Shown piece by piece: positions 1-64,000 of a stretch of 64,000 bases of DNA. This stretch comes from Chryseobacterium sp. 6424 (lineage in GTDB: Bacteria > Bacteroidota > Bacteroidia > Flavobacteriales > Weeksellaceae), in NCBI RefSeq assembly GCF_003692615.1, contig NZ_CP023540.1, forward strand, positions 1,116,001 to 1,180,000, written 5' to 3'. The notes under the pieces are model-generated. The model was not told the DNA's origin. It ran no database searches and worked only from the letters and a program-made list of their open reading frames with translations. The position numbers and the translations under genes were made by a program. Numbering within the stretch: position 1 is the first letter of the stretch; every line of letters begins with the position of its first letter.

Positions 1-507
1 GATGTCATCCTCGCTCATATCCAACACTTCGGCCAGTTCTTCTGGGGATGGCGGACGTTCGTTTTCCTGCTCCAGATGCGCGTAAGCCTTGTTAATTTTA
101 TTGATGGAGCCAATCTTGTTAAGCGGCAGCCTCACGATCCTCGATTGTTCTGCAAGTGCCTGTAGGATAGACTGGCGGATCCACCATACAGCGTAGGAAA
201 TGAATTTAAAACCTCGGGTTTCGTCGTATCTCTTAGCGGCTTTCATTAATCCCAGGTTTCCTTCGTTAATCAGGTCGGGAAGGGAAAGCCCCTGGTTTTG
301 GTATTGTTTACTCACCGACACTACGAAACGCAGGTTGGCTTTAATAAGTTTTTCAAGAGCAACGCGGTCACCGGCGCGTATTTTCTGTGCCAGTTCCACT
401 TCTTCATCAGCGGTGATAAGATCTACTTTACCGATCTCCTGGAGGTATTTGTCCAGGGAAGCCGTTTCACGGTTGGTAACCTGCTTGGTAATTTTTAACT
501 GTCTCAT
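1..507 (-). CDS. rpoD: Primary RNA polymerase sigma factor RpoD (C-terminal part outside window)
   Basis: Sigma-70 family housekeeping factor that directs core RNA polymerase to promoters. The visible 169 residues begin MRQLKITKQ and hold region 1.2 (about residues 30-50, [16 protein letters not shown]) and region 2 (about 58-115). Region 2 includes the core-binding part [16 protein letters not shown] and the -10 recognition part [17 protein letters not shown]. There is no region 1.1, as is usual for the short primary sigma factors of Bacteroidetes. The gene runs off the left edge, so regions 3 and 4 are not seen. The family call is very secure; primary rather than alternative sigma is inferred from the near-invariant region 2. 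Confidence 0.95.
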
Positions 508-788
508 GTATCAAATTAAGTCCTCTTTTTGGACTGCATTTTATTATACGATAAAACGTGATAAAAGGTTACAATATTTTAAATAAAACTTAATAAATTT
601 TAAACAGTCATAAGAAAGCGAATCTGTGGTTCGTAAAAAAGGGAGTTAAATAGAAAGTTTTAAATATGCTATGTCACCTAATTATTATGTTTGATGAGGT
701 ATTGAAGGATGTGCCAAGTTATCGCGCTGACGGTATTTTTATGAATAAATTATACTGAAGAAGCCTTAGCTTAAATGGTTTTGTAACC

Positions 789-796
789 TACATTTG
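789..796 (+). promoter_or_regulatory. Candidate -7 promoter box TACATTTG
   Basis: This matches the Bacteroidetes/Flavobacterium -7 consensus TAnnTTTG and lies 15 bases before the aldo/keto reductase start. I see no clean TTG -33 element at the usual spacing. The rest of the 304-base gap 508-811 is AT-rich with nothing else I recognise. Confidence 0.45.
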
Positions 797-811
797 TAAT
801 AAATTAAAATA

Positions 812-1675
812 ATGAAGGCATCACCCATTGTAATCGGTACCATGCGCTGGGGAATCTGGGGCGCTGGCCATTCCCAGAAACAGGTACAGCAACTGATTGA
901 AACCGCGTTAACACACCAACTCACTACCTTCGATCATGCGGATATTTACGGCGATTACACCACCGAAAAACTCTTCGGTGAAGCTTTTTCGCAGATGGGT
1001 GTCGCAAGAGAAACCGTTCAGTTCATCAGCAAATGCGGCATCGAAATGCCATGCGGTAACAGAGATTATGAGGTAAAAGCATACAATTATTCACGCAGGC
1101 ATATCATCGCGTCAGTTGACCAAAGCCTTCGGAATCTGAAAACGGAATATCTTGATGTCTTGCTGCTGCACCGCCCGTCACCATTACTAAACCCACATGA
1201 AGTCGCCGAAACTTTTGAGATTTTGAGGCAACAGCAAAAAGTAAAACATTTCGGAGTCTCTAATTTTTCTGTAAGTCAGTTTAATATGCTGGATGCGTTT
1301 TTTCCGCTGATCACCAATCAGATAGAGGTGTCAGTAACCGAAACCAGCGCTTTCTACAACGGTACGCTCGATCAGTTGATGGAACGAGCTCTTAGGCCGA
1401 TGGCTTGGGGCGTACTTGGCAATTATTTTACACAAGAAACGCTACAGAACAAAAGGATAGCAGCCGTACTGCCGGCCTTATGTGATAAATATGAAGCAAA
1501 TGAAAACCAGTTACTGCTGGCCTTCCTGCTGCGGCATCCTTCGCGAATCCTTCCTGTAATCGGGACTTCACGCCATGATAAAATTGAAGAACTTGCGCAA
1601 AGTCTCTCACTAGAAATGGAGCATGAGGATTGGTTCAGATTGTTGCAGGCCTCCCGTGGATACGAGGTAGAGTAA
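812..1675 (+). CDS. Aldo/keto reductase, YdhF-like
   Basis: A 287-residue NAD(P)H-dependent oxidoreductase of the aldo/keto reductase superfamily, cytosolic with a TIM-barrel fold. The catalytic tetrad can be read: Asp and Tyr in DHADIYGDY (about residues 41-49), Lys in QFISKCG (about 75) and His in LLLHRPSP (about 112). The segment VIGTMRWG near the N-terminus and the C-terminal PVIGTSRHDKI cofactor-binding loop are typical of E. coli YdhF-type members. It stands alone, divergent from rpoD. The substrate cannot be told from sequence. The length is normal and the reading frame intact. Confidence 0.9.
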   Translation: MKASPIVIGTMRWGIWGAGHSQKQVQQLIETALTHQLTTFDHADIYGDYTTEKLFGEAFSQMGVARETVQFISKCGIEMPCGNRDYEVKAYNYSRRHIIASVDQSLRNLKTEYLDVLLLHRPSPLLNPHEVAETFEILRQQQKVKHFGVSNFSVSQFNMLDAFFPLITNQIEVSVTETSAFYNGTLDQLMERALRPMAWGVLGNYFTQETLQNKRIAAVLPALCDKYEANENQLLLAFLLRHPSRILPVIGTSRHDKIEELAQSLSLEMEHEDWFRLLQASRGYEVE

Positions 1676-1691
1676 GAAAAAGCTCAAAAAG

Positions 1692-1720
1692 TTGCTATAT
1701 TCAATTAATATCGTATCTTG
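1692..1720 (+). promoter_or_regulatory. Candidate promoter TTG-N19-TATCTTG with long leader
   Basis: A TTG at 1692-1694 is followed after 19 bases by TATCTTG at 1714-1720, close to the flavobacterial TTG / TAnnTTTG pattern. Transcription would begin near 1727. That leaves an untranslated leader of about 85 bases before the RRM gene, including a weak stem GTTGAA (1759-1764) / TTCAAC (1778-1783) and a long T tract just before the start codon. Confidence 0.4.
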
Positions 1721-1811
1721 CACCCGTTTTTATATCCGAATTCACTATGTTCATCATCGTTGAATTTCTTTTATAATTTCAACTATTATTAATTTTTAAT
1801 TTTTTTTTAAG

Positions 1812-2156
1812 ATGAACATTTTTGTTTCAAACATCAATTACGCAACAAGAGAAGAGTCTCTACAGGATTTATTTTCTGAGTACGGAGACGTTTCTTCCGC
1901 TAAAATCATCCTAGACCGTGAGACTGGTAGATCCAGAGGTTTCGGATTCGTAGAAATGAGTGACGAAGACGGTAAAAACGCTATTGAAGCGCTGAACGGT
2001 AAAGAATTGGACGGAAAGGAACTTAACGTTTCTGAAGCTAAGCCAAGAGAAGACAAGCCAAGAAGAAACTTCGATAATAACCGCGGTGGTGGTTACGGAG
2101 GAGGAAATCGTGGTGGTGGTTACGGTGGTGGAAACCGTGGCGGATCTAACTGGTAA
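1812..2156 (+). CDS. RRM-domain RNA-binding protein with glycine-rich tail
   Basis: A 114-residue protein with one RNA recognition motif (residues 1-78) followed by a Gly/Arg/Asn-rich tail with GGGYGGGNR repeats. RNP2 (IFVSNI, residues 3-8) and RNP1 (RGFGFVEM, about 42-49) are intact. This architecture is shared with cyanobacterial Rbp proteins and many Bacteroidetes RRM proteins, which bind single-stranded RNA and are often cold-induced. The gene is monocistronic, with its own candidate promoter, a long leader and a strong terminator. A role in cold or RNA metabolism is inference. Confidence 0.93.
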   Translation: MNIFVSNINYATREESLQDLFSEYGDVSSAKIILDRETGRSRGFGFVEMSDEDGKNAIEALNGKELDGKELNVSEAKPREDKPRRNFDNNRGGGYGGGNRGGGYGGGNRGGSNW

Positions 2157-2180
2157 GATTTCTTATATAAATAAGGATAT

Positions 2181-2210
2181 AGCGGCTTTTTATAAGGCCG
2201 CTTTTTTATT
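2181..2210 (+). terminator. Intrinsic terminator after RRM gene
   Basis: Stem AGCGGC (2181-2186) pairs with GCCGCT (2197-2202) and is followed by a run of six T. It ends the RRM transcript just before the convergent DUF4153 gene. Confidence 0.85.
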
Positions 2211-2216
2211 GTGACT

Positions 2217-4004
2217 TTATCTCAGTCGCCGGAACAGCATGTAGCCACCGTTATAATAAATCTGTTCGCGTGGTGTTTTCTCTAGCGTGATTTGGTCAAA
2301 GATGATTTTTATCTCATAATTTCCCGTTTTTTTACTCACTGTTAATTCCGGAAGGGTGATGCGTCCTGGTTTATCGCGATGAGTTTTCACTGTTTGCCTG
2401 ATATAGGGCATGACATCCCATGTTTCCTTTGAATTGATTATAATTTTAAGTTCAGGGTTTGGCAAACCATTTACACTTCTTATTTTTAGATGATCATTAT
2501 TGATGTTAAACATCTTTTCTTCATAGAAATCTGAAAATCTTAGTAAATAATCGTAACCTTCAATCGCTTGCAAATGAGGTTCGGCTATAATTTCAACCCT
2601 CTGTGAATCAGTAGGACTTATGGTTTTATAGGTGTTTTTAAATAAAGTAAGGAATTGCTGCTGAAGGATATAATGAGTTTCTTTAGTATAAGCTTTGCGG
2701 ATTTCGTGCTGCTGCTTTGGGGGTAATAAACTCAGGACGAGTGTTTTCTGTCCACGATCCGAAAGATAGGCCATTTTGTCGGAGATTTCTGTCGCCACGG
2801 TATCTGCGGTCTTGCGCTCGAAATCGATGGTTGTCCCTGAGATCAGTTCGTTGCTTCTTAGCAGGTCGTTCAGTTCGTTTTTCTGACTCCTGATCGACAC
2901 GGAGGAGGCATTGAGATAAGGGAAAACCAAAGCAAACAGACCAAAAATGAACAAACTTACCGGTATGAATTTAATAGTAGATTTCCGCACTGATATGAAA
3001 TACACCATCACCACAGCCAACCACACCGAAACCAGCACCACATAGTAGCGCGGTTCCGTATAGCCGTACGCAACAATACGCGTAAAAATGGCCGTGAAAA
3101 GCAGCACCAGTAAAGGGATCAGCGTAAAATAGAATATTTTTGAAAACAGCCTTACCCACGACTTATCGGCCTCTTGCCGGAGCGGATGTACAAGTAAAAC
3201 GGCTAAAATTCCCAAGATAGCGTAAGCAAGAATCAGATAAGAAACCCATCCGCGTGGCAATTGCCAGTTTATCAGTATCTTACCTGCGTAGAAATAGAGT
3301 ATCAGCGCATAAATCAGCAGAAGCGGGATAAGGATATACTGCGTGAAGAACTTCAGGACCAATGGATACTCCGTGTTTCTTTCGAGGCTTTGTAGCCCGT
3401 CTTCATTAAATAGCAGGAAAATGAAACAGCTGCCAAAGATGCTTAGGAAGTAAAAGATCTGCACATAAATTCGCTCGCTGAAGTTAAAATCAAAAAGTTT
3501 ATCGACCGCCAGCACGGCCAGTTCTGCGCCACCAGTCAGCACGCCAGCAAACACCGCGGTGAGAAATATATTGATAAACAGATTCTTATTGTATTGCCAA
3601 AACTTCAGTTCCTGTTGTTTGCCTAAAAAAGGAATGAATGATACCAGCAGATGCGAAAGGATATAGGTGGGTATCAATAGATAGGCGTACTTTTCGGTAA
3701 AATCGCGCTGATGTTCGGGAAGTAGCGCATAGAAAAATAACAGGAAAGCCAGTCCCGTAATGGCGGTTAACATTTGGTGGCCGTGGCGTTGGGCAAACAT
3801 CTTCAGCGCAAACATCAGCGAAATGCCCAGTAATGCGGTAACAGAAATTTTAATCAACAGAAAGGAATCTGGGCCGTTACTGTACCCACCGGATGCATAA
3901 CACATCATCGCGATTGCGCCAATCAGTGCCATTAACAGCACAAGCGGGTATTGCTGCACCGCAAGGTGGGTTTTGCCCAAAGTATGTTTGATTTTCTGAT
4001 GCAT
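2217..4004 (-). CDS. DUF4153 multi-pass membrane protein
   Basis: A 595-residue integral membrane protein with about a dozen hydrophobic segments in the first 370 residues, then a soluble C-terminal region of about 200 residues. The segment around RYYVVLVSVWLAVVMVYFISVRKSTIKFIPVSL is what I associate with the DUF4153 family, whose biochemical role is unknown. It is the last gene of a three-gene operon: its start lies 6 bases after the BlaI-like regulator stop. That pairing suggests the regulator or its signal acts on this protein. No enzymatic motif was recognised. Confidence 0.75.
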   Translation of the reverse strand: MHQKIKHTLGKTHLAVQQYPLVLLMALIGAIAMMCYASGGYSNGPDSFLLIKISVTALLGISLMFALKMFAQRHGHQMLTAITGLAFLLFFYALLPEHQRDFTEKYAYLLIPTYILSHLLVSFIPFLGKQQELKFWQYNKNLFINIFLTAVFAGVLTGGAELAVLAVDKLFDFNFSERIYVQIFYFLSIFGSCFIFLLFNEDGLQSLERNTEYPLVLKFFTQYILIPLLLIYALILYFYAGKILINWQLPRGWVSYLILAYAILGILAVLLVHPLRQEADKSWVRLFSKIFYFTLIPLLVLLFTAIFTRIVAYGYTEPRYYVVLVSVWLAVVMVYFISVRKSTIKFIPVSLFIFGLFALVFPYLNASSVSIRSQKNELNDLLRSNELISGTTIDFERKTADTVATEISDKMAYLSDRGQKTLVLSLLPPKQQHEIRKAYTKETHYILQQQFLTLFKNTYKTISPTDSQRVEIIAEPHLQAIEGYDYLLRFSDFYEEKMFNINNDHLKIRSVNGLPNPELKIIINSKETWDVMPYIRQTVKTHRDKPGRITLPELTVSKKTGNYEIKIIFDQITLEKTPREQIYYNGGYMLFRRLR

Positions 4005-4010
4005 GAAAAT

Positions 4011-4487
4011 TTATGACTTGTCTTTCTTCTTTTTCTTTTTGTCTTTTTTCTTAGCCTTTGTCGGGGTAGTGAGTTCTTTCACAAAATCACGGATGTCCTG
4101 TTTCTTCTTTTTTTCAGTTTTATGGACGGGTAAGCCTTGGGGCTGCGCCAATTCTGTTGTAGCGGGACTTTCAAGCAGTTTTTGTTCCCTCAGAGTCGCG
4201 ACCAGCTGTTCAGCGGAATCTTCATAATAATCACGTAACAATTTATGCACCAGAAAAAGACGGTATTCGTCAAACGGAATGGCTACATAATATTTGAAAA
4301 TCCGGCCTTCCTTTTCAATGCGCAGGAATTTCTTCTCCACCAATATCTTAACAAAGGTAGAAACGGTGTTCTGGTGTGGCTTCGGTTCAGGGTAGCTGGC
4401 CATCAGGTCTTTCAGATAGGCGGTTTGTAGCTTCCACATCAGTTGCATCAGTTGTTCTTCGGCTGGCGTTAGGGTATTGATATTCAT
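4011..4487 (-). CDS. BlaI/MecI/CopY-family transcriptional repressor with Lys-rich tail
   Basis: A 158-residue winged-helix repressor. The N-terminal half (TPAEEQLMQLMWKL, then HQNTVSTFVKILVEKKFLRIEKEGRIFKYY) is the characteristic BlaI/MecI DNA-binding domain, and dimerisation follows around residues 80-105. The family normally ends near residue 120-130. Here an extra tail of about 40 residues is dominated by lysine (…KAKKKDKKKKKKDKS). Family members respond to a BlaR1/M56 protease sensor, but none is adjacent. The neighbours are a PAP2 protein 3 bases upstream and DUF4153 6 bases downstream, in one operon. The family is secure, the regulated genes unknown. Confidence 0.88.
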   Translation of the reverse strand: MNINTLTPAEEQLMQLMWKLQTAYLKDLMASYPEPKPHQNTVSTFVKILVEKKFLRIEKEGRIFKYYVAIPFDEYRLFLVHKLLRDYYEDSAEQLVATLREQKLLESPATTELAQPQGLPVHKTEKKKKQDIRDFVKELTTPTKAKKKDKKKKKKDKS

Positions 4488-4490
4488 GGT

Positions 4491-5093
4491 CTAATGTTGG
4501 GTTTGGATGGCGGAATAAAGATAAATAAATGAGACAAAAAGCGCGATGCTGCCGCCCATGAACACTTCTTTCACCGTATGTCGTTTAAGGATAATCCTGG
4601 TGATCCCCACTAATGTTGCGATGAGTAACCAAGCAATTCCCCACGTAGTGTCGCGATAAAAAAACAGGGCAGCTACAAATACGTTGAAAGCTGTATGCAT
4701 GGAGCTTTTAATGTAATAATTGCTGAGTTGCATCACCAGCAATAATACCAGCAGAAATAGCATGATCAGGTCCAAAGTGCCATTTTTTAAATAATCATAC
4801 AGTAAATACACTACCATAGAGCCGGCGATGAAAAAATAAAGGCTTTTCCTCTGCTGGCGGTTAGAGACATCCATATTACTGTATTTCCCGGTACGCACAT
4901 TCCACACAAGCCAGATGACGATGGGGAGGACTGTAAGCAGTAAGATCGGTACGAATCTTTCAAATGCGGCCCGTGCGGAATACTCCTCGGCGCTGCTGTA
5001 CACAAAATAGATGATTAAGGACGTCAGTGGATTGAAGAAGTTTGAAATAATTTTCGACACCGTAAGCACGGCTGGCGGATAGTTTTTTGGCAT
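4491..5093 (-). CDS. PAP2-family phosphatase-like membrane protein
   Basis: A 200-residue protein with about six membrane segments. Two PAP2 signatures can be read: KSSMHTAF (motif C2, with the catalytic His) at about residues 129-136, and TRIILKRHTVKE (motif C3, His present, SR changed to TR and the usual final Asp changed to Glu) at about 165-176. The first motif (KxxxxxxRP) is not clearly present. The family dephosphorylates lipid phosphates such as undecaprenyl pyrophosphate or phosphatidate. First gene of the PAP2-blaI-DUF4153 operon. The degenerate motifs make activity uncertain. Confidence 0.7.
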   Translation of the reverse strand: MPKNYPPAVLTVSKIISNFFNPLTSLIIYFVYSSAEEYSARAAFERFVPILLLTVLPIVIWLVWNVRTGKYSNMDVSNRQQRKSLYFFIAGSMVVYLLYDYLKNGTLDLIMLFLLVLLLVMQLSNYYIKSSMHTAFNVFVAALFFYRDTTWGIAWLLIATLVGITRIILKRHTVKEVFMGGSIALFVSFIYLYSAIQTQH

Positions 5094-5184
5094 AAGGATA
5101 TTCTTCTCCCAAAAGTAGGTTTTTTAAATTATTCTCCTGTACAAATTAATCATCCTATGCTGCCCCGAAGACAAAGATTTTTAT

Positions 5185-5192
5185 TATTTTTG
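5185..5192 (+). promoter_or_regulatory. Candidate -7 promoter box TATTTTTG for pdhA
   Basis: An exact match to TAnnTTTG, 19 bases before the pyruvate dehydrogenase E1-alpha start codon. No convincing -33 TTG is seen. Confidence 0.4.
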
Positions 5193-5211
5193 CTGAATAT
5201 TTCGATACAAC

Positions 5212-6222
5212 ATGAAAGAATTTTCAAAAGAAGTGTACCTGCAGTGGTATGAAGAAATGACGATGTGGAGAAGGTTTGAAGACAAATGCCGTTCTCTCTA
5301 CCTAAAGCAGAAAATCAGGGGATTTTTACATTTATATAACGGCCAGGAAGCCATTCCTGCCGGTTTTGTACATGCGATGGATCTTTCCAAAGACAGCATG
5401 ATAACCGCCTACCGATGCCATATCCATCCAATGGCGATGGGTGTGGACCCAAAAAGGATCATGGCGGAACTTTGTGGTAAAGCTACAGGGACCTCCGGTG
5501 GTATGGGTGGCTCTATGCACATCTTCAGCAAAGAGAAAAGATTTTACGGCGGTCACGGTATCGTGGGAGGGCAAATCCCATTAGGTGCAGGTATCGCATT
5601 TGCTGATAAATATTTTGAGACAGGCGGTGTAAACATCTGTTTCTTTGGTGATGGGGCAGCGCGCCAGGGTTCACTTCATGAAACCTTCAACATGGCCATG
5701 AACTGGAAGCTTCCGGTAGTATTTGTGGTTGAAAATAACCAGTACGCCATGGGAACTTCTGTAAAGAGGACAGCCAACCATGAAGATATTTACAAATTAG
5801 GCTTAGGCTATGAGATGCCATGTCTTCCTGTGGATGCCATGGACCCTGAAAAAGTAGCCGAGGCCGCTTACGAAGCCATCCAAAGAGCGCGCAGAGGTGA
5901 CGGGCCAACATTCATCGAGGCACGTACTTACCGTTTCCGTGGACACTCGATGTCTGATGCGGAACCTTACCGTACTAAGGAAGAAGTATCTGATTATAAA
6001 AAAGATGACCCGATTGAGATCGTAAAACAACGCATCCTGCAGAACAACTGGGCTACCGAAGATGAACTTACCACACTGGATGAAAAATCACGCGACTTCG
6101 TGGAAGAATGTGTAGAGTTCATGGAGCAGTCACCGTACCCGGATCCTGAAAAAGTATACGAATACGTGTACGCACAAGAGGATTATCCGTTCGTGGATAA
6201 AGTGGAAAACAACTTGAAATAA
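5212..6222 (+). CDS. pdhA: Pyruvate dehydrogenase E1 component, alpha subunit
   Basis: A 336-residue thiamine-diphosphate-dependent subunit that decarboxylates pyruvate and passes the acetyl group to lipoyl-E2. The ThDP motif begins FFGDGAARQG (about residue 143) and ends VVENN (about 177). The phosphorylation-loop-like sequence YRFRGHSMSDAEPYR lies near residue 242. Length and start (MKEFSKEVYLQWYEEM) fit the E1-alpha family. The E2 gene follows after 86 bases and a hairpin, so a pathway partner is adjacent, but the E1-beta gene is not in this window. Secure. Confidence 0.96.
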   Translation: MKEFSKEVYLQWYEEMTMWRRFEDKCRSLYLKQKIRGFLHLYNGQEAIPAGFVHAMDLSKDSMITAYRCHIHPMAMGVDPKRIMAELCGKATGTSGGMGGSMHIFSKEKRFYGGHGIVGGQIPLGAGIAFADKYFETGGVNICFFGDGAARQGSLHETFNMAMNWKLPVVFVVENNQYAMGTSVKRTANHEDIYKLGLGYEMPCLPVDAMDPEKVAEAAYEAIQRARRGDGPTFIEARTYRFRGHSMSDAEPYRTKEEVSDYKKDDPIEIVKQRILQNNWATEDELTTLDEKSRDFVEECVEFMEQSPYPDPEKVYEYVYAQEDYPFVDKVENNLK

Positions 6223-6231
6223 TACAAATAT

Positions 6232-6272
6232 AAAGCAGTATCCTACAGTCTAGGATATCTGCTTTTTGTTTT
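6232..6272 (+). terminator. Hairpin with T tract between pdhA and aceF
   Basis: AGCAG-TATCCTA pairs with TAGGATA-(T)-CTGCT around a CAGTC loop, with one bulged T, followed by T5 G T5. It may terminate or attenuate between the E1-alpha and E2 genes. Confidence 0.65.
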
Positions 6273-6308
6273 TAAGATCATACAACTATTTAGCAAACCA
6301 AAGAAACT

Positions 6309-7949
6309 ATGGCAGAAGTAATTACAATGCCCCGGCTCTCCGATACAATGACGGACGGGAAAGTGGCCAAATGGCACAAAAAAGTGGGCGATGCCGTGAA
6401 GGAAGGAGATATTTTAGCAGAAATAGAAACCGATAAAGCTGTACAGGATTTCGAGTCAGAGTACAACGGAACATTACTTTATATCGGTACCGAAGAAGGC
6501 GGATCAGCCCCGGTAGATACCGTACTTGCCGTTATCGGGAAAGAAGGGGAAGATATTTCCTCAATTACCGGTGACCAAAACAACGGGCCTGCCCAGGACA
6601 TCCCAGAAGAAAACCAGACTGAAAATAACGTGACCGATGTTGAAACTACAGATACCGTAGAAAAAACAACTGAAACAGTGGAAGTTCCTAAAGGGGTGGA
6701 AGTTATTACCATGCCTCGCCTTTCAGATACAATGACGGAAGGAAAAGTAGCCAAGTGGCACAAAAACGTAGGCGATGCCGTAAAAGAAGGTGATATCCTT
6801 GCAGAAATAGAAACGGATAAGGCCGTACAGGATTTCGAGTCTGAGTACAACGGTAACCTGCTCTACATCGGAACAGAAGAAGGCGGCGCCAGCCCTGTCG
6901 ATACCGTACTTGCCATTATAGGACCCGCCGGAACTGATGTAAGCGCGATCGTTTCATCAGGTGGTAAAAAAACGACCACTACCGAAAAAGCCACAGCTTC
7001 TGAGAAGAAGGAAGAAAAAACAGAACAAGCTCCAGCTACCGCTTCGTCGACCGGTGACCGTATAGCAATTTCTCCACTGGCACGCAAAATGGCCGAAGAA
7101 AAAGGGATTGATGTCCATACGCTAAAAGGCAGTGGCGAAAACGGCCGCATCGTTCGTAAAGATATCGAGGGGTACAAGGCGCAGGCAGCCACTGCTTCTA
7201 CTGAAAATGCCCTGCCTAAAACACAGTCTGCCACCACACAGTCAGCTCCGGTACAGGCATTCATTCAGGGCGAAGATTCCGAAACACCAAATTCTCAGGT
7301 AAGAAACATCATCGCGAAAAGACTTTCTGAAAGTAAGTTTACCGCACCGCATTATTATCTGATCGTGGAGGTGGATATGGAAAAATCCATCCAGGCAAGA
7401 AAGGAAATCAATACATTGCCGGATACCAAAGTTTCTTTCAATGACATGGTTATCAAAGCCACCGCGATGGCTCTTAGAAAGCATCCACAGGTAAACTCTA
7501 CCTGGAAAGAGGATAGGATCATCCACCACGGTAACATCAATGTAGGGGTAGCTGTCGCAATCCCGGACGGCCTGGTAGTGCCGGTACTTAAAAATGCCGA
7601 CCAGATGAACTATAACCAGATTTCCGCCGCCGTGAAAGATATGGCAGGACGTGCCAAATCAAAAGGTTTGAAAGCCAATGAGATGGAAGGTTCTACGTTC
7701 TCGGTTTCCAATCTGGGTATGTTTGGTATTGAAACATTCACTTCCATCATCAACCAGCCAAACTCCGCCATCCTTTCCGTAGGTGCTATCGTGGAGAAAC
7801 CGGTAGTGAAAAACGGACAGATCGTGGTAGGGAATACCATGAAGCTATCCCTTGCCTGCGATCACCGTGTGATTGATGGGGCAACAGGCGCACAGTTCCT
7901 TCAGACTTTAAAAACATATCTGGAGCAGCCGCTGACCTTACTTCTTTAA
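6309..7949 (+). CDS. aceF: Pyruvate dehydrogenase E2, dihydrolipoamide acetyltransferase with two lipoyl domains
   Basis: A 546-residue E2 core of the pyruvate dehydrogenase complex that transfers acetyl from lipoyl to CoA. It has two nearly identical lipoyl domains (about residues 1-78 and 130-207), each with the lipoylated lysine in IETDKAVQDF. An acidic/Thr-rich linker separates them. The peripheral-subunit-binding domain is at about 253-290 (ISPLARKMAEEKGID ... GRIVRKDI). The catalytic domain fills 315-546 and ends with the active-site DHRVIDG motif near 517. The two lipoyl segments are also similar at DNA level, so the second copy is a tandem duplication. Confidence 0.96.
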   Translation: MAEVITMPRLSDTMTDGKVAKWHKKVGDAVKEGDILAEIETDKAVQDFESEYNGTLLYIGTEEGGSAPVDTVLAVIGKEGEDISSITGDQNNGPAQDIPEENQTENNVTDVETTDTVEKTTETVEVPKGVEVITMPRLSDTMTEGKVAKWHKNVGDAVKEGDILAEIETDKAVQDFESEYNGNLLYIGTEEGGASPVDTVLAIIGPAGTDVSAIVSSGGKKTTTTEKATASEKKEEKTEQAPATASSTGDRIAISPLARKMAEEKGIDVHTLKGSGENGRIVRKDIEGYKAQAATASTENALPKTQSATTQSAPVQAFIQGEDSETPNSQVRNIIAKRLSESKFTAPHYYLIVEVDMEKSIQARKEINTLPDTKVSFNDMVIKATAMALRKHPQVNSTWKEDRIIHHGNINVGVAVAIPDGLVVPVLKNADQMNYNQISAAVKDMAGRAKSKGLKANEMEGSTFSVSNLGMFGIETFTSIINQPNSAILSVGAIVEKPVVKNGQIVVGNTMKLSLACDHRVIDGATGAQFLQTLKTYLEQPLTLLL

Positions 7950-7970
7950 TGGTAAATCAATATTAAATAG

Positions 7971-8002
7971 TCCTCTCAAAGTAAATTTGAGAGGATTTTT
8001 TA
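7971..8002 (+). terminator. Intrinsic terminator after aceF
   Basis: A perfect 10-bp stem TCCTCTCAAA (7971-7980) / TTTGAGAGGA (7986-7995) with a GTAAA loop, then a T6 run. Confidence 0.88.
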
Positions 8003-8037
8003 ATTATTTATCAAATTCATTCACTATTTTTGAAACT

Positions 8038-8706
8038 ATGATCAGAGCACGGAATATCCATAAATCTTACGGAAATTTAGAAGTTTTAAAAGGGGTTGAC
8101 ATTCACATTCTCGAAGGGGAAGTGGTTTCTATTGTAGGCGAGTCTGGCGCCGGAAAATCTACCTTGCTCCAGATCCTGGGTACGCTGGATATGCCTACAA
8201 ATCCTAAGAACCACGGTACAGAGATTGCCCTTGCGGGACAGTCTTTCATCAGTATGAATGATCGGCAACTCTCAAGATTCCGTAATGAGAATATTGGGTT
8301 CGTATTTCAGTTCCATCAGCTATTGCCCGAGTTTACCGCGCTCGAGAATGTATTATTACCGACAAAGATCTCCGGCAGGAACGAAAAAGAATCCTTAGAG
8401 AAGGCTTACTCACTGTTTGAAGACCTCAACATCGCCCACCGCCTGCACCACAAGCCAAGCGAAATGTCGGGTGGCGAGGCCCAGCGTGCTGCCGTAGCAC
8501 GCGCGCTCATCAATTCACCCAAGATCATTTTTGCGGATGAACCTACAGGTAACCTCGATTCTAAGAATGCCGATGATCTGCATCAGTTGTTTTTTAACCT
8601 TCGCGACAAGTACAACCAGACTTTTGTGATCGTTACACACAATACCCATCTGGCCAATACCACCGACCGTAAACTGGTGATGAAAGACGGGCAAATAATT
8701 AAATAA
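8038..8706 (+). CDS. lolD: ABC transporter ATP-binding protein, LolD-like
   Basis: A 222-residue cytoplasmic ATPase of the LolD/MacB-type ABC family. In Lol systems it powers release of lipoproteins from the inner membrane. Walker A GESGAGKST (about residues 34-42), Q-loop FQFHQLLPEFTALENV, signature MSGGEAQRAAVARAL (about 142) and Walker B IIFADEPTGNLDS (about 162) are complete. I chose ATG 8038 (MIRARNIHKSYG) because it sits directly at the domain boundary. An upstream in-frame start would read through the preceding terminator. No permease gene is adjacent. LolD rather than another family member is a best guess. Confidence 0.88.
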   Translation: MIRARNIHKSYGNLEVLKGVDIHILEGEVVSIVGESGAGKSTLLQILGTLDMPTNPKNHGTEIALAGQSFISMNDRQLSRFRNENIGFVFQFHQLLPEFTALENVLLPTKISGRNEKESLEKAYSLFEDLNIAHRLHHKPSEMSGGEAQRAAVARALINSPKIIFADEPTGNLDSKNADDLHQLFFNLRDKYNQTFVIVTHNTHLANTTDRKLVMKDGQIIK

Positions 8707-8711
8707 ATACG

Positions 8712-9389
8712 ATGTCGATAAAATTTCTGGCTGAGGACGACCGCCCGCGCGAAAAATTTTTACTGAAGGGTAAAAATGCACTGTCTGATGCCGAACTTTT
8801 AGCCATCATCATGGGAAGTGGCAGCCGTAATGAGTCTGCTGTGGAACTTGCACGCCGTATCCTTTCTTCAGCGGATAACAGCTGGCACCAGCTGTCTTTA
8901 CTTACCATTGCAGAACTCACTAAGTTCAAAGGTGTTGGCGAGGCAAAAGCTATTTCTATCGCCACCGCACTCGAGATCGGCCGCCGGAAATCCTCGCAGG
9001 ACGTTCCCGAGAAATTACAAATCAGCAGCAGTGCCGATGCTTTCAAGATACTGCATCCGTTTCTGTCAGATTTAAGGACTGAGGAGTTTTGGGCGGTTTT
9101 CCTGAATCATAATAACCGGATCATTACCAAATCAAGGCTTTCATCAGGCGGCATTAACCAATCCGTGGTAGATGTGCGTATCCTGTTTAGATCTGCGCTG
9201 GAGCATTGTGCCACCGGCATCATCGTAGCGCATAACCATCCGTCCGGTAATCAAAAGCCAAGCCCCGAGGACCTGAGGATCACCAAACAAATCAGCGAAG
9301 GCGCAAAACTGCTGAACATTCAGCTGCTCGATCATCTGATCATTACCCAGAACAGTTATCTTAGTTTTGCAGACGAAAATTTGCTATGA
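8712..9389 (+). CDS. radC: RadC family protein (JAB/MPN domain)
   Basis: A 225-residue RadC-family protein. The N-terminal helix-hairpin-helix part holds LSDAELLAIIMGSG and LTKFKGVGEAKA. The C-terminal JAB domain keeps the metal-binding signature HNHPSGNQKPSPED at about residues 174-187. RadC was historically called a DNA repair protein, but its real role is unsettled. The gene begins 5 bases after the lolD-like stop and overlaps the next gene by 4 bases (ATGA), so the three are probably co-transcribed. Confidence 0.93.
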   Translation: MSIKFLAEDDRPREKFLLKGKNALSDAELLAIIMGSGSRNESAVELARRILSSADNSWHQLSLLTIAELTKFKGVGEAKAISIATALEIGRRKSSQDVPEKLQISSSADAFKILHPFLSDLRTEEFWAVFLNHNNRIITKSRLSSGGINQSVVDVRILFRSALEHCATGIIVAHNHPSGNQKPSPEDLRITKQISEGAKLLNIQLLDHLIITQNSYLSFADENLL

Positions 9390-10278
9390 TTAAAAGACTG
9401 AAATACCCAGAAATCGACTTTAATAAATATTCCGCCTGTATAGAAAGCGCTGCGCAATACAAATATACCGCGGAAAGAAGCTTTCTGGATATCGTATCAG
9501 GCAACAATTGGGAGCTGCTGGTGTATAAAGATTACGAGGCCGTGATGCCCGTACCATATATATTTAAATTCGGTTTAAGGTTCGTCCTGAACCCCAACCT
9601 CTGCCAGCAACTTGGCATTTTCTCTAAGAAAGATATGGTTGGACTGAATGAAGAATTTCTGGCTTTTTTCAGGCAGAATTACAGGATCTGGTATTATGCT
9701 TTTAATGATAGCAATGGTTTTCGATCTCCACTTCCTACCCGAAAAATTTTTTGATGTTTCCGGAGGTTTACGAGAAGGTTTACCACAACTATTCCCCGAA
9801 AAGGAAACGCAAACTCCGGATAGATGAAAATGTACGCTCGCGTCTGCGTATCGACAAATACATGGATTTGGGTCTGGCGATCCCGTTCATTAATGATCAT
9901 ATGGCAGGCGCTGGGAATAAGAAAGACCTGAAAAGCTTCATTGGCAAGTTCACCCGTTTCTATCAGGTCGGGGATCTTCGATTCTATGGTTTCTTTCATG
10001 ATGGGCAACTCATAAACCTGTTGGCACTGCATATCAGCAAGTCCACTGTGGCGTTACTCGGCACCTTCAATGACCGCAAATTCCTGAAACTGAATGGTGC
10101 GTCCATACTGATAGATCATGCGATAAAAGATTATATTGAGACACATGTATTTGATTTTGAGGGTAGTGAGGTGCCGGCGGTCGAAGAATTTTTCCGTGGT
10201 TTCCGTCCCCAGTTGGCATCTTATCCTTACATCCTGCACTCGCGCAAAGATTTACTCCTCAACCTACTCGGAAAGTAG
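9386..10278 (+). pseudogene. FemAB/GNAT-like hypothetical protein, frameshifted
   Basis: Two abutting reading frames appear to be one gene. The first (from ATG 9386, MIKRLKYPEIDFNKY, 122 residues) ends at a TGA at 9752-9754. The second continues in the -1 frame as LMFPEVYEKVYHNYSPKRKRKLR to 10278. One additional A in the A5T6 run at 9742-9752 would join them as ...TRKNFLMFPEVYEKV..., giving about 297 residues. The C-terminal part (FYGFFHDGQLINLLALH, then FDFEGSEVPAVEEFFRGF) resembles GNAT/FemAB-fold acyltransferases of Bacteroidetes, by recollection of the pattern only. It overlaps radC by 4 bases. The lesion could be a homopolymer sequencing error or real. Confidence 0.6.
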
Positions 10279-10314
10279 CAAATAATTAGTAATTTTGCCT
10301 CCTTATTTCCGGAC

Positions 10315-10824
10315 ATGATCGACTGGCCTTATTTTCCGTATTTGTTTGCTCTGCTGCTGGCGGTGCCTTTTCTTATTTACCTTAGGCAGTTCGTGTACAG
10401 TTACATCAGGCTGAAGAATAAGGAGATTCAGCTGTTGACCGTCAAGGGAAATTCCGGCCATCGCCTGCAGGCGTATGAGCGGCTCACACTTTTTCTGGAA
10501 CGCCTGAAACCCAGCCATCTGGTCACCAAATTCGACAGAAACCTGCAGCCGCACGAATTTTTGTTTTTAGCAGAGAAAACCATCACCGAAGAGTTTGATT
10601 ATAATGCTTCGCAGCAGTTATACCTTACTAAAAACAGTTGGAAAGCGGTACTGAAGGCAAAAAATACCGTCCTTAATCTGCTGCATGCCACGTATGATAA
10701 ATTAGGCAAAGAGGCAAATCTTGAAGAGTTTAAAACGGTTTTCCTGATGAATTATATCGAAGGGGAAGATGTAGTGGCACAAACCATTGAGGAACTGAGA
10801 AAAGAAAATTTAATTATAAACTAA
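10315..10824 (+). CDS. Membrane-anchored hypothetical protein (DUF7935-like)
   Basis: A 169-residue protein with one N-terminal membrane helix (about residues 6-27, FPYLFALLLAVPFLIYL) and a basic, helical cytoplasmic part. It resembles a small family common in flavobacteria, which I believe is DUF7935; no function is assigned. The gene lies 10 bases upstream of inorganic pyrophosphatase in the same direction, so the two are likely co-transcribed. The start codon is the first ATG after the previous gene and places the helix at the N-terminus. Confidence 0.65.
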   Translation: MIDWPYFPYLFALLLAVPFLIYLRQFVYSYIRLKNKEIQLLTVKGNSGHRLQAYERLTLFLERLKPSHLVTKFDRNLQPHEFLFLAEKTITEEFDYNASQQLYLTKNSWKAVLKAKNTVLNLLHATYDKLGKEANLEEFKTVFLMNYIEGEDVVAQTIEELRKENLIIN

Positions 10825-10833
10825 AAATAATAA

Positions 10834-11445
10834 ATGATACCAAATTTTAAAGCACACCCATGGCATGGTATTTCGGCCGGACCGGAAGTACCCACTGTTG
10901 TGAATGTTTTCGTAGAAATTGTTCCCAGTGATACCATTAAATATGAAATTGATAAACAAAGCGGTTACCTGAAGGTAGATCGCCCACAGCAATTTTCAAA
11001 TATCATTCCGGCGCTTTACGGTTTTATACCGCGTACCTACTGTCATGATGAAGTGCTTAAACTGGCCATTGAAAGCGGTGCGCCAGATGTGAATACGGGT
11101 GACCTCGACCCGCTGGATATCTGTGTGCTCAGTTCGCACAACATCCATGCAGGAGGCATGCTGATGGAGGCGATCCCAATCGGTGGCTTCAAAATGATTG
11201 ATAAGGGAGAGGCGGATGATAAGATCGTAGCCGTGATGAAGGGTGACCATGCATTCGGGCATTTCCGCGATATTACCGAACTTCCACAGGCAGAGGTAAA
11301 AAGACTGATGCATTACTTCCTTACCTATAAAAACCTGCCGGATGAGCCTGCAAAATGCCGCATCCATGAAGTATATGGTGCCGAGCATGCCCAAAACGTG
11401 ATCCGGGCTTCGCAGAAAGATTATGCTAACAAATTTGGGGGATAA
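10834..11445 (+). CDS. ppa: Inorganic pyrophosphatase (family I, soluble)
   Basis: A 203-residue cytosolic enzyme that hydrolyses pyrophosphate to two phosphates and so drives biosynthetic reactions. The family I metal-binding signature DLDPLD is at about residues 90-95, and the N-terminal region (HPWHGISAGPEVP, then VNVFVEIVPSDTIKYEID) is typical. It is followed by a terminator and, 136 bases later, by a membrane pyrophosphatase, so two different pyrophosphate-consuming enzymes are neighbours. Confidence 0.95.
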   Translation: MIPNFKAHPWHGISAGPEVPTVVNVFVEIVPSDTIKYEIDKQSGYLKVDRPQQFSNIIPALYGFIPRTYCHDEVLKLAIESGAPDVNTGDLDPLDICVLSSHNIHAGGMLMEAIPIGGFKMIDKGEADDKIVAVMKGDHAFGHFRDITELPQAEVKRLMHYFLTYKNLPDEPAKCRIHEVYGAEHAQNVIRASQKDYANKFGG

Positions 11446-11470
11446 ACCACCACCTGAATAACTGATAAAA

Positions 11471-11498
11471 GACAGATGCCCAGCGTCTGTCTTTTTTG
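11471..11498 (+). terminator. Intrinsic terminator after ppa
   Basis: Stem GACAGATGC (11471-11479) pairs with GCGTCTGTC (11483-11491) including one G-T pair. The loop is CCA, followed by a T6 run. Confidence 0.85.
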
Positions 11499-11580
11499 TT
11501 TTATACCGCTAAGTTTAAAATAAAATACGTATTTTCGAGTGTGTTATTATCAAAGGCACTAACATTAAAAGTTATAAACT

Positions 11581-14316
11581 ATGGATTTATTTATTTTAGT
11601 ACCGCTCTTCGGTATTATTGCGTTGGTCTACACCTTCCTGCAGAGCAGTTGGGTAAGTAAGCAAAATGCCGGTAACGACCGGATGAAGGAAATCAGTGGG
11701 CACATTGCCGACGGCGCCATGGCTTTCCTGAAAGCAGAATACAAAATCATGGCGTATTTTGTAGTCATTGTAGCCGTTTTACTCGCACTTATGGGTGCCT
11801 CCAATTCCAATTCACACTGGACGATTGGTATCGCATTCGTCATCGGTGCCGTTTTGTCGGCCCTAGCAGGCTTTATCGGGATGCGCATCGCCACCAAAGC
11901 CAATGTGCGTACTGCCGAAGCTGCCAAAACTTCCTTATCGAAAGCCCTCAAAGTATCCTTTACCGGAGGTTCAGTGATGGGGATGGGGGTGGCCGGACTT
12001 GCTGTACTCGGGCTTGGTGCGCTGTATCTCATTATCAAACAGATCTTTGCGCCAGATGCGGGGGTGGACAGCCATGAGATGGAACGTACCATTGAAATTC
12101 TTACCGGGTTCTCCCTGGGTGCGGAGTCTATCGCGCTCTTCGCCAGGGTAGGCGGAGGTATCTATACCAAAGCCGCGGACGTAGGTGCCGACCTTGTAGG
12201 AAAGGTTGAAGCCGGTATCCCGGAAGATGATCCGCGAAACCCAGCTACCATTGCAGATAACGTAGGTGATAACGTAGGCGATGTAGCCGGTATGGGTGCC
12301 GATTTATTTGGTTCCTATGTTGCGACGGTATTGGCCACGATGGTATTGGGCCGCGAGACTTTCTCGGAAGATGCTTTCGGAGGGTACGCACCGATATTAT
12401 TACCGATGCTGATCGCAGGTACTGGGATTATCTTCTCCATGATCGGCGCGTTGTTCGTAAAGATCAGCGAGACTACTGAACTTGACACCGCTCCGGTACA
12501 AAATGCCCTGAATTTAGGGAACTGGGGAAGTATCGTACTGACAGCGGTTTCATCTTATTTCCTGGTAAATTATCTGTTACCGGCTACCATGTCCTTACGT
12601 GGCCATGAATTTACGAAGATGGGCGTATTTGGTGCCATCATCGTAGGATTGGTCGTAGGAACATTGATGAGCATCATTACCGAATATTATACGGCCATGG
12701 GCAAACGCCCGGTGAAGAGTATCGTTAAGCAGTCCTCCACCGGCCATGCCACCAACATCATCGGCGGGCTTTCTGTGGGGATGGAATCTACCTTACTGCC
12801 GATCATTGTATTGGCGGGTGGTATTTACGGTTCTTACCTATGTGCCGGGCTTTACGGTGTGGCGATTGCAGCGGCGGGTATGATGGCAACCACGGCCATG
12901 CAGCTTGCGATTGACGCGTTCGGGCCGATTGCCGATAACGCAGGTGGTATCGCCGAGATGAGCGAACTGCCAAAAGAAGTTCGTGAAAAGACCGACATCC
13001 TGGATGCTGTAGGGAATACCACAGCGGCAACGGGCAAAGGATTTGCGATTGCTTCCGCAGCCTTGACGGCGCTGGCATTGTTTGCCGCTTTTGTAGGCAT
13101 TGCAGGCATTGATGGCATTGACATCTACCGCGCCGATGTATTGGCCGGACTTTTTGTAGGCGCTATGATTCCTTTTATCTTCTCGTCACTTGCGATTACC
13201 GCTGTTGGCCAGGCAGCGATGGCCATGGTAGAGGAAGTGCGCCGCCAGTTCCGCGAAATCCCCGGCATCCTTGAGGGTAAAGCTACCCCGGAATATGAGA
13301 AATGTGTAGCCATTTCTACGGATGCTTCCATCAGGAAAATGTTATTGCCCGGTGCCATCGCACTTATTTCGCCGCTATTGGTAGGCTTCATTTTCGGGCC
13401 AGAGGTGCTGGGTGGCTTCTTGGCAGGTGCTACCGTTTCCGGTGTACTTATGGGCATGTTCCAGAACAACGCCGGTGGCGCATGGGATAATGCCAAGAAG
13501 TCTTTCGAGAAAGGTGTTGATATCAACGGGCAAACGTTCTACAAAGGATCAGATCCGCACAAAGCTTCTGTGACTGGGGATACCGTTGGAGATCCTTTTA
13601 AGGACACTTCCGGTCCGTCGATGAATATCTTAATTAAGCTGATGTCGATTGTATCACTCGTGATCGCGCCTACTTTAGCGGTACTTCATAAAGACCAGAT
13701 CGAAAAGAACCGTCAAGATAAATTCGAAGCTATGTCCGAAAGAATAGGGCTTGCTGGTGTTTCCGCTGAACCGGGAATGAACGCCGGTACTACGGTAGCT
13801 GCGCAGGAAGTACGCGGGGCACTGAATGCGGACGGTGATTTTGTATATGAAACCGGTGAAGTACAAGAGGTGAAGATGGGCCGAAAATCTGTATTGATGG
13901 GTAAAAACAGTCAGGTATATGCCTTGTATAACGGTGTGAAACTGAAAGACCAGCTGTTGCTGGACCCAAATTTGTGGTACACCATTGAGAACCTGCACTT
14001 CCAGAGTGGCAGCAGCGACCTGAAGCCGGGTGCTGAAAAAGAACTGAACAATCTGGCAGAAATCATGAATGAATATCCAGACCTGAAGATCAAACTCGGG
14101 GGATATACCGATGATACAGGTAATGCCGATACGAATATGAAACTCTCCAACCTGCGTGCGCAGACCGCCAAACTGAAGCTGCTTGAAATGGGCATCGCGT
14201 CTGACCGTATCGAAACAGAAGGCTACGGCCCGCTGTTCCCGGTTTGCGAGGGTAACGACACGGATGAGTGTAAAGCCAGAAACCGCAGAATTGATATAAG
14301 AGTCATAAGTTTCTAG
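11581..14316 (+). CDS. hppA: Membrane ion-translocating pyrophosphatase fused to a C-terminal OmpA-like domain
   Basis: A 911-residue protein. Residues 1 to about 700 form a membrane pyrophosphatase with about 16 helices that pumps H+ and/or Na+ using pyrophosphate. The catalytic segment [11 protein letters not shown] (about 200-210) and the following [21 protein letters not shown] are intact. [10 protein letters not shown] (near 477) has Ala where K+-independent enzymes have Lys, so this should be a K+-dependent type. After a linker of about 90 residues, residues 800-911 form an OmpA/MotB-type peptidoglycan-binding domain with GGYTDDTG and KLSNLRAQ. Membrane pyrophosphatase C-termini face outward, so the OmpA domain would be periplasmic. 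Ion specificity is not resolved. Confidence 0.93.
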
Positions 14317-14335
14317 TTTAAAACCCACAAAAACA

Positions 14336-14372
14336 AAAGAATCCCGGCCTTTGAAGCCGGGATTCTTTTTTT
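14336..14372. terminator. Terminator between hppA and ligA, possibly bidirectional
   Basis: AATCCCGGC (14340-14348) pairs with GCCGGGATT (14356-14364), followed by a T run on the + strand. The preceding A-rich stretch gives a weaker T tract on the - strand for convergent ligA. Confidence 0.85.
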
Positions 14373-14388
14373 ATAGGATTCTTTTTTT

Positions 14389-16407
<2,019 letters not shown>

Positions 16408-16496
16408 TTAATGAAAGTGGCTATCCACTTTATACAAAAATAGCATAAAATAGACAGCCATGATAGGGTTAGACGCATTTTTAATGCAGCCTGAAA

Positions 16497-18569
16497 TCAG
16501 TTTTTAAGCAGCTCACTAAGTTTGATGGCTACTTTTTCACCATTGGGTAACATTTCCTTTTCGAGGATCACGTTGATCGGTACGGCGGGCAGGTCAAGGG
16601 CGCCCATGGCTTCCACCGGTGCGTCGAGATATTGGAAACAGTGGCGCGAAATGCGGTGTGCGAAGGCTTCCGCGAATGAGTTGTTGATTTGTTCCTCGGT
16701 CAGTACCAAGCATTTCCCGTGTAATTTCACACGTTCGTAGACCAAGGCCTCATCCAGGGGTATCAGGGTGCGCAGGTCGATAACCTCAACTTTTCCGGGG
16801 TGTTGCTTCGCGGCTTCCTTGGCCCAGTAAACGCCCATGCCATAGGTGACCACCACTACGGTACGTCCTTTACTGACTTCTTCATCATCGGCTTTCAGTA
16901 TGATATTGGCTTTGCCAAACGGTAAGATGTAATCTTCCGCGGGCTCGATGGTCTTGGCTTCTTCAGTGCCGGGCACCTTGCTCCAATACAAGCCTTTGTG
17001 TTCGAGCATGATCACAGGGTTCGGATCGTAATAGGCCGCTTTCAGCAATCCTTTAAAATCAGCTGCGTTGCTTGGGTAGGCAATTTTAATCCCTTTGATG
17101 TTGGCCAGGATGCTCTCTACGCTGCCGCTGTGGTAAGGTCCGCCACCGCCATAGGCACCGATGGGTACCCGAATGATATTGCTCACCGGAAATTTCCCCC
17201 CACTTAGATAACACGATTTCGAGATCTCGGTGATCAGCTGGTTGATGCCCGGGTAAATATAGTCGGCAAACTGTACCTCTACGATAGGTCTCAGTCCTAC
17301 AGCACTCATCCCAACGGTGGACCCGATGATGTAGGCCTCCTGGATCGGGGTGTTGAAGACTCTTTTATTGCCAAACTTCTTTCCTAAGGTCACCGTTTCA
17401 CGGAATACGCCGCCAATGCGTTCGCCCACATCCTGGCCGTAAAGTACCGCTTCAGGATGCTTCCACATCAGTTCCTGTATCGCGTGGATCGCGGCATCCA
17501 CCATCACTATCTTTTCCTGTCCTGCCGGGTTTCTGTCCCCGATTTCCTCAGTAACAGGAGTGGGCGCAAAAACGTGCTGGGTAACGGTCTCAGGCTGTGG
17601 AGCCGGTGCCTGCTGGGCCTTCAGGAACGCCTGTTCAGCCAAAGTTCTGGCTTCCGCCTCCATTTCATGCAGCGTTGCCTCACCCAGGCCTTCTTCCAGT
17701 AGGCAGGCTTTTAAAATAACGCCCGGATCTTTCGTGCGGTGCTTTATGAGGTCATCTTCGGTACGGTAGAACTCGCGGCGCACCCCGGAAGTATGATGCC
17801 CAATCAGTACGGTTTTTGCGCATACCAGCATCGGCTTACGTTCGGTGCGTACAAAATCCACCGCTTCCTTCATCCCTTCATAGCTGGCAATGAAGTCGGT
17901 CCCGTCAATACGCATGCGGTTAAGACCGGTAAAACCTGCCACGAAATCATAGGCATCGGCGGTACGGGCTTCGTCCTTGGTTACCGAAATGCCCCATTCA
18001 TTGTCCTGCACCAAAAAGATGATAGGCAGCTGATGCAGTGCGGCAAACTGAAACGCTTCGGAGACTTCCCCTTCCGTTACGGAGTTGTCACCAAGACTGC
18101 ACACGACCACTGGATTATTCTCAAAATCCTTGAGTTTGAAATGTTCAATATACTGTATGCCCTGCGCTACGCCAGCCGTTGGGATGGTTTGCATGCCCGT
18201 AGCTGAACTTTGGTGGATGATCTTGGGTTTGTCAGCATCCAGGCTGGAGGGGTGAGAGTAATAGGAACGTCCGCCTGAGAATGGGTCTTCTGCTTTGGCC
18301 AGAAGCTGAAGCATCAGTTGGTAAGGCTCGAAACCAATACCGAGGAGCAGGCTCTCATCACGGTAATAGGGGGACACCCAGTCATCCTTAGTCAGTTGAT
18401 AGGCGGTGGCCAGCTGTATGGCCTCATGCCCGCGGGAAGTGCTGTGTACATAGGTGGTGACACTTCTGTTTTCTTCATAAAGGTCGGCCATGGCCCTGGC
18501 GAGCATCATGTGCCGGTACGCACGGACTAAAATTTCCTGAGAGACGGTTTTTCCGGTTTTCATTTCCAT
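16497..18569 (-). CDS. Fused alpha/beta E1 component of a branched-chain 2-oxoacid dehydrogenase
   Basis: A 690-residue thiamine-diphosphate enzyme in which E1-alpha (about residues 1-325) and E1-beta (about 345-690) are joined by a Pro/Ala/Gln-rich linker. The ThDP motif runs from SLGDNSVTEGE to QDNEWG (about 155-195). The beta half carries EAYIIGSTVGMSAVGLRPIVE and YGGGGPYHSGS. This fused form is typical for Bacteroidetes 2-oxoisovalerate-type dehydrogenases of Val/Leu/Ile catabolism. It is distinct from the separate pdhA in this window. Which 2-oxoacid it prefers is not readable from the sequence. The start could also be the ATG two codons later. Confidence 0.9.
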   Translation of the reverse strand: MEMKTGKTVSQEILVRAYRHMMLARAMADLYEENRSVTTYVHSTSRGHEAIQLATAYQLTKDDWVSPYYRDESLLLGIGFEPYQLMLQLLAKAEDPFSGGRSYYSHPSSLDADKPKIIHQSSATGMQTIPTAGVAQGIQYIEHFKLKDFENNPVVVCSLGDNSVTEGEVSEAFQFAALHQLPIIFLVQDNEWGISVTKDEARTADAYDFVAGFTGLNRMRIDGTDFIASYEGMKEAVDFVRTERKPMLVCAKTVLIGHHTSGVRREFYRTEDDLIKHRTKDPGVILKACLLEEGLGEATLHEMEAEARTLAEQAFLKAQQAPAPQPETVTQHVFAPTPVTEEIGDRNPAGQEKIVMVDAAIHAIQELMWKHPEAVLYGQDVGERIGGVFRETVTLGKKFGNKRVFNTPIQEAYIIGSTVGMSAVGLRPIVEVQFADYIYPGINQLITEISKSCYLSGGKFPVSNIIRVPIGAYGGGGPYHSGSVESILANIKGIKIAYPSNAADFKGLLKAAYYDPNPVIMLEHKGLYWSKVPGTEEAKTIEPAEDYILPFGKANIILKADDEEVSKGRTVVVVTYGMGVYWAKEAAKQHPGKVEVIDLRTLIPLDEALVYERVKLHGKCLVLTEEQINNSFAEAFAHRISRHCFQYLDAPVEAMGALDLPAVPINVILEKEMLPNGEKVAIKLSELLKN

Positions 18570-18657
18570 ATTTTCAAAGATATTAATTTTAGTATAACTA
18601 AAAAAATACGGAATTGAATCTGGGAATGAATTTTATGTAATGCGTGACCATAAAGAA

Positions 18658-18683
18658 CCTGCTGACCTGGAATTGCCAGCAGG
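18658..18683 (-). terminator. Terminator-like hairpin downstream of SDR gene
   Basis: CCTGCTG (18658-18664) and CAGCAGG (18677-18683) form a 7-bp stem. On the minus strand it is followed by TTCTTTAT, a weak T tract, so termination of the SDR transcript is plausible but not certain. Confidence 0.45.
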
Positions 18684-18722
18684 CGTATGAAAGAATGGTT
18701 GATTTATCTATCTGCGCGTGTC

Positions 18723-19523
18723 TTATGTACCGCTCTCATCTTTCGGAGCCTGGTCCTTGTAGGTTTTTTCAGCCAGTTTACTGTCTGGGGTGATCGCGGA
18801 CTGGGCAGCCTGCATCTTATTTTTCAAGCCTGCCACTACCATGTCGTCGCCCTTCATTAATGCTTCGTAACCGGCTTTGGCGACATCTGCAGGGTCAGAC
18901 ATTTTGTTGTCCATCACCTTGGATTCGAGCATCTGTGCCTTGTTGAAGAAGTCGGTGTCGGTTGGCCCCGGCAGCAGTGCGGTCACTACGATTCCCTGTT
19001 CCTTTACCTCCGCGCCGATCGCTTCGGTAAACGACTGTACAAATGCTTTGGTACCGTGATATACGGATTGCCAAGGTCCCGGAAATCTAGCGGCGATAGA
19101 GGAGGTGTTAAGGATTTTTCCGCTGCCACGGGACAGCATATCTTTCAGGAAGCGTTTGGTGATGATCACAAGGCTGCAGATATTCAGGTGGATGATTTTG
19201 AGTTCCATTTCAAGGTCGGTATCCTTAAATTCCCCATACCAGCCATGCCCGGCGTTGTTCACGAGTATATCTACGGTAAGGTTCCGCTGGGTGATTTCCT
19301 GATGCAGCTCATAGGCCTGCTCCATGTGGAAAAGGTCTTTTGAAATCGTAATCACCTCAATATCACCGATACTTTTCAGTTCATCAGCGGCTTTAGAGAG
19401 TTCATTTTCATCGCGTGCCACTAAAATAAGGTGGTGACCGTCTTTTGCAAACAGCTTGGCGAGTTCAAGTCCAATTCCGGTACTGCCACCCGTGATAAGC
19501 GTGTAGGTTTTTTGATTTTCCAT
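18723..19523 (-). CDS. Short-chain dehydrogenase/reductase (SDR)
   Basis: A 266-residue NAD(P)-dependent oxidoreductase with a Rossmann fold. The cofactor motif TGGSTGIG is at about residues 10-17, NNAG in ILVNNAGHGWYG near 89, and the catalytic Ser and YxxxK as SSIAAR ... YHGTK (about 141-160). It belongs to the classical SDR group similar to DltE/YqjQ-type proteins. A C-terminal tail (…KDQAPKDESGT) is polar and possibly unstructured. It is transcribed alone between the M23 lipoprotein and the branched-chain E1 gene. The substrate is unknown. Confidence 0.9.
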   Translation of the reverse strand: MENQKTYTLITGGSTGIGLELAKLFAKDGHHLILVARDENELSKAADELKSIGDIEVITISKDLFHMEQAYELHQEITQRNLTVDILVNNAGHGWYGEFKDTDLEMELKIIHLNICSLVIITKRFLKDMLSRGSGKILNTSSIAARFPGPWQSVYHGTKAFVQSFTEAIGAEVKEQGIVVTALLPGPTDTDFFNKAQMLESKVMDNKMSDPADVAKAGYEALMKGDDMVVAGLKNKMQAAQSAITPDSKLAEKTYKDQAPKDESGT

Positions 19524-19581
19524 ATTAATGATTTTAATGGAACTAAACGAACAGATATTATGCCAGTTATTTGAATATCAA

Positions 19582-20685
19582 TTAATAAAGCCGGGTTAAA
19601 AGTACAAATCCTTCTAGAGATTCTGTTTTAATGTGCAGCCAATCGCCCACGTGTGCAAGAATTCTTACGGAAGTTTTGGATGGAACGTTAGCGATAATTT
19701 CAAAATCTGCTCCGGGACCCCGCCGAAGGTTTGAAGAGGCTTTTAAAGTTTGTAAAGCTGGAATCTTCAGGGGGCTGCTTTTAGCTGCATCACGTTTACG
19801 CAGAAAAGGCCACGGATCTACCGCACTGCCGGTGGAATAAATGCCGAAATGCAGATGTGGGCTTCCGCCTTTGGCATTGCCCGTGGTACCTACCGTGCCC
19901 AGCGTGTCGCCGGTTCTCACACGGGTTCCTGCCGTCGTCATCACACTGTCGAGATGGGCGTAATAAAGTGAGTTCCCTAAAAGGCCATCCCGCAGCCACA
20001 CCTGTTTTCCACCCAGGCCCTGATGGCCGGTACGCATCACGATGCCATCCACAGCAGCCACCACCGGTGTGCCGCGTGCCGCGAAAATATCCACGCCTTC
20101 ATGGTTTCTCGCACCGCCATCACGCGCCGCACCCCAGAAACTCTGTACCGCCGCATTGCCTTTGCCCGCTACCGGAAACGCGAGCGAAGGTTGGGTATAA
20201 ATCCTAAGATTGAAGGTTCCGCTAAAGCCAATTTCTGGCTGAATGATGATGCGATAACGCCCCGTATTCTCGATGACCTCTGAATAACCATCAGCCTGTA
20301 ACAACTGGCTTGAGGCTGGGCTAACCGGTGAATCGGCCGGATCTACATCCACAAATATCCGCTGCCCAGGAGACTCGGGAAGTCCGGCTTTGATGATGAG
20401 GCGCTCACCACGGTTTAACTCAAGATGATAGGCAAGGGCATGCAGGTCATTGATTTCATATTCGACTATGGCAGAGAATCCGTCATGCACCGAAAGCTGA
20501 CTGGTAGCAGCGACCTCAAAGTTCTTTTTCCATTCTGTCATCAGGCTGTCGGCTCCTTTGAAGCTGCGTTCATACCTGGCGCGGGCGGAGGAATCGAAGA
20601 TGTTTTTGGGCATCTTGAAACCATCACATGCCAAGAGGACAATCGAAACGCAAGCTGTAAGAATTACATTTTTAAGTCTGAACAT
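19582..20685 (-). CDS. M23 (LytM) peptidase lipoprotein with SH3 domain
   Basis: A 367-residue predicted lipoprotein: a hydrophobic signal ends in a lipobox (VLLAC, Cys near residue 20). The peptidase domain has the zinc-binding HEGVD (HxxxD) and HLHF motifs at roughly residues 190-275. A bacterial SH3 domain (about 305-365, LRRGPGADFEII ... VGDWLHIK) closes the protein. The family cleaves peptidoglycan cross-links and SH3 domains bind the wall. An N-terminal region of about 150 residues is unassigned. All metal-binding residues appear present, so catalytic activity is expected. Confidence 0.9.
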   Translation of the reverse strand: MFRLKNVILTACVSIVLLACDGFKMPKNIFDSSARARYERSFKGADSLMTEWKKNFEVAATSQLSVHDGFSAIVEYEINDLHALAYHLELNRGERLIIKAGLPESPGQRIFVDVDPADSPVSPASSQLLQADGYSEVIENTGRYRIIIQPEIGFSGTFNLRIYTQPSLAFPVAGKGNAAVQSFWGAARDGGARNHEGVDIFAARGTPVVAAVDGIVMRTGHQGLGGKQVWLRDGLLGNSLYYAHLDSVMTTAGTRVRTGDTLGTVGTTGNAKGGSPHLHFGIYSTGSAVDPWPFLRKRDAAKSSPLKIPALQTLKASSNLRRGPGADFEIIANVPSKTSVRILAHVGDWLHIKTESLEGFVLLTRLY

Positions 20686-20715
20686 GTGAGCTTTAATGCA
20701 AAAATACCGCCGTCT

Positions 20716-21093
20716 CCCGTGGATGACGCGGGTTATTAATTTTAAATTTTGAATTTTAAATTTTAAATTTTGAATGTGGCAGTGATTTCGATAGATGATT
20801 TAAGGTTTTCCCGCGGATGGCGCTGATTGCGCTGATTATTAATAATAAATTTTAAATTATAGATTTTAAATGGTGGCAGTGAATTCGACGTTTATTTTAA
20901 AATTTTCCCGCTGATGGCGCAAATGGCGCAGATTTTAATTTTTAATGCTGCAATGATTCTAGTGTATGTAGGTTTTCCCCGCGGATGACGCGGGTTATTA
21001 ATTTTAAATTTTGAATTTTGAATTTTGAATGTGGCAGTGATTTCGATAGATGATTTAAGGTTTCCCGCGGATGGCGCGGATGACGCGGATTTA
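20716..21093. repeat. Tandem intergenic repeat block (4 units plus a partial)
   Basis: Units of roughly 70-97 bases start with CCCGCGGATGRCGC and continue into an AT-rich stretch built of AATTTTAAATTTTGAATTTT-like words, then GTGGCAGTGATTTCGATAGATG and AAGGTTTT. Starts are near 20716, 20808, 20907, 20978 and (partial) 21064. Units 1 and 4 are nearly identical; units 2 and 3 have diverged. The block fills the 488-base gap 20686-21173 between divergent genes. Spacers are not unique and units are too long for a CRISPR. Confidence 0.75.
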
Positions 21094-21173
21094 TAAATAT
21101 AGCAACAACAGAGACTTTAATTTGCATTGTTTGCAGATATTATGCTATCTTGTCGGCTAAACAATATTTATTT

Positions 21174-22280
21174 ATGAGATTATTTTTATTCTGCCTTTCT
21201 TTTTTAGCGGTGTCATCATTCACCCAGGCACAGTTTGCGGGTTGCCTCACTGCTCCCAACGATCAGTATCCTTCCGGCGTATTTACACCCAACTGTACCG
21301 GCTCGTCCGAACTGATTGTTGATTATGCCTTCACGGGCGAATATTCAATGGTGAAGCTCACCAACGGAGTCACTTACAAATTCAGCGCCGACAATATCGA
21401 TGACGATATTGCTTATGTAACCATTGCCACCGCGGACGGAAGTAGTGTGTAGGCCTACGGTCCCGGGAAAGCTACCTGGACAGCCACGGCAGACGGTAAC
21501 GTCCGTTTCTACACCCACCGGAACGCAAACTGCGGCAGCAGCGACTGGGAATTTACCGCAAGACGTGTGAAGTGCACCCAGGAGGTGCGCGACTCTTATT
21601 GTGAACCTTCGCTCAACTGTACCGACGGTGCCGTGATTGAGCGCGTGAAGCTGGCCGATCTGGAAAGCCTGTCCGCCTGCAGCACCAACGGCTTTTCCGA
21701 TTTTACCGCACGTACAGCCACGGTGACGAAGGGCCAGACTTACAGCATGGAAGTTGAAATAGGCTATGGCTGGTTTGAGCAGTCGGTTTCTGTATGGATC
21801 GATTACAACAAGAATTTTCTTTTCGATGCTGATGAATTTATTTACATCGGTTCCACAGATCAGGGTATCCTCAGTAAAATGGTCACGATTCCCGCAACCC
21901 TGGTAGACGGTGAGTACCGTATGCGCGTAAGGCTGTCGACGGTAGGTGCATCGGGAGCCACGGCGGGCAAAGCCTGTGATGTAGCTGATACCTATGGCGA
22001 GACCGAAGATTATACCCTCAAAGTACAAAGCACCATGGGTGTGAGCAATACCGCGGCGCAAACTGTTCAGGTCTATCCAAACCCTGTTAAAGACCTTCTG
22101 AATATCAGCGCAGCAGCGGCCGTGAGTCACATCAGCATCACTGATATTAATGGCCGCCAGGTCGCCTCATTTGCAGACCGCCGCCAAATAGATATCCGCC
22201 ACCTGAATGCGGGGGTCTATCTGTTAGCCATCCATTTTAAAGACGGTTCTTCTGTTGTAAGGAAGATTGTGAAAAAGTAA
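21174..22280 (+). pseudogene. Secreted GEVED-domain protein with T9SS sorting tail, interrupted by an in-frame stop
   Basis: An Sec signal peptide (MRLFLFCLSFLAVSSFTQAQ) is followed by a Cys-containing N-terminal domain that is interrupted by TAG at 21450-21452. The same frame continues without other stops to 22280, for 368 codons in total. The second half has a GEVED-type domain (VSVWIDYNKNFLFDADEF ... YGETEDYTL) and a C-terminal T9SS type A sorting domain (VQVYPNPVKDLLNIS ... GVYLLAIHF). A TTG Leu codon at the TAG would give an uninterrupted protein. As read, only 92 residues would be made. The start was set by the signal peptide; an earlier TTG is possible. Confidence 0.8.
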
Positions 22281-22299
22281 GTAATAGTATTTAACCTGT

Positions 22300-22327
22300 A
22301 GCCGTCCTCAATGGGCGGCTTTTTTTG
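22300..22327 (+). terminator. Intrinsic terminator after the T9SS cargo gene
   Basis: AGCCGTCC (22300-22307) pairs with GGGCGGCT (22313-22320) with one G-T pair and a TCAAT loop, followed by T6-7. The remainder of the gap to 22722 is AT-rich. A TAGTTTTG box at 22561-22568 matches TAnnTTTG but has no clear partner. Confidence 0.82.
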
Positions 22328-22722
22328 TGGGTAATTGAAGAATGTTGTCGGCGTCTAATCGTTTAGTGGTTGCTGTAGGTTATCGGAAAACCGACCGCCG
22401 CATTAGTACTTCCATCAAAACAACATAGAGACCGTTATACTCTATTATGCTCTGTTTTACCTTTATTTGTACTTATTTGCATCCTATTTTGTATCACATC
22501 TTGCAATACAGTTTAAAACAAACTGATACACAGTAACATTATAATACATCGGAACTATTATAGTTTTGCAGAATGTGGATAAAAATATTTTTGCTCTATT
22601 CAGGCTGTCCATCGGCAATTTCAACGATTAAGCGGGAAGAAATGTATTTACTTGGAGATTTTTATATAAGTATATTAATTATTTAAAAAGAAATATTTTT
22701 ATTTATGTAAAAACATTAAGAG

Positions 22723-23079
22723 ATGATTATACGATTTATTAAACCAGATGTAACAGCAAACAGTGCAAAGCTTACGGTGCACAAAACAGGAAAACTTGGA
22801 TTATCAAAAGGAGCGATGGAGCTACTCAACACAGCAAAAAACCGATTTGTACGGTTTGGTTTTGGTGAAGACGACCAGCTGCTGATGGAAGTTTCGCACG
22901 ACGCCAAGGAAAACAGCTTCCCCATCGGCAAGGCTGGTGACTACGATTACATCAATGCGCGAACCATGCTCGACGAGTTGGGTGTAGATTACATGGCGAA
23001 GCAAACCATCATATATGACATCAAGAAAACGGCAGAAGAAGGCTTCTTCAGGCTTCACCAACGGGTGATTAAGAAGTGA
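22723..23079 (+). CDS. Hypothetical protein, 118 residues
   Basis: A small soluble protein without signal peptide or membrane segment. The sequence (SAKLTVHKTGKLGLSKGAMELLNTAK, then FGFGEDDQLLMEVSHDAKENSFPIGKAGDYDYINARTMLDELG) suggests an alpha/beta fold. I do not recognise the family with confidence. It sits in the same small island as an HTH protein, whose possible GTG start overlaps this stop codon, and a DUF6266 gene. That grouping looks familiar from Chryseobacterium-type genomes and suggests a mobile or lineage-specific module. Start ATG 22723 follows an AAGAG-like purine run. Confidence 0.65.
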   Translation: MIIRFIKPDVTANSAKLTVHKTGKLGLSKGAMELLNTAKNRFVRFGFGEDDQLLMEVSHDAKENSFPIGKAGDYDYINARTMLDELGVDYMAKQTIIYDIKKTAEEGFFRLHQRVIKK

Positions 23080-23150
23080 GCAGATCAGTTAAAGGTACAA
23101 AACGGAAAGTAATAATCTTAAAATACGCATCTATCAATGCACCGACACTT

Positions 23151-23396
23151 ATGAACAGAAAGAAAAATACCAGCAGCCGCCCTAAGTACCGAACGCCGGG
23201 CTGGCAGAATGAAAGTAGTGCACATCCGCTGACCGGCACGTATTATGACACTTCGGAAATGATGAATGTGCTGCATGTATCTGACCGTACCCTTCACCGG
23301 TGGCGTAAGGAGGGCAAGATCCCTTACACCAAGATAGGCGGCAAGATCTATTATCTGGCAGATGCCGTTGACCGAAAGATGCGGGAAGGCGAGTAG
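23151..23396 (+). CDS. Helix-turn-helix (excisionase/MerR-like) DNA-binding protein
   Basis: An 81-residue protein whose C-terminal 50 residues form a helix-turn-helix of the HTH_17/excisionase type: TYYDTSEMMNVLHVSDRTLHRWRKEGKIPYTKIGGKIYY is the diagnostic pattern. Such proteins serve as excisionases or small regulators of mobile elements. The chosen start is ATG 23151. A GTG at 23076 overlapping the previous stop would add 25 basic residues and couple translation with the 118-residue gene. No integrase lies nearby in this window. Confidence 0.75.
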   Translation: MNRKKNTSSRPKYRTPGWQNESSAHPLTGTYYDTSEMMNVLHVSDRTLHRWRKEGKIPYTKIGGKIYYLADAVDRKMREGE

Positions 23397-23419
23397 GGCA
23401 GCCGTAATCCGCCAAACAT

Positions 23420-23456
23420 AAAAAAATACCGCAGGAAAGCGAGGCTTTCTGCGGCA
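23420..23456 (-). terminator. Terminator of the DUF6266 gene (minus strand)
   Basis: CCGCA-GGAAAGC (23429-23440) pairs with GCTTTC-TGCGG (23444-23454) around GAG with one bulged G. On the minus strand it runs into TATTTTTTTATG, a good T tract. Confidence 0.75.
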
Positions 23457-23484
23457 TCTTCTCCCCCGGTTACCTGGCCAGCTG

Positions 23485-24126
23485 CTATATCACAACAGCT
23501 GTACCAAGGTAAACGGAATTGCAGGCCAGATCCTGCTCCGCATTCTGAAAGAATGCATATACATGCACCGTAGCACCTGTCCATTCTGCAGGCAATGCTA
23601 CCTCTGCCAGCGCCGTAGTGCGCACTTCCGGCCCTTCTTTCACAAAGAACTCACCACTTTCCGGCTCATAAATGGCGTAGCTGAAAATGTCAGTCGCGTT
23701 GGCCATCATCTGCGTGCTGTTGTCCGTCCACGTGAAGTTCAGCACTTCACCGGCAGCCGCCATTACCGCCAGGTCTTGGAAGCCTGTCAGCTCACCTTTG
23801 GTGATCTGCACCTTGTCCATCTGCAGCATCACCGTGCCGTTCACATCCGTCACCACCTCGCGCAGCAGCTGGCTGGCAGCCAGGTTCACCCGCGATTTCA
23901 CGCCGGCGTTGTCACCATAGAGCCGCTTCTGCATCGTGCGCAGCGAGTTCTGGAACCTGATAGCCAGCGCAAACTTTTCGCGCTGCAGCAATTGTTGGGG
24001 GGTCGCCAAGCTTCCCGTTCTTTTCGGACGGCTACGAATAACGTCCATTCCGCGCCAGTTAGCGCCTACTACGGTACCTACAGTACCACTGAATCCACCG
24101 AGGATTCCTTTTTTGATTGTTCCCAT
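23485..24126 (-). CDS. DUF6266 family protein
   Basis: A 213-residue protein beginning MGTIKKGILGGFSGTVGTVVG and continuing NWRGMDVIRSRPKR, the start I associate with DUF6266, a Bacteroidetes-only family of unknown function often present in several copies. No signal peptide or membrane helix is evident. The C-terminal half is rich in beta-type sequence (VLNFTWTDNSTQMMANATD). The gene is noticeably more GC-rich than the surrounding intergenic DNA and is convergent with the HTH gene. A mobile-element or envelope role is speculation. Confidence 0.78.
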   Translation of the reverse strand: MGTIKKGILGGFSGTVGTVVGANWRGMDVIRSRPKRTGSLATPQQLLQREKFALAIRFQNSLRTMQKRLYGDNAGVKSRVNLAASQLLREVVTDVNGTVMLQMDKVQITKGELTGFQDLAVMAAAGEVLNFTWTDNSTQMMANATDIFSYAIYEPESGEFFVKEGPEVRTTALAEVALPAEWTGATVHVYAFFQNAEQDLACNSVYLGTAVVI

Positions 24127-24544
24127 TGTACAAATTTTTAGGGGTTTAACAGGACAAATGTAAAAGCAATTATAGACAAATGCAAGTGGTTTTAAATCAG
24201 TGAGTTAAACTTTCTGTAGCTGATGTCTTATGTCTTCCGTTATCATAAATTTAACCTGTCTTTCCTGTTTTGTTATATTCTCACTATTTCTTTCCGTGTC
24301 TGTGCATTATTGCCATTTTGATGCTATTAAATATCCCCGCTAATGTTCGTTTTCGCAGATAAGCCGATATTATGCTGGTTGGTCCGCCATAAAGTGTACA
24401 TGACAGCAAAAGGTATGATGTCTCAGTCCAATGCCCGAATTAACCTTGATTAACTGTATGGGACCCCTGAAGTACAGCATCGTCCTGTAATGGCAATAAA
24501 GGTAACAGCTTTGTCCGCCAATGTCCCCTTATGTCCGGTTGCGT

Positions 24545-24594
24545 CTGCAACAAAAGCAGTTTTGTTGCAGGCTTGTTGCGGATTTGTTGCGGAC
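24545..24594. repeat. Perfect inverted repeat plus three tandem 11-bp repeats upstream of hsdR
   Basis: CTGCAACAAAA (24545-24555) and TTTTGTTGCAG (24560-24570) form a perfect 11-bp inverted repeat with a GCAG loop. Overlapping its right arm, the 11-mers TTGTTGCAGGC, TTGTTGCGGAT and TTGTTGCGGAC follow head to tail (24562-24594). Two GGTGCAGCAA words follow near 24628 and 24638. The 654-base gap 24127-24780 holds no gene I can support. This cluster, about 190 bases before hsdR, could be an operator. Confidence 0.6.
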
Positions 24595-24780
24595 TGCTTC
24601 GGAAAAAGGGTAATTTTGGGAAGAAGGGTGCAGCAAAGGTGCAGCAACATACAGGGGAGATCACTGGAATTTTATGCTGGACTAACATTTTTAAACCTGA
24701 TTGTTTTGGGCAAGACTGGAAACGTATATTTTCCCTGGAAATTTGTATATTTCAGCCATTAATATCCTTTAAAAACACGA

Positions 24781-27594
24781 ATGGCATTCAACCAAAACCC
24801 CGAACAGAAAGCCCGAGATTTGATCGACGAGATGCTGCGCCTGGCCGGCTGGCACGTACAATCTAAAAGCAATATCGATTTCAGTGTAGGATTGGGTGTG
24901 GCCGTGCGGGAATATCAAACAAGTGTAGGTCCTGCTGATTATGTACTATTCGTGAATCAGAAACCGTTGGGGCTAATTGAAGCCAAAAAGGAAGATGAAG
25001 GACACCGATTAACAACCGTGGAAGAGCAGTCTTCCGGATATGCCAATGCCGACCTGAAATTCTTCAAGAATACAGATGGATTAAAGTACATCTACGAAAG
25101 CACGGGCGTTGTTACCCGCTTTACCGATTATACCGACCCTAAACCCCGTGGCAGAAATGTTTTCAGCTTCCATAAGCCGGAAACCTTATTGGAATGGAGG
25201 AAAAGAGAAAAAAGTCTGCGAGGCAGATTTGCAGATTATCCGGTACTGGATGAAACAGGTTTGCGTCCGGCGCAGATTACTGCAATTAATAATTTAGAAA
25301 AATCATTTAAAGGCAACCGGCCAAAAGCCTTGATACAGATGGCGACGGGCGCGGGTAAAACCTTTACTGCCGCTACATTCATTTACCGATTACTGAAATT
25401 TGCAAAGGCTAAACGCATTCTGTTTTTAGTCGATACCAAGAACTTAGGTGAGCAGGCAGAACAGGAATTCAGAGCCTATCAACCGCAGGACGATAACCGT
25501 AAGTTTACCGAATTATACAACGTGCAGCGATTGACTTCAAGTTATATCGCCGATGAAAGTCAGGTTTGTATTTCTACCATTCAGCGGATGTATTCTATTT
25601 TGCAGGGCGAGGAAATGGATGAGGAGGAAGATGTAGTCAATCCCAATGAAAATTCAGGCTGGATAGAAAAACAGTTGGCAAAAAAAGAGGCCGTTCCGGT
25701 AGCATACAATCCAAAAGTGCCTATCGAGCAGTTTGATTTTATTATTATTGACGAATGCCACCGTTCTATTTATAACCTTTGGAAACAGGTGTTGGATTAT
25801 TACGATGCGTTTCTAGTTGGCTTAACCGCAACACCTGATAAAAGAACTTTTGGTTTCTTTAATGAAAATGTAGTGAGCCAATATACTTACGAAGAATCGG
25901 TTATCGATGGTGTGAACGTTCCTTATGATGTGTATTTAATTGAAACCGATATTTCCACAAAAGGCGCTTTAATAGAAAAAGGTTGGTTTGTAGATAGAAG
26001 AGATAAACTGTCGAGAGCCAAACGCTGGCAACAGGAAGATGAAGACACCGCTTATCTGCGCAACGATTTAGATAAAAAAGTAGTCAACATCAGCCAAATC
26101 AGAACGATTATTACGGCTTACAAAGACGCTTTGAGAAAAGACATTTTTCCCAATCGTTTTGATGAAAATGGTGAATATGAAGTGCCTAAAACTTTAGTCT
26201 TTGCCAAAACCGACAGCCACGCCGATGACATTATCAATATCATCAGAGAAGTATTTGAAGAAGGCAATGATTTCTGTAAAAAGGTAACCTATAAAATAGA
26301 AGAAGACCCAAAATCGGTGCTGAACCGTTTTAGAAATGACTATTATCCGCGTATTGCCGTTACGGTAGATATGATTGCAACCGGAACCGATGTGAAACCT
26401 TTGGAGGTATTGCTGTTTATGCGGGATGTAAGAAGCATCAATTATTTTGAACAAATGAAAGGACGTGGAACGCGTACCATTTCTGCCGATAAATTAAAAC
26501 TGGTAAGCAAAACTGCCGATGCTAAAACACACTTCGTGATTGTAGATGCAGTGGGTGCCACCAAATCTAAAAAGACAGACAGCCGTCCGCTGGAACGGCA
26601 GCCAACTATTCCTTTAAAAGATTTGTTGCAAGCCGTTACGATGGGCGTGCAGGAAGAAGATGTGTATCTTTCTTTGGCTAACCGACTCATCCGTTTGGAA
26701 AAGCAGCTGACCGATGCAGAGAAAGAGAAAATACAGGAACTGGCAAAAGGCAAAAGCTTAAAGCAGATGACCCGCGAACTGATTGAGGCATTTGATGCGG
26801 ATGTGATTGCCGATAAAGCAAATGCCATTATTGCACAAATTCCCGTACAGGACCGAACGCCTGCAAAAGAAGAACAAGCCAAAGCCCAAGCGCAGGAAGC
26901 TTTGTTGAAAACAGCATCCTTAACTTTTAACGGCAAACTGAATGAGCATATTGACAATGTGCGCAAACAGCATGAACAGATTATCGACCATATCAATCTG
27001 GATGAAGTAACCAAAGCAGAATGGGACACGGAATCGGTGGACAAAGCCAAAGCCTTGATTAACGATTTCAGCGAGTACCTGAAAGCCAATAAAGACGAGA
27101 TACAGGCGCTGAGTATTTTCTACGACCAGCCTTACAACCGCCGCAACATTACTTTTAAAATGATAAAAGAAGTAATGGATAAACTGAAACTGGAAAAACC
27201 ACTGTTGGCTCCTGCTCACGTTTGGAGTGCTTATGCGGGTATAGAAGAAGTAAAAAGCGATTGCCCGAAAGATGAACTGACGGCATTGGTTTCTTTGATT
27301 AGGAAAGTGTGTGGCATAGATGAAGAACTGAAGCCTTTTGATAAAACCATTGACGAGAATTTTAAGCGTTGGATTTTTGCACAAAATGCCGGACAGCACA
27401 ACCGCTTTAGCACCGAGCAAATGGAATGGTTGAGAATGATAAAAGACCACATTATAAGTTCGTACCATATTGAGCTGGATGATTTAGATTATAACCCGTT
27501 TGACAGCAAAGGCGGAAGAGGAAAGATGTACCAATTGTTTGGTAACGAAATGGATAGTATTATTAATGAATTAAATGAAGCATTAGCTGCATAA
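24781..27594 (+). CDS. hsdR: Type I restriction enzyme R subunit, EcoEI-like
   Basis: A 937-residue motor and nuclease subunit of a type I restriction-modification complex. The N-terminal nuclease domain shows the PD-(D/E)xK pattern in GPADYVLFVNQKPLGLIEAKK (Asp near residue 60, EAK near 74). The SF2 helicase motor has Walker A MATGAGKT (about 187) and DECH box IIIDECHRS (about 321), with motif VI-like MKGRGTRT later. The C-terminal part fits the EcoEI-type R domain that contacts the modification subunits. The frame is intact. First gene of the defence operon; its stop is 13 bases before a 52-residue membrane peptide gene. Confidence 0.95.
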   Translation: MAFNQNPEQKARDLIDEMLRLAGWHVQSKSNIDFSVGLGVAVREYQTSVGPADYVLFVNQKPLGLIEAKKEDEGHRLTTVEEQSSGYANADLKFFKNTDGLKYIYESTGVVTRFTDYTDPKPRGRNVFSFHKPETLLEWRKREKSLRGRFADYPVLDETGLRPAQITAINNLEKSFKGNRPKALIQMATGAGKTFTAATFIYRLLKFAKAKRILFLVDTKNLGEQAEQEFRAYQPQDDNRKFTELYNVQRLTSSYIADESQVCISTIQRMYSILQGEEMDEEEDVVNPNENSGWIEKQLAKKEAVPVAYNPKVPIEQFDFIIIDECHRSIYNLWKQVLDYYDAFLVGLTATPDKRTFGFFNENVVSQYTYEESVIDGVNVPYDVYLIETDISTKGALIEKGWFVDRRDKLSRAKRWQQEDEDTAYLRNDLDKKVVNISQIRTIITAYKDALRKDIFPNRFDENGEYEVPKTLVFAKTDSHADDIINIIREVFEEGNDFCKKVTYKIEEDPKSVLNRFRNDYYPRIAVTVDMIATGTDVKPLEVLLFMRDVRSINYFEQMKGRGTRTISADKLKLVSKTADAKTHFVIVDAVGATKSKKTDSRPLERQPTIPLKDLLQAVTMGVQEEDVYLSLANRLIRLEKQLTDAEKEKIQELAKGKSLKQMTRELIEAFDADVIADKANAIIAQIPVQDRTPAKEEQAKAQAQEALLKTASLTFNGKLNEHIDNVRKQHEQIIDHINLDEVTKAEWDTESVDKAKALINDFSEYLKANKDEIQALSIFYDQPYNRRNITFKMIKEVMDKLKLEKPLLAPAHVWSAYAGIEEVKSDCPKDELTALVSLIRKVCGIDEELKPFDKTIDENFKRWIFAQNAGQHNRFSTEQMEWLRMIKDHIISSYHIELDDLDYNPFDSKGGRGKMYQLFGNEMDSIINELNEALAA

Positions 27595-27607
27595 AAAACT
27601 ATAAATT

Positions 27608-27766
27608 ATGACAACACAAGAAATTATAAGCGCAATTATTGGAGCAATAGTAGGGGCAGGTATATCTATCCCAATTACATTAAAGATTTCAAAATCCAAT
27701 TCTAATAACGTAACTCAAAGTAATATTAAAAGTAATGGAGATGTTGTGGGTCGAGATAAAAAATGA
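27608..27766 (+). CDS. 52-residue single-pass membrane peptide with GDVVGRDK tail
   Basis: ATG 27608 opens a 52-codon frame starting MTTQEIISAIIGAIVGAG. Residues 6-27 form one hydrophobic helix, followed by a polar Ser/Asn-rich stretch and a C-terminal GDVVGRDKK. The stop TGA overlaps the next gene's ATG (ATGA, 27763-27766), a classic coupling. The tail motif recurs in the next protein as GDVVAGNK. The GDVVGRDK-type motif occurs, as far as I recall, in ABC-three-component and other conflict-system proteins. I infer that this is the membrane-acting or anchoring part of the ABC-3C cassette. No family assignment can be made from sequence alone. Confidence 0.7.
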   Translation: MTTQEIISAIIGAIVGAGISIPITLKISKSNSNNVTQSNIKSNGDVVGRDKK

Positions 27767-28344
27767 TTTCTATGGATTTAAGTAGAATAAATCAGGAACA
27801 TATAGAAGCAGGAGGAGATGTAGTTGCAGGCAATAAATATGATCACAGTGTTAATGTAAACAATGTGCTAAATCCTGCTACGGATTATATGCTGGAATTA
27901 GTTAAAAAATTTAAAGATGAAGCACTTACTAATAATAAGTTTAATGATATAGTAGACAACTTAAATCATTACAGCACAAATTTAGATGAAGATACTGTTT
28001 ATGATTTAGAGTATAAACTGAAAGCAGGTAATCGTGATTTTGAATATAAAAGAGCAGCATTACTAAAAGAAAGAATAGCAAAGAAAATTAAACTTAATGA
28101 AAATAGTGAAGCAGCTCAAGAAATTTATGCCTATCTATTGTCTCAAGTTTGCTCAGATTTCAATATGCACGTGTATCCGTTGATAAAGACTTCTTCTATA
28201 ATGCAAATCAATTTATTACTTGATGAAAGGGTTATAAAGCCTGCTCAAGGAATTTTAGGAGTGAATGTATTAAGACTTCTTAAAGACGATATTAATGGAA
28301 TGATATATTTTTTAACAGGTAATTGTCACATAAAATGGGAGTAG
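27763..28344 (+). CDS. ABC-three-component (ABC-3C) system protein, C-terminal-domain type
   Basis: A 193-residue protein. The start region holds HIEAGGDVVAGNKYD, sharing a motif with the preceding peptide. The remainder is helical and ends NGMIYFLTGNCHIKWE. That ending (GMLYFLTGNCHL/I-RW in relatives I recall) marks the C-terminal domain of ABC-3C system proteins, which normally carries an effector domain at its N-terminus. Here there is no room for a nuclease or protease domain, so the effector may be the separate membrane peptide upstream. ATG 27763 overlaps the upstream stop; ATG 27772 is an alternative start. The next gene begins 4 bases after the stop. Confidence 0.78.
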   Translation: MISMDLSRINQEHIEAGGDVVAGNKYDHSVNVNNVLNPATDYMLELVKKFKDEALTNNKFNDIVDNLNHYSTNLDEDTVYDLEYKLKAGNRDFEYKRAALLKERIAKKIKLNENSEAAQEIYAYLLSQVCSDFNMHVYPLIKTSSIMQINLLLDERVIKPAQGILGVNVLRLLKDDINGMIYFLTGNCHIKWE

Positions 28345-28348
28345 AATT

Positions 28349-28852
28349 ATGCTAATTTACAATCCAGCTTACGATATCTATCATACAATGTATAGAATAA
28401 TTTTGTTGAGTTCTCGAATTGCAAAAACAATAGAAATAGACAAATTGAAAATTCTTGATTTCTACTATGTATATCCTACAGAATTGTTAGATATCAAAAA
28501 GCCAGTTGGTTTTAAAAAATATGAAAAATTTTTAAAGCGTGAAAAAAATAAATATGATAGGATAAATAATCCTAAAAGAATATTTTATAAAATGAACAGC
28601 ATACAATTTCAGGCGATGAAAATTTTGGTAGCATATGGTTATTTAGATTCGGAAAGTTTTGAAAACGGAATTGTAAAAGTTACCGAAAAATCTTTTGGAG
28701 AGGAATTTCAAATTATGGTAGAGAAATCAGTGGAATTGAATACGAACTTGATTACTTTGTTAGCTGGACCGATAGCAGATATTGATTTATATGGACATCT
28801 TGGCTTAAAAGAAAGAACAGGATTAATTGAATTTAGATATGACACAATATAA
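28349..28852 (+). CDS. ABC-3C system middle component
   Basis: A 167-residue protein beginning MLIYNPAYDIYHTMYRIILL, a start I associate with ABC-3C middle components (possibly the MC5 type; the subtype is a guess). These proteins are thought to link the ATPase with the effector-bearing component. The sequence is helical, with a likely winged-helix-like middle (SIQFQAMKILVAYGYLDSESFENGIVKVTE). It has no membrane segment and no catalytic motif. It begins 4 bases after the preceding gene and overlaps the ATPase start by 14 bases. Base composition is strongly AT-rich like its neighbours and unlike hsdR. Confidence 0.72.
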   Translation: MLIYNPAYDIYHTMYRIILLSSRIAKTIEIDKLKILDFYYVYPTELLDIKKPVGFKKYEKFLKREKNKYDRINNPKRIFYKMNSIQFQAMKILVAYGYLDSESFENGIVKVTEKSFGEEFQIMVEKSVELNTNLITLLAGPIADIDLYGHLGLKERTGLIEFRYDTI

Positions 28853-30746
28853 CCCCTTTTTAAAGTTAAATAGATTAATAATATTTTCTCACGAAGGAAA
28901 GATTGCTTACGATCAGAATTTTCATAGTGGGGTAAATATTATAAGAGGACACAATAGCTCAGGGAAATCTACAATAGCAAACTTCATTTTTTATATACTT
29001 GGAGGAGACTTCAATAAATGGACTTCACAAGCTCTTAAGTGTAAAGATATTATTGCTGAAGTTGAAATAAACGATGCAAAAATCACATTGAAAAGAACTG
29101 TTTCCGAAAAAGCAATGCAACCAATGTCCGTATTTTGGGGAAGCTACGAAGATTCAAAAAAAGCTGGTAGTGAAAATTGGGAGATATTTCCATATAAAAG
29201 ATCAGAACACAAAAAAAGTTTCTCTAACGCTTTGTTTTTAGCTTTAGGATTTCCGGAATTAAGGGGAGATGTTGATAGTAATATTACGATGCACCAAATT
29301 CTCAGATTGATATATATAGATCAAAAAAGTTCTACACAGGATTTAATGATGTCTGATAACTTTGATTCCTCTATAACAAGAACAACTGTAGCAGATTTGT
29401 TATTTGGTGTTTATGATGATACTTTATATACTGATAAATTAGAATTAAGAGAGAGCGAAAAGGAACAGGAGATATTTAAAAAGCAGTTTGAAGGAATAGA
29501 ATCAATTTACAAATCGACTGGTGCAGAAACAAAAATCGAAACAATAGATGCCCTTATTAGAGAAAATCTAGAACAATTGAAGAAAATTGATGAGGCATTA
29601 GCAGGTGGCGATGATATAAGCAATTCTGATATCGATGATGAAACTGAAGAAATTATTAAAAAGTTAAATGATTCGCTTTTGCTACATAAAAGAGAATTTA
29701 CAGATACATTAAAAGAAATTGAGTATTATGAATATGAAATTTTAGATTCGAATGAATTTATTGATAGTTTAACTAAACGAAGCTTATCAATTAACGAATC
29801 TTTAGTTACCAAAGAACTTTTCGGTAATATAGATTTCACCCATTGCCCTCATTGTTTAAGTGAGTTAACAACTTCCCAACCAGATCATAGCTGTAGTTTA
29901 TGTAAGCAAGTTTTACCAGAAGAACAAATAAAATCTCATCACAAAAAGATGCAACAAGAGATAGACAATCAAATAAGGGAGTCTAAAATGTTGCTTAAAG
30001 ATAAACTATTAAAATTACAAGAGTTCAAATCACTAATTCCATCTCTAAGTAATGAGATTAAAACTACTCAAAGTGAAATAGAGTCTTTATTAAATAGGTT
30101 TCAAACAAGAAGAAACAAAGGTTACGATTCTTTACTAATTAAAAAAGGAGAAATGACTTCCAAAAATAATTTTCTCATACAGCAACAAAAAGCTATATCA
30201 AGAATTGATGTTTTAAGAAAAGAATTAAAAAGATTAGATGCTAAAATTAGAGATTTACGAGCCTCAATAATAGCAAAAGAAAAAGATAAAAACACAAAAT
30301 TATTTAATGCTCGTTATTTTATTCAAACCAAAACTTTAGAAATATTAAAAAGTGATCTAGGAAGGCAAAAGGAATTTGCAAATGCCAAAATAGTTGAACT
30401 AGACTTCTCAAAAAATACGTTTTTATTAGATGGGCAAAACAATTTTTCTGAGAGTTCGAATGTATATCTGAAAAACAGTATTCGATTTGCAATATTTTTT
30501 GCGTCTTTACAATTTGCGTTTTTTAGATTTCCCAGATTCATTTTATGTGACAATATCGAAGATAAAGGAATGCAGCCTGATAGAAGTAAAAGTTTTCAAA
30601 GAAAAATAGTTGAGCTTTCTAATAGTTCAAATGTCGAACATCAAATTATTTTAACTACTTCAATGGTAGATGAAGATTTAAACGGCACGGAACTTTGCGT
30701 TGGGGAATTTTATGATGAAAACAACAAAACTTTGAAGAATATTTAA
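28839..30746 (+). CDS. Rad50/SMC-like ABC ATPase of the ABC-3C system, with zinc hook
   Basis: A 635-residue ATPase. Walker A GHNSSGKST lies at about residues 37-45. A long coiled coil in the middle carries two CxxC pairs (CPHC near 336 and CSLC near 352), which would form a zinc-hook-like dimer contact. The C-terminal nucleotide half has Walker B FILCDNIEDKGM (about 566) and a Thr-Thr-Ser switch (ILTTSMV). A standard LSGG signature is absent; LKNSIRFAIFFA stands in its place. I chose ATG 28839 (MTQYNPFLKL) over a TTG upstream. The stop overlaps the hsdS start by one base, tying the ABC-3C genes to the restriction operon. Confidence 0.85.
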   Translation: MTQYNPFLKLNRLIIFSHEGKIAYDQNFHSGVNIIRGHNSSGKSTIANFIFYILGGDFNKWTSQALKCKDIIAEVEINDAKITLKRTVSEKAMQPMSVFWGSYEDSKKAGSENWEIFPYKRSEHKKSFSNALFLALGFPELRGDVDSNITMHQILRLIYIDQKSSTQDLMMSDNFDSSITRTTVADLLFGVYDDTLYTDKLELRESEKEQEIFKKQFEGIESIYKSTGAETKIETIDALIRENLEQLKKIDEALAGGDDISNSDIDDETEEIIKKLNDSLLLHKREFTDTLKEIEYYEYEILDSNEFIDSLTKRSLSINESLVTKELFGNIDFTHCPHCLSELTTSQPDHSCSLCKQVLPEEQIKSHHKKMQQEIDNQIRESKMLLKDKLLKLQEFKSLIPSLSNEIKTTQSEIESLLNRFQTRRNKGYDSLLIKKGEMTSKNNFLIQQQKAISRIDVLRKELKRLDAKIRDLRASIIAKEKDKNTKLFNARYFIQTKTLEILKSDLGRQKEFANAKIVELDFSKNTFLLDGQNNFSESSNVYLKNSIRFAIFFASLQFAFFRFPRFILCDNIEDKGMQPDRSKSFQRKIVELSNSSNVEHQIILTTSMVDEDLNGTELCVGEFYDENNKTLKNI

Positions 30747-32086
30747 TGAATAACTGGAAACAAAAAACACTCAACGATGTCTGTGATAAAATTTCTTTAA
30801 ATAAAATTAAAATAAAACAAAAGGAATATTTATTTGAAGGAAAATATCCAGTTATTGACCAAGGACAAGAATTAATTGGTGGATATTTTGATAATCAAGA
30901 TTTACTCGTTCCAAATGAACCACCATATATTGTTTTTGGAGATCACACAAAAGTCAAAAAATTTATTCCATTTCGGTTTATAGCAGGTGCAGATGGTGTT
31001 AAAGTTTTAAAAGCAAAGAGTAATATTTTACCGAAATTCCTATATTATCTTTTACATACAATAAAAATTGAGAATAAGGGTTATGCTCGACATTTTCAAT
31101 TATTAGAAAAAGAAACATTTTTAATTCCTGAAGATATTCCCGAACAACGAGCCATTGTTAAAAAATTAGAAAGTTTATTCAGCAGTTTAGATGCCGGAGT
31201 AGCCGATCTAAAAAAAGCACAACAGCAATTAAAAATTTACCGACAAGCGGTTTTGAAAAAGGCTTTTGAGGGGGAAGTGAAGAAGAAAGGAAAAGATAAT
31301 TTCATTGAAACTAAAATTAATGATATATCTGCAAACCTTAGCAATGATATGAAAATTGTTAAGCTAGGTTCTCTCATTACATTACAAGGAGGTTATGCAT
31401 TTAAAAGCCAAGAATTTCAAAATGAAGGTATTCCTGTAGTTAAAATTGCTAATGTCAATCTTGATAATATAAATTGGGATGACACTTCATATATTGATGA
31501 AGGTAGAGTAAATGAATTTAAATCATATGCTTTAAAAGAAGGAGATGTACTAATTGCGATGACAAGGCCAGTTATAAAGTCTTTAAATAGTGTTAAAACG
31601 GTTATTGTTAGGAAAGCTGATTTACCTTGTTTCTTAAATCAGCGTGTTGGTCGTTTTTTGATAAAGAATGGTTCAGTTCTCAAAGAATACTTGCAATATT
31701 TTATTAAAAGTACATTTTTTAAAGACCCTATAGTAAGACAAGCAAATGATTCTTTGCTTCCGAATATAAGTGGGAAAATAATAGAGAGTTTTGATTTTCT
31801 AATTCCTGATAGTATTGATCAACAAAAACAAATCGTCAAACAAATTGAATCCCGTTTATCCGTTTGTGATTCCATAGAACAAAACATCAAAGAAAGTTTA
31901 GAAAAAGCAGAAGCCTTACGCCAAAGCATTCTTAAAAAAGCATTTGAAGGAAACTTGTTAACTGCACAGGAATTGGCAGCATGTAAACTGGCTCACGATT
32001 ATGAACCTGCAAATGTATTGTTAGAGCGAATAAAAGTGGAGCAGAACAAAACAACGGCTAAACCCAATAAAAAAACACCGCATTAA
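30746..32086 (+). CDS. hsdS: Type I restriction enzyme specificity subunit S
   Basis: A 446-residue DNA-recognition subunit. It has two target recognition domains (about residues 1-140 and 195-365), each followed by a conserved helical spacer: PEQRAIVKKLESLFSSLDAG ... VLKKAFEGE, and DQQKQIVKQIESRLS ... ILKKAFEGN. The near-repeat of the spacers is the family's hallmark. The start ATG shares its A with the ATPase stop codon (TAATG), so translation is coupled. The AT-rich composition matches the ABC-3C genes rather than hsdR and hsdM, as if hsdS and ABC-3C were acquired or exchanged together. The DNA target cannot be deduced. Confidence 0.93.
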   Translation: MNNWKQKTLNDVCDKISLNKIKIKQKEYLFEGKYPVIDQGQELIGGYFDNQDLLVPNEPPYIVFGDHTKVKKFIPFRFIAGADGVKVLKAKSNILPKFLYYLLHTIKIENKGYARHFQLLEKETFLIPEDIPEQRAIVKKLESLFSSLDAGVADLKKAQQQLKIYRQAVLKKAFEGEVKKKGKDNFIETKINDISANLSNDMKIVKLGSLITLQGGYAFKSQEFQNEGIPVVKIANVNLDNINWDDTSYIDEGRVNEFKSYALKEGDVLIAMTRPVIKSLNSVKTVIVRKADLPCFLNQRVGRFLIKNGSVLKEYLQYFIKSTFFKDPIVRQANDSLLPNISGKIIESFDFLIPDSIDQQKQIVKQIESRLSVCDSIEQNIKESLEKAEALRQSILKKAFEGNLLTAQELAACKLAHDYEPANVLLERIKVEQNKTTAKPNKKTPH

Positions 32087-32190
32087 AAACCGCCACAGCG
32101 TGGCAAAATATGAATAGCTCCGTAGGAGCGGAATATTAATAGCACATCATGGCGGAATATGAATAGCTCCGTAGGAGCGAAATATTAATC
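32087..32190 (+). repeat. REP-like palindromes, left cluster
   Basis: A run of short palindromes separated by AATATGAAT / AATATTAAT: GCCACAGCGTGGC (about 32092-32104), GCTCCGTAGGAGC (32117-32129), a degenerate copy around CATCATGGCG, and GCTCCGTAGGAGC again (32166-32178). Orientation is opposite to the right cluster. This is the pattern expected for substrates of the REP-associated transposase that follows. Confidence 0.82.
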
Positions 32191-32204
32191 GTATTTAAAA
32201 ATTT

Positions 32205-32663
32205 ATGGCAAACACCTACACCCAATTATATTTTCATATTGTTTTTGCCGTGAAAGGCCGAAGCAATTATATTTCCGAACAATGGAAAGACGAATTGTAT
32301 AAATACATTGCGGGCATTATTGCCAATAAAAACCAAAAACTAATGATTGTGAATGGAGTGCCGAACCATATTCATTTATTAATAGGCACGAAACCCAATT
32401 GTAATTTATCAGATTTAATTCGCGATATAAAAGCCAATTCATCTAAATGGATCAATGAGAAAAAATGGACCAACATTCATTTTGAGTGGCAAACCGGTTT
32501 TGGCGCATTTACCGTTAGCCAATCGGGTGTACCCAAGGTGATTGAATACATAAAAAATCAAGAAGAGCATCATCGGAAAAAAACCTTTAAAGAAGAATAC
32601 ATTGAATTTTTAAAAGCATATCAGATCGATTTTAAAGATGAATATTTGTTTGATGAAGATTGA
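32205..32663 (+). CDS. tnpA: REP-associated tyrosine transposase (Y1 HUH, IS200/TnpA-like)
   Basis: A 152-residue single-strand transposase. The HUH motif is in GVPNHIHLLIG (about residues 50-60), and the catalytic tyrosine is probable in VIEYIKNQEEHH (about 115). The length and MANTYTQLYFHIVFAVKGR start match IS200/IS605-like TnpA and the domesticated RAYT branch. Palindromic REP units flank it on both sides in inverted orientation, which favours the RAYT reading over a free-standing insertion sequence. There is no TnpB. It sits between hsdS and hsdM, in the same direction as both. Confidence 0.9.
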   Translation: MANTYTQLYFHIVFAVKGRSNYISEQWKDELYKYIAGIIANKNQKLMIVNGVPNHIHLLIGTKPNCNLSDLIRDIKANSSKWINEKKWTNIHFEWQTGFGAFTVSQSGVPKVIEYIKNQEEHHRKKTFKEEYIEFLKAYQIDFKDEYLFDED

Positions 32664-32682
32664 TTTCTTATTAATATTTCTT

Positions 32683-32781
32683 ATTAATATTTCGCTCCTA
32701 CGGAGCTATTGATATTTCGCTCCGCTGGAGCTCTATGGTGCTTAAAAATAATGCTTTAATAATATTTCGCTCCTACGGAGC
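32683..32781 (-). repeat. REP-like palindromes, right cluster (inverted)
   Basis: Three palindromes GCTCCTACGGAGC (32694-32706), GCTCCGCTGGAGC (32719-32731) and GCTCCTACGGAGC (32769-32781), each preceded by AATATTTC or GATATTTC. They are the reverse complement of the left cluster units. The last one ends 17 bases before the hsdM start codon and may shape hsdM expression. Confidence 0.83.
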
Positions 32782-32798
32782 TGTACATAAAAAATAAA

Positions 32799-34327
32799 AT
32801 GACAGAATCAGCAATTGTATCAAAAATATGGAATCTGGCCAATGTAATGCGCCACGACGGAGTTGGTTATGGTGATTATCTTGAACAGATAACGTACTTA
32901 CTGTTCCTTAAATGGTAGATGAACTTAACAAACCACCTTATAACAGAAACTTAAAATTACCCAGACTTAAAGATGTAGATGGCAATGAAGTGGAAGGCGC
33001 AGAGGTTTGCTCTTGGGAGAATTTAGTCTCAAAAAACGGAGCAGAACTGGAGTCGTTTTACATTCAGGCATTGCGTTCATTGGGTACGGAAAAAGGAATG
33101 CTGGGGCAGATTTATGTAAAAAGTCAGAACAAAATACAAGACCCGGCCAACCTGCAGCGCATTATTACGATGATCGCCAAAGAAGACTGGAGCATGATGG
33201 GTGCCGATGTAAAAGGAACCATCTACGAAGGACTACTGGAAAAGAACGCGGAAGATACCAAATCGGGAGCGGGTCAATATTTTACACCCAGAGCATTAAT
33301 CAGAACCATGGTTGCCTGTGTACAGCCAAAGCCTATGAAAACGGTAATGGACCCGGCTTGCGGTTCGGGCGGTTTCTTTCTGGCAGCGTATGACTGGCTG
33401 ACCGAAAACAATAAATTAGACAAAGACGAAAAGATGTTCCTGAAGAACAGTACTTTTCACGGTAATGAGATTGTAGCCAGCACCCGAAGGATGTGTCTGA
33501 TGAACCTTTACCTGCACGGTATCGGAGAGATAGATGCTGAACCTTTGGTAAAATCAAATGACGCATTGATAGCAGCTGAAAGTCAGACCTATGATTATGT
33601 CTTGGCCAATCCGCCTTTTGGCAAGAAAAGCGGCATGACCGTGACCAACGAAGACGGTGATATTGAAAAAGAAGACATCAGTTATAACCGTCAGGATTTC
33701 TGGGAAACCACCAGCAACAAACAGCTGAACTTTTTACAGCATATTAAATCCCTGTTGAAGATTGATGGTGAAGCGGCAGTCGTTTTACCGGACAATGTTT
33801 TGTTTGAAGGTGGTGCCGGAGAGGAAATCAGGAAGCAGTTATTAAAGACCACTGAACTACATACTATTTTACGTTTGCCCACCGGAATATTTTATGCCAA
33901 TGGGGTAAAAGCGAACGTACTGTTTTTCAATAACAAACCGGCAAGTAAGGACCCGTGGACGAAAGAAGTCTGGTTTTACGATTACCGAACCAACGTTCAC
34001 CACACACTGAAGAAAAAACCGCTGACGGAAGCCGATTTAGAAGACTTTGTAAAATGTTATCATCCCGAAAACATCTACAAACGCAAAGAAACCTGGAGTG
34101 AGGAGAATCCTGACGGACGCTGGAGAAAATATACTTACGATGAAATCATCGTAAGAGATAAAACCAGCTTGGATATCTTTTGGGTAAAAGACCAAAGCTT
34201 AACAGATTTGGATAACCTGCCAGACCCGGATGTTCTGGCTCTGGAGATCATTGATAATATAGAAGCGGGATTGGCGAGTTTTCGGGAGATTGTGAGCGAG
34301 CTGGAGAAGGGTGAAGAAATTAAATAA
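32799..34327 (+). pseudogene. hsdM: Type I restriction enzyme M subunit (adenine methyltransferase), frameshifted near the start
   Basis: The gene starts at ATG 32799 (MTESAIVSKIWNLANVMRHDG ... YLLFLKW) but meets a TAG at 32916-32918. The family sequence continues one frame away from 32912 as MVDELNKPPYNRN. One extra A in the AAA at 32910-32912 would restore LLFLKMVDELNKPP. The downstream frame (471 residues) keeps SAM motif I DPACGSGGFF and catalytic NPPFG, so a shortened protein lacking about 38 N-terminal residues could start at ATG 32912. HsdM methylates adenine and is needed for both modification and restriction. A sequencing error is possible. Confidence 0.85.
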
Positions 34328-34373
34328 AATTTATAGTTTCGGCTCAAAGGTAAAAATAGAAAATTTAGCTGAT

Positions 34374-34586
34374 ATGGGGACCACGCGATGGGATTTGAGC
34401 GACAGTGGAGGGGAACACTTCGGCAAACACGGCATGATCAGACTGTACTCACCTTGCCGAACCGTCGGTTATTGGTTTATTGTTCCGTTTACCGTACTAC
34501 TGATCCTTCTTACCATCAGTAGTATCTTCTTGTTTTTATGGGTAGGTTCATTTGGGCAATCTTGGGCATATTATAGCAGCTTTTAA
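34374..34586 (+). CDS. Small membrane protein, unknown
   Basis: A 70-residue frame starting MGTTRWDLSDSGGEHFGKHG, with one strong hydrophobic segment (about residues 33-58, GYWFIVPFTVLLILLTISSIFLFLWVG). An earlier in-frame ATG at 34311 overlaps the hsdM end and would add 21 residues. I do not recognise the family. It lies between the defence operon and the exported-protein operon and could belong to either. The hydrophobic helix makes coding likely but not proven. Confidence 0.45.
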   Translation: MGTTRWDLSDSGGEHFGKHGMIRLYSPCRTVGYWFIVPFTVLLILLTISSIFLFLWVGSFGQSWAYYSSF

Positions 34587-34623
34587 AAGATACTTTTGGA
34601 AAAAAATTAACTGAACATTTTAC

Positions 34624-34821
34624 ATGAAAAAATCATTACTATTTATGCTGCTTATTGGCAGTCTTTTCTCAGCTCAGGAAAAAGTATCAATTGGCGTAAT
34701 TCCTTTTACATCCAGCTATGACAAGAACATCAACTTTTCTGTCTTCGAAGTCAAAAAAGGCGGGGTTGAACTGAATAATAAATTCAAGGCGAAGGCAAAT
34801 CTTCAGATAATTACCAGCTAA
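34624..34821 (+). CDS. Short exported protein, possibly a truncated CsgG-like remnant
   Basis: A 65-residue frame: a signal peptide (MKKSLLFMLLIGSLFSAQ) followed by EKVSIGVIPFTSSYDKNINF. The IGVIPF-type strand after the signal is how the CsgG-like and DUF6175-like proteins downstream also begin (VVGVSAFST, IMVIPYVKE). The frame then stops. It may be the stump of a larger CsgG-like gene. I find no matching continuation in the other frames of 34822-35019, a stretch in which nothing else is recognised. Confidence 0.4.
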   Translation: MKKSLLFMLLIGSLFSAQEKVSIGVIPFTSSYDKNINFSVFEVKKGGVELNNKFKAKANLQIITS

Positions 34822-35019
34822 TTTCGCAGATTTTTTAGGGATAGCGGTCTGGCTTCAGCAGCTGGACCAGCACCTAGCCTTGTGACATTTCTGTCTTCAC
34901 ATATCTTTCAAACAATAAAATATTTTTCGCCATTCGGCGAGCCGTTCCTGTTTTGCGGATTAAACTGTAGATCCGGAAAATTGTAGAAGGGCATACTGGA
35001 AATACATTAAATTAAAATC

Positions 35020-35550
35020 ATGAATAAAATTTTACTTGCGGCATTTTTACTTGCGGCGTCAACCAGCGTTTTTGGACAAACAAAAGAAGAAATGGAATCT
35101 TCAAAACAAAGAATTGAAAAAATTCAAAATCTGGAAGCTTTTAATAAAACAGCCATTCAGTCAATTGACGACCTTCAGGCAAACATTGGATCTACCGCGT
35201 TAGAGTCTGCAGCAATAACACCTTTGCTTCAAAACTTCTACTACCGCTCGATCGGCCAGAACGCTGACGGCATTACGGATATTACTGTTAAAAAGCCTAC
35301 GCTGGCAGAAGTTACAGAACTTTCGTTAAGAATTTACGCGCAGAAAAAAAACCTTGAACAGATTACCTCTGCACTCGCTACCGCTTCGCAAGATGCTTCG
35401 GCAACTAAAAATCCCCTCAAGCTGAGTAAGGCCTTATCTGCGGTAAATTATGCAAAAAACGCAGTAGCGCTATTAGGCGAAGAAACTGTTTTTCAGGTTA
35501 ATGCCATCCAGAGTATGATCCAGACCCTTAGCACTTCCGGTAATCTGTAA
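35020..35550 (+). CDS. Exported hypothetical protein, first gene of CsgG-like operon
   Basis: A 176-residue protein with a clear Sec signal peptide (MNKILLAAFLLAASTSVFGQ). The mature part is helical, Ala/Ser/Gln-rich and without Cys, so it is probably a periplasmic helical protein. No known domain was recognised. It opens a run of five genes in one direction with overlaps or tiny gaps. Its stop overlaps the CsgG-like start (TAATG). An accessory role in that envelope assembly is inferred from context only. Confidence 0.72.
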   Translation: MNKILLAAFLLAASTSVFGQTKEEMESSKQRIEKIQNLEAFNKTAIQSIDDLQANIGSTALESAAITPLLQNFYYRSIGQNADGITDITVKKPTLAEVTELSLRIYAQKKNLEQITSALATASQDASATKNPLKLSKALSAVNYAKNAVALLGEETVFQVNAIQSMIQTLSTSGNL

Positions 35551-36380
35551 TGTACAAAATACTATTGCCATTATTCCTCCTGCTGTCACTTACCAAACTT
35601 ATGGCGCAGGAGGATACCAGAACGGTAGTCGGTGTAAGTGCCTTCAGTACCGATGAAAGCGGAAGGTTTGTAGGTCTGGTAACGGAAAAGGTCGTGGAAA
35701 TGCTCACAAATACCAAGAGATTCCGCGTTGTAGACCGTACCAGCGCAGATAAGGTGCGGGACGAGCTTGAACTTCAAAAGTCCGAGGCTTTCATGGACAG
35801 TAAAAACCTGGTGGAACAAGGCGCCAGTATGGCGGCTGAAAAGATTATTACTGGACATATCACTAAAATTCCTGTATACGCGATCAAAAGTGCCGCCGGA
35901 ACAGTTACCGGCTATAAGGCAAGTGTTGCCTTCCAGATGAAAGTGGTAGATGTGGCTACCGGCCTAAGTACCGATGCTACAAGCTTTGAAGGTAAAGCGA
36001 GCGACCTGATGCTGTCACCGGAGAGTGCGGTGCAAAATGCGATGAAATCTGTACAGGGAGAAATCAATCATTATTTCAAGCTGAATTTTCCTGTCCAGGG
36101 TAAAGTTATAAAAATCCTGCAGGTGGATAACAAAGGCAAATTTCTGCTGAATGTAGGTAAAAACGCTGGCATAGCGGTAGGTGACAGGTTTATAATAGAA
36201 AAAACGGAAATTATCGAAGGGCAGAAGTATCCCCAGAAAATCGCCACTGTCGAAGTGGTTAATCTGGCAGGTGAAAATCTCTCTGAAGCAGTCGCGTTAG
36301 ATAAGAAATCCAGTGAAAACATCGTTGCCAGCTACTCGGATTCACAAAAACCCGACTGCACATTGATCATTAAAAAATAA
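35550..36380 (+). CDS. CsgG/HfaB-like exported protein
   Basis: A 276-residue protein with a signal peptide (MYKILLPLFLLLSLTKLMAQ). The mature N-terminal part has the CsgG-type core: VVGVSAFSTD, then LVTEKVVEMLTNTKRFRVVDRTSADKVRDELELQ, followed by GASMAAEKIITGHITK. CsgG forms outer-membrane pores for curli; HfaB and related proteins serve holdfast or polysaccharide export. No lipobox Cys follows the signal here, unlike CsgG itself. The C-terminal domain (about 190-276, GKFLLNVGKNAGIAVGDRF) resembles a small beta-barrel found in similar Bacteroidetes proteins. It overlaps the gene before it, and a lipoprotein gene follows 3 bases later. Confidence 0.78.
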   Translation: MYKILLPLFLLLSLTKLMAQEDTRTVVGVSAFSTDESGRFVGLVTEKVVEMLTNTKRFRVVDRTSADKVRDELELQKSEAFMDSKNLVEQGASMAAEKIITGHITKIPVYAIKSAAGTVTGYKASVAFQMKVVDVATGLSTDATSFEGKASDLMLSPESAVQNAMKSVQGEINHYFKLNFPVQGKVIKILQVDNKGKFLLNVGKNAGIAVGDRFIIEKTEIIEGQKYPQKIATVEVVNLAGENLSEAVALDKKSSENIVASYSDSQKPDCTLIIKK

Positions 36381-36383
36381 CAG

Positions 36384-36782
36384 ATGAGATACCTCTATAC
36401 TTTGTCACTTATAGGCCTGTTTTTTATTTCCGGTTGCACAACGCAGCGTAGGGTTTCCCAGATACAGGTTATCGAGAGCAACAGCACATCTATAACTCTG
36501 GATGTAAACTCTGGTAATCCGGAATACGCGGCCATTTATCAATTATTATTCCGCGGATTTCCTGAAAGCAATCAGACATACCCTCTGATATCCACCGCTG
36601 AGGACGAAATCCAGAAGCAATATCCGGCTTATTTTAAAGACTTTTTCCAGAAGCAGCAGTACAAAACATTTGTAACGGTCGCCTCAAAAAATGAAGACGG
36701 CAGTTACCGCATTGTCCTCAATACAAAAGCCCTCAAATCAGATTTAGAACAAAACTCCATCATCCGAAAATTCGGTTACTAA
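36384..36782 (+). CDS. Small lipoprotein of the CsgG-like operon
   Basis: A 132-residue predicted lipoprotein: hydrophobic signal with lipobox ISGC (Cys at residue 18). The mature part (SITLDVNSGNPEYAAIYQLLFRGFPES ... YRIVLNTKALKSDLEQN) matches no domain I know. It starts 3 bases after the CsgG-like gene and ends 1 base before the DUF6175-like gene. Position and export signal suggest a membrane-anchored partner. In curli systems CsgE/CsgF-sized partners sit next to CsgG, but no sequence resemblance is claimed. Confidence 0.72.
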   Translation: MRYLYTLSLIGLFFISGCTTQRRVSQIQVIESNSTSITLDVNSGNPEYAAIYQLLFRGFPESNQTYPLISTAEDEIQKQYPAYFKDFFQKQQYKTFVTVASKNEDGSYRIVLNTKALKSDLEQNSIIRKFGY

Positions 36783-36783
36783 A

Positions 36784-37674
36784 ATGAAAAACTTTTTCCT
36801 AAGAAATATACTGCCGCTGGCCCTTGCGTTGGTCAGCCTCCCCGGCTTTGCCCAGATGTCCGCTTCCAATGTGCAGACTGTGCAGCCGAAAATTATGGTG
36901 ATTCCGTATGTGAAAGAAGGTGAGGACCTTCGTAATATCCTTGAAAATGATGTCAACAAAAGGATAGCGCTTACAAAAATAAAAGAGGTTTTTGATTCGC
37001 GCGGGTTTACCACAGTAGACTTCATCGCCAAACTGAAATCCGCAAAAGACAACAATATCTTCACCTCCGACAATCAGACTGATCTTAAGGACCAGATTGT
37101 CCAAATGTCCGGAGCAGATATCTATGTTCAGGCAGAAGTAACCGAAAGCAGGACGTCTTCCGGCAATTCGGTATCGGTAGTTATGTCGGGCTATGAGGCC
37201 TCTACCGGAAATTCCCTTTCGAACAAAGTAGGCGAAAGCGGGAAGTTCTATACCGATGATTTCGGCAAGCTGGCCTCGAAAGCGGTGGAAAGCGTATCAC
37301 AGGAATTCCTCAATGTGATGCAGACCAAATTCACTGATATCGTAACGAACGGTAAATCCATCAACATTGATATCAGTTTTGCCCAAGGTTCAGTATATAA
37401 GATGTCTTCGGTAATAGCTCCCGAAAACCTTCCCCTCTCAGACCAGATTGAGATGTGGATGGAGAATAATGCCTACAAGAATAACTACCACATACAGGGT
37501 ACTACCGATATGAGAATGATACTGGATGATGTGAAAATTCCGCTGAAAGATTCAAACGGAAAAAACTATAACCCGAACAAATTTGCTCTTGAGATGTTTA
37601 AATTTTTCCGAAATATAAACCTTCAGACGGACAAAGACATAAAAGGAAACACCATTTATATTACCATTAAGTAA
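36784..37674 (+). CDS. DUF6175-like exported protein
   Basis: A 296-residue protein with a signal peptide (…LALALVSLPGFAQ). The mature start PKIMVIPYVKEGEDLRNILENDVNKRIALTKIKEVFDSRGFTTVDF is what I associate with DUF6175, a Bacteroidetes family of unknown function. It shows the same overall layout as CsgG-type nucleotide-free alpha/beta domains. The C-terminal region (about 185-296) contains another repeat-like unit. It overlaps the next gene by 1 base (TAATG). The operon context points to an envelope role with the CsgG-like protein. Confidence 0.72.
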   Translation: MKNFFLRNILPLALALVSLPGFAQMSASNVQTVQPKIMVIPYVKEGEDLRNILENDVNKRIALTKIKEVFDSRGFTTVDFIAKLKSAKDNNIFTSDNQTDLKDQIVQMSGADIYVQAEVTESRTSSGNSVSVVMSGYEASTGNSLSNKVGESGKFYTDDFGKLASKAVESVSQEFLNVMQTKFTDIVTNGKSINIDISFAQGSVYKMSSVIAPENLPLSDQIEMWMENNAYKNNYHIQGTTDMRMILDDVKIPLKDSNGKNYNPNKFALEMFKFFRNINLQTDKDIKGNTIYITIK

Positions 37675-38615
37675 TGATTAAAAAATTATTTATCTGTGTA
37701 GCGTTTATGGCTTCGGCAGCCGCATTTCCGCAAAGCCAGGACGACCTGGGAAAAATTCAGCTCTCCATTTCCTTTACCGAAGCTCAGGCAGAACGTTTTG
37801 ATCAGGATGTGTTAGTGAAAACAGAAGGGAAACTCACTCAATTGCTTTCCAATCATGGTATCGCAGCGACAGATTATAATAATGGTCTTCTGCTTCAGCC
37901 AAACATCATTATCAACAGCCAGGATGTAGTGGAAGGTGGTATGCAAAATATCAATGTGATTAATATGACGCTACAACTTCTGATAAAACAGGATCAGACT
38001 AATATTATTTTTTCCTCATATTCTAAAACTTTAAAGGGTTCCGGGAGAAACACTACTCTCGCCATAAACAACGCGCTGAACACCCTGTCTGCCAGCGACC
38101 CCTCTTTAACAGCTTTCATAGACCAGGGGAAAGATAAAGTGCTGAGGTATTATAACAGCAACTGCAGTCAGCTTATTTCAAAATCAGCGAACCTTGGCAA
38201 AGCCGGAAAATACGAAGAATCATTAGCGCTTTTGGCATCCGTTCCCGATGCAGCGCAGTGCTATAATACTGCACAGGTCAAATCGTTGGAAATTTTCAGG
38301 AATTTGCAGCGTAAAGAATGTTCAGCACTTATCAGCGACGCAAAAATGTTTATTGCCCAGAAAGATTATTCCTCAGCTTTTGAAGCCCTGTCAGGTATAG
38401 ACAGCGGTTCGCCCTGCGCTTCTGAAACCAGTCTGTTGGTTAAGAACATTCAAAATCAAATAACAGCGGAAGAGAAAAAGCAGTGGGATTTGCAGATGAG
38501 CATACGCAAGGATGAAGTAGCCATTCAGAAACAAAGGATCAGTGCGATAAGGGACATTGCTGTTTCCTTTTACAACAGCCAGAAGCGTCCGGGCAATGTT
38601 ATTATTGTGCGATAA
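37674..38615 (+). CDS. Exported hypothetical protein with helical C-terminus, last gene of CsgG-like operon
   Basis: A 313-residue protein with a signal peptide (MIKKLFICVAFMASAAAFPQ). Residues 25-150 form an alpha/beta region resembling the neighbours' N-terminal domains. The C-terminal part looks like helical hairpins of TPR type (KYEESLALLASVPDAAQCYN, then QKDYSSAFEALSGIDSGSPC), with several Cys residues that could form disulfides in the periplasm. No known family was recognised. It is the last gene of the run; no clear terminator follows within the 247-base gap to the convergent gene at 38863. Confidence 0.7.
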   Translation: MIKKLFICVAFMASAAAFPQSQDDLGKIQLSISFTEAQAERFDQDVLVKTEGKLTQLLSNHGIAATDYNNGLLLQPNIIINSQDVVEGGMQNINVINMTLQLLIKQDQTNIIFSSYSKTLKGSGRNTTLAINNALNTLSASDPSLTAFIDQGKDKVLRYYNSNCSQLISKSANLGKAGKYEESLALLASVPDAAQCYNTAQVKSLEIFRNLQRKECSALISDAKMFIAQKDYSSAFEALSGIDSGSPCASETSLLVKNIQNQITAEEKKQWDLQMSIRKDEVAIQKQRISAIRDIAVSFYNSQKRPGNVIIVR

Positions 38616-38862
38616 TATTCCCGCATGGTTATCACTTCTCTAAAGAGAGGTTCTGCATTTGACTAATCGACCTGATTCATTTACAGGAGCCCTTGTCAGC
38701 GTAGGTAGGATTTGTTGCTGTTTATATACCGCATTCGGTATGAAATAATTTGTTGACCAACGGTAATGTAAGTGACAACGTTTTTCTCAAAAAGGGCGAT
38801 AGTTCACAAAAATGTTATTTATGAAGGCGAAGCCGGCCAACTTTGTGCAGTGGCAACCTTAG

Positions 38863-39423
38863 TTATGTTATAACCCGCTCACGCAGTCTTGCTTTCCTGA
38901 AGGTGATAAATAAAAGAGTTCCAAAAACAATTTCCGTCAAAGCACCGCTCAGGGCAGTGTAGAACGCTCCTGACTGTGTCGCAAAAAGCACGGTTGCAGC
39001 TGCCGCCAGCAAAGCGCCGAGCAGCCAGTAGCTTCTCATACCGTAAAGGCTGGCGAAAGTGAGATAGCGTCCACCGATAATCATCAGCATGCCCTGAAAA
39101 AACCATTCGGGCCTGACCAGCGAGAGGCCGAAAGCCAGCGGGATACACATAATCATCCAGACCGTTCCTTCCATCGCCAACCTGCTGAGCGGATTTCCAT
39201 GGGTGTGACTGCCTGAAATCCCGGCCATTTTACCGATGAGCATCGAGAGCGGAAAAATCATCATGCCGCCGATCATCAAAGTCCAGATTCCTGTGTTCAC
39301 TCCGAATTGGTTTACTGCAATTGCCGAGGCAAGCCACACGAGGCCTGAACTGAGGATGCCGGTGGAGCCGTAGCCGTAGGCGGTGCGCATGTCTTGCTGG
39401 GCATTTTCAAAGTTGTTGATCAT
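38863..39423 (-). CDS. Multi-pass membrane protein, DUF7010-like
   Basis: A 186-residue integral membrane protein with about six hydrophobic segments (for example SGLVWLASAIAVNQFG, TLMIGGMMIFPLSMLIG, YWLLGALLAAAATVLFA). I associate the pattern GGMMIFPLSMLIGK with DUF7010, but this is recollection. The function is unknown. It is a single gene on the minus strand, not obviously linked to its neighbours. The start codon ATG 39421-39423 places a 20-residue polar lead before the first helix. Confidence 0.65.
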   Translation of the reverse strand: MINNFENAQQDMRTAYGYGSTGILSSGLVWLASAIAVNQFGVNTGIWTLMIGGMMIFPLSMLIGKMAGISGSHTHGNPLSRLAMEGTVWMIMCIPLAFGLSLVRPEWFFQGMLMIIGGRYLTFASLYGMRSYWLLGALLAAAATVLFATQSGAFYTALSGALTEIVFGTLLFITFRKARLRERVIT

Positions 39424-39529
39424 GGTTTTCGTGGTTTTTTACCAAAGATAAAAATTTTTTAGAAGGTTCAAAGTCAGGAGAATTTGCACAGCGGGTCAGG
39501 GATTGCAAATCCACGACATCGGGAGATTT

Positions 39530-40906
39530 TTATTCGTCGCTAGTAGACCCAACTCTTTCTGCGTTGGCTGACCAGAGAGAATCTAAATCAGAAGGGAATT
39601 CTTTATTGATGATTTCCTCTAAAGTTTCGGCTGCGTCAGTTTCATTTAGCTTATCAAGAATAGTTAAAGTTTCTCTGAACTCCATAGCTTCAGGAACTGT
39701 AGTAAATTCCCCTTCAAAACCTAACTCTTGAATTTTTTCTTCTATTTCTTTTAAAGGGACTTTAAAAAACTCTTTTCTGTAATTTAACATATTAACTTTC
39801 TTGTGAGCAAATGCTTTATGTAGTTCATACTCTAAAGTTCTGGCCTCATCGCTATAAATTAAGGCATGAACGTCAAAACCAAACGGTACAGAAGCATCTC
39901 CTAATTCTCGAACTCTATCTAATGGCTCAAGTCTTCGGGTCATACCTATTTTAAATACATCTTCTCCGAAAGCTCCTATGTTAGATATAATATAAACATA
40001 TCCACGTTTAGTTTGTTGAGCCATAGACAATGCCCGTTCCTTTTTTTCTTGTGCAGCTTTTAATGCGCTTTCTAACTCAGTGATTTGATTTTGTAGCTCC
40101 AAAGTGTTTGCGCCAGAGGATTGTTCAAATTCTCGCCTGACTCGCTCTATCGCCTTCTGAAACATTGTCTCTTCTTTCTCTGCCTCCCTTTGTGCTTTTT
40201 CAAAATCACGGCGGGCTTTTTCCTCTTCCCTCAGTTCATCTTGTATAGCTTTCATCGCTTCTTTCTCTTCTTGTTTCTTGGCTTGAAACTCATATTCGAG
40301 AATTAATTGCTGAACTTTAAGTGTGAAATATTGTTTGTTAATGAACACATTAAAACCGCTACCTAGTTTATTTATTGATTCAAATGCTTTTTCTAAGCGA
40401 TCTTTCATTTGGTTTATATTATTCCATCTAACCTTTGCGATCATAACATCTGCTTCACCATTAAAAGCCCTGAGCATAAGTTTCTTGTAAACTTGTACGA
40501 TTTTTCTTCCTTTTGCTTCACTGCCTTCTACAGTCCAATTCGTGGAACAGATAGCAGCACGATCATCCTTTATTAGTTGTTTTTGTTTTTCAATTACCTT
40601 CATTTGCTCAGAACGGTAGTCATCTGATTTCTCAAACTCGTAAACTGGAGTATGAATGCCGAATTCAATTAAATCAATTTTGTTTTCGTACAATTCAACT
40701 TCGGACCTTATCTTTTTATAAGTTTCTAAAGCTACGTGGTAATTTGCGTTTAATGTAGTAATCTCACTCCTTAGTTTTAGGACTTCCGCTTGTATGTTTT
40801 CTGCTTCAGCGTTTATATTTTTTATTGGTTCATACTTCACAAGTAATGACTTAAGCTGTTCGATTTGTTTAAGTTCATTTTTCTTTAAAAAATCTAAGAG
40901 ACCCAT
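39530..40906 (-). CDS. DUF4041 protein with C-terminal T5orf172/GIY-YIG-like domain
   Basis: A 458-residue protein. A long coiled-coil N-terminal half includes ERKSDDYRSEQM-like DUF4041 sequence (about residues 60-190). A charged coil of Glu/Lys/Arg repeats follows (about 200-290). The C-terminal part (about 298-390) is a T5orf172 domain of GIY-YIG type: GYVYIISN ... EDVFKIGMTRRLEPLDRVRELG. These architectures occur in phages and in defence islands; nuclease or DNA-processing activity is suspected but not shown. It lies 5 kb from the restriction operon, on the opposite strand, alone. An anti-phage role is speculative. Confidence 0.82.
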   Translation of the reverse strand: MGLLDFLKKNELKQIEQLKSLLVKYEPIKNINAEAENIQAEVLKLRSEITTLNANYHVALETYKKIRSEVELYENKIDLIEFGIHTPVYEFEKSDDYRSEQMKVIEKQKQLIKDDRAAICSTNWTVEGSEAKGRKIVQVYKKLMLRAFNGEADVMIAKVRWNNINQMKDRLEKAFESINKLGSGFNVFINKQYFTLKVQQLILEYEFQAKKQEEKEAMKAIQDELREEEKARRDFEKAQREAEKEETMFQKAIERVRREFEQSSGANTLELQNQITELESALKAAQEKKERALSMAQQTKRGYVYIISNIGAFGEDVFKIGMTRRLEPLDRVRELGDASVPFGFDVHALIYSDEARTLEYELHKAFAHKKVNMLNYRKEFFKVPLKEIEEKIQELGFEGEFTTVPEAMEFRETLTILDKLNETDAAETLEEIINKEFPSDLDSLWSANAERVGSTSDE

Positions 40907-40969
40907 AGTTGCTAATTTTTGTGAGTTTTTCTAATTAAATAAATGTGGAAACGAGATATTATTTAAGGC

Positions 40970-41935
40970 CTACTTCCCCAAATTCAGCAGCGTCCCACTA
41001 CCGCTTCCCAGCGTAGTCGTCGGCATTACGCCGTCCCATTTCAGCACGCGCTGGTATTCTACATAAGTCGGCGTGATTTCCTGCTGTTTTAAACTGATCG
41101 CCTTGGCATCGGCCTGCGCACGGATCACGATGGAGGCTGAATCTCCTTTCGCCAACTGTATCTTTCGCTGCGCATCGGCCTGTGCAACACGCGCCTGCGC
41201 TTCGGCTTTGATGGCATCGGCATCCGCGGTGGCCTTGTCTTCGATCGACTGGCGGATGGCTTTCGGTGGCTGGATATTGGTTTTAAGCTGAGACACCAGA
41301 AACCATTTGCCGATGCGCTTGTTGACTTCGGACAGAATTTCGGCTTCGTAAGTCTCACGGTTGTTGAACAGATAATCGATAGCGTGACGGTTAGCGACAT
41401 CGTTGATGGCACCGATGATCGCGTTGTTCAGCCAGCCTTCTTGGATGGCTTCCAGGCCGCCTTTGGTGTACGTGGACCTCAGGTTCGTGAACATATCAGC
41501 CGCCGCGGCTTCCTTCACGGAATAGTTGAACGACGGCTTGATCGGGCAGGGGAAACCGCCTTTGGCCACGATGATGGATTCGGGATATTCGATATGGCGT
41601 TGGTCGAGCGGAATTTCCTGGATTTCCTGCGTGTATTTATTGTAAAATACCACACCCGAAACTTCTTCGGTGTACGAAACGCCGCGCTTGTCGCCAAGGA
41701 GATTGATGAGCAAACCTTTGTGTCCTACACTGATGACGTCATAATTCATCGGCTGTATCATCGCTGCCAGACAGGCGAAAAATATGAAGGTGACTGGTTT
41801 CCATTTGACACCGTTTGGCGTCTGTTTGCCGTTCCTGTCAGGCGGCCCGTAAGTAAGGATATCGAGTTTTTTGGTGATGACGCCGATCACTGTGAATAGA
41901 AGAATGAGCAGGAGGAGTAGAAAAGTTAAGGACAT
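40970..41935 (-). CDS. Prohibitin/SPFH-domain membrane protein
   Basis: A 321-residue protein anchored by an N-terminal membrane segment (MSLTFLLLLLILLFTVIGVI) with a second hydrophobic stretch around residue 55. An SPFH/prohibitin domain follows (about 70-230, ISVGHKGLLINLLGDKRGVSYTEEVSGV), then an Ala/Gln/Lys-rich coiled coil (about 235-290). Family members form large ring assemblies in membranes and chaperone proteases or organise domains. It stands alone between DUF4041 and a small exported protein. The family is secure, the specific role unknown. Confidence 0.9.
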   Translation of the reverse strand: MSLTFLLLLLILLFTVIGVITKKLDILTYGPPDRNGKQTPNGVKWKPVTFIFFACLAAMIQPMNYDVISVGHKGLLINLLGDKRGVSYTEEVSGVVFYNKYTQEIQEIPLDQRHIEYPESIIVAKGGFPCPIKPSFNYSVKEAAAADMFTNLRSTYTKGGLEAIQEGWLNNAIIGAINDVANRHAIDYLFNNRETYEAEILSEVNKRIGKWFLVSQLKTNIQPPKAIRQSIEDKATADADAIKAEAQARVAQADAQRKIQLAKGDSASIVIRAQADAKAISLKQQEITPTYVEYQRVLKWDGVMPTTTLGSGSGTLLNLGK

Positions 41936-42123
41936 TAAGTAGATTTTAAAATATTAGACTGAAAAGTACTTTAATTCTGTAAATCTCGCAAGCATTTTTA
42001 TTTATTGCAAGCATCGTTTTATTAAAAACTGTTAAATGTCAGTTGACGTATTTAAAACAAACATCGGAAGGTATTTTGCTGTGGTGAGATTTTTGTTGCT
42101 TCGCGCTAAACTTAGATTTAAAA

Positions 42124-42549
42124 ATGAAAAGATTTTTCCTGAGCGTTATGCTCGCCGTATCTGCACTTGCGTTTGCCCAGCAGAAGCCTGTGCGCGAGAT
42201 CTATAATTACACGGCAAAAAATGACGCGGCGCTGGTAAAAGCCAAGACCGACCTCTTCCTGCTCGACGTGGTTTCGTCCGGCCGTTTTACCGTGGAACCG
42301 ATAAGTTCGGGCACCGATCATCTCGACTTGTTTCTGATAATGCCGCTGGAAGCTGGAAAAATCAAAAGCCGCCTGCGCTATGATTTTATGAAGGAAAGCT
42401 TCGTGGTTTCACTTTCAAATTCACACCTCATTACAAGGGATAATAAATTCGTTAAAATTGACAATGAGAAAGACCGGAATCACAAAACGATTCTTGATAA
42501 TCTGAAAAACCTTGTCTTTAAAACATACGAAAAGGAGATCTATAAATAG
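42124..42549 (+). CDS. Exported hypothetical protein, 141 residues
   Basis: A signal peptide (MKRFFLSVMLAVSALAFAQ) is followed by about 120 residues of mixed alpha/beta sequence (ISSGTDHLDLFLIMPLEAGKIKSRLRYDFMKESFVVSLSNSHLI). I do not recognise the family. It is a single gene between the divergent prohibitin-like gene and a convergent DUF389 gene. Its last codons lie inside the stem of a terminator. It is probably periplasmic. Confidence 0.7.
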   Translation: MKRFFLSVMLAVSALAFAQQKPVREIYNYTAKNDAALVKAKTDLFLLDVVSSGRFTVEPISSGTDHLDLFLIMPLEAGKIKSRLRYDFMKESFVVSLSNSHLITRDNKFVKIDNEKDRNHKTILDNLKNLVFKTYEKEIYK

Positions 42550-42562
42550 TCTCCTTTTTTTA
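42531..42562 (+). terminator. Terminator overlapping the end of the 141-residue gene
   Basis: AAAGGAGA (42531-42538) pairs with TCTCCTTT (42550-42557), followed by a T run. The loop contains the stop codon at 42547-42549. Confidence 0.8.
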
Positions 42563-42583
42563 TTTGGTTAATGGCATCGGGTT

Positions 42584-43510
42584 TTATCTTAAGGGTTCCC
42601 GTTTATGTACGAACTTCTGTTTTAAGACAATGCAGATGATGCCGACAATAACGATGGTCACTACATCGAGCAGGAATCGTTTGCTGAAATTCGCCAGCCA
42701 TTCCCAGTTCTGTATGTAAAGCGAAATTCCCATTGCGGCCGCGGCCGGAATGATGATCAGCGCGATGAGCGGTCCGGCGATTACGTTAGTCCGGTAGGAG
42801 AGGTACATGATGATACTCGCCGTAGCAGCTGCCAGCGACAGTACCACGTCTTTTAGTCTTAGATGCAGCATGGCGGCCGTCGCTTCATTATGTGTAAAAT
42901 CCGCTTCTTTGGCCAAACCGAAATTCACGAGCACCATGAAGGTGAGAAACGCGGCGGCGATCAGGGCGAGATACCCAAAGAACGTCGCTTTCAGCCCGGT
43001 GATCAGCACATCTGTCTTCTTCAGTGCGATACCGAGCGGAATCTTGGCCAGCGGTTCCATACCGGGTGCGATGATGGAGGCCGCGATGAAGGCTATCACA
43101 AGGTCGTGTATCTCGGACACGAAGCCTACAGTGGCGATCATGCCACCGATGAACATCAGGATCAGATAGTTGGTCGTCGTCTTGCCATTGTGCCGCAGGC
43201 TGGTTTCCATCTCCTCCCAGATGGCTTCATCCACATCGTGGTTGATCTCTTTCTGCTTGGAATGGTGGCTCAGACTCGCCACCTCCGCGGTAGCGATGGA
43301 GAACTCGATGTTTTCAGTGTGTTCGCCCAGCATTTTCAGGACGTCATCAGCGCCGCGGTTGAGCACATGGATGACGAGCGTGTCGCCTTTGGGTTTCAGG
43401 GAAGCATTGTGATGGACACTAAGGTGGATGACGTTGGGGTCATCGACCAGAGCTTTGGTAACAGCAGGAGTAGCGGTTGAGGGAATGGCGGCTTCAATCG
43501 TTCTGTGCAT
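42584..43510 (-). CDS. DUF389 (TIGR00341-like) membrane protein
   Basis: A 308-residue protein. A soluble N-terminal region of about 105 residues is followed by six or more membrane segments. The family's characteristic stretch is FVSEIHDLVIAFIAASIIAPGMEPLAKIPLGIALKK (about 130-165), with GPLIALIIIPAAAAMG near 250. DUF389 proteins are uncharacterised hydrophobic proteins. The upstream minus-strand leader contains a small hairpin (43527-43548). Likely monocistronic. Confidence 0.85.
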   Translation of the reverse strand: MHRTIEAAIPSTATPAVTKALVDDPNVIHLSVHHNASLKPKGDTLVIHVLNRGADDVLKMLGEHTENIEFSIATAEVASLSHHSKQKEINHDVDEAIWEEMETSLRHNGKTTTNYLILMFIGGMIATVGFVSEIHDLVIAFIAASIIAPGMEPLAKIPLGIALKKTDVLITGLKATFFGYLALIAAAFLTFMVLVNFGLAKEADFTHNEATAAMLHLRLKDVVLSLAAATASIIMYLSYRTNVIAGPLIALIIIPAAAAMGISLYIQNWEWLANFSKRFLLDVVTIVIVGIICIVLKQKFVHKREPLR

Positions 43511-43565
43511 ATTTTTGTTTTTGGTGAATGCGGAAGAATGTCCGCATTTAGAAGGAAACCATTAA

Positions 43566-43595
43566 ACAAAAATTGCTCCGAAATGCTCGGAGCAA
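43566..43595 (-). terminator. Terminator of the lipoprotein gene (minus strand)
   Basis: A perfect 9-bp stem TTGCTCCGA (43573-43581) / TCGGAGCAA (43587-43595) with a 5-base loop. On the minus strand it is followed by TTTTTGTTT. Confidence 0.85.
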
Positions 43596-43621
43596 ATGAA
43601 TTTCGGAGTGTTTGTGGTGTC

Positions 43622-44155
43622 TCAACGCACCTTTTCGAGCAGAAAGACCTGCGTTCCGCCCATCATCAGATTTCCTTCCAGCGTCAGGTTTCGGCCGTTT
43701 ACATCTACGACCGAAATATAGTTGCGGGAATTGTACTCGATGTAGTTCTCGCGCTCGCCATTCGCGGGGTTTTTGCCGAACTCGAGGTCGTATTTCGCCC
43801 AGTTTTCCTTGTCGGTGCTGCAATGGAAGGGCTTGAACCTGCTGCGTTTCGCATTGAACTCGATCTGTTCGAAACCTTCCGTGCAGGTGCTTTCAAAGGA
43901 AGTTTCGGCGTTTTCAGCTTTTTCAAATTCGTTGAATGAACCATTGTAGACGCCTACGATTTTCCATTTGCCATCCAGTCGGTCTTCATCGATCTTACCT
44001 TTGGCTTTACTCACTGTCCAGGCGACGCCTTTCACCGTGCCTTTTACCGTTTTGTAGGCCAGTTTACCAGCACCCTTCACCACGCTGGCCGCGGTAGATA
44101 CCACACACGACTGCAGAAGCACGGCTGTAGAAAGTATCAAAAGTATTTTTTTCAT
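43622..44155 (-). CDS. Predicted lipoprotein, unknown function
   Basis: A 177-residue lipoprotein. The start was set at ATG 44155 because MKKILLILSTAVLLQSC is a proper lipoprotein signal with the Cys at residue 17; a longer in-frame extension lacks this logic. The N-terminal mature part is Val/Lys/Gly repeats (ASVVKGAGKLAYKTVKGTVKGVAWTVSKAKGK). The rest resembles a small beta domain (GKWKIVGVYNGSFNEFEK ... FEQIEFNAKRSRF). It might be lipocalin-like, but this is weak. Strong terminator downstream. Confidence 0.75.
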   Translation of the reverse strand: MKKILLILSTAVLLQSCVVSTAASVVKGAGKLAYKTVKGTVKGVAWTVSKAKGKIDEDRLDGKWKIVGVYNGSFNEFEKAENAETSFESTCTEGFEQIEFNAKRSRFKPFHCSTDKENWAKYDLEFGKNPANGERENYIEYNSRNYISVVDVNGRNLTLEGNLMMGGTQVFLLEKVR

Positions 44156-44212
44156 AAGGCATTTATCAGCTAAGTTAAATTTTTCTGAATTAATACATTT
44201 AAAAGCATGAAC

Positions 44213-44242
44213 ATAAAAAAACCACCGCATCAGCGATGGTTT
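44213..44242 (-). terminator. Terminator of the stress-protein gene (minus strand)
   Basis: AACCACCGC (44220-44228) pairs with GCGATGGTT (44233-44241) with one G-T pair, followed on the minus strand by a T7 run. Confidence 0.83.
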
Positions 44243-44260
44243 TCAATATAAGGGGAACAA

Positions 44261-44800
44261 TTAATGTCTGGCTTCTGTATCGTCGTTATACCATTTACTG
44301 TAAGAGTATCGTGCGTCATCTTCGTTACGTGGTTTATAACCCATGTAGATGCCGCCGTTTTTGATTTCGCTTTCATACACTTTGGCTTCATCTTCCGGTA
44401 CGCCCGCGCCCGTCAGTGCGCCAACCAAACCGCCTGTAGCCGCACCTACACCTGCGCCCGCAAGTCCTGCTGCAAGTGGCCCTGCAATGACAAGTCCAAG
44501 ACCTGGTAACAGAACATTAGACCCAATCGCTGCCACAGCACCTACCACGGCACCGATTCCGCCACCAATCAACGAGCCCTTACCGGCATTTTCAGCAACT
44601 TTATCACCTAGTTCAGAATCGTGGTTGTTTTCACCGAAATAACGGTTTCGGGTTTCGTCACTCATCATCACATTGATGTCATCCTTGCTGTAACCTCTGC
44701 TGTGGAGATCTTCATATGCGCTGTCGGCCTCTTCACGGGTTTTAAACACTCTGGATACATAATCGTTTCTGAATTCTGGTCTGTACATTGAACTTTCCAT
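44261..44800 (-). CDS. General stress protein 17M-like protein with glycine-zipper middle
   Basis: A 179-residue protein. The N-terminal 45 residues (YVSRVFKTREEADSAYEDLHSRGYSKDDINVMMSDE) fit the general stress protein 17M/YflT-type domain. Residues 75-125 are a Gly/Ala-rich hydrophobic stretch (GIGAVVGAVAAIGSNVLLPGLG ... GVGAATGGLVGALTGAG) of glycine-zipper type that may insert in membranes. The C-terminal part (VPEDEAKVYESEIKNGG) resembles other stress-related membrane proteins. It may respond to osmotic or general stress; this is family inference. Confidence 0.75.
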   Translation of the reverse strand: MESSMYRPEFRNDYVSRVFKTREEADSAYEDLHSRGYSKDDINVMMSDETRNRYFGENNHDSELGDKVAENAGKGSLIGGGIGAVVGAVAAIGSNVLLPGLGLVIAGPLAAGLAGAGVGAATGGLVGALTGAGVPEDEAKVYESEIKNGGIYMGYKPRNEDDARYSYSKWYNDDTEARH

Positions 44801-45013
44801 AATAGTAAATTTTAAGATTAATATTGATTTGGTCTCCCGGTAAATTCAATAAAAATGCCATGAAGTGGCACTTAACAAATATTTAACAATATGCCAAAGT
44901 CCGGGGATGATTTATAAAAATTTTCTTAAAATTAAATTCCCTCATGTTTTTGGAATGATTTTCACTATGAAAAATTCATATAACATTACATCATAAACTT
45001 TAATACCGCAGCT

Positions 45014-45259
45014 ATGAACATTAACATCAACGGATTTGAATATACCAAGAAAGAAGTCCTCGATGCCCTTAAGAGCCGGGGTTATCTGATATTAAAGAAC
45101 AGCTTTCCCTGTCAGAACGGTAATGGCTACGGCAACGCGCAAACCACCAGTACAGAATATGCGCTGAAGGGTAATGACCTGCCTGATGAAAGCACCCAAT
45201 GGCACTGTGTAGCCTCACGCGAATTCCAGAAACAGCTGGTGCGGCCGCCCTTGGTATGA
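45014..45259 (+). CDS. Small hypothetical protein, 81 residues
   Basis: The frame starts at ATG 45014 (MNININGFEYTKKEVLDALKSRGYLILKNS) and encodes a soluble 81-residue protein with no recognised domain. A strong intrinsic terminator lies 18 bases after its stop, and there is a 213-base AT-rich gap upstream, so it looks like an independent transcription unit. That supports a real gene. Function unknown. Confidence 0.65.
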   Translation: MNININGFEYTKKEVLDALKSRGYLILKNSFPCQNGNGYGNAQTTSTEYALKGNDLPDESTQWHCVASREFQKQLVRPPLV

Positions 45260-45277
45260 TTACCGATATTTTTAAAT

Positions 45278-45318
45278 AACCGTTTAAGTTGTTCTGTAAC
45301 GCTTAAACGGTTTTTTTT
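45278..45318 (+). terminator. Intrinsic terminator after the 81-residue gene
   Basis: A perfect 11-bp stem AACCGTTTAAG (45278-45288) / CTTAAACGGTT (45302-45312), followed by a T8 run. Confidence 0.9.
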
Positions 45319-45443
45319 GTCTTGAACTTATTTAAAGAACCACAAAAAAACCTGATTGTTTCTTTAAAATCATCATCAATTTTATCGGATAGCAGGTAAA
45401 ACATAGGAGAATTTTTATATTTTTAGCCTTATAAAAATTTTTT

Positions 45444-46466
45444 ATGAAGAAAACAATATTACCGCTTTTGTTTGCAATTGTTGCGACCAGCTGTGCGACG
45501 GTGAATTACACGTATGAAGGCAAGGCTTTCCGGAAATCTGCTGAATCTATCACACAGGAAGACCTAAAGAGAAACCTCTACGTCATTGCCTCTGATGAAA
45601 TGGAAGGTCGCGAAACCGGCAGTGAAGGCCAGAAAAAGGCCGGCCGCTATATGATCGCGCAGTATCAAAAGATGGGCGTATCTTACCCGGCTCCACTTAA
45701 ATCCTTTTATCAGACGGTGCCAGCCAGTTTCATGCAGACGAAAACACGCGGTGGTAACCTGCCAGAATCCGAGAATATATTGGCCTACATCGAAGGCAGC
45801 GAAAAACCCGAAGAGCTGATTGTTATTTCTGCGCATTACGACCACGTGGGCGTACAGAACGGGCAGGTATATAACGGCGCAGATGATGATGGTAGTGGTA
45901 CAGTAGCTGTGATGGAGATCGCTGAGGCGCTTCAGAAGGCTAAGAAATCCGGACACGGGCCGAAACGTTCTGTCTTGTTCCTACATGTGACGGGCGAAGA
46001 ACACGGCTTGATAGGATCTGATTACTATGCTAAAAACCCTGTTTTCCCACTCGCAAATACAGTCGCCAACCTTAATATTGATATGATTGGCCGTTGCGAC
46101 CCCGATAATTGCGGGAAGGATTATGTGTACGTGATTGGCTCTGAGATGCTGAGCACCGACCTGAAAAAGATTAACGAAGCCGCCAACAATAAAACCGTAA
46201 AGCTGGAACTTAATTATAAATATGACGATCCTAATGATAAGATGAGGCTCTACTACCGATCAGACCATTATAACTTCGCTAAGAATAATGTTCCGGTAGC
46301 GTTTTACTTCGATGGGATTCATGCGGATTATCATAAACCTACCGATGATGCCGATAAAATTGATTATGAAGCGCTGCAAAAGCGTACACAACTGGTATTC
46401 GCTACTGCCTGGGAACTTGCCAACAGACAAGACCGCATTGTAGTTGATGGCAAAAACACCAGATAA
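45444..46466 (+). CDS. M28-family metallopeptidase lipoprotein
   Basis: A 340-residue zinc aminopeptidase-like enzyme. The signal ends in a lipobox (IVATSC, Cys near 17). The di-zinc ligands of the M28 family can be followed: ISAHYDHVG (His), NGADDDGSG (Asp), TGEEHGLIG (catalytic Glu and ligand), NIDMIG (Asp) and a late YHKPTDD (His). It probably releases N-terminal amino acids from peptides in the periplasm or at the cell surface. Monocistronic, 77 bases before kbl. Activity is expected since all ligands are present. Confidence 0.92.
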
Positions 46467-46543
46467 AAATTACTAAACAAAGAATTCCGCTGAAAAAAAA
46501 TGCAGGCTTTTTTCATACATTAGCATTTCTAAAAATTACAGAT

Positions 46544-47737
46544 ATGATTTCAAATACCTTTCTGTCCACATTACAGGATGAATTACAAAACATCAAAAAC
46601 GATGGCCTTTTCAAAACCGAACGCATCATCACCTCACAACAGTCTGCCGAGATAGAGGCGAACGGCAAAAAACTCCTCAACTTCTGTGCAAATAACTATC
46701 TAGGCTTATCAAACCACCCGGAAGTCATGAAGGCCTCGCAAGAGATGATCGAGAGTCATGGTTACGGCATGTCATCCGTACGTTTTATTTGTGGTACACA
46801 GGATATTCATAAAGAACTTGAAGCCAAAATTTCGGAATTTTTAGGCATGGAAGACACCATTCTTTATGCCGCCTGTTTTGATGCGAATGGTGGGGTTTTT
46901 GAACCGCTTTTCTCGGATCAGGATGCTATTATTTCTGATGAATTGAACCATGCATCTATCATTGATGGGGTAAGATTGTGTAAAGCAGCGCGTTACCGCT
47001 ACAAAAACAACAACATGGAAGATCTGGAGGCACAGTTAAAAGCTGCTTCAGAGAAGAACCATCGTTTTAAGATCATTGTGACTGACGGTGTTTTTTCCAT
47101 GGATGGGATTGTAGCAGATTTAAAAGGGGTTTGTGACCTGGCTGAAAAATTTGATTGTCTGGTGATGGTTGACGACTCCCATGCCACTGGGTTTATTGGC
47201 AAGACCGGCCGGGGCACACACGAGGCCAGCGATGTAATGGGCAGGGTAGATATTATTACCTCCACCTTAGGAAAGGCATTGGGTGGCGCTTTAGGCGGAT
47301 TTACATCCGGAAAGAAGGAAATCATTGATATGCTGAGACAGCGCTCGCGTCCGTATCTGTTTTCAAATTCATTGGCCCCGGGTATCGTAGGCGCTGCGAT
47401 GAAGGTGCTGGATATGATTGCAGAAGATACTTCGCTACGCGATAAAGTGATGGAAAACGCTGCATATTTCAGGACGAATATGAAAGCCAAAGGTTTCGAT
47501 ATACCGGATGGTGATGCCGCGATTGTTCCCGTCATGCTGTACGATGCCCCTTTAGCCCAAAAAATGGCGGAAAAACTGATGGACCAAGGGATTTACGTCA
47601 TCGGTTTCTTTTACCCGGTTGTGCCGAAGGGTAAAGCCAGGATCCGCGTACAACTTTCAGCAGCGCACACAAAAGAGCATCTGGATAAAGCCATTGCCGC
47701 ATTCGAGAAGGTAGGGAAAGAGCTTGGCGTTATTTAA
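46544..47737 (+). CDS. kbl: Glycine C-acetyltransferase (2-amino-3-ketobutyrate CoA ligase)
   Basis: A 397-residue PLP enzyme of the alpha-oxoamine synthase family. It cleaves 2-amino-3-oxobutyrate with CoA to glycine and acetyl-CoA in threonine breakdown. The PLP lysine is in [14 protein letters not shown] (near residue 243). [22 protein letters not shown] and the start sequence fit Kbl rather than BioF or SPT. Threonine dehydrogenase is not adjacent. A DUF4268 gene begins 22 bases after the stop. Kbl is favoured by overall similarity; other oxoamine synthases are less likely. Confidence 0.92.
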
Positions 47738-47759
47738 AACTCAACCTTATTTGAAAGCG

Positions 47760-48188
47760 ATGTTCTCGAAACAGGAAGCCCAACAACTTAAAACCGAATT
47801 CTGGACCGCCTTTGGCAAGAGTTTTCCGAGGAAGTGGCTCTTGTATGATACGAAAATAAAGGATTTCTCCTTTAAATTTCATGCAGATAATAAAAAAGCC
47901 GAAGTCTCACTCGATATTGAAATGAAAGATGAGCTCTACCGAAACGCCTATTACGAAAAAATATGGTCGCTGGAGGATATGTTGAAGGAAGAGATCGGAG
48001 AGTTTTATAAAGATGAATTCTATACGCTGGACAACGGGAAAATCATTGCCAGAATTTGGGTAACCAAAGAAAATGTATCGGTATTCAATAAAAATACCTG
48101 GCAACAGATCTTTGAGTTTTTCATTGAAAAAATGGAGGGTTTCGAACGTTTCTATTACGATTACGAGGACTTCATCAAAGACGTATGA
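47760..48188 (+). CDS. DUF4268 domain protein
   Basis: A 142-residue protein; ATG 47760 chosen (MFSKQEAQQLKTEFWTAFGKSF). The family's typical pattern is a short helical start followed by KWLLYDTKIKDFSFKFHADNKKAEVSLDIE and a C-terminal IFEFFIEKMEGFERFYYDYEDF. DUF4268 proteins are small and soluble, and sometimes occur as C-terminal domains of nucleases. No activity is known for the stand-alone form. It follows kbl closely and is probably co-transcribed with it. Confidence 0.8.
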   Translation: MFSKQEAQQLKTEFWTAFGKSFPRKWLLYDTKIKDFSFKFHADNKKAEVSLDIEMKDELYRNAYYEKIWSLEDMLKEEIGEFYKDEFYTLDNGKIIARIWVTKENVSVFNKNTWQQIFEFFIEKMEGFERFYYDYEDFIKDV

Positions 48189-48259
48189 GCCACATGATTA
48201 CAAGCTAACCAGATGTTAGCATCAGTATCACTGCCTAATAATTACATTAAAATTAACCG

Positions 48260-48299
48260 AACTGCTTAATCGTACGAAGTGCTTCTACGTTAAGCAGTT
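48260..48299. terminator. Long imperfect inverted repeat between convergent genes
   Basis: AACTGCTTAA-t-CGTA-c-GAAG pairs with CTTC-TACG-TTAAGCAGTT (48260-48299), with two bulges. T tracts on both sides are short, so it may be a weak bidirectional terminator for the kbl-DUF4268 unit and the Crp-like gene. Confidence 0.5.
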
Positions 48300-48888
48300 T
48301 ACGGTTTCATTTCGATATTCGATGAAACCTTCGCGGATAAAGTCATTTGCAGACATTTTCGCGTGAATATCCTAGGACTTCGCTTATCTCTTTCTGCTTT
48401 ACAGCCTGTAAGCAATTCTTTTCGTCGAAGTATAAAAGGAAGTCGGCAAGCGCGCCATTAATCTTATGCTCTTTGTAGCTGGCGAGATTCTGCATTAAGG
48501 CCATTGGATTGGATGTAGCCTTATTATACACATCTACCAGAAATTTCGAATTGGTGGACACAAATTTCTTAAAAACATTTTTTTCAAACTGAATGATTTC
48601 AGAACCGGCGATCCCAAATGCTGAAAAGAAGGAAGGTTCGTGGCTGTAGAGGTACAATAGCCCGATAAAATCGCCGGCGCCTAACAGTTGAAAGAGCTTA
48701 TTGTTATGTTTCATCTTCACCACACCCTCATGAATAAAATATACCGAATTCAATAAGCTGCCGTGTTTCAGAAACATTTCTTCATGCTCGAATTTCATTA
48801 ATGATGAATTAGACGCGAGCACCGCTTTTTCACGGTCGCTTAAATTCTCGAATGTAGGATTTTCTAAATAGCTTTCGTGTAGGATCAT
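48285..48888 (-). pseudogene. Crp/Fnr-family regulator, truncated in its helix-turn-helix
   Basis: A cyclic-nucleotide-binding-like domain (about residues 1-115, LMKFEHEEMFLKHGSLLNSVYFIHEGVVKM) is followed by an HTH that begins EISEVLGYSRENVCK and then hits TGA at 48343-48345. Another frame of the next 60 bases reads DFIREGFIEYRNETVNCLT before a TAG at 48285-48287, which is what a Crp-type C-terminus should look like. An indel at about 48345 therefore seems to have removed the frame. ATG 48888 (MILHESYL) is the likely start; ATG 48906 is possible. Divergent from the Dcu transporter. Confidence 0.7.
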
Positions 48889-48944
48889 ATTTTCAAGATA
48901 GCACAAATTTAACCAAAATGAATTTTAGAAAAACATCTTGCTAC

Positions 48945-48958
48945 GTGAGATAAGTCAC
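48945..48958. promoter_or_regulatory. CRP-type dyad GTGA-N6-TCAC
   Basis: GTGA (48945-48948) and TCAC (48955-48958) separated by GATAAG form the symmetric core of the CRP consensus. It lies in the divergent gap between the Crp-like gene and the Dcu transporter. The regulator's recognition helix has SRE at the positions used by E. coli CRP to read GTGA, which makes a match plausible. Confidence 0.5.
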
Positions 48959-49079
48959 ACCACGAAATATTCACACCTGCTGGTGGTAAATAACACCTTG
49001 TGCTGCGATTTACTTCACGGGCTAAAAATTAAAATTCTCGATATGTCGTCGGACCTTTACACAAAGAAAAAACAGACAT

Positions 49080-50411
49080 ATGGACTACGCAATTTACTTA
49101 CAACTCTTAGTAGTTTTAGCCGCCATTTTTATCGGTGCAAAAGTGGGAGGAATCGGATTAGGAATTTTTGGGATGATCGGGATGGCGATACTCGTCTTCG
49201 TATTTAATCTGCCGCCCGGCGAAGCACCTATTGAAGTAATGCTGATGATTGTTGCGGTAATCACTGCGGCTTCAGCGTTGCAGGCCGCGGGCGGTCTGGA
49301 TTATTTGGTGAAGGTCGCCGAAAAGATCCTGAGGAGAAATCCGGCAGCGATTACTTTCCTGGGGCCTTTGGTGTGTTATATATTCACCTTTTTGGCTGGT
49401 ACAGGCCATATAGTCTACTCACTGTTACCAATTATATCAGAGATTGCTACAGACAGTAAGGTTCGCCCAGAGCGCCCGATGAGTATCCCAGTAATCGCCT
49501 CGCAACAGGCCATTACGGCAAGTCCTATTTCGGCCGCTACAGCCGCTTTATTAGGCACCAGCTTATTAGGAGGCCAGGGCATTGAGATGATTGATATTTT
49601 GATGGTCTGTGTACCTGCTACACTCATTGGTGTGGTGGTAGGCGCCATAGTAGTTAATTTCATTGGTGTTGATCTGGAGAAAGATCCTATCTATCTTAAA
49701 AGATTACAGGAAGGTTTGATAAAGAACAACGAGCATAAAGCGCAAGCGACTGAAAATTGCGGATCAAAACCGTTGATCGCGGTGATCCTTTTCTTGCTTG
49801 GGGTTTTCTCAGTCGTGTAATTCGGTTCTTTCGCGGAACTTCGGCCTTCATTCAATATAGACGGAGAAGTCGTGAAAATGACGATGCCGCAGATCATCCA
49901 GATATTTATGATGTCTGCCGCAGGCTTGATTTTGATATTCGCTAAAGCCGACGTAGTGAAAGCCGTAAACGGCAATATCTTCATCGCGGGTATGCAGGCC
50001 CTTATCGCCATCTTCGGGATTGCTTGGTTGGGTGATACCTTCTTTAACGGAAACCTCGCTTTCTTCAAAGATAACATCCAGAGTATTGTAACTACCTATC
50101 CTTTCTTATTCGCATTTGCCCTTTTCGTAATGTCGATCCTATTGTTCAGCCAGGCAGCGACAGTTCGTACGCTTTACCCGCTGGGATTGGCTTTGGGTAT
50201 CCCTCCATTGGCTTTGCTGGCCATGTTTCCTGCGGTTAACGGGTATTTCTTCTTACCAAACTATCCAACGGTAGTTGCCGCCATCAATTTCGACAGAACA
50301 GGTACTACCAGGATCGGCAAGTACGTCATTAATCACTCCTTCCAAATTCCAGGCATGGTTTCAACAATTGTAGCGATTGCTGTGGGATACCTCATCATCA
50401 GTTTCATGTAA
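49080..50411 (+). pseudogene. dcu: Anaerobic C4-dicarboxylate transporter (Dcu family), in-frame stop
   Basis: A 443-codon frame encoding a multi-pass transporter of the DcuA/DcuB family, which exchanges fumarate, aspartate and succinate under anaerobic conditions. The first 246 codons (MDYAIYLQLLVVLAAIFIGAK ...) end at TAA 49818-49820. The same frame resumes at FGSFAELRPSF and runs to the end without other stops. One base change (TTA Leu to TAA) explains it: ...FLLGVFSVV[L]FGSFAELRP. It lies upstream of a porin and aspA, forming an aspartate/fumarate module. Truncated or misread. Confidence 0.85.
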
Positions 50412-50430
50412 TATTAAAAAAATAAAAAGT

Positions 50431-51591
50431 ATGAAAAAGTATATCACAGCTGCTGTTGCCACGTTATTTTCTATAGGCTTCTATGCACAGGATAATCCCA
50501 CCAATACGGATTTTGAAAACAAAATCAGTTCTTTGGAAAGATATAATGACCAACTGAATATTTATTTCCACATCCAATCCAGCTTTGATGCGGTTGCCAA
50601 GGAAAATGAAGACACCGAAATGGCATTTAAGGCAAGACAGTTCCGGTTAGAGATTAAAGGAAATCTTACGGATAAGCTCTCTTACCGTTTCAGACAAAGA
50701 CTCAACAAGCCAACCAACCCACAGTCTCTGGATAATCTAGGTAAAGCGACCGATTATATGTACGTTGCTTACAAAGCAACTGATAAGATTACCTTAATCA
50801 CCGGGAAACAACGACAGGCGTGGGGTGGATTTGAGTTTGATATGAATGCCATCAATGTACACGAATATTCAGATTTCATCAACGCGATGGATAATAGTAT
50901 GATGGGCGGTACCATTATCTATACGCCCATTAAAAATCAGGAATTCCAGTTTCAGGTGACCAATAACCGAAACTCTTATTTAGAAGATATTTACGGCGAC
51001 TTATCAGAGCAGGGTATCGAGCAGTCTAACAGTCCGCTGGCCTATATCGTCAACTGGAATGGTAACTTTCTTAACAAACGTTTTCAGACACGTTGGGCAT
51101 ACGGCATCCAGACAGAAGCCAAGGACAATTACTCCACCATGCTGACCATGGGTACCAAATTTAACCTGCAACAGTTTCAGTTGACTTTAGATTATATGAA
51201 TGCCGATGAAAAGCTAGACCGGCTGGGGATCGCTACCAAAGACGGCGCCGAATGGCTGAAGCAGAACAACCAGAAGATTTTCCAGGATGTAACGTATAAC
51301 TCTGTGATTTTAAAGGCAGAATATCAACCGACACCCGAATGGAACATTTTCGCCAAAGGCATGTACGAAACCGCCTCTGTGAAAGATGTTGAGAATTACG
51401 ATGATGATTTCCGGAAAGCATACGGCTATATGGGCGGCGTGGAATTTATCCCCTTCAAGGACCAGGATTTACGGATTTTCTTAGCCTATGTAGGCAGAAA
51501 ATATGTTTATACCGAATCTGTACCCTCCCTGCAGGATTATAAGACCGATCGGGTAAGTTTGGGCGTCATGTACAGAATCAGGGCCTTCTAA
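50431..51591 (+). CDS. Outer-membrane porin (phosphate-selective porin O/P-like)
   Basis: A 386-residue protein with a signal peptide (MKKYITAAVATLFSIGFYAQ) and a beta-barrel-like sequence of alternating hydrophobic residues with aromatic girdles. It ends in the typical C-terminal Phe (YRIRAF). The start ATG 50431 was set by the signal peptide. Features such as LSYRFRQRLNKP and ITLITGKQRQAWGG are shared with the OprO/OprP-type family in Bacteroidetes. It is 19 bases downstream of the Dcu gene and 99 bases before aspA, suggesting uptake of aspartate or C4-dicarboxylates across the outer membrane. Confidence 0.8.
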   Translation: MKKYITAAVATLFSIGFYAQDNPTNTDFENKISSLERYNDQLNIYFHIQSSFDAVAKENEDTEMAFKARQFRLEIKGNLTDKLSYRFRQRLNKPTNPQSLDNLGKATDYMYVAYKATDKITLITGKQRQAWGGFEFDMNAINVHEYSDFINAMDNSMMGGTIIYTPIKNQEFQFQVTNNRNSYLEDIYGDLSEQGIEQSNSPLAYIVNWNGNFLNKRFQTRWAYGIQTEAKDNYSTMLTMGTKFNLQQFQLTLDYMNADEKLDRLGIATKDGAEWLKQNNQKIFQDVTYNSVILKAEYQPTPEWNIFAKGMYETASVKDVENYDDDFRKAYGYMGGVEFIPFKDQDLRIFLAYVGRKYVYTESVPSLQDYKTDRVSLGVMYRIRAF

Positions 51592-51690
51592 AAATAACCC
51601 AAGATAACAAACCATCTGATGTCTAAAAACTCTTTCAAAAACATCTCCTTTAAATTTAAAATAGAATATTAACAATTCAATATCAACATC

Positions 51691-53103
51691 ATGAAAAATT
51701 ATAGAATCGAATCTGATTTATTAGGTGAATTACAAGTACCAAAAGAAGCCTATTACGGGGTACAGACGCAACGCGCAATCGATAATTTCTATATTACCGG
51801 CAGAAAAATGGGTGAGTACCCAGAATTTGTAAAAGCCATCGGTTACGTTAAGTTAGCCGCCGCACAAACAAACCATGCCTTGGGTTTAATAGACGACAAA
51901 ATGCTGGAGGTTATTTCTGAAGCTTGCCAGGATGTGATCGACGGTAAATTCCACGACCAATTCCCTGTGGATATGATTCAGGGTGGCGCCGGAACCTCTG
52001 TGAATATGAACGCTAACGAGGTCTTAGCCAACCGCGCTTTAGAAATCATGGGTTACGAGAAAGGCGATTACCAACATTGCTACCCAAACGACCACCTGAA
52101 CCTTTCGCAATCAACCAACGATGTCTATCCTACCACGGTTAAGCTTGCGATCATTATGATGAACCATAATTTGGTTGAGCATCTGCAAAAGCTCAATCAT
52201 TCCTTCCGCGAGAAAGGAAAAGAGTTCCATGATGTGATTAAAATGGGCAGAACACAGCTTCAGGACGCCGTACCGATGACTTTAGGGCAAGAGTTTGAAG
52301 CGTATGCTGCCAATCTTGATGAGGAAGTTATACTGCTCAATAACATTTCAAACCTGTTTCTGGAGATCAATATGGGCGGAACCGCTATTGGTACAGGTCT
52401 TAACGCGCCGGAAGGCTACCCGAAACTTTGCGCCGAAAAACTGGCCGAATTAACAGGCGAGGACTTTGTATCTGCCGCCAACCTGGTTGAAGCGACACCT
52501 GATACCGGTTCCTTCCTTATTTACTCATCCGTGCTTAAACGTACCGCTGTTAAACTTTCCAAGATCTGTAACGATCTCCGGTTGCTATCTTCAGGTCCGC
52601 GCGCAGGTCTTAATGAAATCAACTTACCACCGCTACAGCCCGGTTCTTCCATCATGCCAGGAAAAGTGAATCCTGTAATTCCGGAAGTGGTGAATCAGGT
52701 TTGTTTTAAAGTGATGGGGAATGATTTAACAGTAACATTAGCCGCCCAGGCCGGGCAATTACAACTGAATGTGATGGAGCCTGTGCTTTGCGAATGCATC
52801 ATCGAGTCAATTATTTTCTTAGAAAGAGCCATGGATACGCTTCGCACAAAATGTGTTGACGGCATTACCGCGAACCGCGAAGTTTGTAAAAATATGGTGA
52901 AAAACAGCATCGGCATCGTTACTGCACTCAATCCGTATATCGGTTATAAAACCAGCACTAAAATCGCGCAGGAAGCCTTGGAAACTGGTAAATCCGTGTA
53001 CGATTTGGTTTTGGAACACAAAATCCTGTCACAGCAAAAATTGGATGAGATCCTCGATCCGAAAAACATGCTAAGCCCGCATGCATTCGTAACCTTAGTT
53101 TAA
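51691..53103 (+). CDS. aspA: Aspartate ammonia-lyase
   Basis: A 470-residue enzyme of the fumarase/aspartase superfamily that converts aspartate to fumarate and ammonia. The signature GSSIMPGKVNPV is at about residue 320, with TSVNMNANEV near 108 and SQSTNDVYPT near 140. It feeds fumarate as electron acceptor when oxygen is limiting, which fits the neighbouring Dcu transporter and porin. The aspartase assignment rather than fumarase rests on context and overall similarity. Intact frame. Confidence 0.93.
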   Translation: MKNYRIESDLLGELQVPKEAYYGVQTQRAIDNFYITGRKMGEYPEFVKAIGYVKLAAAQTNHALGLIDDKMLEVISEACQDVIDGKFHDQFPVDMIQGGAGTSVNMNANEVLANRALEIMGYEKGDYQHCYPNDHLNLSQSTNDVYPTTVKLAIIMMNHNLVEHLQKLNHSFREKGKEFHDVIKMGRTQLQDAVPMTLGQEFEAYAANLDEEVILLNNISNLFLEINMGGTAIGTGLNAPEGYPKLCAEKLAELTGEDFVSAANLVEATPDTGSFLIYSSVLKRTAVKLSKICNDLRLLSSGPRAGLNEINLPPLQPGSSIMPGKVNPVIPEVVNQVCFKVMGNDLTVTLAAQAGQLQLNVMEPVLCECIIESIIFLERAMDTLRTKCVDGITANREVCKNMVKNSIGIVTALNPYIGYKTSTKIAQEALETGKSVYDLVLEHKILSQQKLDEILDPKNMLSPHAFVTLV

Positions 53104-53170
53104 TAATGTAGGTTAGTTTGATTTAAGTAGAAAATCTTTTTAAAGTTTTCATATTAATTGTTCTTGAAGA

Positions 53171-53204
53171 TTCCGGTAATTGAGGTTACCGGAATTTTCT
53201 TTTC
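53171..53204. terminator. Bidirectional terminator between aspA and gldG
   Basis: TTCCGGTAA (53171-53179) pairs with TTACCGGAA (53186-53194), followed by TTTTCTTTT. The stop codon of gldG (minus strand) lies in the right arm. Confidence 0.82.
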
Positions 53205-54841
53205 CTGAGCCAGAAGAACAGTCCGCCAAGCAATCCGATCACCACCAGCGGCAATAGCAGATTAATCCATTGCCATTTCGATCTTTCTTCATCAATCCGT
53301 TGCCTGTCTAGCAGGCGCGCTTCGATATTTCTGTTCCTCAATTCCATGATATTAGAGTCATCCAGCAAAAAATCGAGTGCATTCCGCAGGAACTGTTCAT
53401 TACCATAGGTTTGTTTGGTTAATAAATCTTCGCCTAAGGGCAAGGCGTTCCCTTTAAATATCTGATTGCGGCCCACGTCACCGTCTGCAATAACGATCAT
53501 TCTATTTTGCGGACTTTGCGCCTTGAAACCTGGGTAATGATTTTTTTCGCTGCGCGTACGGTAAGCGGATGTAAAAGTGCCTTCAAGCGAAACCGCGAAT
53601 ATTTTGGGCGTTGTCGGCCGGTCAAATTCGCTCAGCGAGTCTGTCCTTACAATTTCTGCCAGCGCGACATAATTGGGAACCTGCTTGATGTTGGTTCTTT
53701 CGCTTGATTTAAATAAAACTTCTGTCTTTATGTTTTTTCTTCCTAAAGTGTCTATGGAAGTCGGAAATTCAAACTTTACAGGATTGATGTTTTTGGTAAT
53801 CGGATTAGGTTTTTCTGCAATCCCAAGCGGAAAATACGGCCATAGGAAACTGCTGAACTGTGGGTTACCCGCCACCTCACCGGATACGATCCTGATAAGC
53901 GCAGATTTCTTCATATCCTTCACCAAACCGGCATTCAAACGGAGGCCGTAACTGAAGAAAAGGTCACCCAGGTTGGTATCCATTGGGTAAGCCATGATTT
54001 TTTTTGACTGAAAAAGCGTATCCATCTCCGCGTTTACCGCGTCAATCATCCAAAGTGTTTTGCCCCCATTCATGATGTATTGGTCTAAAATCACTTTTTC
54101 GTTATCGGTAAAGGCTTTGCGAGGTTTTGCGATGACCAGCGCGTGCATTTGTTTCAGTTTTGGTACGTCGGCGAGCGATAGTTCGGTTTGGTTTTCGGGG
54201 ATGATGGGACCGGCATTGTAGTTTTCGAGCGCCATTTCCATAAACCCCTGAAAGTGTGTAGGCCCAAGTTCGTCGTGATTAATCAGGATTCCGATGTTTT
54301 TCTTTTGATCTTCAGTAATCGCCTTGATGTTCGAGGCAAAGTTATATTCCAGGTTTTCGATGGATTTACTCAGTTGTTCAGATGCATCGATGCCACTTTG
54401 GTGGATGATTAATGGCACGGAGGTCCCAAAATTATTGTACTGAAGCGTCGCGTAAGGAAACATCACGATCTCTGAGATGCGCCCATCTTTCATATCCGGC
54501 AAGATGGATGGTTGCATGCCCATGGCCGCCAGTGTATCTTGGGAGATTTTCGTTTTGATGGGATCGATGAAACGGTAGTCGATTTTCGGGTTGATTTTCC
54601 TGAACTGTTCGAGCATGAAGCGTGTTTCATTCTGAAGCTGACGGAAGCTTGCCGGGAATTCGCCTTCCAAATAAACATCTACAGTGAGGGGTGTATCTAC
54701 GGATTCCAGTATTTTAACAGTAGATTCAGATAAGGTATAACGCTTTTCTTCCGTAAGGTCAAAACGATGCCCAAAAATACCTATTGCTCCCGCTAATAAC
54801 AGAACAAACGTTACAAGATAGATGATATTTCTTTTATTCAT
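53186..54841 (-). CDS. gldG: Gliding-motility ABC transporter auxiliary protein GldG
   Basis: A 551-residue membrane protein of the GldAFG transporter implicated in flavobacterial gliding. The start ATG 54841 (MNKRNIIYLVTFVLLLAGAIGIFGHRFDLTEEKRYTLS) puts a membrane helix at the N-terminus; a longer extension is less likely. A large extracytoplasmic domain follows (DVYLEGEFPASFRQLQNETR, YRFIDPIKTK), with a final membrane helix at the C-terminus (WINLLLPLVVIGLLGGLFFW). It is downstream of gldF with a 22-base gap. GldA is not adjacent here. Confidence 0.92.
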   Translation of the reverse strand: MNKRNIIYLVTFVLLLAGAIGIFGHRFDLTEEKRYTLSESTVKILESVDTPLTVDVYLEGEFPASFRQLQNETRFMLEQFRKINPKIDYRFIDPIKTKISQDTLAAMGMQPSILPDMKDGRISEIVMFPYATLQYNNFGTSVPLIIHQSGIDASEQLSKSIENLEYNFASNIKAITEDQKKNIGILINHDELGPTHFQGFMEMALENYNAGPIIPENQTELSLADVPKLKQMHALVIAKPRKAFTDNEKVILDQYIMNGGKTLWMIDAVNAEMDTLFQSKKIMAYPMDTNLGDLFFSYGLRLNAGLVKDMKKSALIRIVSGEVAGNPQFSSFLWPYFPLGIAEKPNPITKNINPVKFEFPTSIDTLGRKNIKTEVLFKSSERTNIKQVPNYVALAEIVRTDSLSEFDRPTTPKIFAVSLEGTFTSAYRTRSEKNHYPGFKAQSPQNRMIVIADGDVGRNQIFKGNALPLGEDLLTKQTYGNEQFLRNALDFLLDDSNIMELRNRNIEARLLDRQRIDEERSKWQWINLLLPLVVIGLLGGLFFWLRKRKFR

Positions 54842-54863
54842 GTTAAAATATAAAAGCTTGCCT

Positions 54864-55592
54864 TTATTTTTTCTTTTGTACAAAAACCTTCGCAAGGGAT
54901 AGGCTTAGAATGATGACAAGGATAAAGTAAAATAGATCACGCGTATCGATAAGTCCGCGTGTAAACGCCATGAAATGCTGGTAAAACCCAAGATTTGAAA
55001 GTAAATAATCCGCACCACCCAACAGTTTATAACTTGCCAGCTGACTAAAACCAAAATACAGGATGAACGATATAAATACGCCAAGCAGATACGCCATGAT
55101 TTGGTTTGATGATAGGGCTGATGCCAGTACACCTACCGCGGAAAACGCGCCCGTCACAATCACGAGCCCGAAATAACTGCCGAAAGTAGCCCCCAGATCA
55201 ATGTTCCCCTGTGGAACGCCTAGTACATATACCGTGTAAAGATATAGTAAAGAAGGCAACAGGCACAGGATGGCCACCAGCCATACCGCCAGAAATTTAC
55301 CAGCAATCACCTCTGAAATGCGTATCGGTTGAGAAAAAAGCCAGTGCAGCGTGCCGGCTTGCTGTTCCTCTGCCAGTGTTTTCATGGCGAGTGCGGGGAT
55401 GACAAACATCATTAACCACGGCACGAGCATAAAATAGCTTTGTAAAGAAGCCGTACCGATGTCGAAAATATTCGAATCATTCTCGAAGAAAAACAGAAAA
55501 AGTGTCCCGATCAGGCTGAATGCCGCGATGATTAACCAGGCACTCCAGTTCCCGAAGTAGCTCCAAAGTTCTTTTCTAAATATGGCGACCAT
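54864..55592 (-). CDS. gldF: Gliding-motility ABC transporter permease GldF
   Basis: A 242-residue ABC-2 type permease with six membrane segments. It has the ABC-2 pattern EEQQAGTLHWLFSQPIRISEVIAGKFLA (about residues 74-101) and starts MVAIFRKELWSYFGNW. With GldA and GldG it forms an exporter needed for gliding in Flavobacterium johnsoniae. The gene precedes gldG and lies 4 bases downstream of a HemJ/CopD-like gene, so these three appear co-transcribed. Confidence 0.93.
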   Translation of the reverse strand: MVAIFRKELWSYFGNWSAWLIIAAFSLIGTLFLFFFENDSNIFDIGTASLQSYFMLVPWLMMFVIPALAMKTLAEEQQAGTLHWLFSQPIRISEVIAGKFLAVWLVAILCLLPSLLYLYTVYVLGVPQGNIDLGATFGSYFGLVIVTGAFSAVGVLASALSSNQIMAYLLGVFISFILYFGFSQLASYKLLGGADYLLSNLGFYQHFMAFTRGLIDTRDLFYFILVIILSLSLAKVFVQKKK

Positions 55593-55596
55593 AGTT

Positions 55597-56157
55597 TTAT
55601 ATGCTGCTGTTTGTTTTTTTCTGTCTGTTTACCGCCTTTACGGTGGCTGAGATGGCTACGACCAGCAATAGGAATCCCAGGATCAGTTGCCACCAGAATG
55701 TAATGACCATTGACTTTAAAATCACGGTAAAAACCACTAAAAATAGTATGAAAGTGGCGATTTCGTTGGCCTGGCGCAGTTTAAGGTTTGGGATTTGGAG
55801 GGTCTGGCCGTGCAGAGCCTTTATTTTCAAAACTTTCTTCCAGCACCAGTAATGGTAACCGGCAAGCCCGACAAGGAATAACAGTTTGAGTTGAAACCAA
55901 GGCGTTTTCAGCAATCCATCGTTTAAGAATATCAACATCAATCCACTAAGTAGCATGATGACGCCGGCCGGCACGGTGATGATATTCCATAAGCGCCGCG
56001 CCATGAATACATATTGCTCGCGTAGAATGTGCTGTTTGGTGTCGGCAAATTCATCGGTGTCTTTGTAGTACACAAAAAGCCTGACAAGATAAAAGATTCC
56101 GGCGAAATAACTCACCATAAAGATGATGTGAACTGCTTTTAGAATGATATAAAGCAT
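55597..56157 (-). CDS. HemJ/CopD-like membrane protein
   Basis: A 186-residue protein with four to five membrane helices. HIIFMVSYFAGIFYLVRLFVYY (first helix with a His), RRLWNIITVPAGVIMLLSGLML and LKLLFLVGLAGYHYWCW are the features of the HemJ/UPF0093 family, which performs protoporphyrinogen oxidation in heme synthesis. The broader CopD grouping is the alternative name. It heads the gldF-gldG operon (4-base gap). HemJ is favoured by length and His placement. Confidence 0.8.
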   Translation of the reverse strand: MLYIILKAVHIIFMVSYFAGIFYLVRLFVYYKDTDEFADTKQHILREQYVFMARRLWNIITVPAGVIMLLSGLMLIFLNDGLLKTPWFQLKLLFLVGLAGYHYWCWKKVLKIKALHGQTLQIPNLKLRQANEIATFILFLVVFTVILKSMVITFWWQLILGFLLLVVAISATVKAVNRQKKTNSSI

Positions 56158-56250
56158 CTGAAAAATTTACTTACAAAGATAAAGGTTTTTTGTACACATA
56201 CTAACGCTTGTTTCTTTGTTTAGCGAAGGGCGCAGATAACCTGCCCGCTC

Positions 56251-57078
56251 TTAGTCGAATTCTACGAAAATGCTTTCGCCCACCTTCAGCCCGAACAGTG
56301 TTTTGGCGCCGTTCTGGCTGTTTCCTTTGTAGATGGTAAGCTCCAGCAGTCCGGCATCATTGAAAATAGCGGCGGACTTTCCGTGATATTGCGGTTCATC
56401 GTCCCAGTTGGTCACAAATTCGGTGTATTGGTTATATACTTTTGTAAGGCCCAGATTACGGAACTTCAGGATGAAACTGTTAAAACCTACACTGCTTTTT
56501 TCAAAAAACTTCTTGCTGATATTAGAGACCATATTCCCGAAATTGTCAATATACATGATTTCGCCGATGATCATCTTCTTAGTTTCATTGAAAACCGGTC
56601 TGGGGAACGAAAGTTGCTTGGCTTCATTAAACCTGCGGCCGATGACTTCTGGCAAGCCACCTTTCTGAAGATGTACTGCCGCTGGTGCGAAAATATCGGT
56701 AGAGGTAAAGGACACTTCATCATCAAACCGGCTGTTAAAGGTAATTTCATATACAGCCTGCGGTTTGATATCGTAGAAAATAAGGCTCAACACACCATTA
56801 TCCGCGGCAATGAAATAATGGCCGTCTGCCTCATAGATTATAGACTTCCGGGCTTTGGTGAAGAAACTGTCCACCGAGATGATGTGTACGGTGCCTTTCG
56901 GGAAGAAAGGGTAGGCATTCCTGACGATATAAGCCGTCTGAAGCAGGTTATAGGCCTGGATCTGATGAGAGATGTCTACAACTTGCGCAGTTTCATTCAG
57001 GCTAAGGATGGTGCCCTTTACAGCGGCAACCCGGTGATCGACCAAGCCATAATCTGAAGTAAAAGTGATAACTGCCAT
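56251..57078 (-). CDS. SAM hydroxide adenosyltransferase (DUF62 family)
   Basis: A 275-residue enzyme that hydrolyses S-adenosylmethionine to adenosine and methionine, in the chlorinase/fluorinase superfamily. The N-terminus ITFTSDYGLVDHRVAAVKG is diagnostic, with VVDISHQIQAYNLLQTAYIV near residue 34 and FIAADNGVLSLIF near 90. The biological purpose in bacteria is unclear. It is divergent from phoH, with a 130-base gap. Confidence 0.92.
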   Translation of the reverse strand: MAVITFTSDYGLVDHRVAAVKGTILSLNETAQVVDISHQIQAYNLLQTAYIVRNAYPFFPKGTVHIISVDSFFTKARKSIIYEADGHYFIAADNGVLSLIFYDIKPQAVYEITFNSRFDDEVSFTSTDIFAPAAVHLQKGGLPEVIGRRFNEAKQLSFPRPVFNETKKMIIGEIMYIDNFGNMVSNISKKFFEKSSVGFNSFILKFRNLGLTKVYNQYTEFVTNWDDEPQYHGKSAAIFNDAGLLELTIYKGNSQNGAKTLFGLKVGESIFVEFD

Positions 57079-57208
57079 AGTTGAAAAATAGAAAGCGCAA
57101 ATTTAACCTAAAAAAATATTTAAACTGCATTTTTAAACTCCCGAAAAGCCTTTTGTTAAAAAATAAATATATAATTTTAGAAAAAATATAAACCAAAACA
57201 GTCACTAA

Positions 57209-58168
57209 ATGTTTGAACTTAATTACGAAATCACGGGCATTGATGCCAAAACTTTCTACGGAGTCAACAACCAATATTTTAACCTGCTGAAATCTACTTT
57301 CCCTACGCTGAAGATTACTGGCCGCGACCATTTTGTCTTTGCACAGGGCAATACCGATACGCTGGATGTGCTGCGTACAAAACTTGATGATATTGTCGGT
57401 TTCATTTCCCGGAATAACAGCATTACCTTGAAAGATGTGGAAAACATTCTTAATATTAAAGATGAGACCGAAAAACAATTGATCTTCGATCAGGATATAA
57501 TTGTAAAAGGCGTAAACGGTAAAGTCATCAAAGCCAAAACCACAAACCTGAAAAAACTGGTGAAAGAATCTGAAAAGAAAGACATGATCTTTGCCATAGG
57601 TCCCGCCGGTACCGGTAAAACATACACCAGTGTAGCCCTGGCAGCACGCGCACTTCGGGATAAGGAAGTGAAGCGTATTATTCTTACAAGGCCCGCAGTA
57701 GAAGCTGGGGAGAGCCTTGGTTTCTTGCCAGGTGATTTGAAGGAGAAATTAGACCCATATTTACAGCCGCTGTACGACGCGCTTCGTGACATGATACCGC
57801 ATGAAAAGTTAGAAGGGTTTATCGAAAAACGGATTATTGAAGTCGCTCCATTGGCATTTATGCGCGGCCGCACGCTTGATGAAGCCTTCGTGATCCTTGA
57901 TGAAGCACAAAATACCACACACAGCCAAATGAAGATGTTCCTTACAAGGATGGGCATGAACGCCAAATTCATCATTACCGGCGACCCCAGCCAGGTAGAT
58001 TTGCCGATGCGCCAAAAATCCGGACTTAAAGAAGCCATGCGGATTTTAAAAGATGTAAACGAGATCGGGTTTGTACACCTTACAGAAGAAGATGTGGTGC
58101 GCCACCCGGTTGTTAGGAAAATCATCAATGCTTATGGGAAAGAAGAACAGCGCCAGCGAGAAGAATAA
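57209..58168 (+). CDS. phoH: PhoH-family ATPase
   Basis: A 319-residue protein. The N-terminal KH-like part (GRDHFVFAQGNTDTLDVLRTKLDDIV) is followed by a P-loop ATPase/helicase-like domain with Walker A GPAGTGKT (near residue 131) and Walker B FVILDEAQN (near 229), plus IITGDPSQVDLP. PhoH proteins bind RNA and ATP and are linked to RNA processing. Single gene with a terminator. Secure family call. Confidence 0.95.
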   Translation: MFELNYEITGIDAKTFYGVNNQYFNLLKSTFPTLKITGRDHFVFAQGNTDTLDVLRTKLDDIVGFISRNNSITLKDVENILNIKDETEKQLIFDQDIIVKGVNGKVIKAKTTNLKKLVKESEKKDMIFAIGPAGTGKTYTSVALAARALRDKEVKRIILTRPAVEAGESLGFLPGDLKEKLDPYLQPLYDALRDMIPHEKLEGFIEKRIIEVAPLAFMRGRTLDEAFVILDEAQNTTHSQMKMFLTRMGMNAKFIITGDPSQVDLPMRQKSGLKEAMRILKDVNEIGFVHLTEEDVVRHPVVRKIINAYGKEEQRQREE

Positions 58169-58214
58169 ACATTTGAGATTATTTAAGCAGAAGTACTTTA
58201 AAATTGATACCTAA

Positions 58215-58248
58215 AAGCTGTTTAACAATTATGTGAAGCGGCTTTTTT
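58215..58248 (+). terminator. Intrinsic terminator after phoH
   Basis: AAGCTGTTT (58215-58223) pairs with AAGCGGCTT (58236-58244) with G-T pairs, followed by a T run. Confidence 0.72.
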
Positions 58249-58281
58249 ATTGTTAATTATTTAGCATAAATTTCACTTTAA

Positions 58282-58313
58282 TTTGTTAAATAATGTTAAA
58301 ACAATTACTTTTG
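58282..58313 (+). promoter_or_regulatory. Strong flavobacterial promoter TTTG-N20-TACTTTTG
   Basis: TTTG at 58282-58285 and TACTTTTG at 58306-58313 fit the -33 and -7 consensus with 20-base spacing. Transcription should start near 58320, shortly before the outer-membrane protein gene. Confidence 0.7.
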
Positions 58314-58336
58314 CGCCACGAAAAATTTTATAAACT

Positions 58337-58909
58337 ATGAAAAAATTATTTTTAGTTGGTGCAGTGGCACTCTTTACAGCAGCAAATGCACAAACAGAAA
58401 AAGGAAGTTGGATGGTGTCCGGTAAATCTGAGATCAGCTTTAACAATGTTAACACTAAAGTTAAATATGATGGTACAGAAGTAGATAGTGATGAAACTTC
58501 ATCCTTCGCATTTTCCCCAAGTGCAAGCTATTTTGTAATCAATAATTTAGCGGTAGGACTGGGGCTAAACTATATGCACAATAAAAATGGTGATGTGAAG
58601 TCTAATACCTTCGTAGCGATGCCACAAGCAACTTATTTCCTTGCTACAGCTAGTAACGTGAAACCATATGTGGAGGCTGCTGTTGGTTACGCATCTAATA
58701 ACACATCGGATGATGAAAGTGAAATCAAGGCTGATGGATTGGCTTACGGTGCTGGTGTAGGTGTGGCATATTTTGTAAATCCCTCTGTTGCATTTAGCCT
58801 GGGTCTGAACTATTCTGGTGCAAATTTGACATTCAGCGAAGATTCTGACTTTAAAACCAATATCAATACTTTAGGTGTAGGTGTGGGTATTTCTGTATTC
58901 TTAAAATAA
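58337..58909 (+). CDS. Outer-membrane beta-barrel protein
   Basis: A 190-residue protein with a signal peptide (MKKLFLVGAVALFTAANAQ), then eight or so amphipathic strands of the OmpW/OprF-N type: SFAFSPSASYFVINNLAVGLGLNY, NVKPYVEAAVGYASN, GVGVGISVFLK at the end. Such small barrels are abundant structural porins of Bacteroidetes. It has a clear consensus promoter and a terminator, so it is a self-standing, probably well-expressed unit. Confidence 0.85.
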   Translation: MKKLFLVGAVALFTAANAQTEKGSWMVSGKSEISFNNVNTKVKYDGTEVDSDETSSFAFSPSASYFVINNLAVGLGLNYMHNKNGDVKSNTFVAMPQATYFLATASNVKPYVEAAVGYASNNTSDDESEIKADGLAYGAGVGVAYFVNPSVAFSLGLNYSGANLTFSEDSDFKTNINTLGVGVGISVFLK

Positions 58910-58933
58910 TAAGAAAAATTTTAAATATTAAAT

Positions 58934-58969
58934 TTCCCGGCTTCATTGGAGTCGGGAATTTTTTTTTCT
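58934..58969 (+). terminator. Intrinsic terminator after the beta-barrel gene
   Basis: TTCCCGGCT pairs with AGTCGGGAA (one G-T pair) around TCATTGG, followed by a T9 run. Confidence 0.85.
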
Positions 58970-59110
58970 ATAAACAACTTCTACATTATTTAATAATGCC
59001 ATATGCGTAAAATAATCATAGGAATGTTTTTGATGCGAAAAATATTTATATACACAACATAAAAACTTTTTAAAATGTAAAATAAATATCAACCCCAAAA
59101 ATCACCGACT

Positions 59111-59806
59111 ATGAGAAAAACAACTATTTTTCTGCTTGCTCTTTTGGCTACAAATGTTGCCGCACAGGTAGGCATTAACACGGAAACGCCCGGCGCAACA
59201 CTTGACGTAAACGGTAACCTGATCATTCGACAGGTAGATCCTGCAACCGCCGCCAGCAACTATAATTTCTTGGTTGTAAATTCAACCACTGCTGAAGTGG
59301 AACAAATCTCAGGTTCTAATACCCCACCTGCGGTAAATACTACCATAGCTCGGCTTGATGAAGAAAATAATCTATCACTTCTAAACGTAAGTGGGTTCAA
59401 CGGTTGGCGTAGGATAGATTTCGCAACAGCGGACATTAATGTCAGCAATAATTTTGATCTTACAGATGATGTATATGTAGTGCCTTCCAGCGGTATATAT
59501 GCGGTTAATTATGAATTTCGGTATGGTGATGGTGTGATCCTTCAGGTGCTTAATATTGGAGGTGCTCCCAGTATAGGAATTTTACGCCAGACAGGAGCAG
59601 GCTATACGGTTTTAGACCAAAAAACTTTTAGTGGTGCAAATATACCTTTAGTAGCCAGTATTCTTATAAGCCAATCTACAATTAACAGCGTGTATAGATT
59701 GACTGCCGGAGATCGTCTTTCATTTGAGGTTCTGGAAGGTGGGTTAGCTTTAAGTTTGCTCAGCGACAGTCGGGCAACGGTCTCTATCTATAAAATATCT
59801 GATTAG
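59111..59806 (+). CDS. Secreted protein with C1q-like C-terminal domain
   Basis: A 231-residue protein: signal peptide (MRKTTIFLLALLATNVAAQ), then VGINTETPGATLDVNGNLIIR, a repeat-start motif common in Bacteroidetes surface proteins. The C-terminal half (about 100-231, GWRRIDFATADINVSNNFDL ... YAVNYEFRYGDG ... RATVSIYKI) looks like a C1q/TNF-type jelly-roll. No T9SS sorting tail is present. Surface or periplasmic adhesion is possible. Family naming is tentative. Confidence 0.68.
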   Translation: MRKTTIFLLALLATNVAAQVGINTETPGATLDVNGNLIIRQVDPATAASNYNFLVVNSTTAEVEQISGSNTPPAVNTTIARLDEENNLSLLNVSGFNGWRRIDFATADINVSNNFDLTDDVYVVPSSGIYAVNYEFRYGDGVILQVLNIGGAPSIGILRQTGAGYTVLDQKTFSGANIPLVASILISQSTINSVYRLTAGDRLSFEVLEGGLALSLLSDSRATVSIYKISD

Positions 59807-59818
59807 TTTAAATATAAT

Positions 59819-59853
59819 AAAAATGCCGGACTGATGTACAGTCCGGCATTTGT
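59819..59853. terminator. Bidirectional terminator between the C1q-like gene and ffh
   Basis: A perfect stem AATGCCGGACT (59822-59832) / AGTCCGGCATT (59840-59850) between convergent genes. The flanking A and T runs are short. Confidence 0.78.
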
Positions 59854-59867
59854 TATTAATTATATTC

Positions 59868-61235
59868 TTATTTCCCAAACAGGTTACCGCCCATTCCCGG
59901 CATCTTCGGCATTCCTTTGCTCATCATCTCCATCATTTGCTTGCCTTGCGGGCCCTGCATCATCTTCATCATTTTGCCCATCTGTTCAAACTGTTTCATC
60001 AAAGCATTTACATCTTCAATTTTTCTTCCGGCTCCGCGCGCAATACGGTTTTTGCGTTGCGTGTTGATGATTGATGGGCGTCTTCTTTCTTCTGGCGTCA
60101 TCGAGTGGATGATGGCTTCAATATGTTTAAAGGCATCATCCTGAATGTCAACGTCTTTGATGGCTTTTCCAACTCCCGGAATCATGCCCATCAAATCCTT
60201 CATGTTACCCATTTTCTTGATTTGATTGATTTGTTTTAAGAAATCATCAAAACCAAACTCATTCTTTGCGATTTTTTTATGAAGTTTCTTGGCTTCTTCT
60301 TCGTCGAACTGCTCCTGCGCTCGCTCTACAAGCGAAACCACATCACCCATGCCTAGGATTCTGTCCGCCATCCTTTCCGGATAGAAAACATCCAAGGCTT
60401 CCATTTTTTCACCTGTTGAGATGAATTTAATGGGTTTTTCAACCACTGAACGGATCGTCAGGGCCGCACCACCGCGCGTATCACCATCTAATTTGGTAAG
60501 GACGACGCCATCGAAATTCAATGCTTCGTTGAAGGCTTTGGCTGTGTTCACCGCATCCTGTCCGGTCATGGAATCCACTACGAAAAGCGTTTCCTGTGGT
60601 TTGATGAAATAATGAACCGACTTGATCTCGTTCATCATCTGTTCATCGATTGCCAAACGGCCGGCAGTATCTACAATTACTACATCGTGGTTGTTCTCTT
60701 TCGCAAATTTCACCGCGTTTTCTGCGATAGAAGACGGGTTCAGTGCGCCATCTTCTGTATAAACCGGTATGCCAGTTTGGCTTCCGAGGACTTTAAGCTG
60801 CTCTATGGCAGCGGGCCGGTAAACGTCGCAAGCAACCAACAATGGTTTTTTGTTTCTTTTCTGCTTTAAATAATTCGCCAGTTTACCGGAGAAGGTTGTT
60901 TTACCCGAACCTTGCAGACCTGCAATAAGGATGACGGTCGGTTTGCCAGAGAGGTTAATGCCTTCATTGGTTTTACCCATTAGCTCTACCAGCTCGTCGT
61001 GTACGATCTTGGTCATTAACTGTCCCGGTGTAAGACTCGTGAGTACGTTTTGCCCCAACGCTTTGTCCTGCACTCTTTTTGTTAAATCTTTCGCTACCTT
61101 ATAATTAACATCGGCATCTACCAGCGCACGGCGAATTTCCTTTACGGTTTCCGCTACGTTTATTTCGGTGATTTTCCCGCGGCCCGAGATATTATGTAAT
61201 GCCTTATCTAATTTATCCTGTAAACTGTTGAACAT
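59868..61235 (-). CDS. ffh: Signal recognition particle GTPase Ffh
   Basis: A 455-residue essential GTPase that binds SRP RNA and nascent signal sequences. It has an N domain, a G domain with GLQGSGKTT (G1, near residue 107), DTAGR (near 190) and TKLDG (near 247), and a Met-rich M domain ending QMMEMMSKGMPKMPGMGG. Length and layout fit the family. A -7 box on the minus strand (61258-61265) precedes it. No SRP RNA gene was recognised nearby. Confidence 0.97.
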   Translation of the reverse strand: MFNSLQDKLDKALHNISGRGKITEINVAETVKEIRRALVDADVNYKVAKDLTKRVQDKALGQNVLTSLTPGQLMTKIVHDELVELMGKTNEGINLSGKPTVILIAGLQGSGKTTFSGKLANYLKQKRNKKPLLVACDVYRPAAIEQLKVLGSQTGIPVYTEDGALNPSSIAENAVKFAKENNHDVVIVDTAGRLAIDEQMMNEIKSVHYFIKPQETLFVVDSMTGQDAVNTAKAFNEALNFDGVVLTKLDGDTRGGAALTIRSVVEKPIKFISTGEKMEALDVFYPERMADRILGMGDVVSLVERAQEQFDEEEAKKLHKKIAKNEFGFDDFLKQINQIKKMGNMKDLMGMIPGVGKAIKDVDIQDDAFKHIEAIIHSMTPEERRRPSIINTQRKNRIARGAGRKIEDVNALMKQFEQMGKMMKMMQGPQGKQMMEMMSKGMPKMPGMGGNLFGK

Positions 61236-61257
61236 ACTTTTTTTTATTTAAGTTGCG

Positions 61258-61265
61258 CAAAAATA
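61258..61265 (-). promoter_or_regulatory. Candidate -7 promoter box for ffh
   Basis: The minus strand reads TATTTTTG, matching TAnnTTTG, 22 bases before the ffh start codon. No clear -33 element. Confidence 0.4.
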
Positions 61266-61318
61266 CAGAAAATCACTGATATTTAAAATTGTGAATTTTA
61301 AAGTTGCCTGATATTCAT

Positions 61319-61326
61319 TAGCTTTG
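61319..61326 (+). promoter_or_regulatory. Candidate -7 promoter box TAGCTTTG for the ATP synthase operon
   Basis: Matches TAnnTTTG 13 bases before the first gene of the ATP synthase operon. No well-spaced TTG was found. Confidence 0.4.
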
Positions 61327-61339
61327 CACAAAAGTAAAA

Positions 61340-61618
61340 ATGAGCCCTCATAAAACCGACCAAAATGCACATGATGCGGAAAAGTCCCGAAAAACAGCTA
61401 GGTCGGGGTTACAGCAATATGGGGTATATTCTGCAATTGTCTTTCAGATGCTGGCTACGATGGGGCTGGGATTTTGGGGTGGCAACAAACTGAATGATTA
61501 TTTTGGGTATGAAAGCAATCTTTTAACAGTCGCGATAGGATTTGTCGCCATGGGGCTCGCCTTCTATAATTTATTAAAACAATTAAACAACATCCAGAAA
61601 AATGAAAATAAGCGCTAA
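61340..61618 (+). CDS. AtpZ/AtpI-like small membrane protein
   Basis: A 92-residue protein with a charged start and two membrane helices (YSAIVFQMLATMGLGFWGG; LLTVAIGFVAMGLAFYNLL). This is the pattern of AtpZ/AtpI accessory proteins that precede F0F1 ATP synthase genes and are linked to Mg2+ or assembly functions. It overlaps the next gene by 17 bases and lies at the head of the ATP synthase operon. Confidence 0.82.
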   Translation: MSPHKTDQNAHDAEKSRKTARSGLQQYGVYSAIVFQMLATMGLGFWGGNKLNDYFGYESNLLTVAIGFVAMGLAFYNLLKQLNNIQKNENKR

Positions 61619-62000
61619 CATAGTATATATCATCCTTTATTTCGTGATGTTATTTGTTCATTTCGGGATCTGGGAAATGCTGAATGTGGGACATGGCGTT
61701 GTATTTACCCGTTATTATATGTTTTTGACGCTTCTGTTCGTTATGGTGATCACTGTTCTAACCATCATCCGCAGGATGTATCCGCAGTATATCGGGTTTG
61801 GTTTTTTAGGACTGGTGATGGTGAAAATGATGGCACTTTTTATTGCGATGAATCAGTTGGAACTAAGCACTGTTCCTAATTATAAGATGCATTTTGCAGC
61901 ACCGTATTTAGTTTCACTGTTGTTGGAAACCCTCTATGCCGTAAAATTGATTCAGATAGAAGACAAAACGGCTGCTGAAAAAGATGAAAAAAATCACTAG
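61602..62000 (+). CDS. ATP synthase subunit-I-like membrane protein
   Basis: A 132-residue protein with four hydrophobic segments and a charged C-terminal tail. I recognise no clear family, but the position between an AtpZ-like protein and subunit a, the overlap with the former, and the size fit the variable second small gene of Bacteroidetes ATP synthase operons. The start ATG 61602 lies inside the preceding gene, so translation is coupled. An assembly role is inferred. Confidence 0.68.
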   Translation: MKISANIVYIILYFVMLFVHFGIWEMLNVGHGVVFTRYYMFLTLLFVMVITVLTIIRRMYPQYIGFGFLGLVMVKMMALFIAMNQLELSTVPNYKMHFAAPYLVSLLLETLYAVKLIQIEDKTAAEKDEKNH

Positions 62001-62064
62001 CTTCGCGCTTTGTAATCAGAATATTTATCCTATTTTTGCAAAACTTTAAAAAAGATATACAGTA

Positions 62065-63171
62065 ATGCTTAAAAGAGTTCTCCTTTTAGTTGGTTTTTTA
62101 TCTACATTCACCCTTTCACAGGCACAGCATCATGAAGAGGTTGCCACAGCGCCCGCTACTGAGCAGGTAGCAGGCAATATGACAGAGGCTGAAAAAGAAA
62201 AAGCTAAGAATCAGGAGTTTATACAGCACCACGTAAAGGATGCGCACAGCTTCGATATTATGGTGACCAAAGATGGCCATCACATTGGTTTTCCGTTGCC
62301 TGTCATTTTTTATGACAAGGAAAACGGTCTTCACGCGATGATGAGTTCGGCTTTTAATCATGGCGAATCTACAGTGGAAAGCAAAGGCAGTCATTACAAA
62401 CTTTACCACGAAAAAATTTATAAGACCGATGCTGCGGGAACCATCATCTATGACGATCACGGGCACGCAACCAACGCAAAAATGCTGGATTTGTCTATCA
62501 CTAAAAGTGTTTTCGCTATCATTCTAGTAGCTTTGTTGATGGTTGTTTTATTCGGTTCTATCGCCAGAAGCTACAAGAATTCATTGGTGCCATCGGGTGC
62601 GGGCAAAATTTTCGAACCTTTGATTATCTTCATCAGAGACGATATCGCTAAACCAAACATCGGTACAAACTATAAGAAATACATGGGTTATTTGCTGACC
62701 GTATTTTTCTTCATCCTGTTCCTGAATGTTTTAGGTCTGATGCCTTTCGGGATCAACGTAACCGGAAACCTTGCGATTACTGCCGCCCTGGCGATCGTAA
62801 CTTTCCTGATTACACAATTTACAGCAAACAAAACGTATTGGCAACACATATTCTGGATGCCAGGTCTTCCTTGGCCAATGAAATTCGTAATGATGCCGAT
62901 TGAAATCATCGGGATGTTCATTAAGCCGTTCGCATTGCTGATCCGTCTTTTCGCGAACATGACGGCAGGTCACATCGTTGTAATGTCGCTTATCGCCATG
63001 ATTTATGTCTTCAAAAACGTAATCGCCGGTATCGCATTCCCGTTCCTGACGTTTGTACTTTACTTACTCGAAATATTGGTAGCATTCCTTCAGGCGTATA
63101 TTTTCACAATGCTTTCAGCGGTTTACTTCGGTATGGCTAATGAGGAGCATCACCATGAAGAAGCTCATTAA
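62065..63171 (+). CDS. atpB: ATP synthase F0 subunit a
   Basis: A 368-residue membrane subunit that forms the proton half-channels. The N-terminus has a signal-peptide-like segment (RVLLLVGFLSTFTLSQAQ) and about 125 extra residues, His-rich, before the helices; this extended form is usual in Bacteroidetes. The essential Arg is in FALLIRLFANMTAGH (near residue 294). The His-rich C-terminus (EEHHHEEAH) is also family-like. Then follows a 110-base spacer with repeated AAAAGC words before atpE. Confidence 0.94.
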   Translation: MLKRVLLLVGFLSTFTLSQAQHHEEVATAPATEQVAGNMTEAEKEKAKNQEFIQHHVKDAHSFDIMVTKDGHHIGFPLPVIFYDKENGLHAMMSSAFNHGESTVESKGSHYKLYHEKIYKTDAAGTIIYDDHGHATNAKMLDLSITKSVFAIILVALLMVVLFGSIARSYKNSLVPSGAGKIFEPLIIFIRDDIAKPNIGTNYKKYMGYLLTVFFFILFLNVLGLMPFGINVTGNLAITAALAIVTFLITQFTANKTYWQHIFWMPGLPWPMKFVMMPIEIIGMFIKPFALLIRLFANMTAGHIVVMSLIAMIYVFKNVIAGIAFPFLTFVLYLLEILVAFLQAYIFTMLSAVYFGMANEEHHHEEAH

Positions 63172-63281
63172 ATAAAGAGCAAAGTAAAAAGGAAAAAATA
63201 AAAAGAGCAAACAGTCGATAGCCAAAAGCTAAAAGCCATTTGCCAAAAGCAATAGAAAACTAATTTTTTAAATTATATATT

Positions 63282-63476
63282 ATGGAAATCCCTAAGTTAG
63301 TAGGAGCAGGTCTAGTAGTAATCGGAGCAGGTCTTGGTATCGGTAAAATCGGTGCTGCTGCTTTAGAAGGTATGGCTCGTCAGCCAGAGCAGGCAGGTAA
63401 ACTGCAAACTGCGATGCTTATTGCTGCTGCACTTGTAGAAGGTCTTGCATTTGCTGCACTTTTCGCAGTAAACTAA
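63282..63476 (+). CDS. atpE: ATP synthase F0 subunit c
   Basis: A 64-residue two-helix proteolipid that makes the rotor ring. The first helix has the GxGxG-type pattern (GAGLGIGKIGAAALEG), the loop is ARQPEQ, and the ion-binding Glu is in ALVEGLAFAAL. The residue after the Glu is Gly, not Ser or Thr, and there is no Na+-type Gln pair, so proton coupling is expected. An intra-operon hairpin follows the gene. Confidence 0.93.
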   Translation: MEIPKLVGAGLVVIGAGLGIGKIGAAALEGMARQPEQAGKLQTAMLIAAALVEGLAFAALFAVN

Positions 63477-63489
63477 GAAGTTTCAAAAT

Positions 63490-63529
63490 CACTTGCCGGC
63501 AACGGTTGGTTACGGCAAGTGTTTTATTT
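63490..63529 (+). terminator. Intra-operon hairpin after atpE
   Basis: CACTTGCCG (63490-63498) pairs with CGGCAAGTG (63513-63521), followed by TTTTATTT. It may act as a partial terminator or an mRNA 3' stabiliser, giving more subunit c than b. Confidence 0.6.
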
Positions 63530-63577
63530 AGAAAATTAGAAAAAAGAATTTAAGAACAATATTTTATTATAACTCGT

Positions 63578-64000
63578 ATGGGATTATTAGAAGACTTTTC
63601 ATCAGGTTTATTCATTATTCAGTCGGTAATCTTTATTATTCTGCTTTTAATCTTGAGAAAGGTGGCTTGGAAGCCAATCATGGATGCCGTAAATGAAAGA
63701 GAAGTAACTATTGTTGATTCTCTTAACCAGGCAAAACTTGCGAAACAGGAAGTACAGAACCTGAAAGCAGAAAATGAGATCATCATCCGCGAAGCTAAGG
63801 TTGAGCGCGATAACATCCTGAAAGAAGCCCGGGAAATCAAAGAAAGGATCGTAGGTGAAGCTAAGGAACTGGCCAAAGCCGAAGGCGATAAAATGATCGA
63901 GCAGGCGCGCCAGTCTATCCAGGCTGAAAAGGCCGCAGCTATGGCTGATATTAAAAACCAAATAGGTACGCTTTCCGTAAACATCGCTGAAAGCATCCTG
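63578..64000 (+). CDS. atpF: ATP synthase F0 subunit b (3' part outside window)
   Basis: The visible 141 residues show one N-terminal membrane helix (FIIQSVIFIILLLILRKVAW, about residues 12-31) followed by a long charged coiled coil (ERDNILKEAREIKERIVGEAKELAKAEGDK), the stator stalk of the ATP synthase. The gene follows atpE and runs off the right edge; typical length is about 165 residues, so only the end is missing. Confidence 0.95.
   Translation, partial: MGLLEDFSSGLFIIQSVIFIILLLILRKVAWKPIMDAVNEREVTIVDSLNQAKLAKQEVQNLKAENEIIIREAKVERDNILKEAREIKERIVGEAKELAKAEGDKMIEQARQSIQAEKAAAMADIKNQIGTLSVNIAESIL

Follow-up and report, generated by a model that had tools for sequence, protein, structure and literature searches.

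A gene cassette in the genome of Chryseobacterium sp. 6424, assigned to the ABC-three-component (ABC-3C)/Lamassu superfamily from profile matches and predicted folds, encodes a 52-aa membrane peptide whose C-terminal tail carries the same motif as the N-terminus of the next protein, the docking protein of the cassette. The tail repeats the motif of its neighbour in related loci that lack a fused N-terminal domain, and in the sequences compared the two motifs of a pair resemble each other and vary in concert from one lineage to the next. The cassette lies within a 64,000-nucleotide stretch analysed here (the window), which belongs to a genome assembled as a single 2.59-Mb contig, and is nested in a type I restriction-modification (RM) operon, as the earlier note on this DNA had reported and as the extra genes between hsdR and hsdS confirm. 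The match between the peptide tail and the docking protein N-terminus is a stronger finding than the nesting.

Open reading frames on the + strand place a membrane peptide, a docking protein, a middle component and a zinc-hook ATPase between hsdR (24781..27594; type I restriction subunit, 937 aa) and the specificity subunit hsdS (30746..32086), in agreement with the arrangement first described. The peptide (27608..27766), a single helix proposed to be part of a split effector, has the tail motif NVTQSNIKSNGDVVGRDKK and is followed by an LmuA-like docking protein (CTD9; 27763..28344; 193 aa, ending GMIYFLTGNCHIKWE), in which a disordered N-terminus carries the matching motif at approximately residues 7-25 and a helical docking domain spans approximately residues 77-193. 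The LmuC-like middle component (MC5; 28349..28852) is 167 aa long, and the LmuB-like Rad50/SMC ATPase (28839..30746) is 635 aa from the ATG at 28839, the likely start, or 639 aa from the TTG at 28827. The genes had been described as lying in overlapping order, which holds for peptide and CTD9 (4 bases) and for MC5 and ATPase, whereas gaps of 13 bases separate hsdR from the peptide and of 4 bases CTD9 from MC5; base 30746 is indeed common to the stop codon of the ATPase gene and the start codon of hsdS, as had been noted. A terminator-like site was not found on the + strand between hsdR and hsdS, so a single transcript across hsdR, the cassette and hsdS is plausible. The earlier note had seen the peptide, and neither the likeness of its tail to the CTD9 N-terminus nor a frameshift in hsdM.

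The ABC-3C identity originally proposed was upheld by HMM search, with Pfam matches of the docking protein to CTD9 (PF20285, E 1.9e-32), of the middle component to MC5 (PF20291, E 2.3e-46) and of the ATPase to AAA_23 (E 2.9e-10), and with hsdR, hsdS and N6_Mtase domains on either side of the cassette. In PADLOC the ATPase matched LmuB of Lamassu (E 5.9e-43) and MC5 weakly matched LmuC (E 1.7e-4), with no match for the CTD protein. Profile matches of the ATPase in the PDB included Rad50 and LmuB (9ux7, E 8.9e-4), and its zinc-hook cysteines (C340, C343, C356, C359) are invariant in all 45 aligned ATPases; comparison of P0003 (the CTD9 protein), P0004 and P0005 with PDB sequences, and of the MC5 and CTD9 profiles with the PDB, gave nothing convincing. 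When predicted folds were compared, the top five matches of CTD9 were LmuA chains, aligned to LmuA residues 247-376, and LmuC chains headed the list for MC5, while Foldseek returned no LmuA match for the CTD9 model. The CTD9 protein is predicted to consist of a disordered arm and helices only, and neither Pfam nor structure prediction placed an enzymatic effector domain of the kind fused at the LmuA N-terminus in the window's copy. MC5 and the ATPase are each present in 91 of 95 CTD9 loci, so that the grouping of these genes is not due to chance. Taken together, the ATPase, the middle component and the modelled docking domain identify the cassette as a member of the ABC-3C/Lamassu superfamily.

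Genome scans place CTD9 in 1 of 60 relatives and 6 of 395 genomes of the phylum, the window's own genome being counted in both. Loci were further collected from the best 80 of 101 relatives in a collection of genomes at species level, 11 plasmid records and, later, 8 viral contigs, and a set of 50,697 phage records held no CTD9 match. From 95 loci, the removal of 4 duplicates and of 4 interrupted by a frameshift or by the edge of a contig left 87 usable. A small gene lies directly upstream of CTD9 in 80 of these, usually with a strongly hydrophobic stretch; 77 were recovered by a fixed rule and 3 by eye, the latter being less hydrophobic and missed by the hydrophobicity rule. The upstream proteins differ in kind, from short one-helix peptides, which in many loci are 52-64 aa with one hydrophobic stretch, to longer hydrophobic proteins and a 115-aa helical-looking form. 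The proteins of 113-118 aa in L080, L089, L077 and L092 have features that may be BELL-like; the L089 protein has no Pfam match and that of L092 a chance-level match only. In another genome of the same order, a 131-aa protein weakly similar to the L089 effector (E 3.7e-4, 35% identity) adjoins a protein of 1123 aa whose N-terminus bears a motif that matches as judged by eye, beside a gene on the opposite strand that reads like hsdM, an adjacency suggesting that effectors of this kind also work with a receptor outside ABC-3C. The remaining 7 of the 87 loci have a longer N-terminal part fused to CTD9 and no motif-bearing peptide upstream. Pfam searches of three of these fused proteins gave a serine esterase-like match (L012), a weak HNH match (L031) and no known effector domain (L078). 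Such enzyme-like parts, in place of motif and peptide, suggest an effector role for the peptide.

The likeness of tail and start is seen in motifs that differ between lineages, including ...VGGDMAGRDINK and ...VEGDLAGNDINK (L017, tail and CTD9 start, respectively), QTAGDNSSQYQSGGNMTINK and QTAGNNSSQYQAGGDMTVNN (L023), NNGNIEKQVNIGNITGNI and NNGNIERQVNTTGNVYF (L080), AQSGNVAGGHIAGGNVTT and VQSGNSAGGHIAGGNVST (L073), and FNGPYAGRDI and FFGPYAGRDL (L063). Local alignment of each tail with its partner's start in 58 non-redundant pairs (<80% identity in the CTD9 core) gave a mean score of 61.1 versus 32.3 for permuted partners (sd 1.42, highest 38.5), a value reached in none of 20,000 permutations, figures that overstate the count of independent events because the loci are related. 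That count is nearer to a handful of class changes, with finer covariation inside classes. The own partner ranked first for 25 of the 58 tails and among the top five for 44. As a control, tails aligned with partner residues 61-110 showed no excess (17.1 versus 17.4); the membrane part aligned with the partner start gave a small one (19.8 versus 17.1; 0 of 5,000 permutations as high), and this second control is therefore not fully clean. Given CTD9 core identity, the partial correlation between tail and start is 0.518 (highest of 2,000 permutations, 0.188), and at 50-80% core identity the cognate partner prevails in 68% of comparisons. Specificity of pairing is plain where loci are distant and less so where they are close.

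Shuffling the tails gave a consistent picture, as 74 of 77 pairs passed (≤3 of 300 shuffles as high); the three that did not beat their shuffles were L059, which had been entered in the wrong frame and was kept so, L070 and L092. The window's own pair scored 40, a value reached by 6 of 5,000 shuffles. All 8 of the later viral-contig loci passed (for every one, none of 1,000 shuffles scored as high), two of which, L120 and L116, are not independent because their tails are those of L065 and L046. The motif copies might have arisen by recent DNA duplication, an origin that codon usage does not support: matched residues use the same codon in 43.1% of cases versus 41.6% expected, an excess so small that we take the likeness to be kept at the protein level. 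Motif classes were also written by hand, and since this was done after the data were seen we rely on the alignment test; by these classes, 64 of 77 pairs fall in the same named class, 2 are 'other' on both sides and 11 'other' on one side, and none combines two different named classes. On a tree of 45 ATPases, labelled with the hand-made classes, one further hand-made class and a single unclassified row, the motif groups need 7 changes, which is the fewest possible for 8 groups and so says only that the classes are clustered. Tandem motif copies were flagged in five tails and accepted in three (L006, L036 and L053).

The RM operon around the cassette continues beyond hsdS with a Y1 (IS200-like) transposase (32205..32663, + strand) and hsdM (32799..34327, + strand), which is frameshifted near its start, a 39-codon head being followed by a frame at 32912-34327; the frameshift in this assembly could be genuine or could stem from faulty sequencing. 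A relative of the same genus (G005), with an hsdR 94% identical to that of the window, has a similar transposase gene at the same place, an intact hsdM and no cassette: its hsdS begins on the final base of the stop codon of hsdR, exactly the junction at which the window's cassette sits. This empty site indicates that the cassette was inserted. G+C content is 0.27-0.31 in the cassette and hsdS, and 0.42-0.43 in hsdR and hsdM; the low value common to the first two means that they may have arrived together. Two further operons of the genus, ordered hsdR-hsdS-405 aa-hsdM (L101) and hsdR-HipA-like kinase-292 aa-hsdS-154 aa-hsdM (L102; Pfam was run on the genes of both with the first codon left out), mark this operon as a site for extra genes. 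The window's locus is alone among the 95 CTD9 loci in having hsdR beside the cassette, a count in which distant RM genes could be missed, as it was made by tblastn queried with the hsd proteins of the window over flanks of 1.5 kb in L001-L006 and up to 7-8 kb elsewhere, shorter at contig ends. A type I RM system lies nearby on the opposite strand in L065, and L022 has distantly similar methylase and helicase matches.

Based on these observations, we consider it somewhat more likely than not that the cassette is an abortive-infection system of the ABC-3C/Lamassu superfamily with an effector split over two genes and coupled by motif-templated clustering, a modest degree of confidence that covers the explanation as a whole, including the nesting as an insertion, specific to this lineage, at the point where hsdR and hsdS overlap. 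The LmuB-like ATPase and MC5 would sense a foreign DNA structure or end while holding the LmuA-like CTD9 protein, in line with the proposal, in passages of PMC12904381, that Lamassu senses DNA ends or secondary structures. On activation, CTD9 would be released and oligomerise, as reported for LmuA, which according to part of a review citing preprints (PMC12409362) forms a tetramer upon release that turns on its nuclease. The short CTD9 motif would take the place of that nuclease: brought together by oligomerisation, the N-terminal motifs would template the same motif on the peptide's C-terminal tail, presumably in a cross-beta, amyloid-like form, and the clustered peptides would damage the membrane and stop or kill the infected cell, providing phage defence. 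Tentatively, prion-like motif templating may be a general effector coupling of SMC/Rad50-type DNA sensors, such that CTD9 ABC-3C systems of several phyla would kill by seeding small membrane proteins through many orthogonal motif pairs.

The same motif match would suit docking of a permanent kind no less than templating upon a trigger, and the peptide could be a mere anchor. Its tail would then form, with the N-terminus of CTD9, a small, permanent beta-structured joint that holds the complex at the membrane, close to DNA as it enters, with the killing activity elsewhere. The small size of the peptide in many loci (52-64 aa, one hydrophobic stretch) fits such a role; however, Pfam, NCBIfam and PADLOC reveal no other effector in the cassette, and the 7 loci with a longer, partly enzyme-like N-terminal part instead of motif and peptide point to an effector, which leads us to regard the anchor as rather unlikely. 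Tight linkage and constant order, with 80 of 87 loci having a small gene just 5' of CTD9, would also be expected of an antitoxin-like inhibitor that acts on the CTD9 protein through the matched motif. This is a poor candidate, as CTD9 has no toxic domain recognisable by Pfam, its N-terminus is predicted to be disordered, and the upstream proteins are of varied kind.

Two further alternatives concern the locus rather than the motif. The earlier note had suggested a functional tie to restriction, as a backup or through shared sensing, and on a related view restriction and Lamassu would be one unit, the ATPase sensing DNA ends or stalled translocation from HsdR and the nesting being under selection. 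Nested, overlapping genes favour such a unit, as does the proposed role of Lamassu as a sensor of DNA ends and secondary structures (in the passages of PMC12904381 cited above); nesting in 1 of 95 CTD9 loci, the empty site in G005 and the frameshifted hsdM of this assembly speak against it, and we judge it improbable. As a general rule the tie finds no support in the 1 of 95 count, in which distant RM genes could be missed, or in the same-genus relative whose RM operon lacks the cassette, and nesting as the mark of a joint RM-ABC machine is unsupported beyond this genome. The transposase and broken hsdM downstream could instead indicate an insertion that has decayed or fallen silent and no longer serves a function. 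However, the reading frames of the cassette are open in all four genes and the invariant ATPase and zinc-hook residues are retained, making this reading very improbable.

If the split-effector explanation is correct, an amyloid-type immune signal would operate without the need for an NLR, and a review asks whether bacterial signalling amyloids exist in NLR-independent pathways (PMC7889193). The matched pairs offer dozens of testable candidates across lineages, tied to a sensor of known structure, and the peptide suggests what stands in for the enzyme in Lamassu-type systems seemingly without an effector. Annotation tools may overlook such peptides, being so short and, in the case of the window's peptide (P0002), having no Pfam or NCBIfam family above cut-off and no PADLOC family. 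The literature searched, which leaves out preprints and many journals, yielded no statement of the small membrane gene or of the motif match, and no paper combining 'Lamassu' and 'amyloid'.

ABC-3C systems, the founding paper on which reportedly dates from 2020, include members with CTD9 and MC5 (PF20285, PF20291) that have the same families and gene order as the cassette, the matched-motif membrane partner being the feature described for the present loci. Type II Lamassu (LmuACB; DdmABC of Vibrio cholerae) shares the SMC/Rad50-like ATPase, the middle component and an LmuA-type docking domain of similar predicted fold, and differs in that LmuA has an N-terminal enzyme where the cassette has a short disordered motif matching a separate membrane protein. 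Other defence genes have also been described in this position between hsdR and hsdS, namely TgvAB of Vibrio cholerae and RloF of Campylobacter jejuni, which in the account given in sections of PMC11411939 are sited, like the window's cassette, inside a type I RM operon and carry other cargo. The closest parallel to the pairing is provided by BASS motifs, portrayed in parts of PMC7889193 as mediating amyloid signalling between BELL effectors and NLR receptors, mainly in filamentous actinobacteria and cyanobacteria, groups named in no title of the 80 records taken from the species-level collection. As in the cassette loci, adjacent genes carry the same short motif at the effector C-terminus and the receptor N-terminus, the effector is of membrane type and several motif families exist (PMC7889193, same parts). 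The two prion-domain pseudo-repeats of HET-s, covered in that same portion of the review (PMC7889193), recall the two motif copies in the tails of L006, L036 and L053, and the clustering through a common motif proposed there for HET-s, RHIM and BASS pairs resembles the scheme put forward for the cassette. Unlike the possibly BELL-like upstream proteins of 113-118 aa, the peptide of the window consists of one helix, and where the BASS receptor is an NLR, that of the cassette would be the CTD9 docking part of an SMC-type DNA-sensor complex, for which an amyloid is predicted by analogy with the systems in those parts of the review.

The hsdM gene of the restriction-modification (RM) operon (window 32799-34327) carries a frameshift near its start in this assembly, whereas the copy in a same-genus relative whose RM operon lacks the cassette (G005) is intact. 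The frameshift in the window reflects either an RM system that is dead here or a sequencing error. Short palindromes of the GCTCCTACGGAGC type lie on both sides of the Y1 transposase gene (window 32100-32180 and 32690-32790), and resemble REP-type elements, which such transposases move. In another RM locus of the genus (L101), hsdS and hsdM are separated by a 405-aa gene of unknown product.

Among the loci encoding the LmuA-like docking domain CTD9 (PF20285), three of those with CTD9 joined to larger N-terminal parts each have a further sizeable gene upstream (405 aa in L031, 357 aa in L078 and 353 aa in L088) that may form part of the effector. The same CTD9 locus was present in one Eubacteriales MAG and one Paludibacter MAG (L023 and L024), probably owing to a binning error in one of the two.

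Outside the CTD9 loci, matching motifs (ITGNVNTGGGNFINGDNNN / INGTIETNGGDVVNGNNN) were recognised by eye in a 131-aa protein and a 1123-aa protein encoded in L123 (reverse complement 9204-12971; also L104), from another genome of the order. The pair adjoins an hsdM-like gene, so judged by reading, on the opposite strand, and the 131-aa protein appears to resemble BELL, a membrane-type effector of bacterial amyloid signalling, in which effector C-terminus and receptor N-terminus share a motif.
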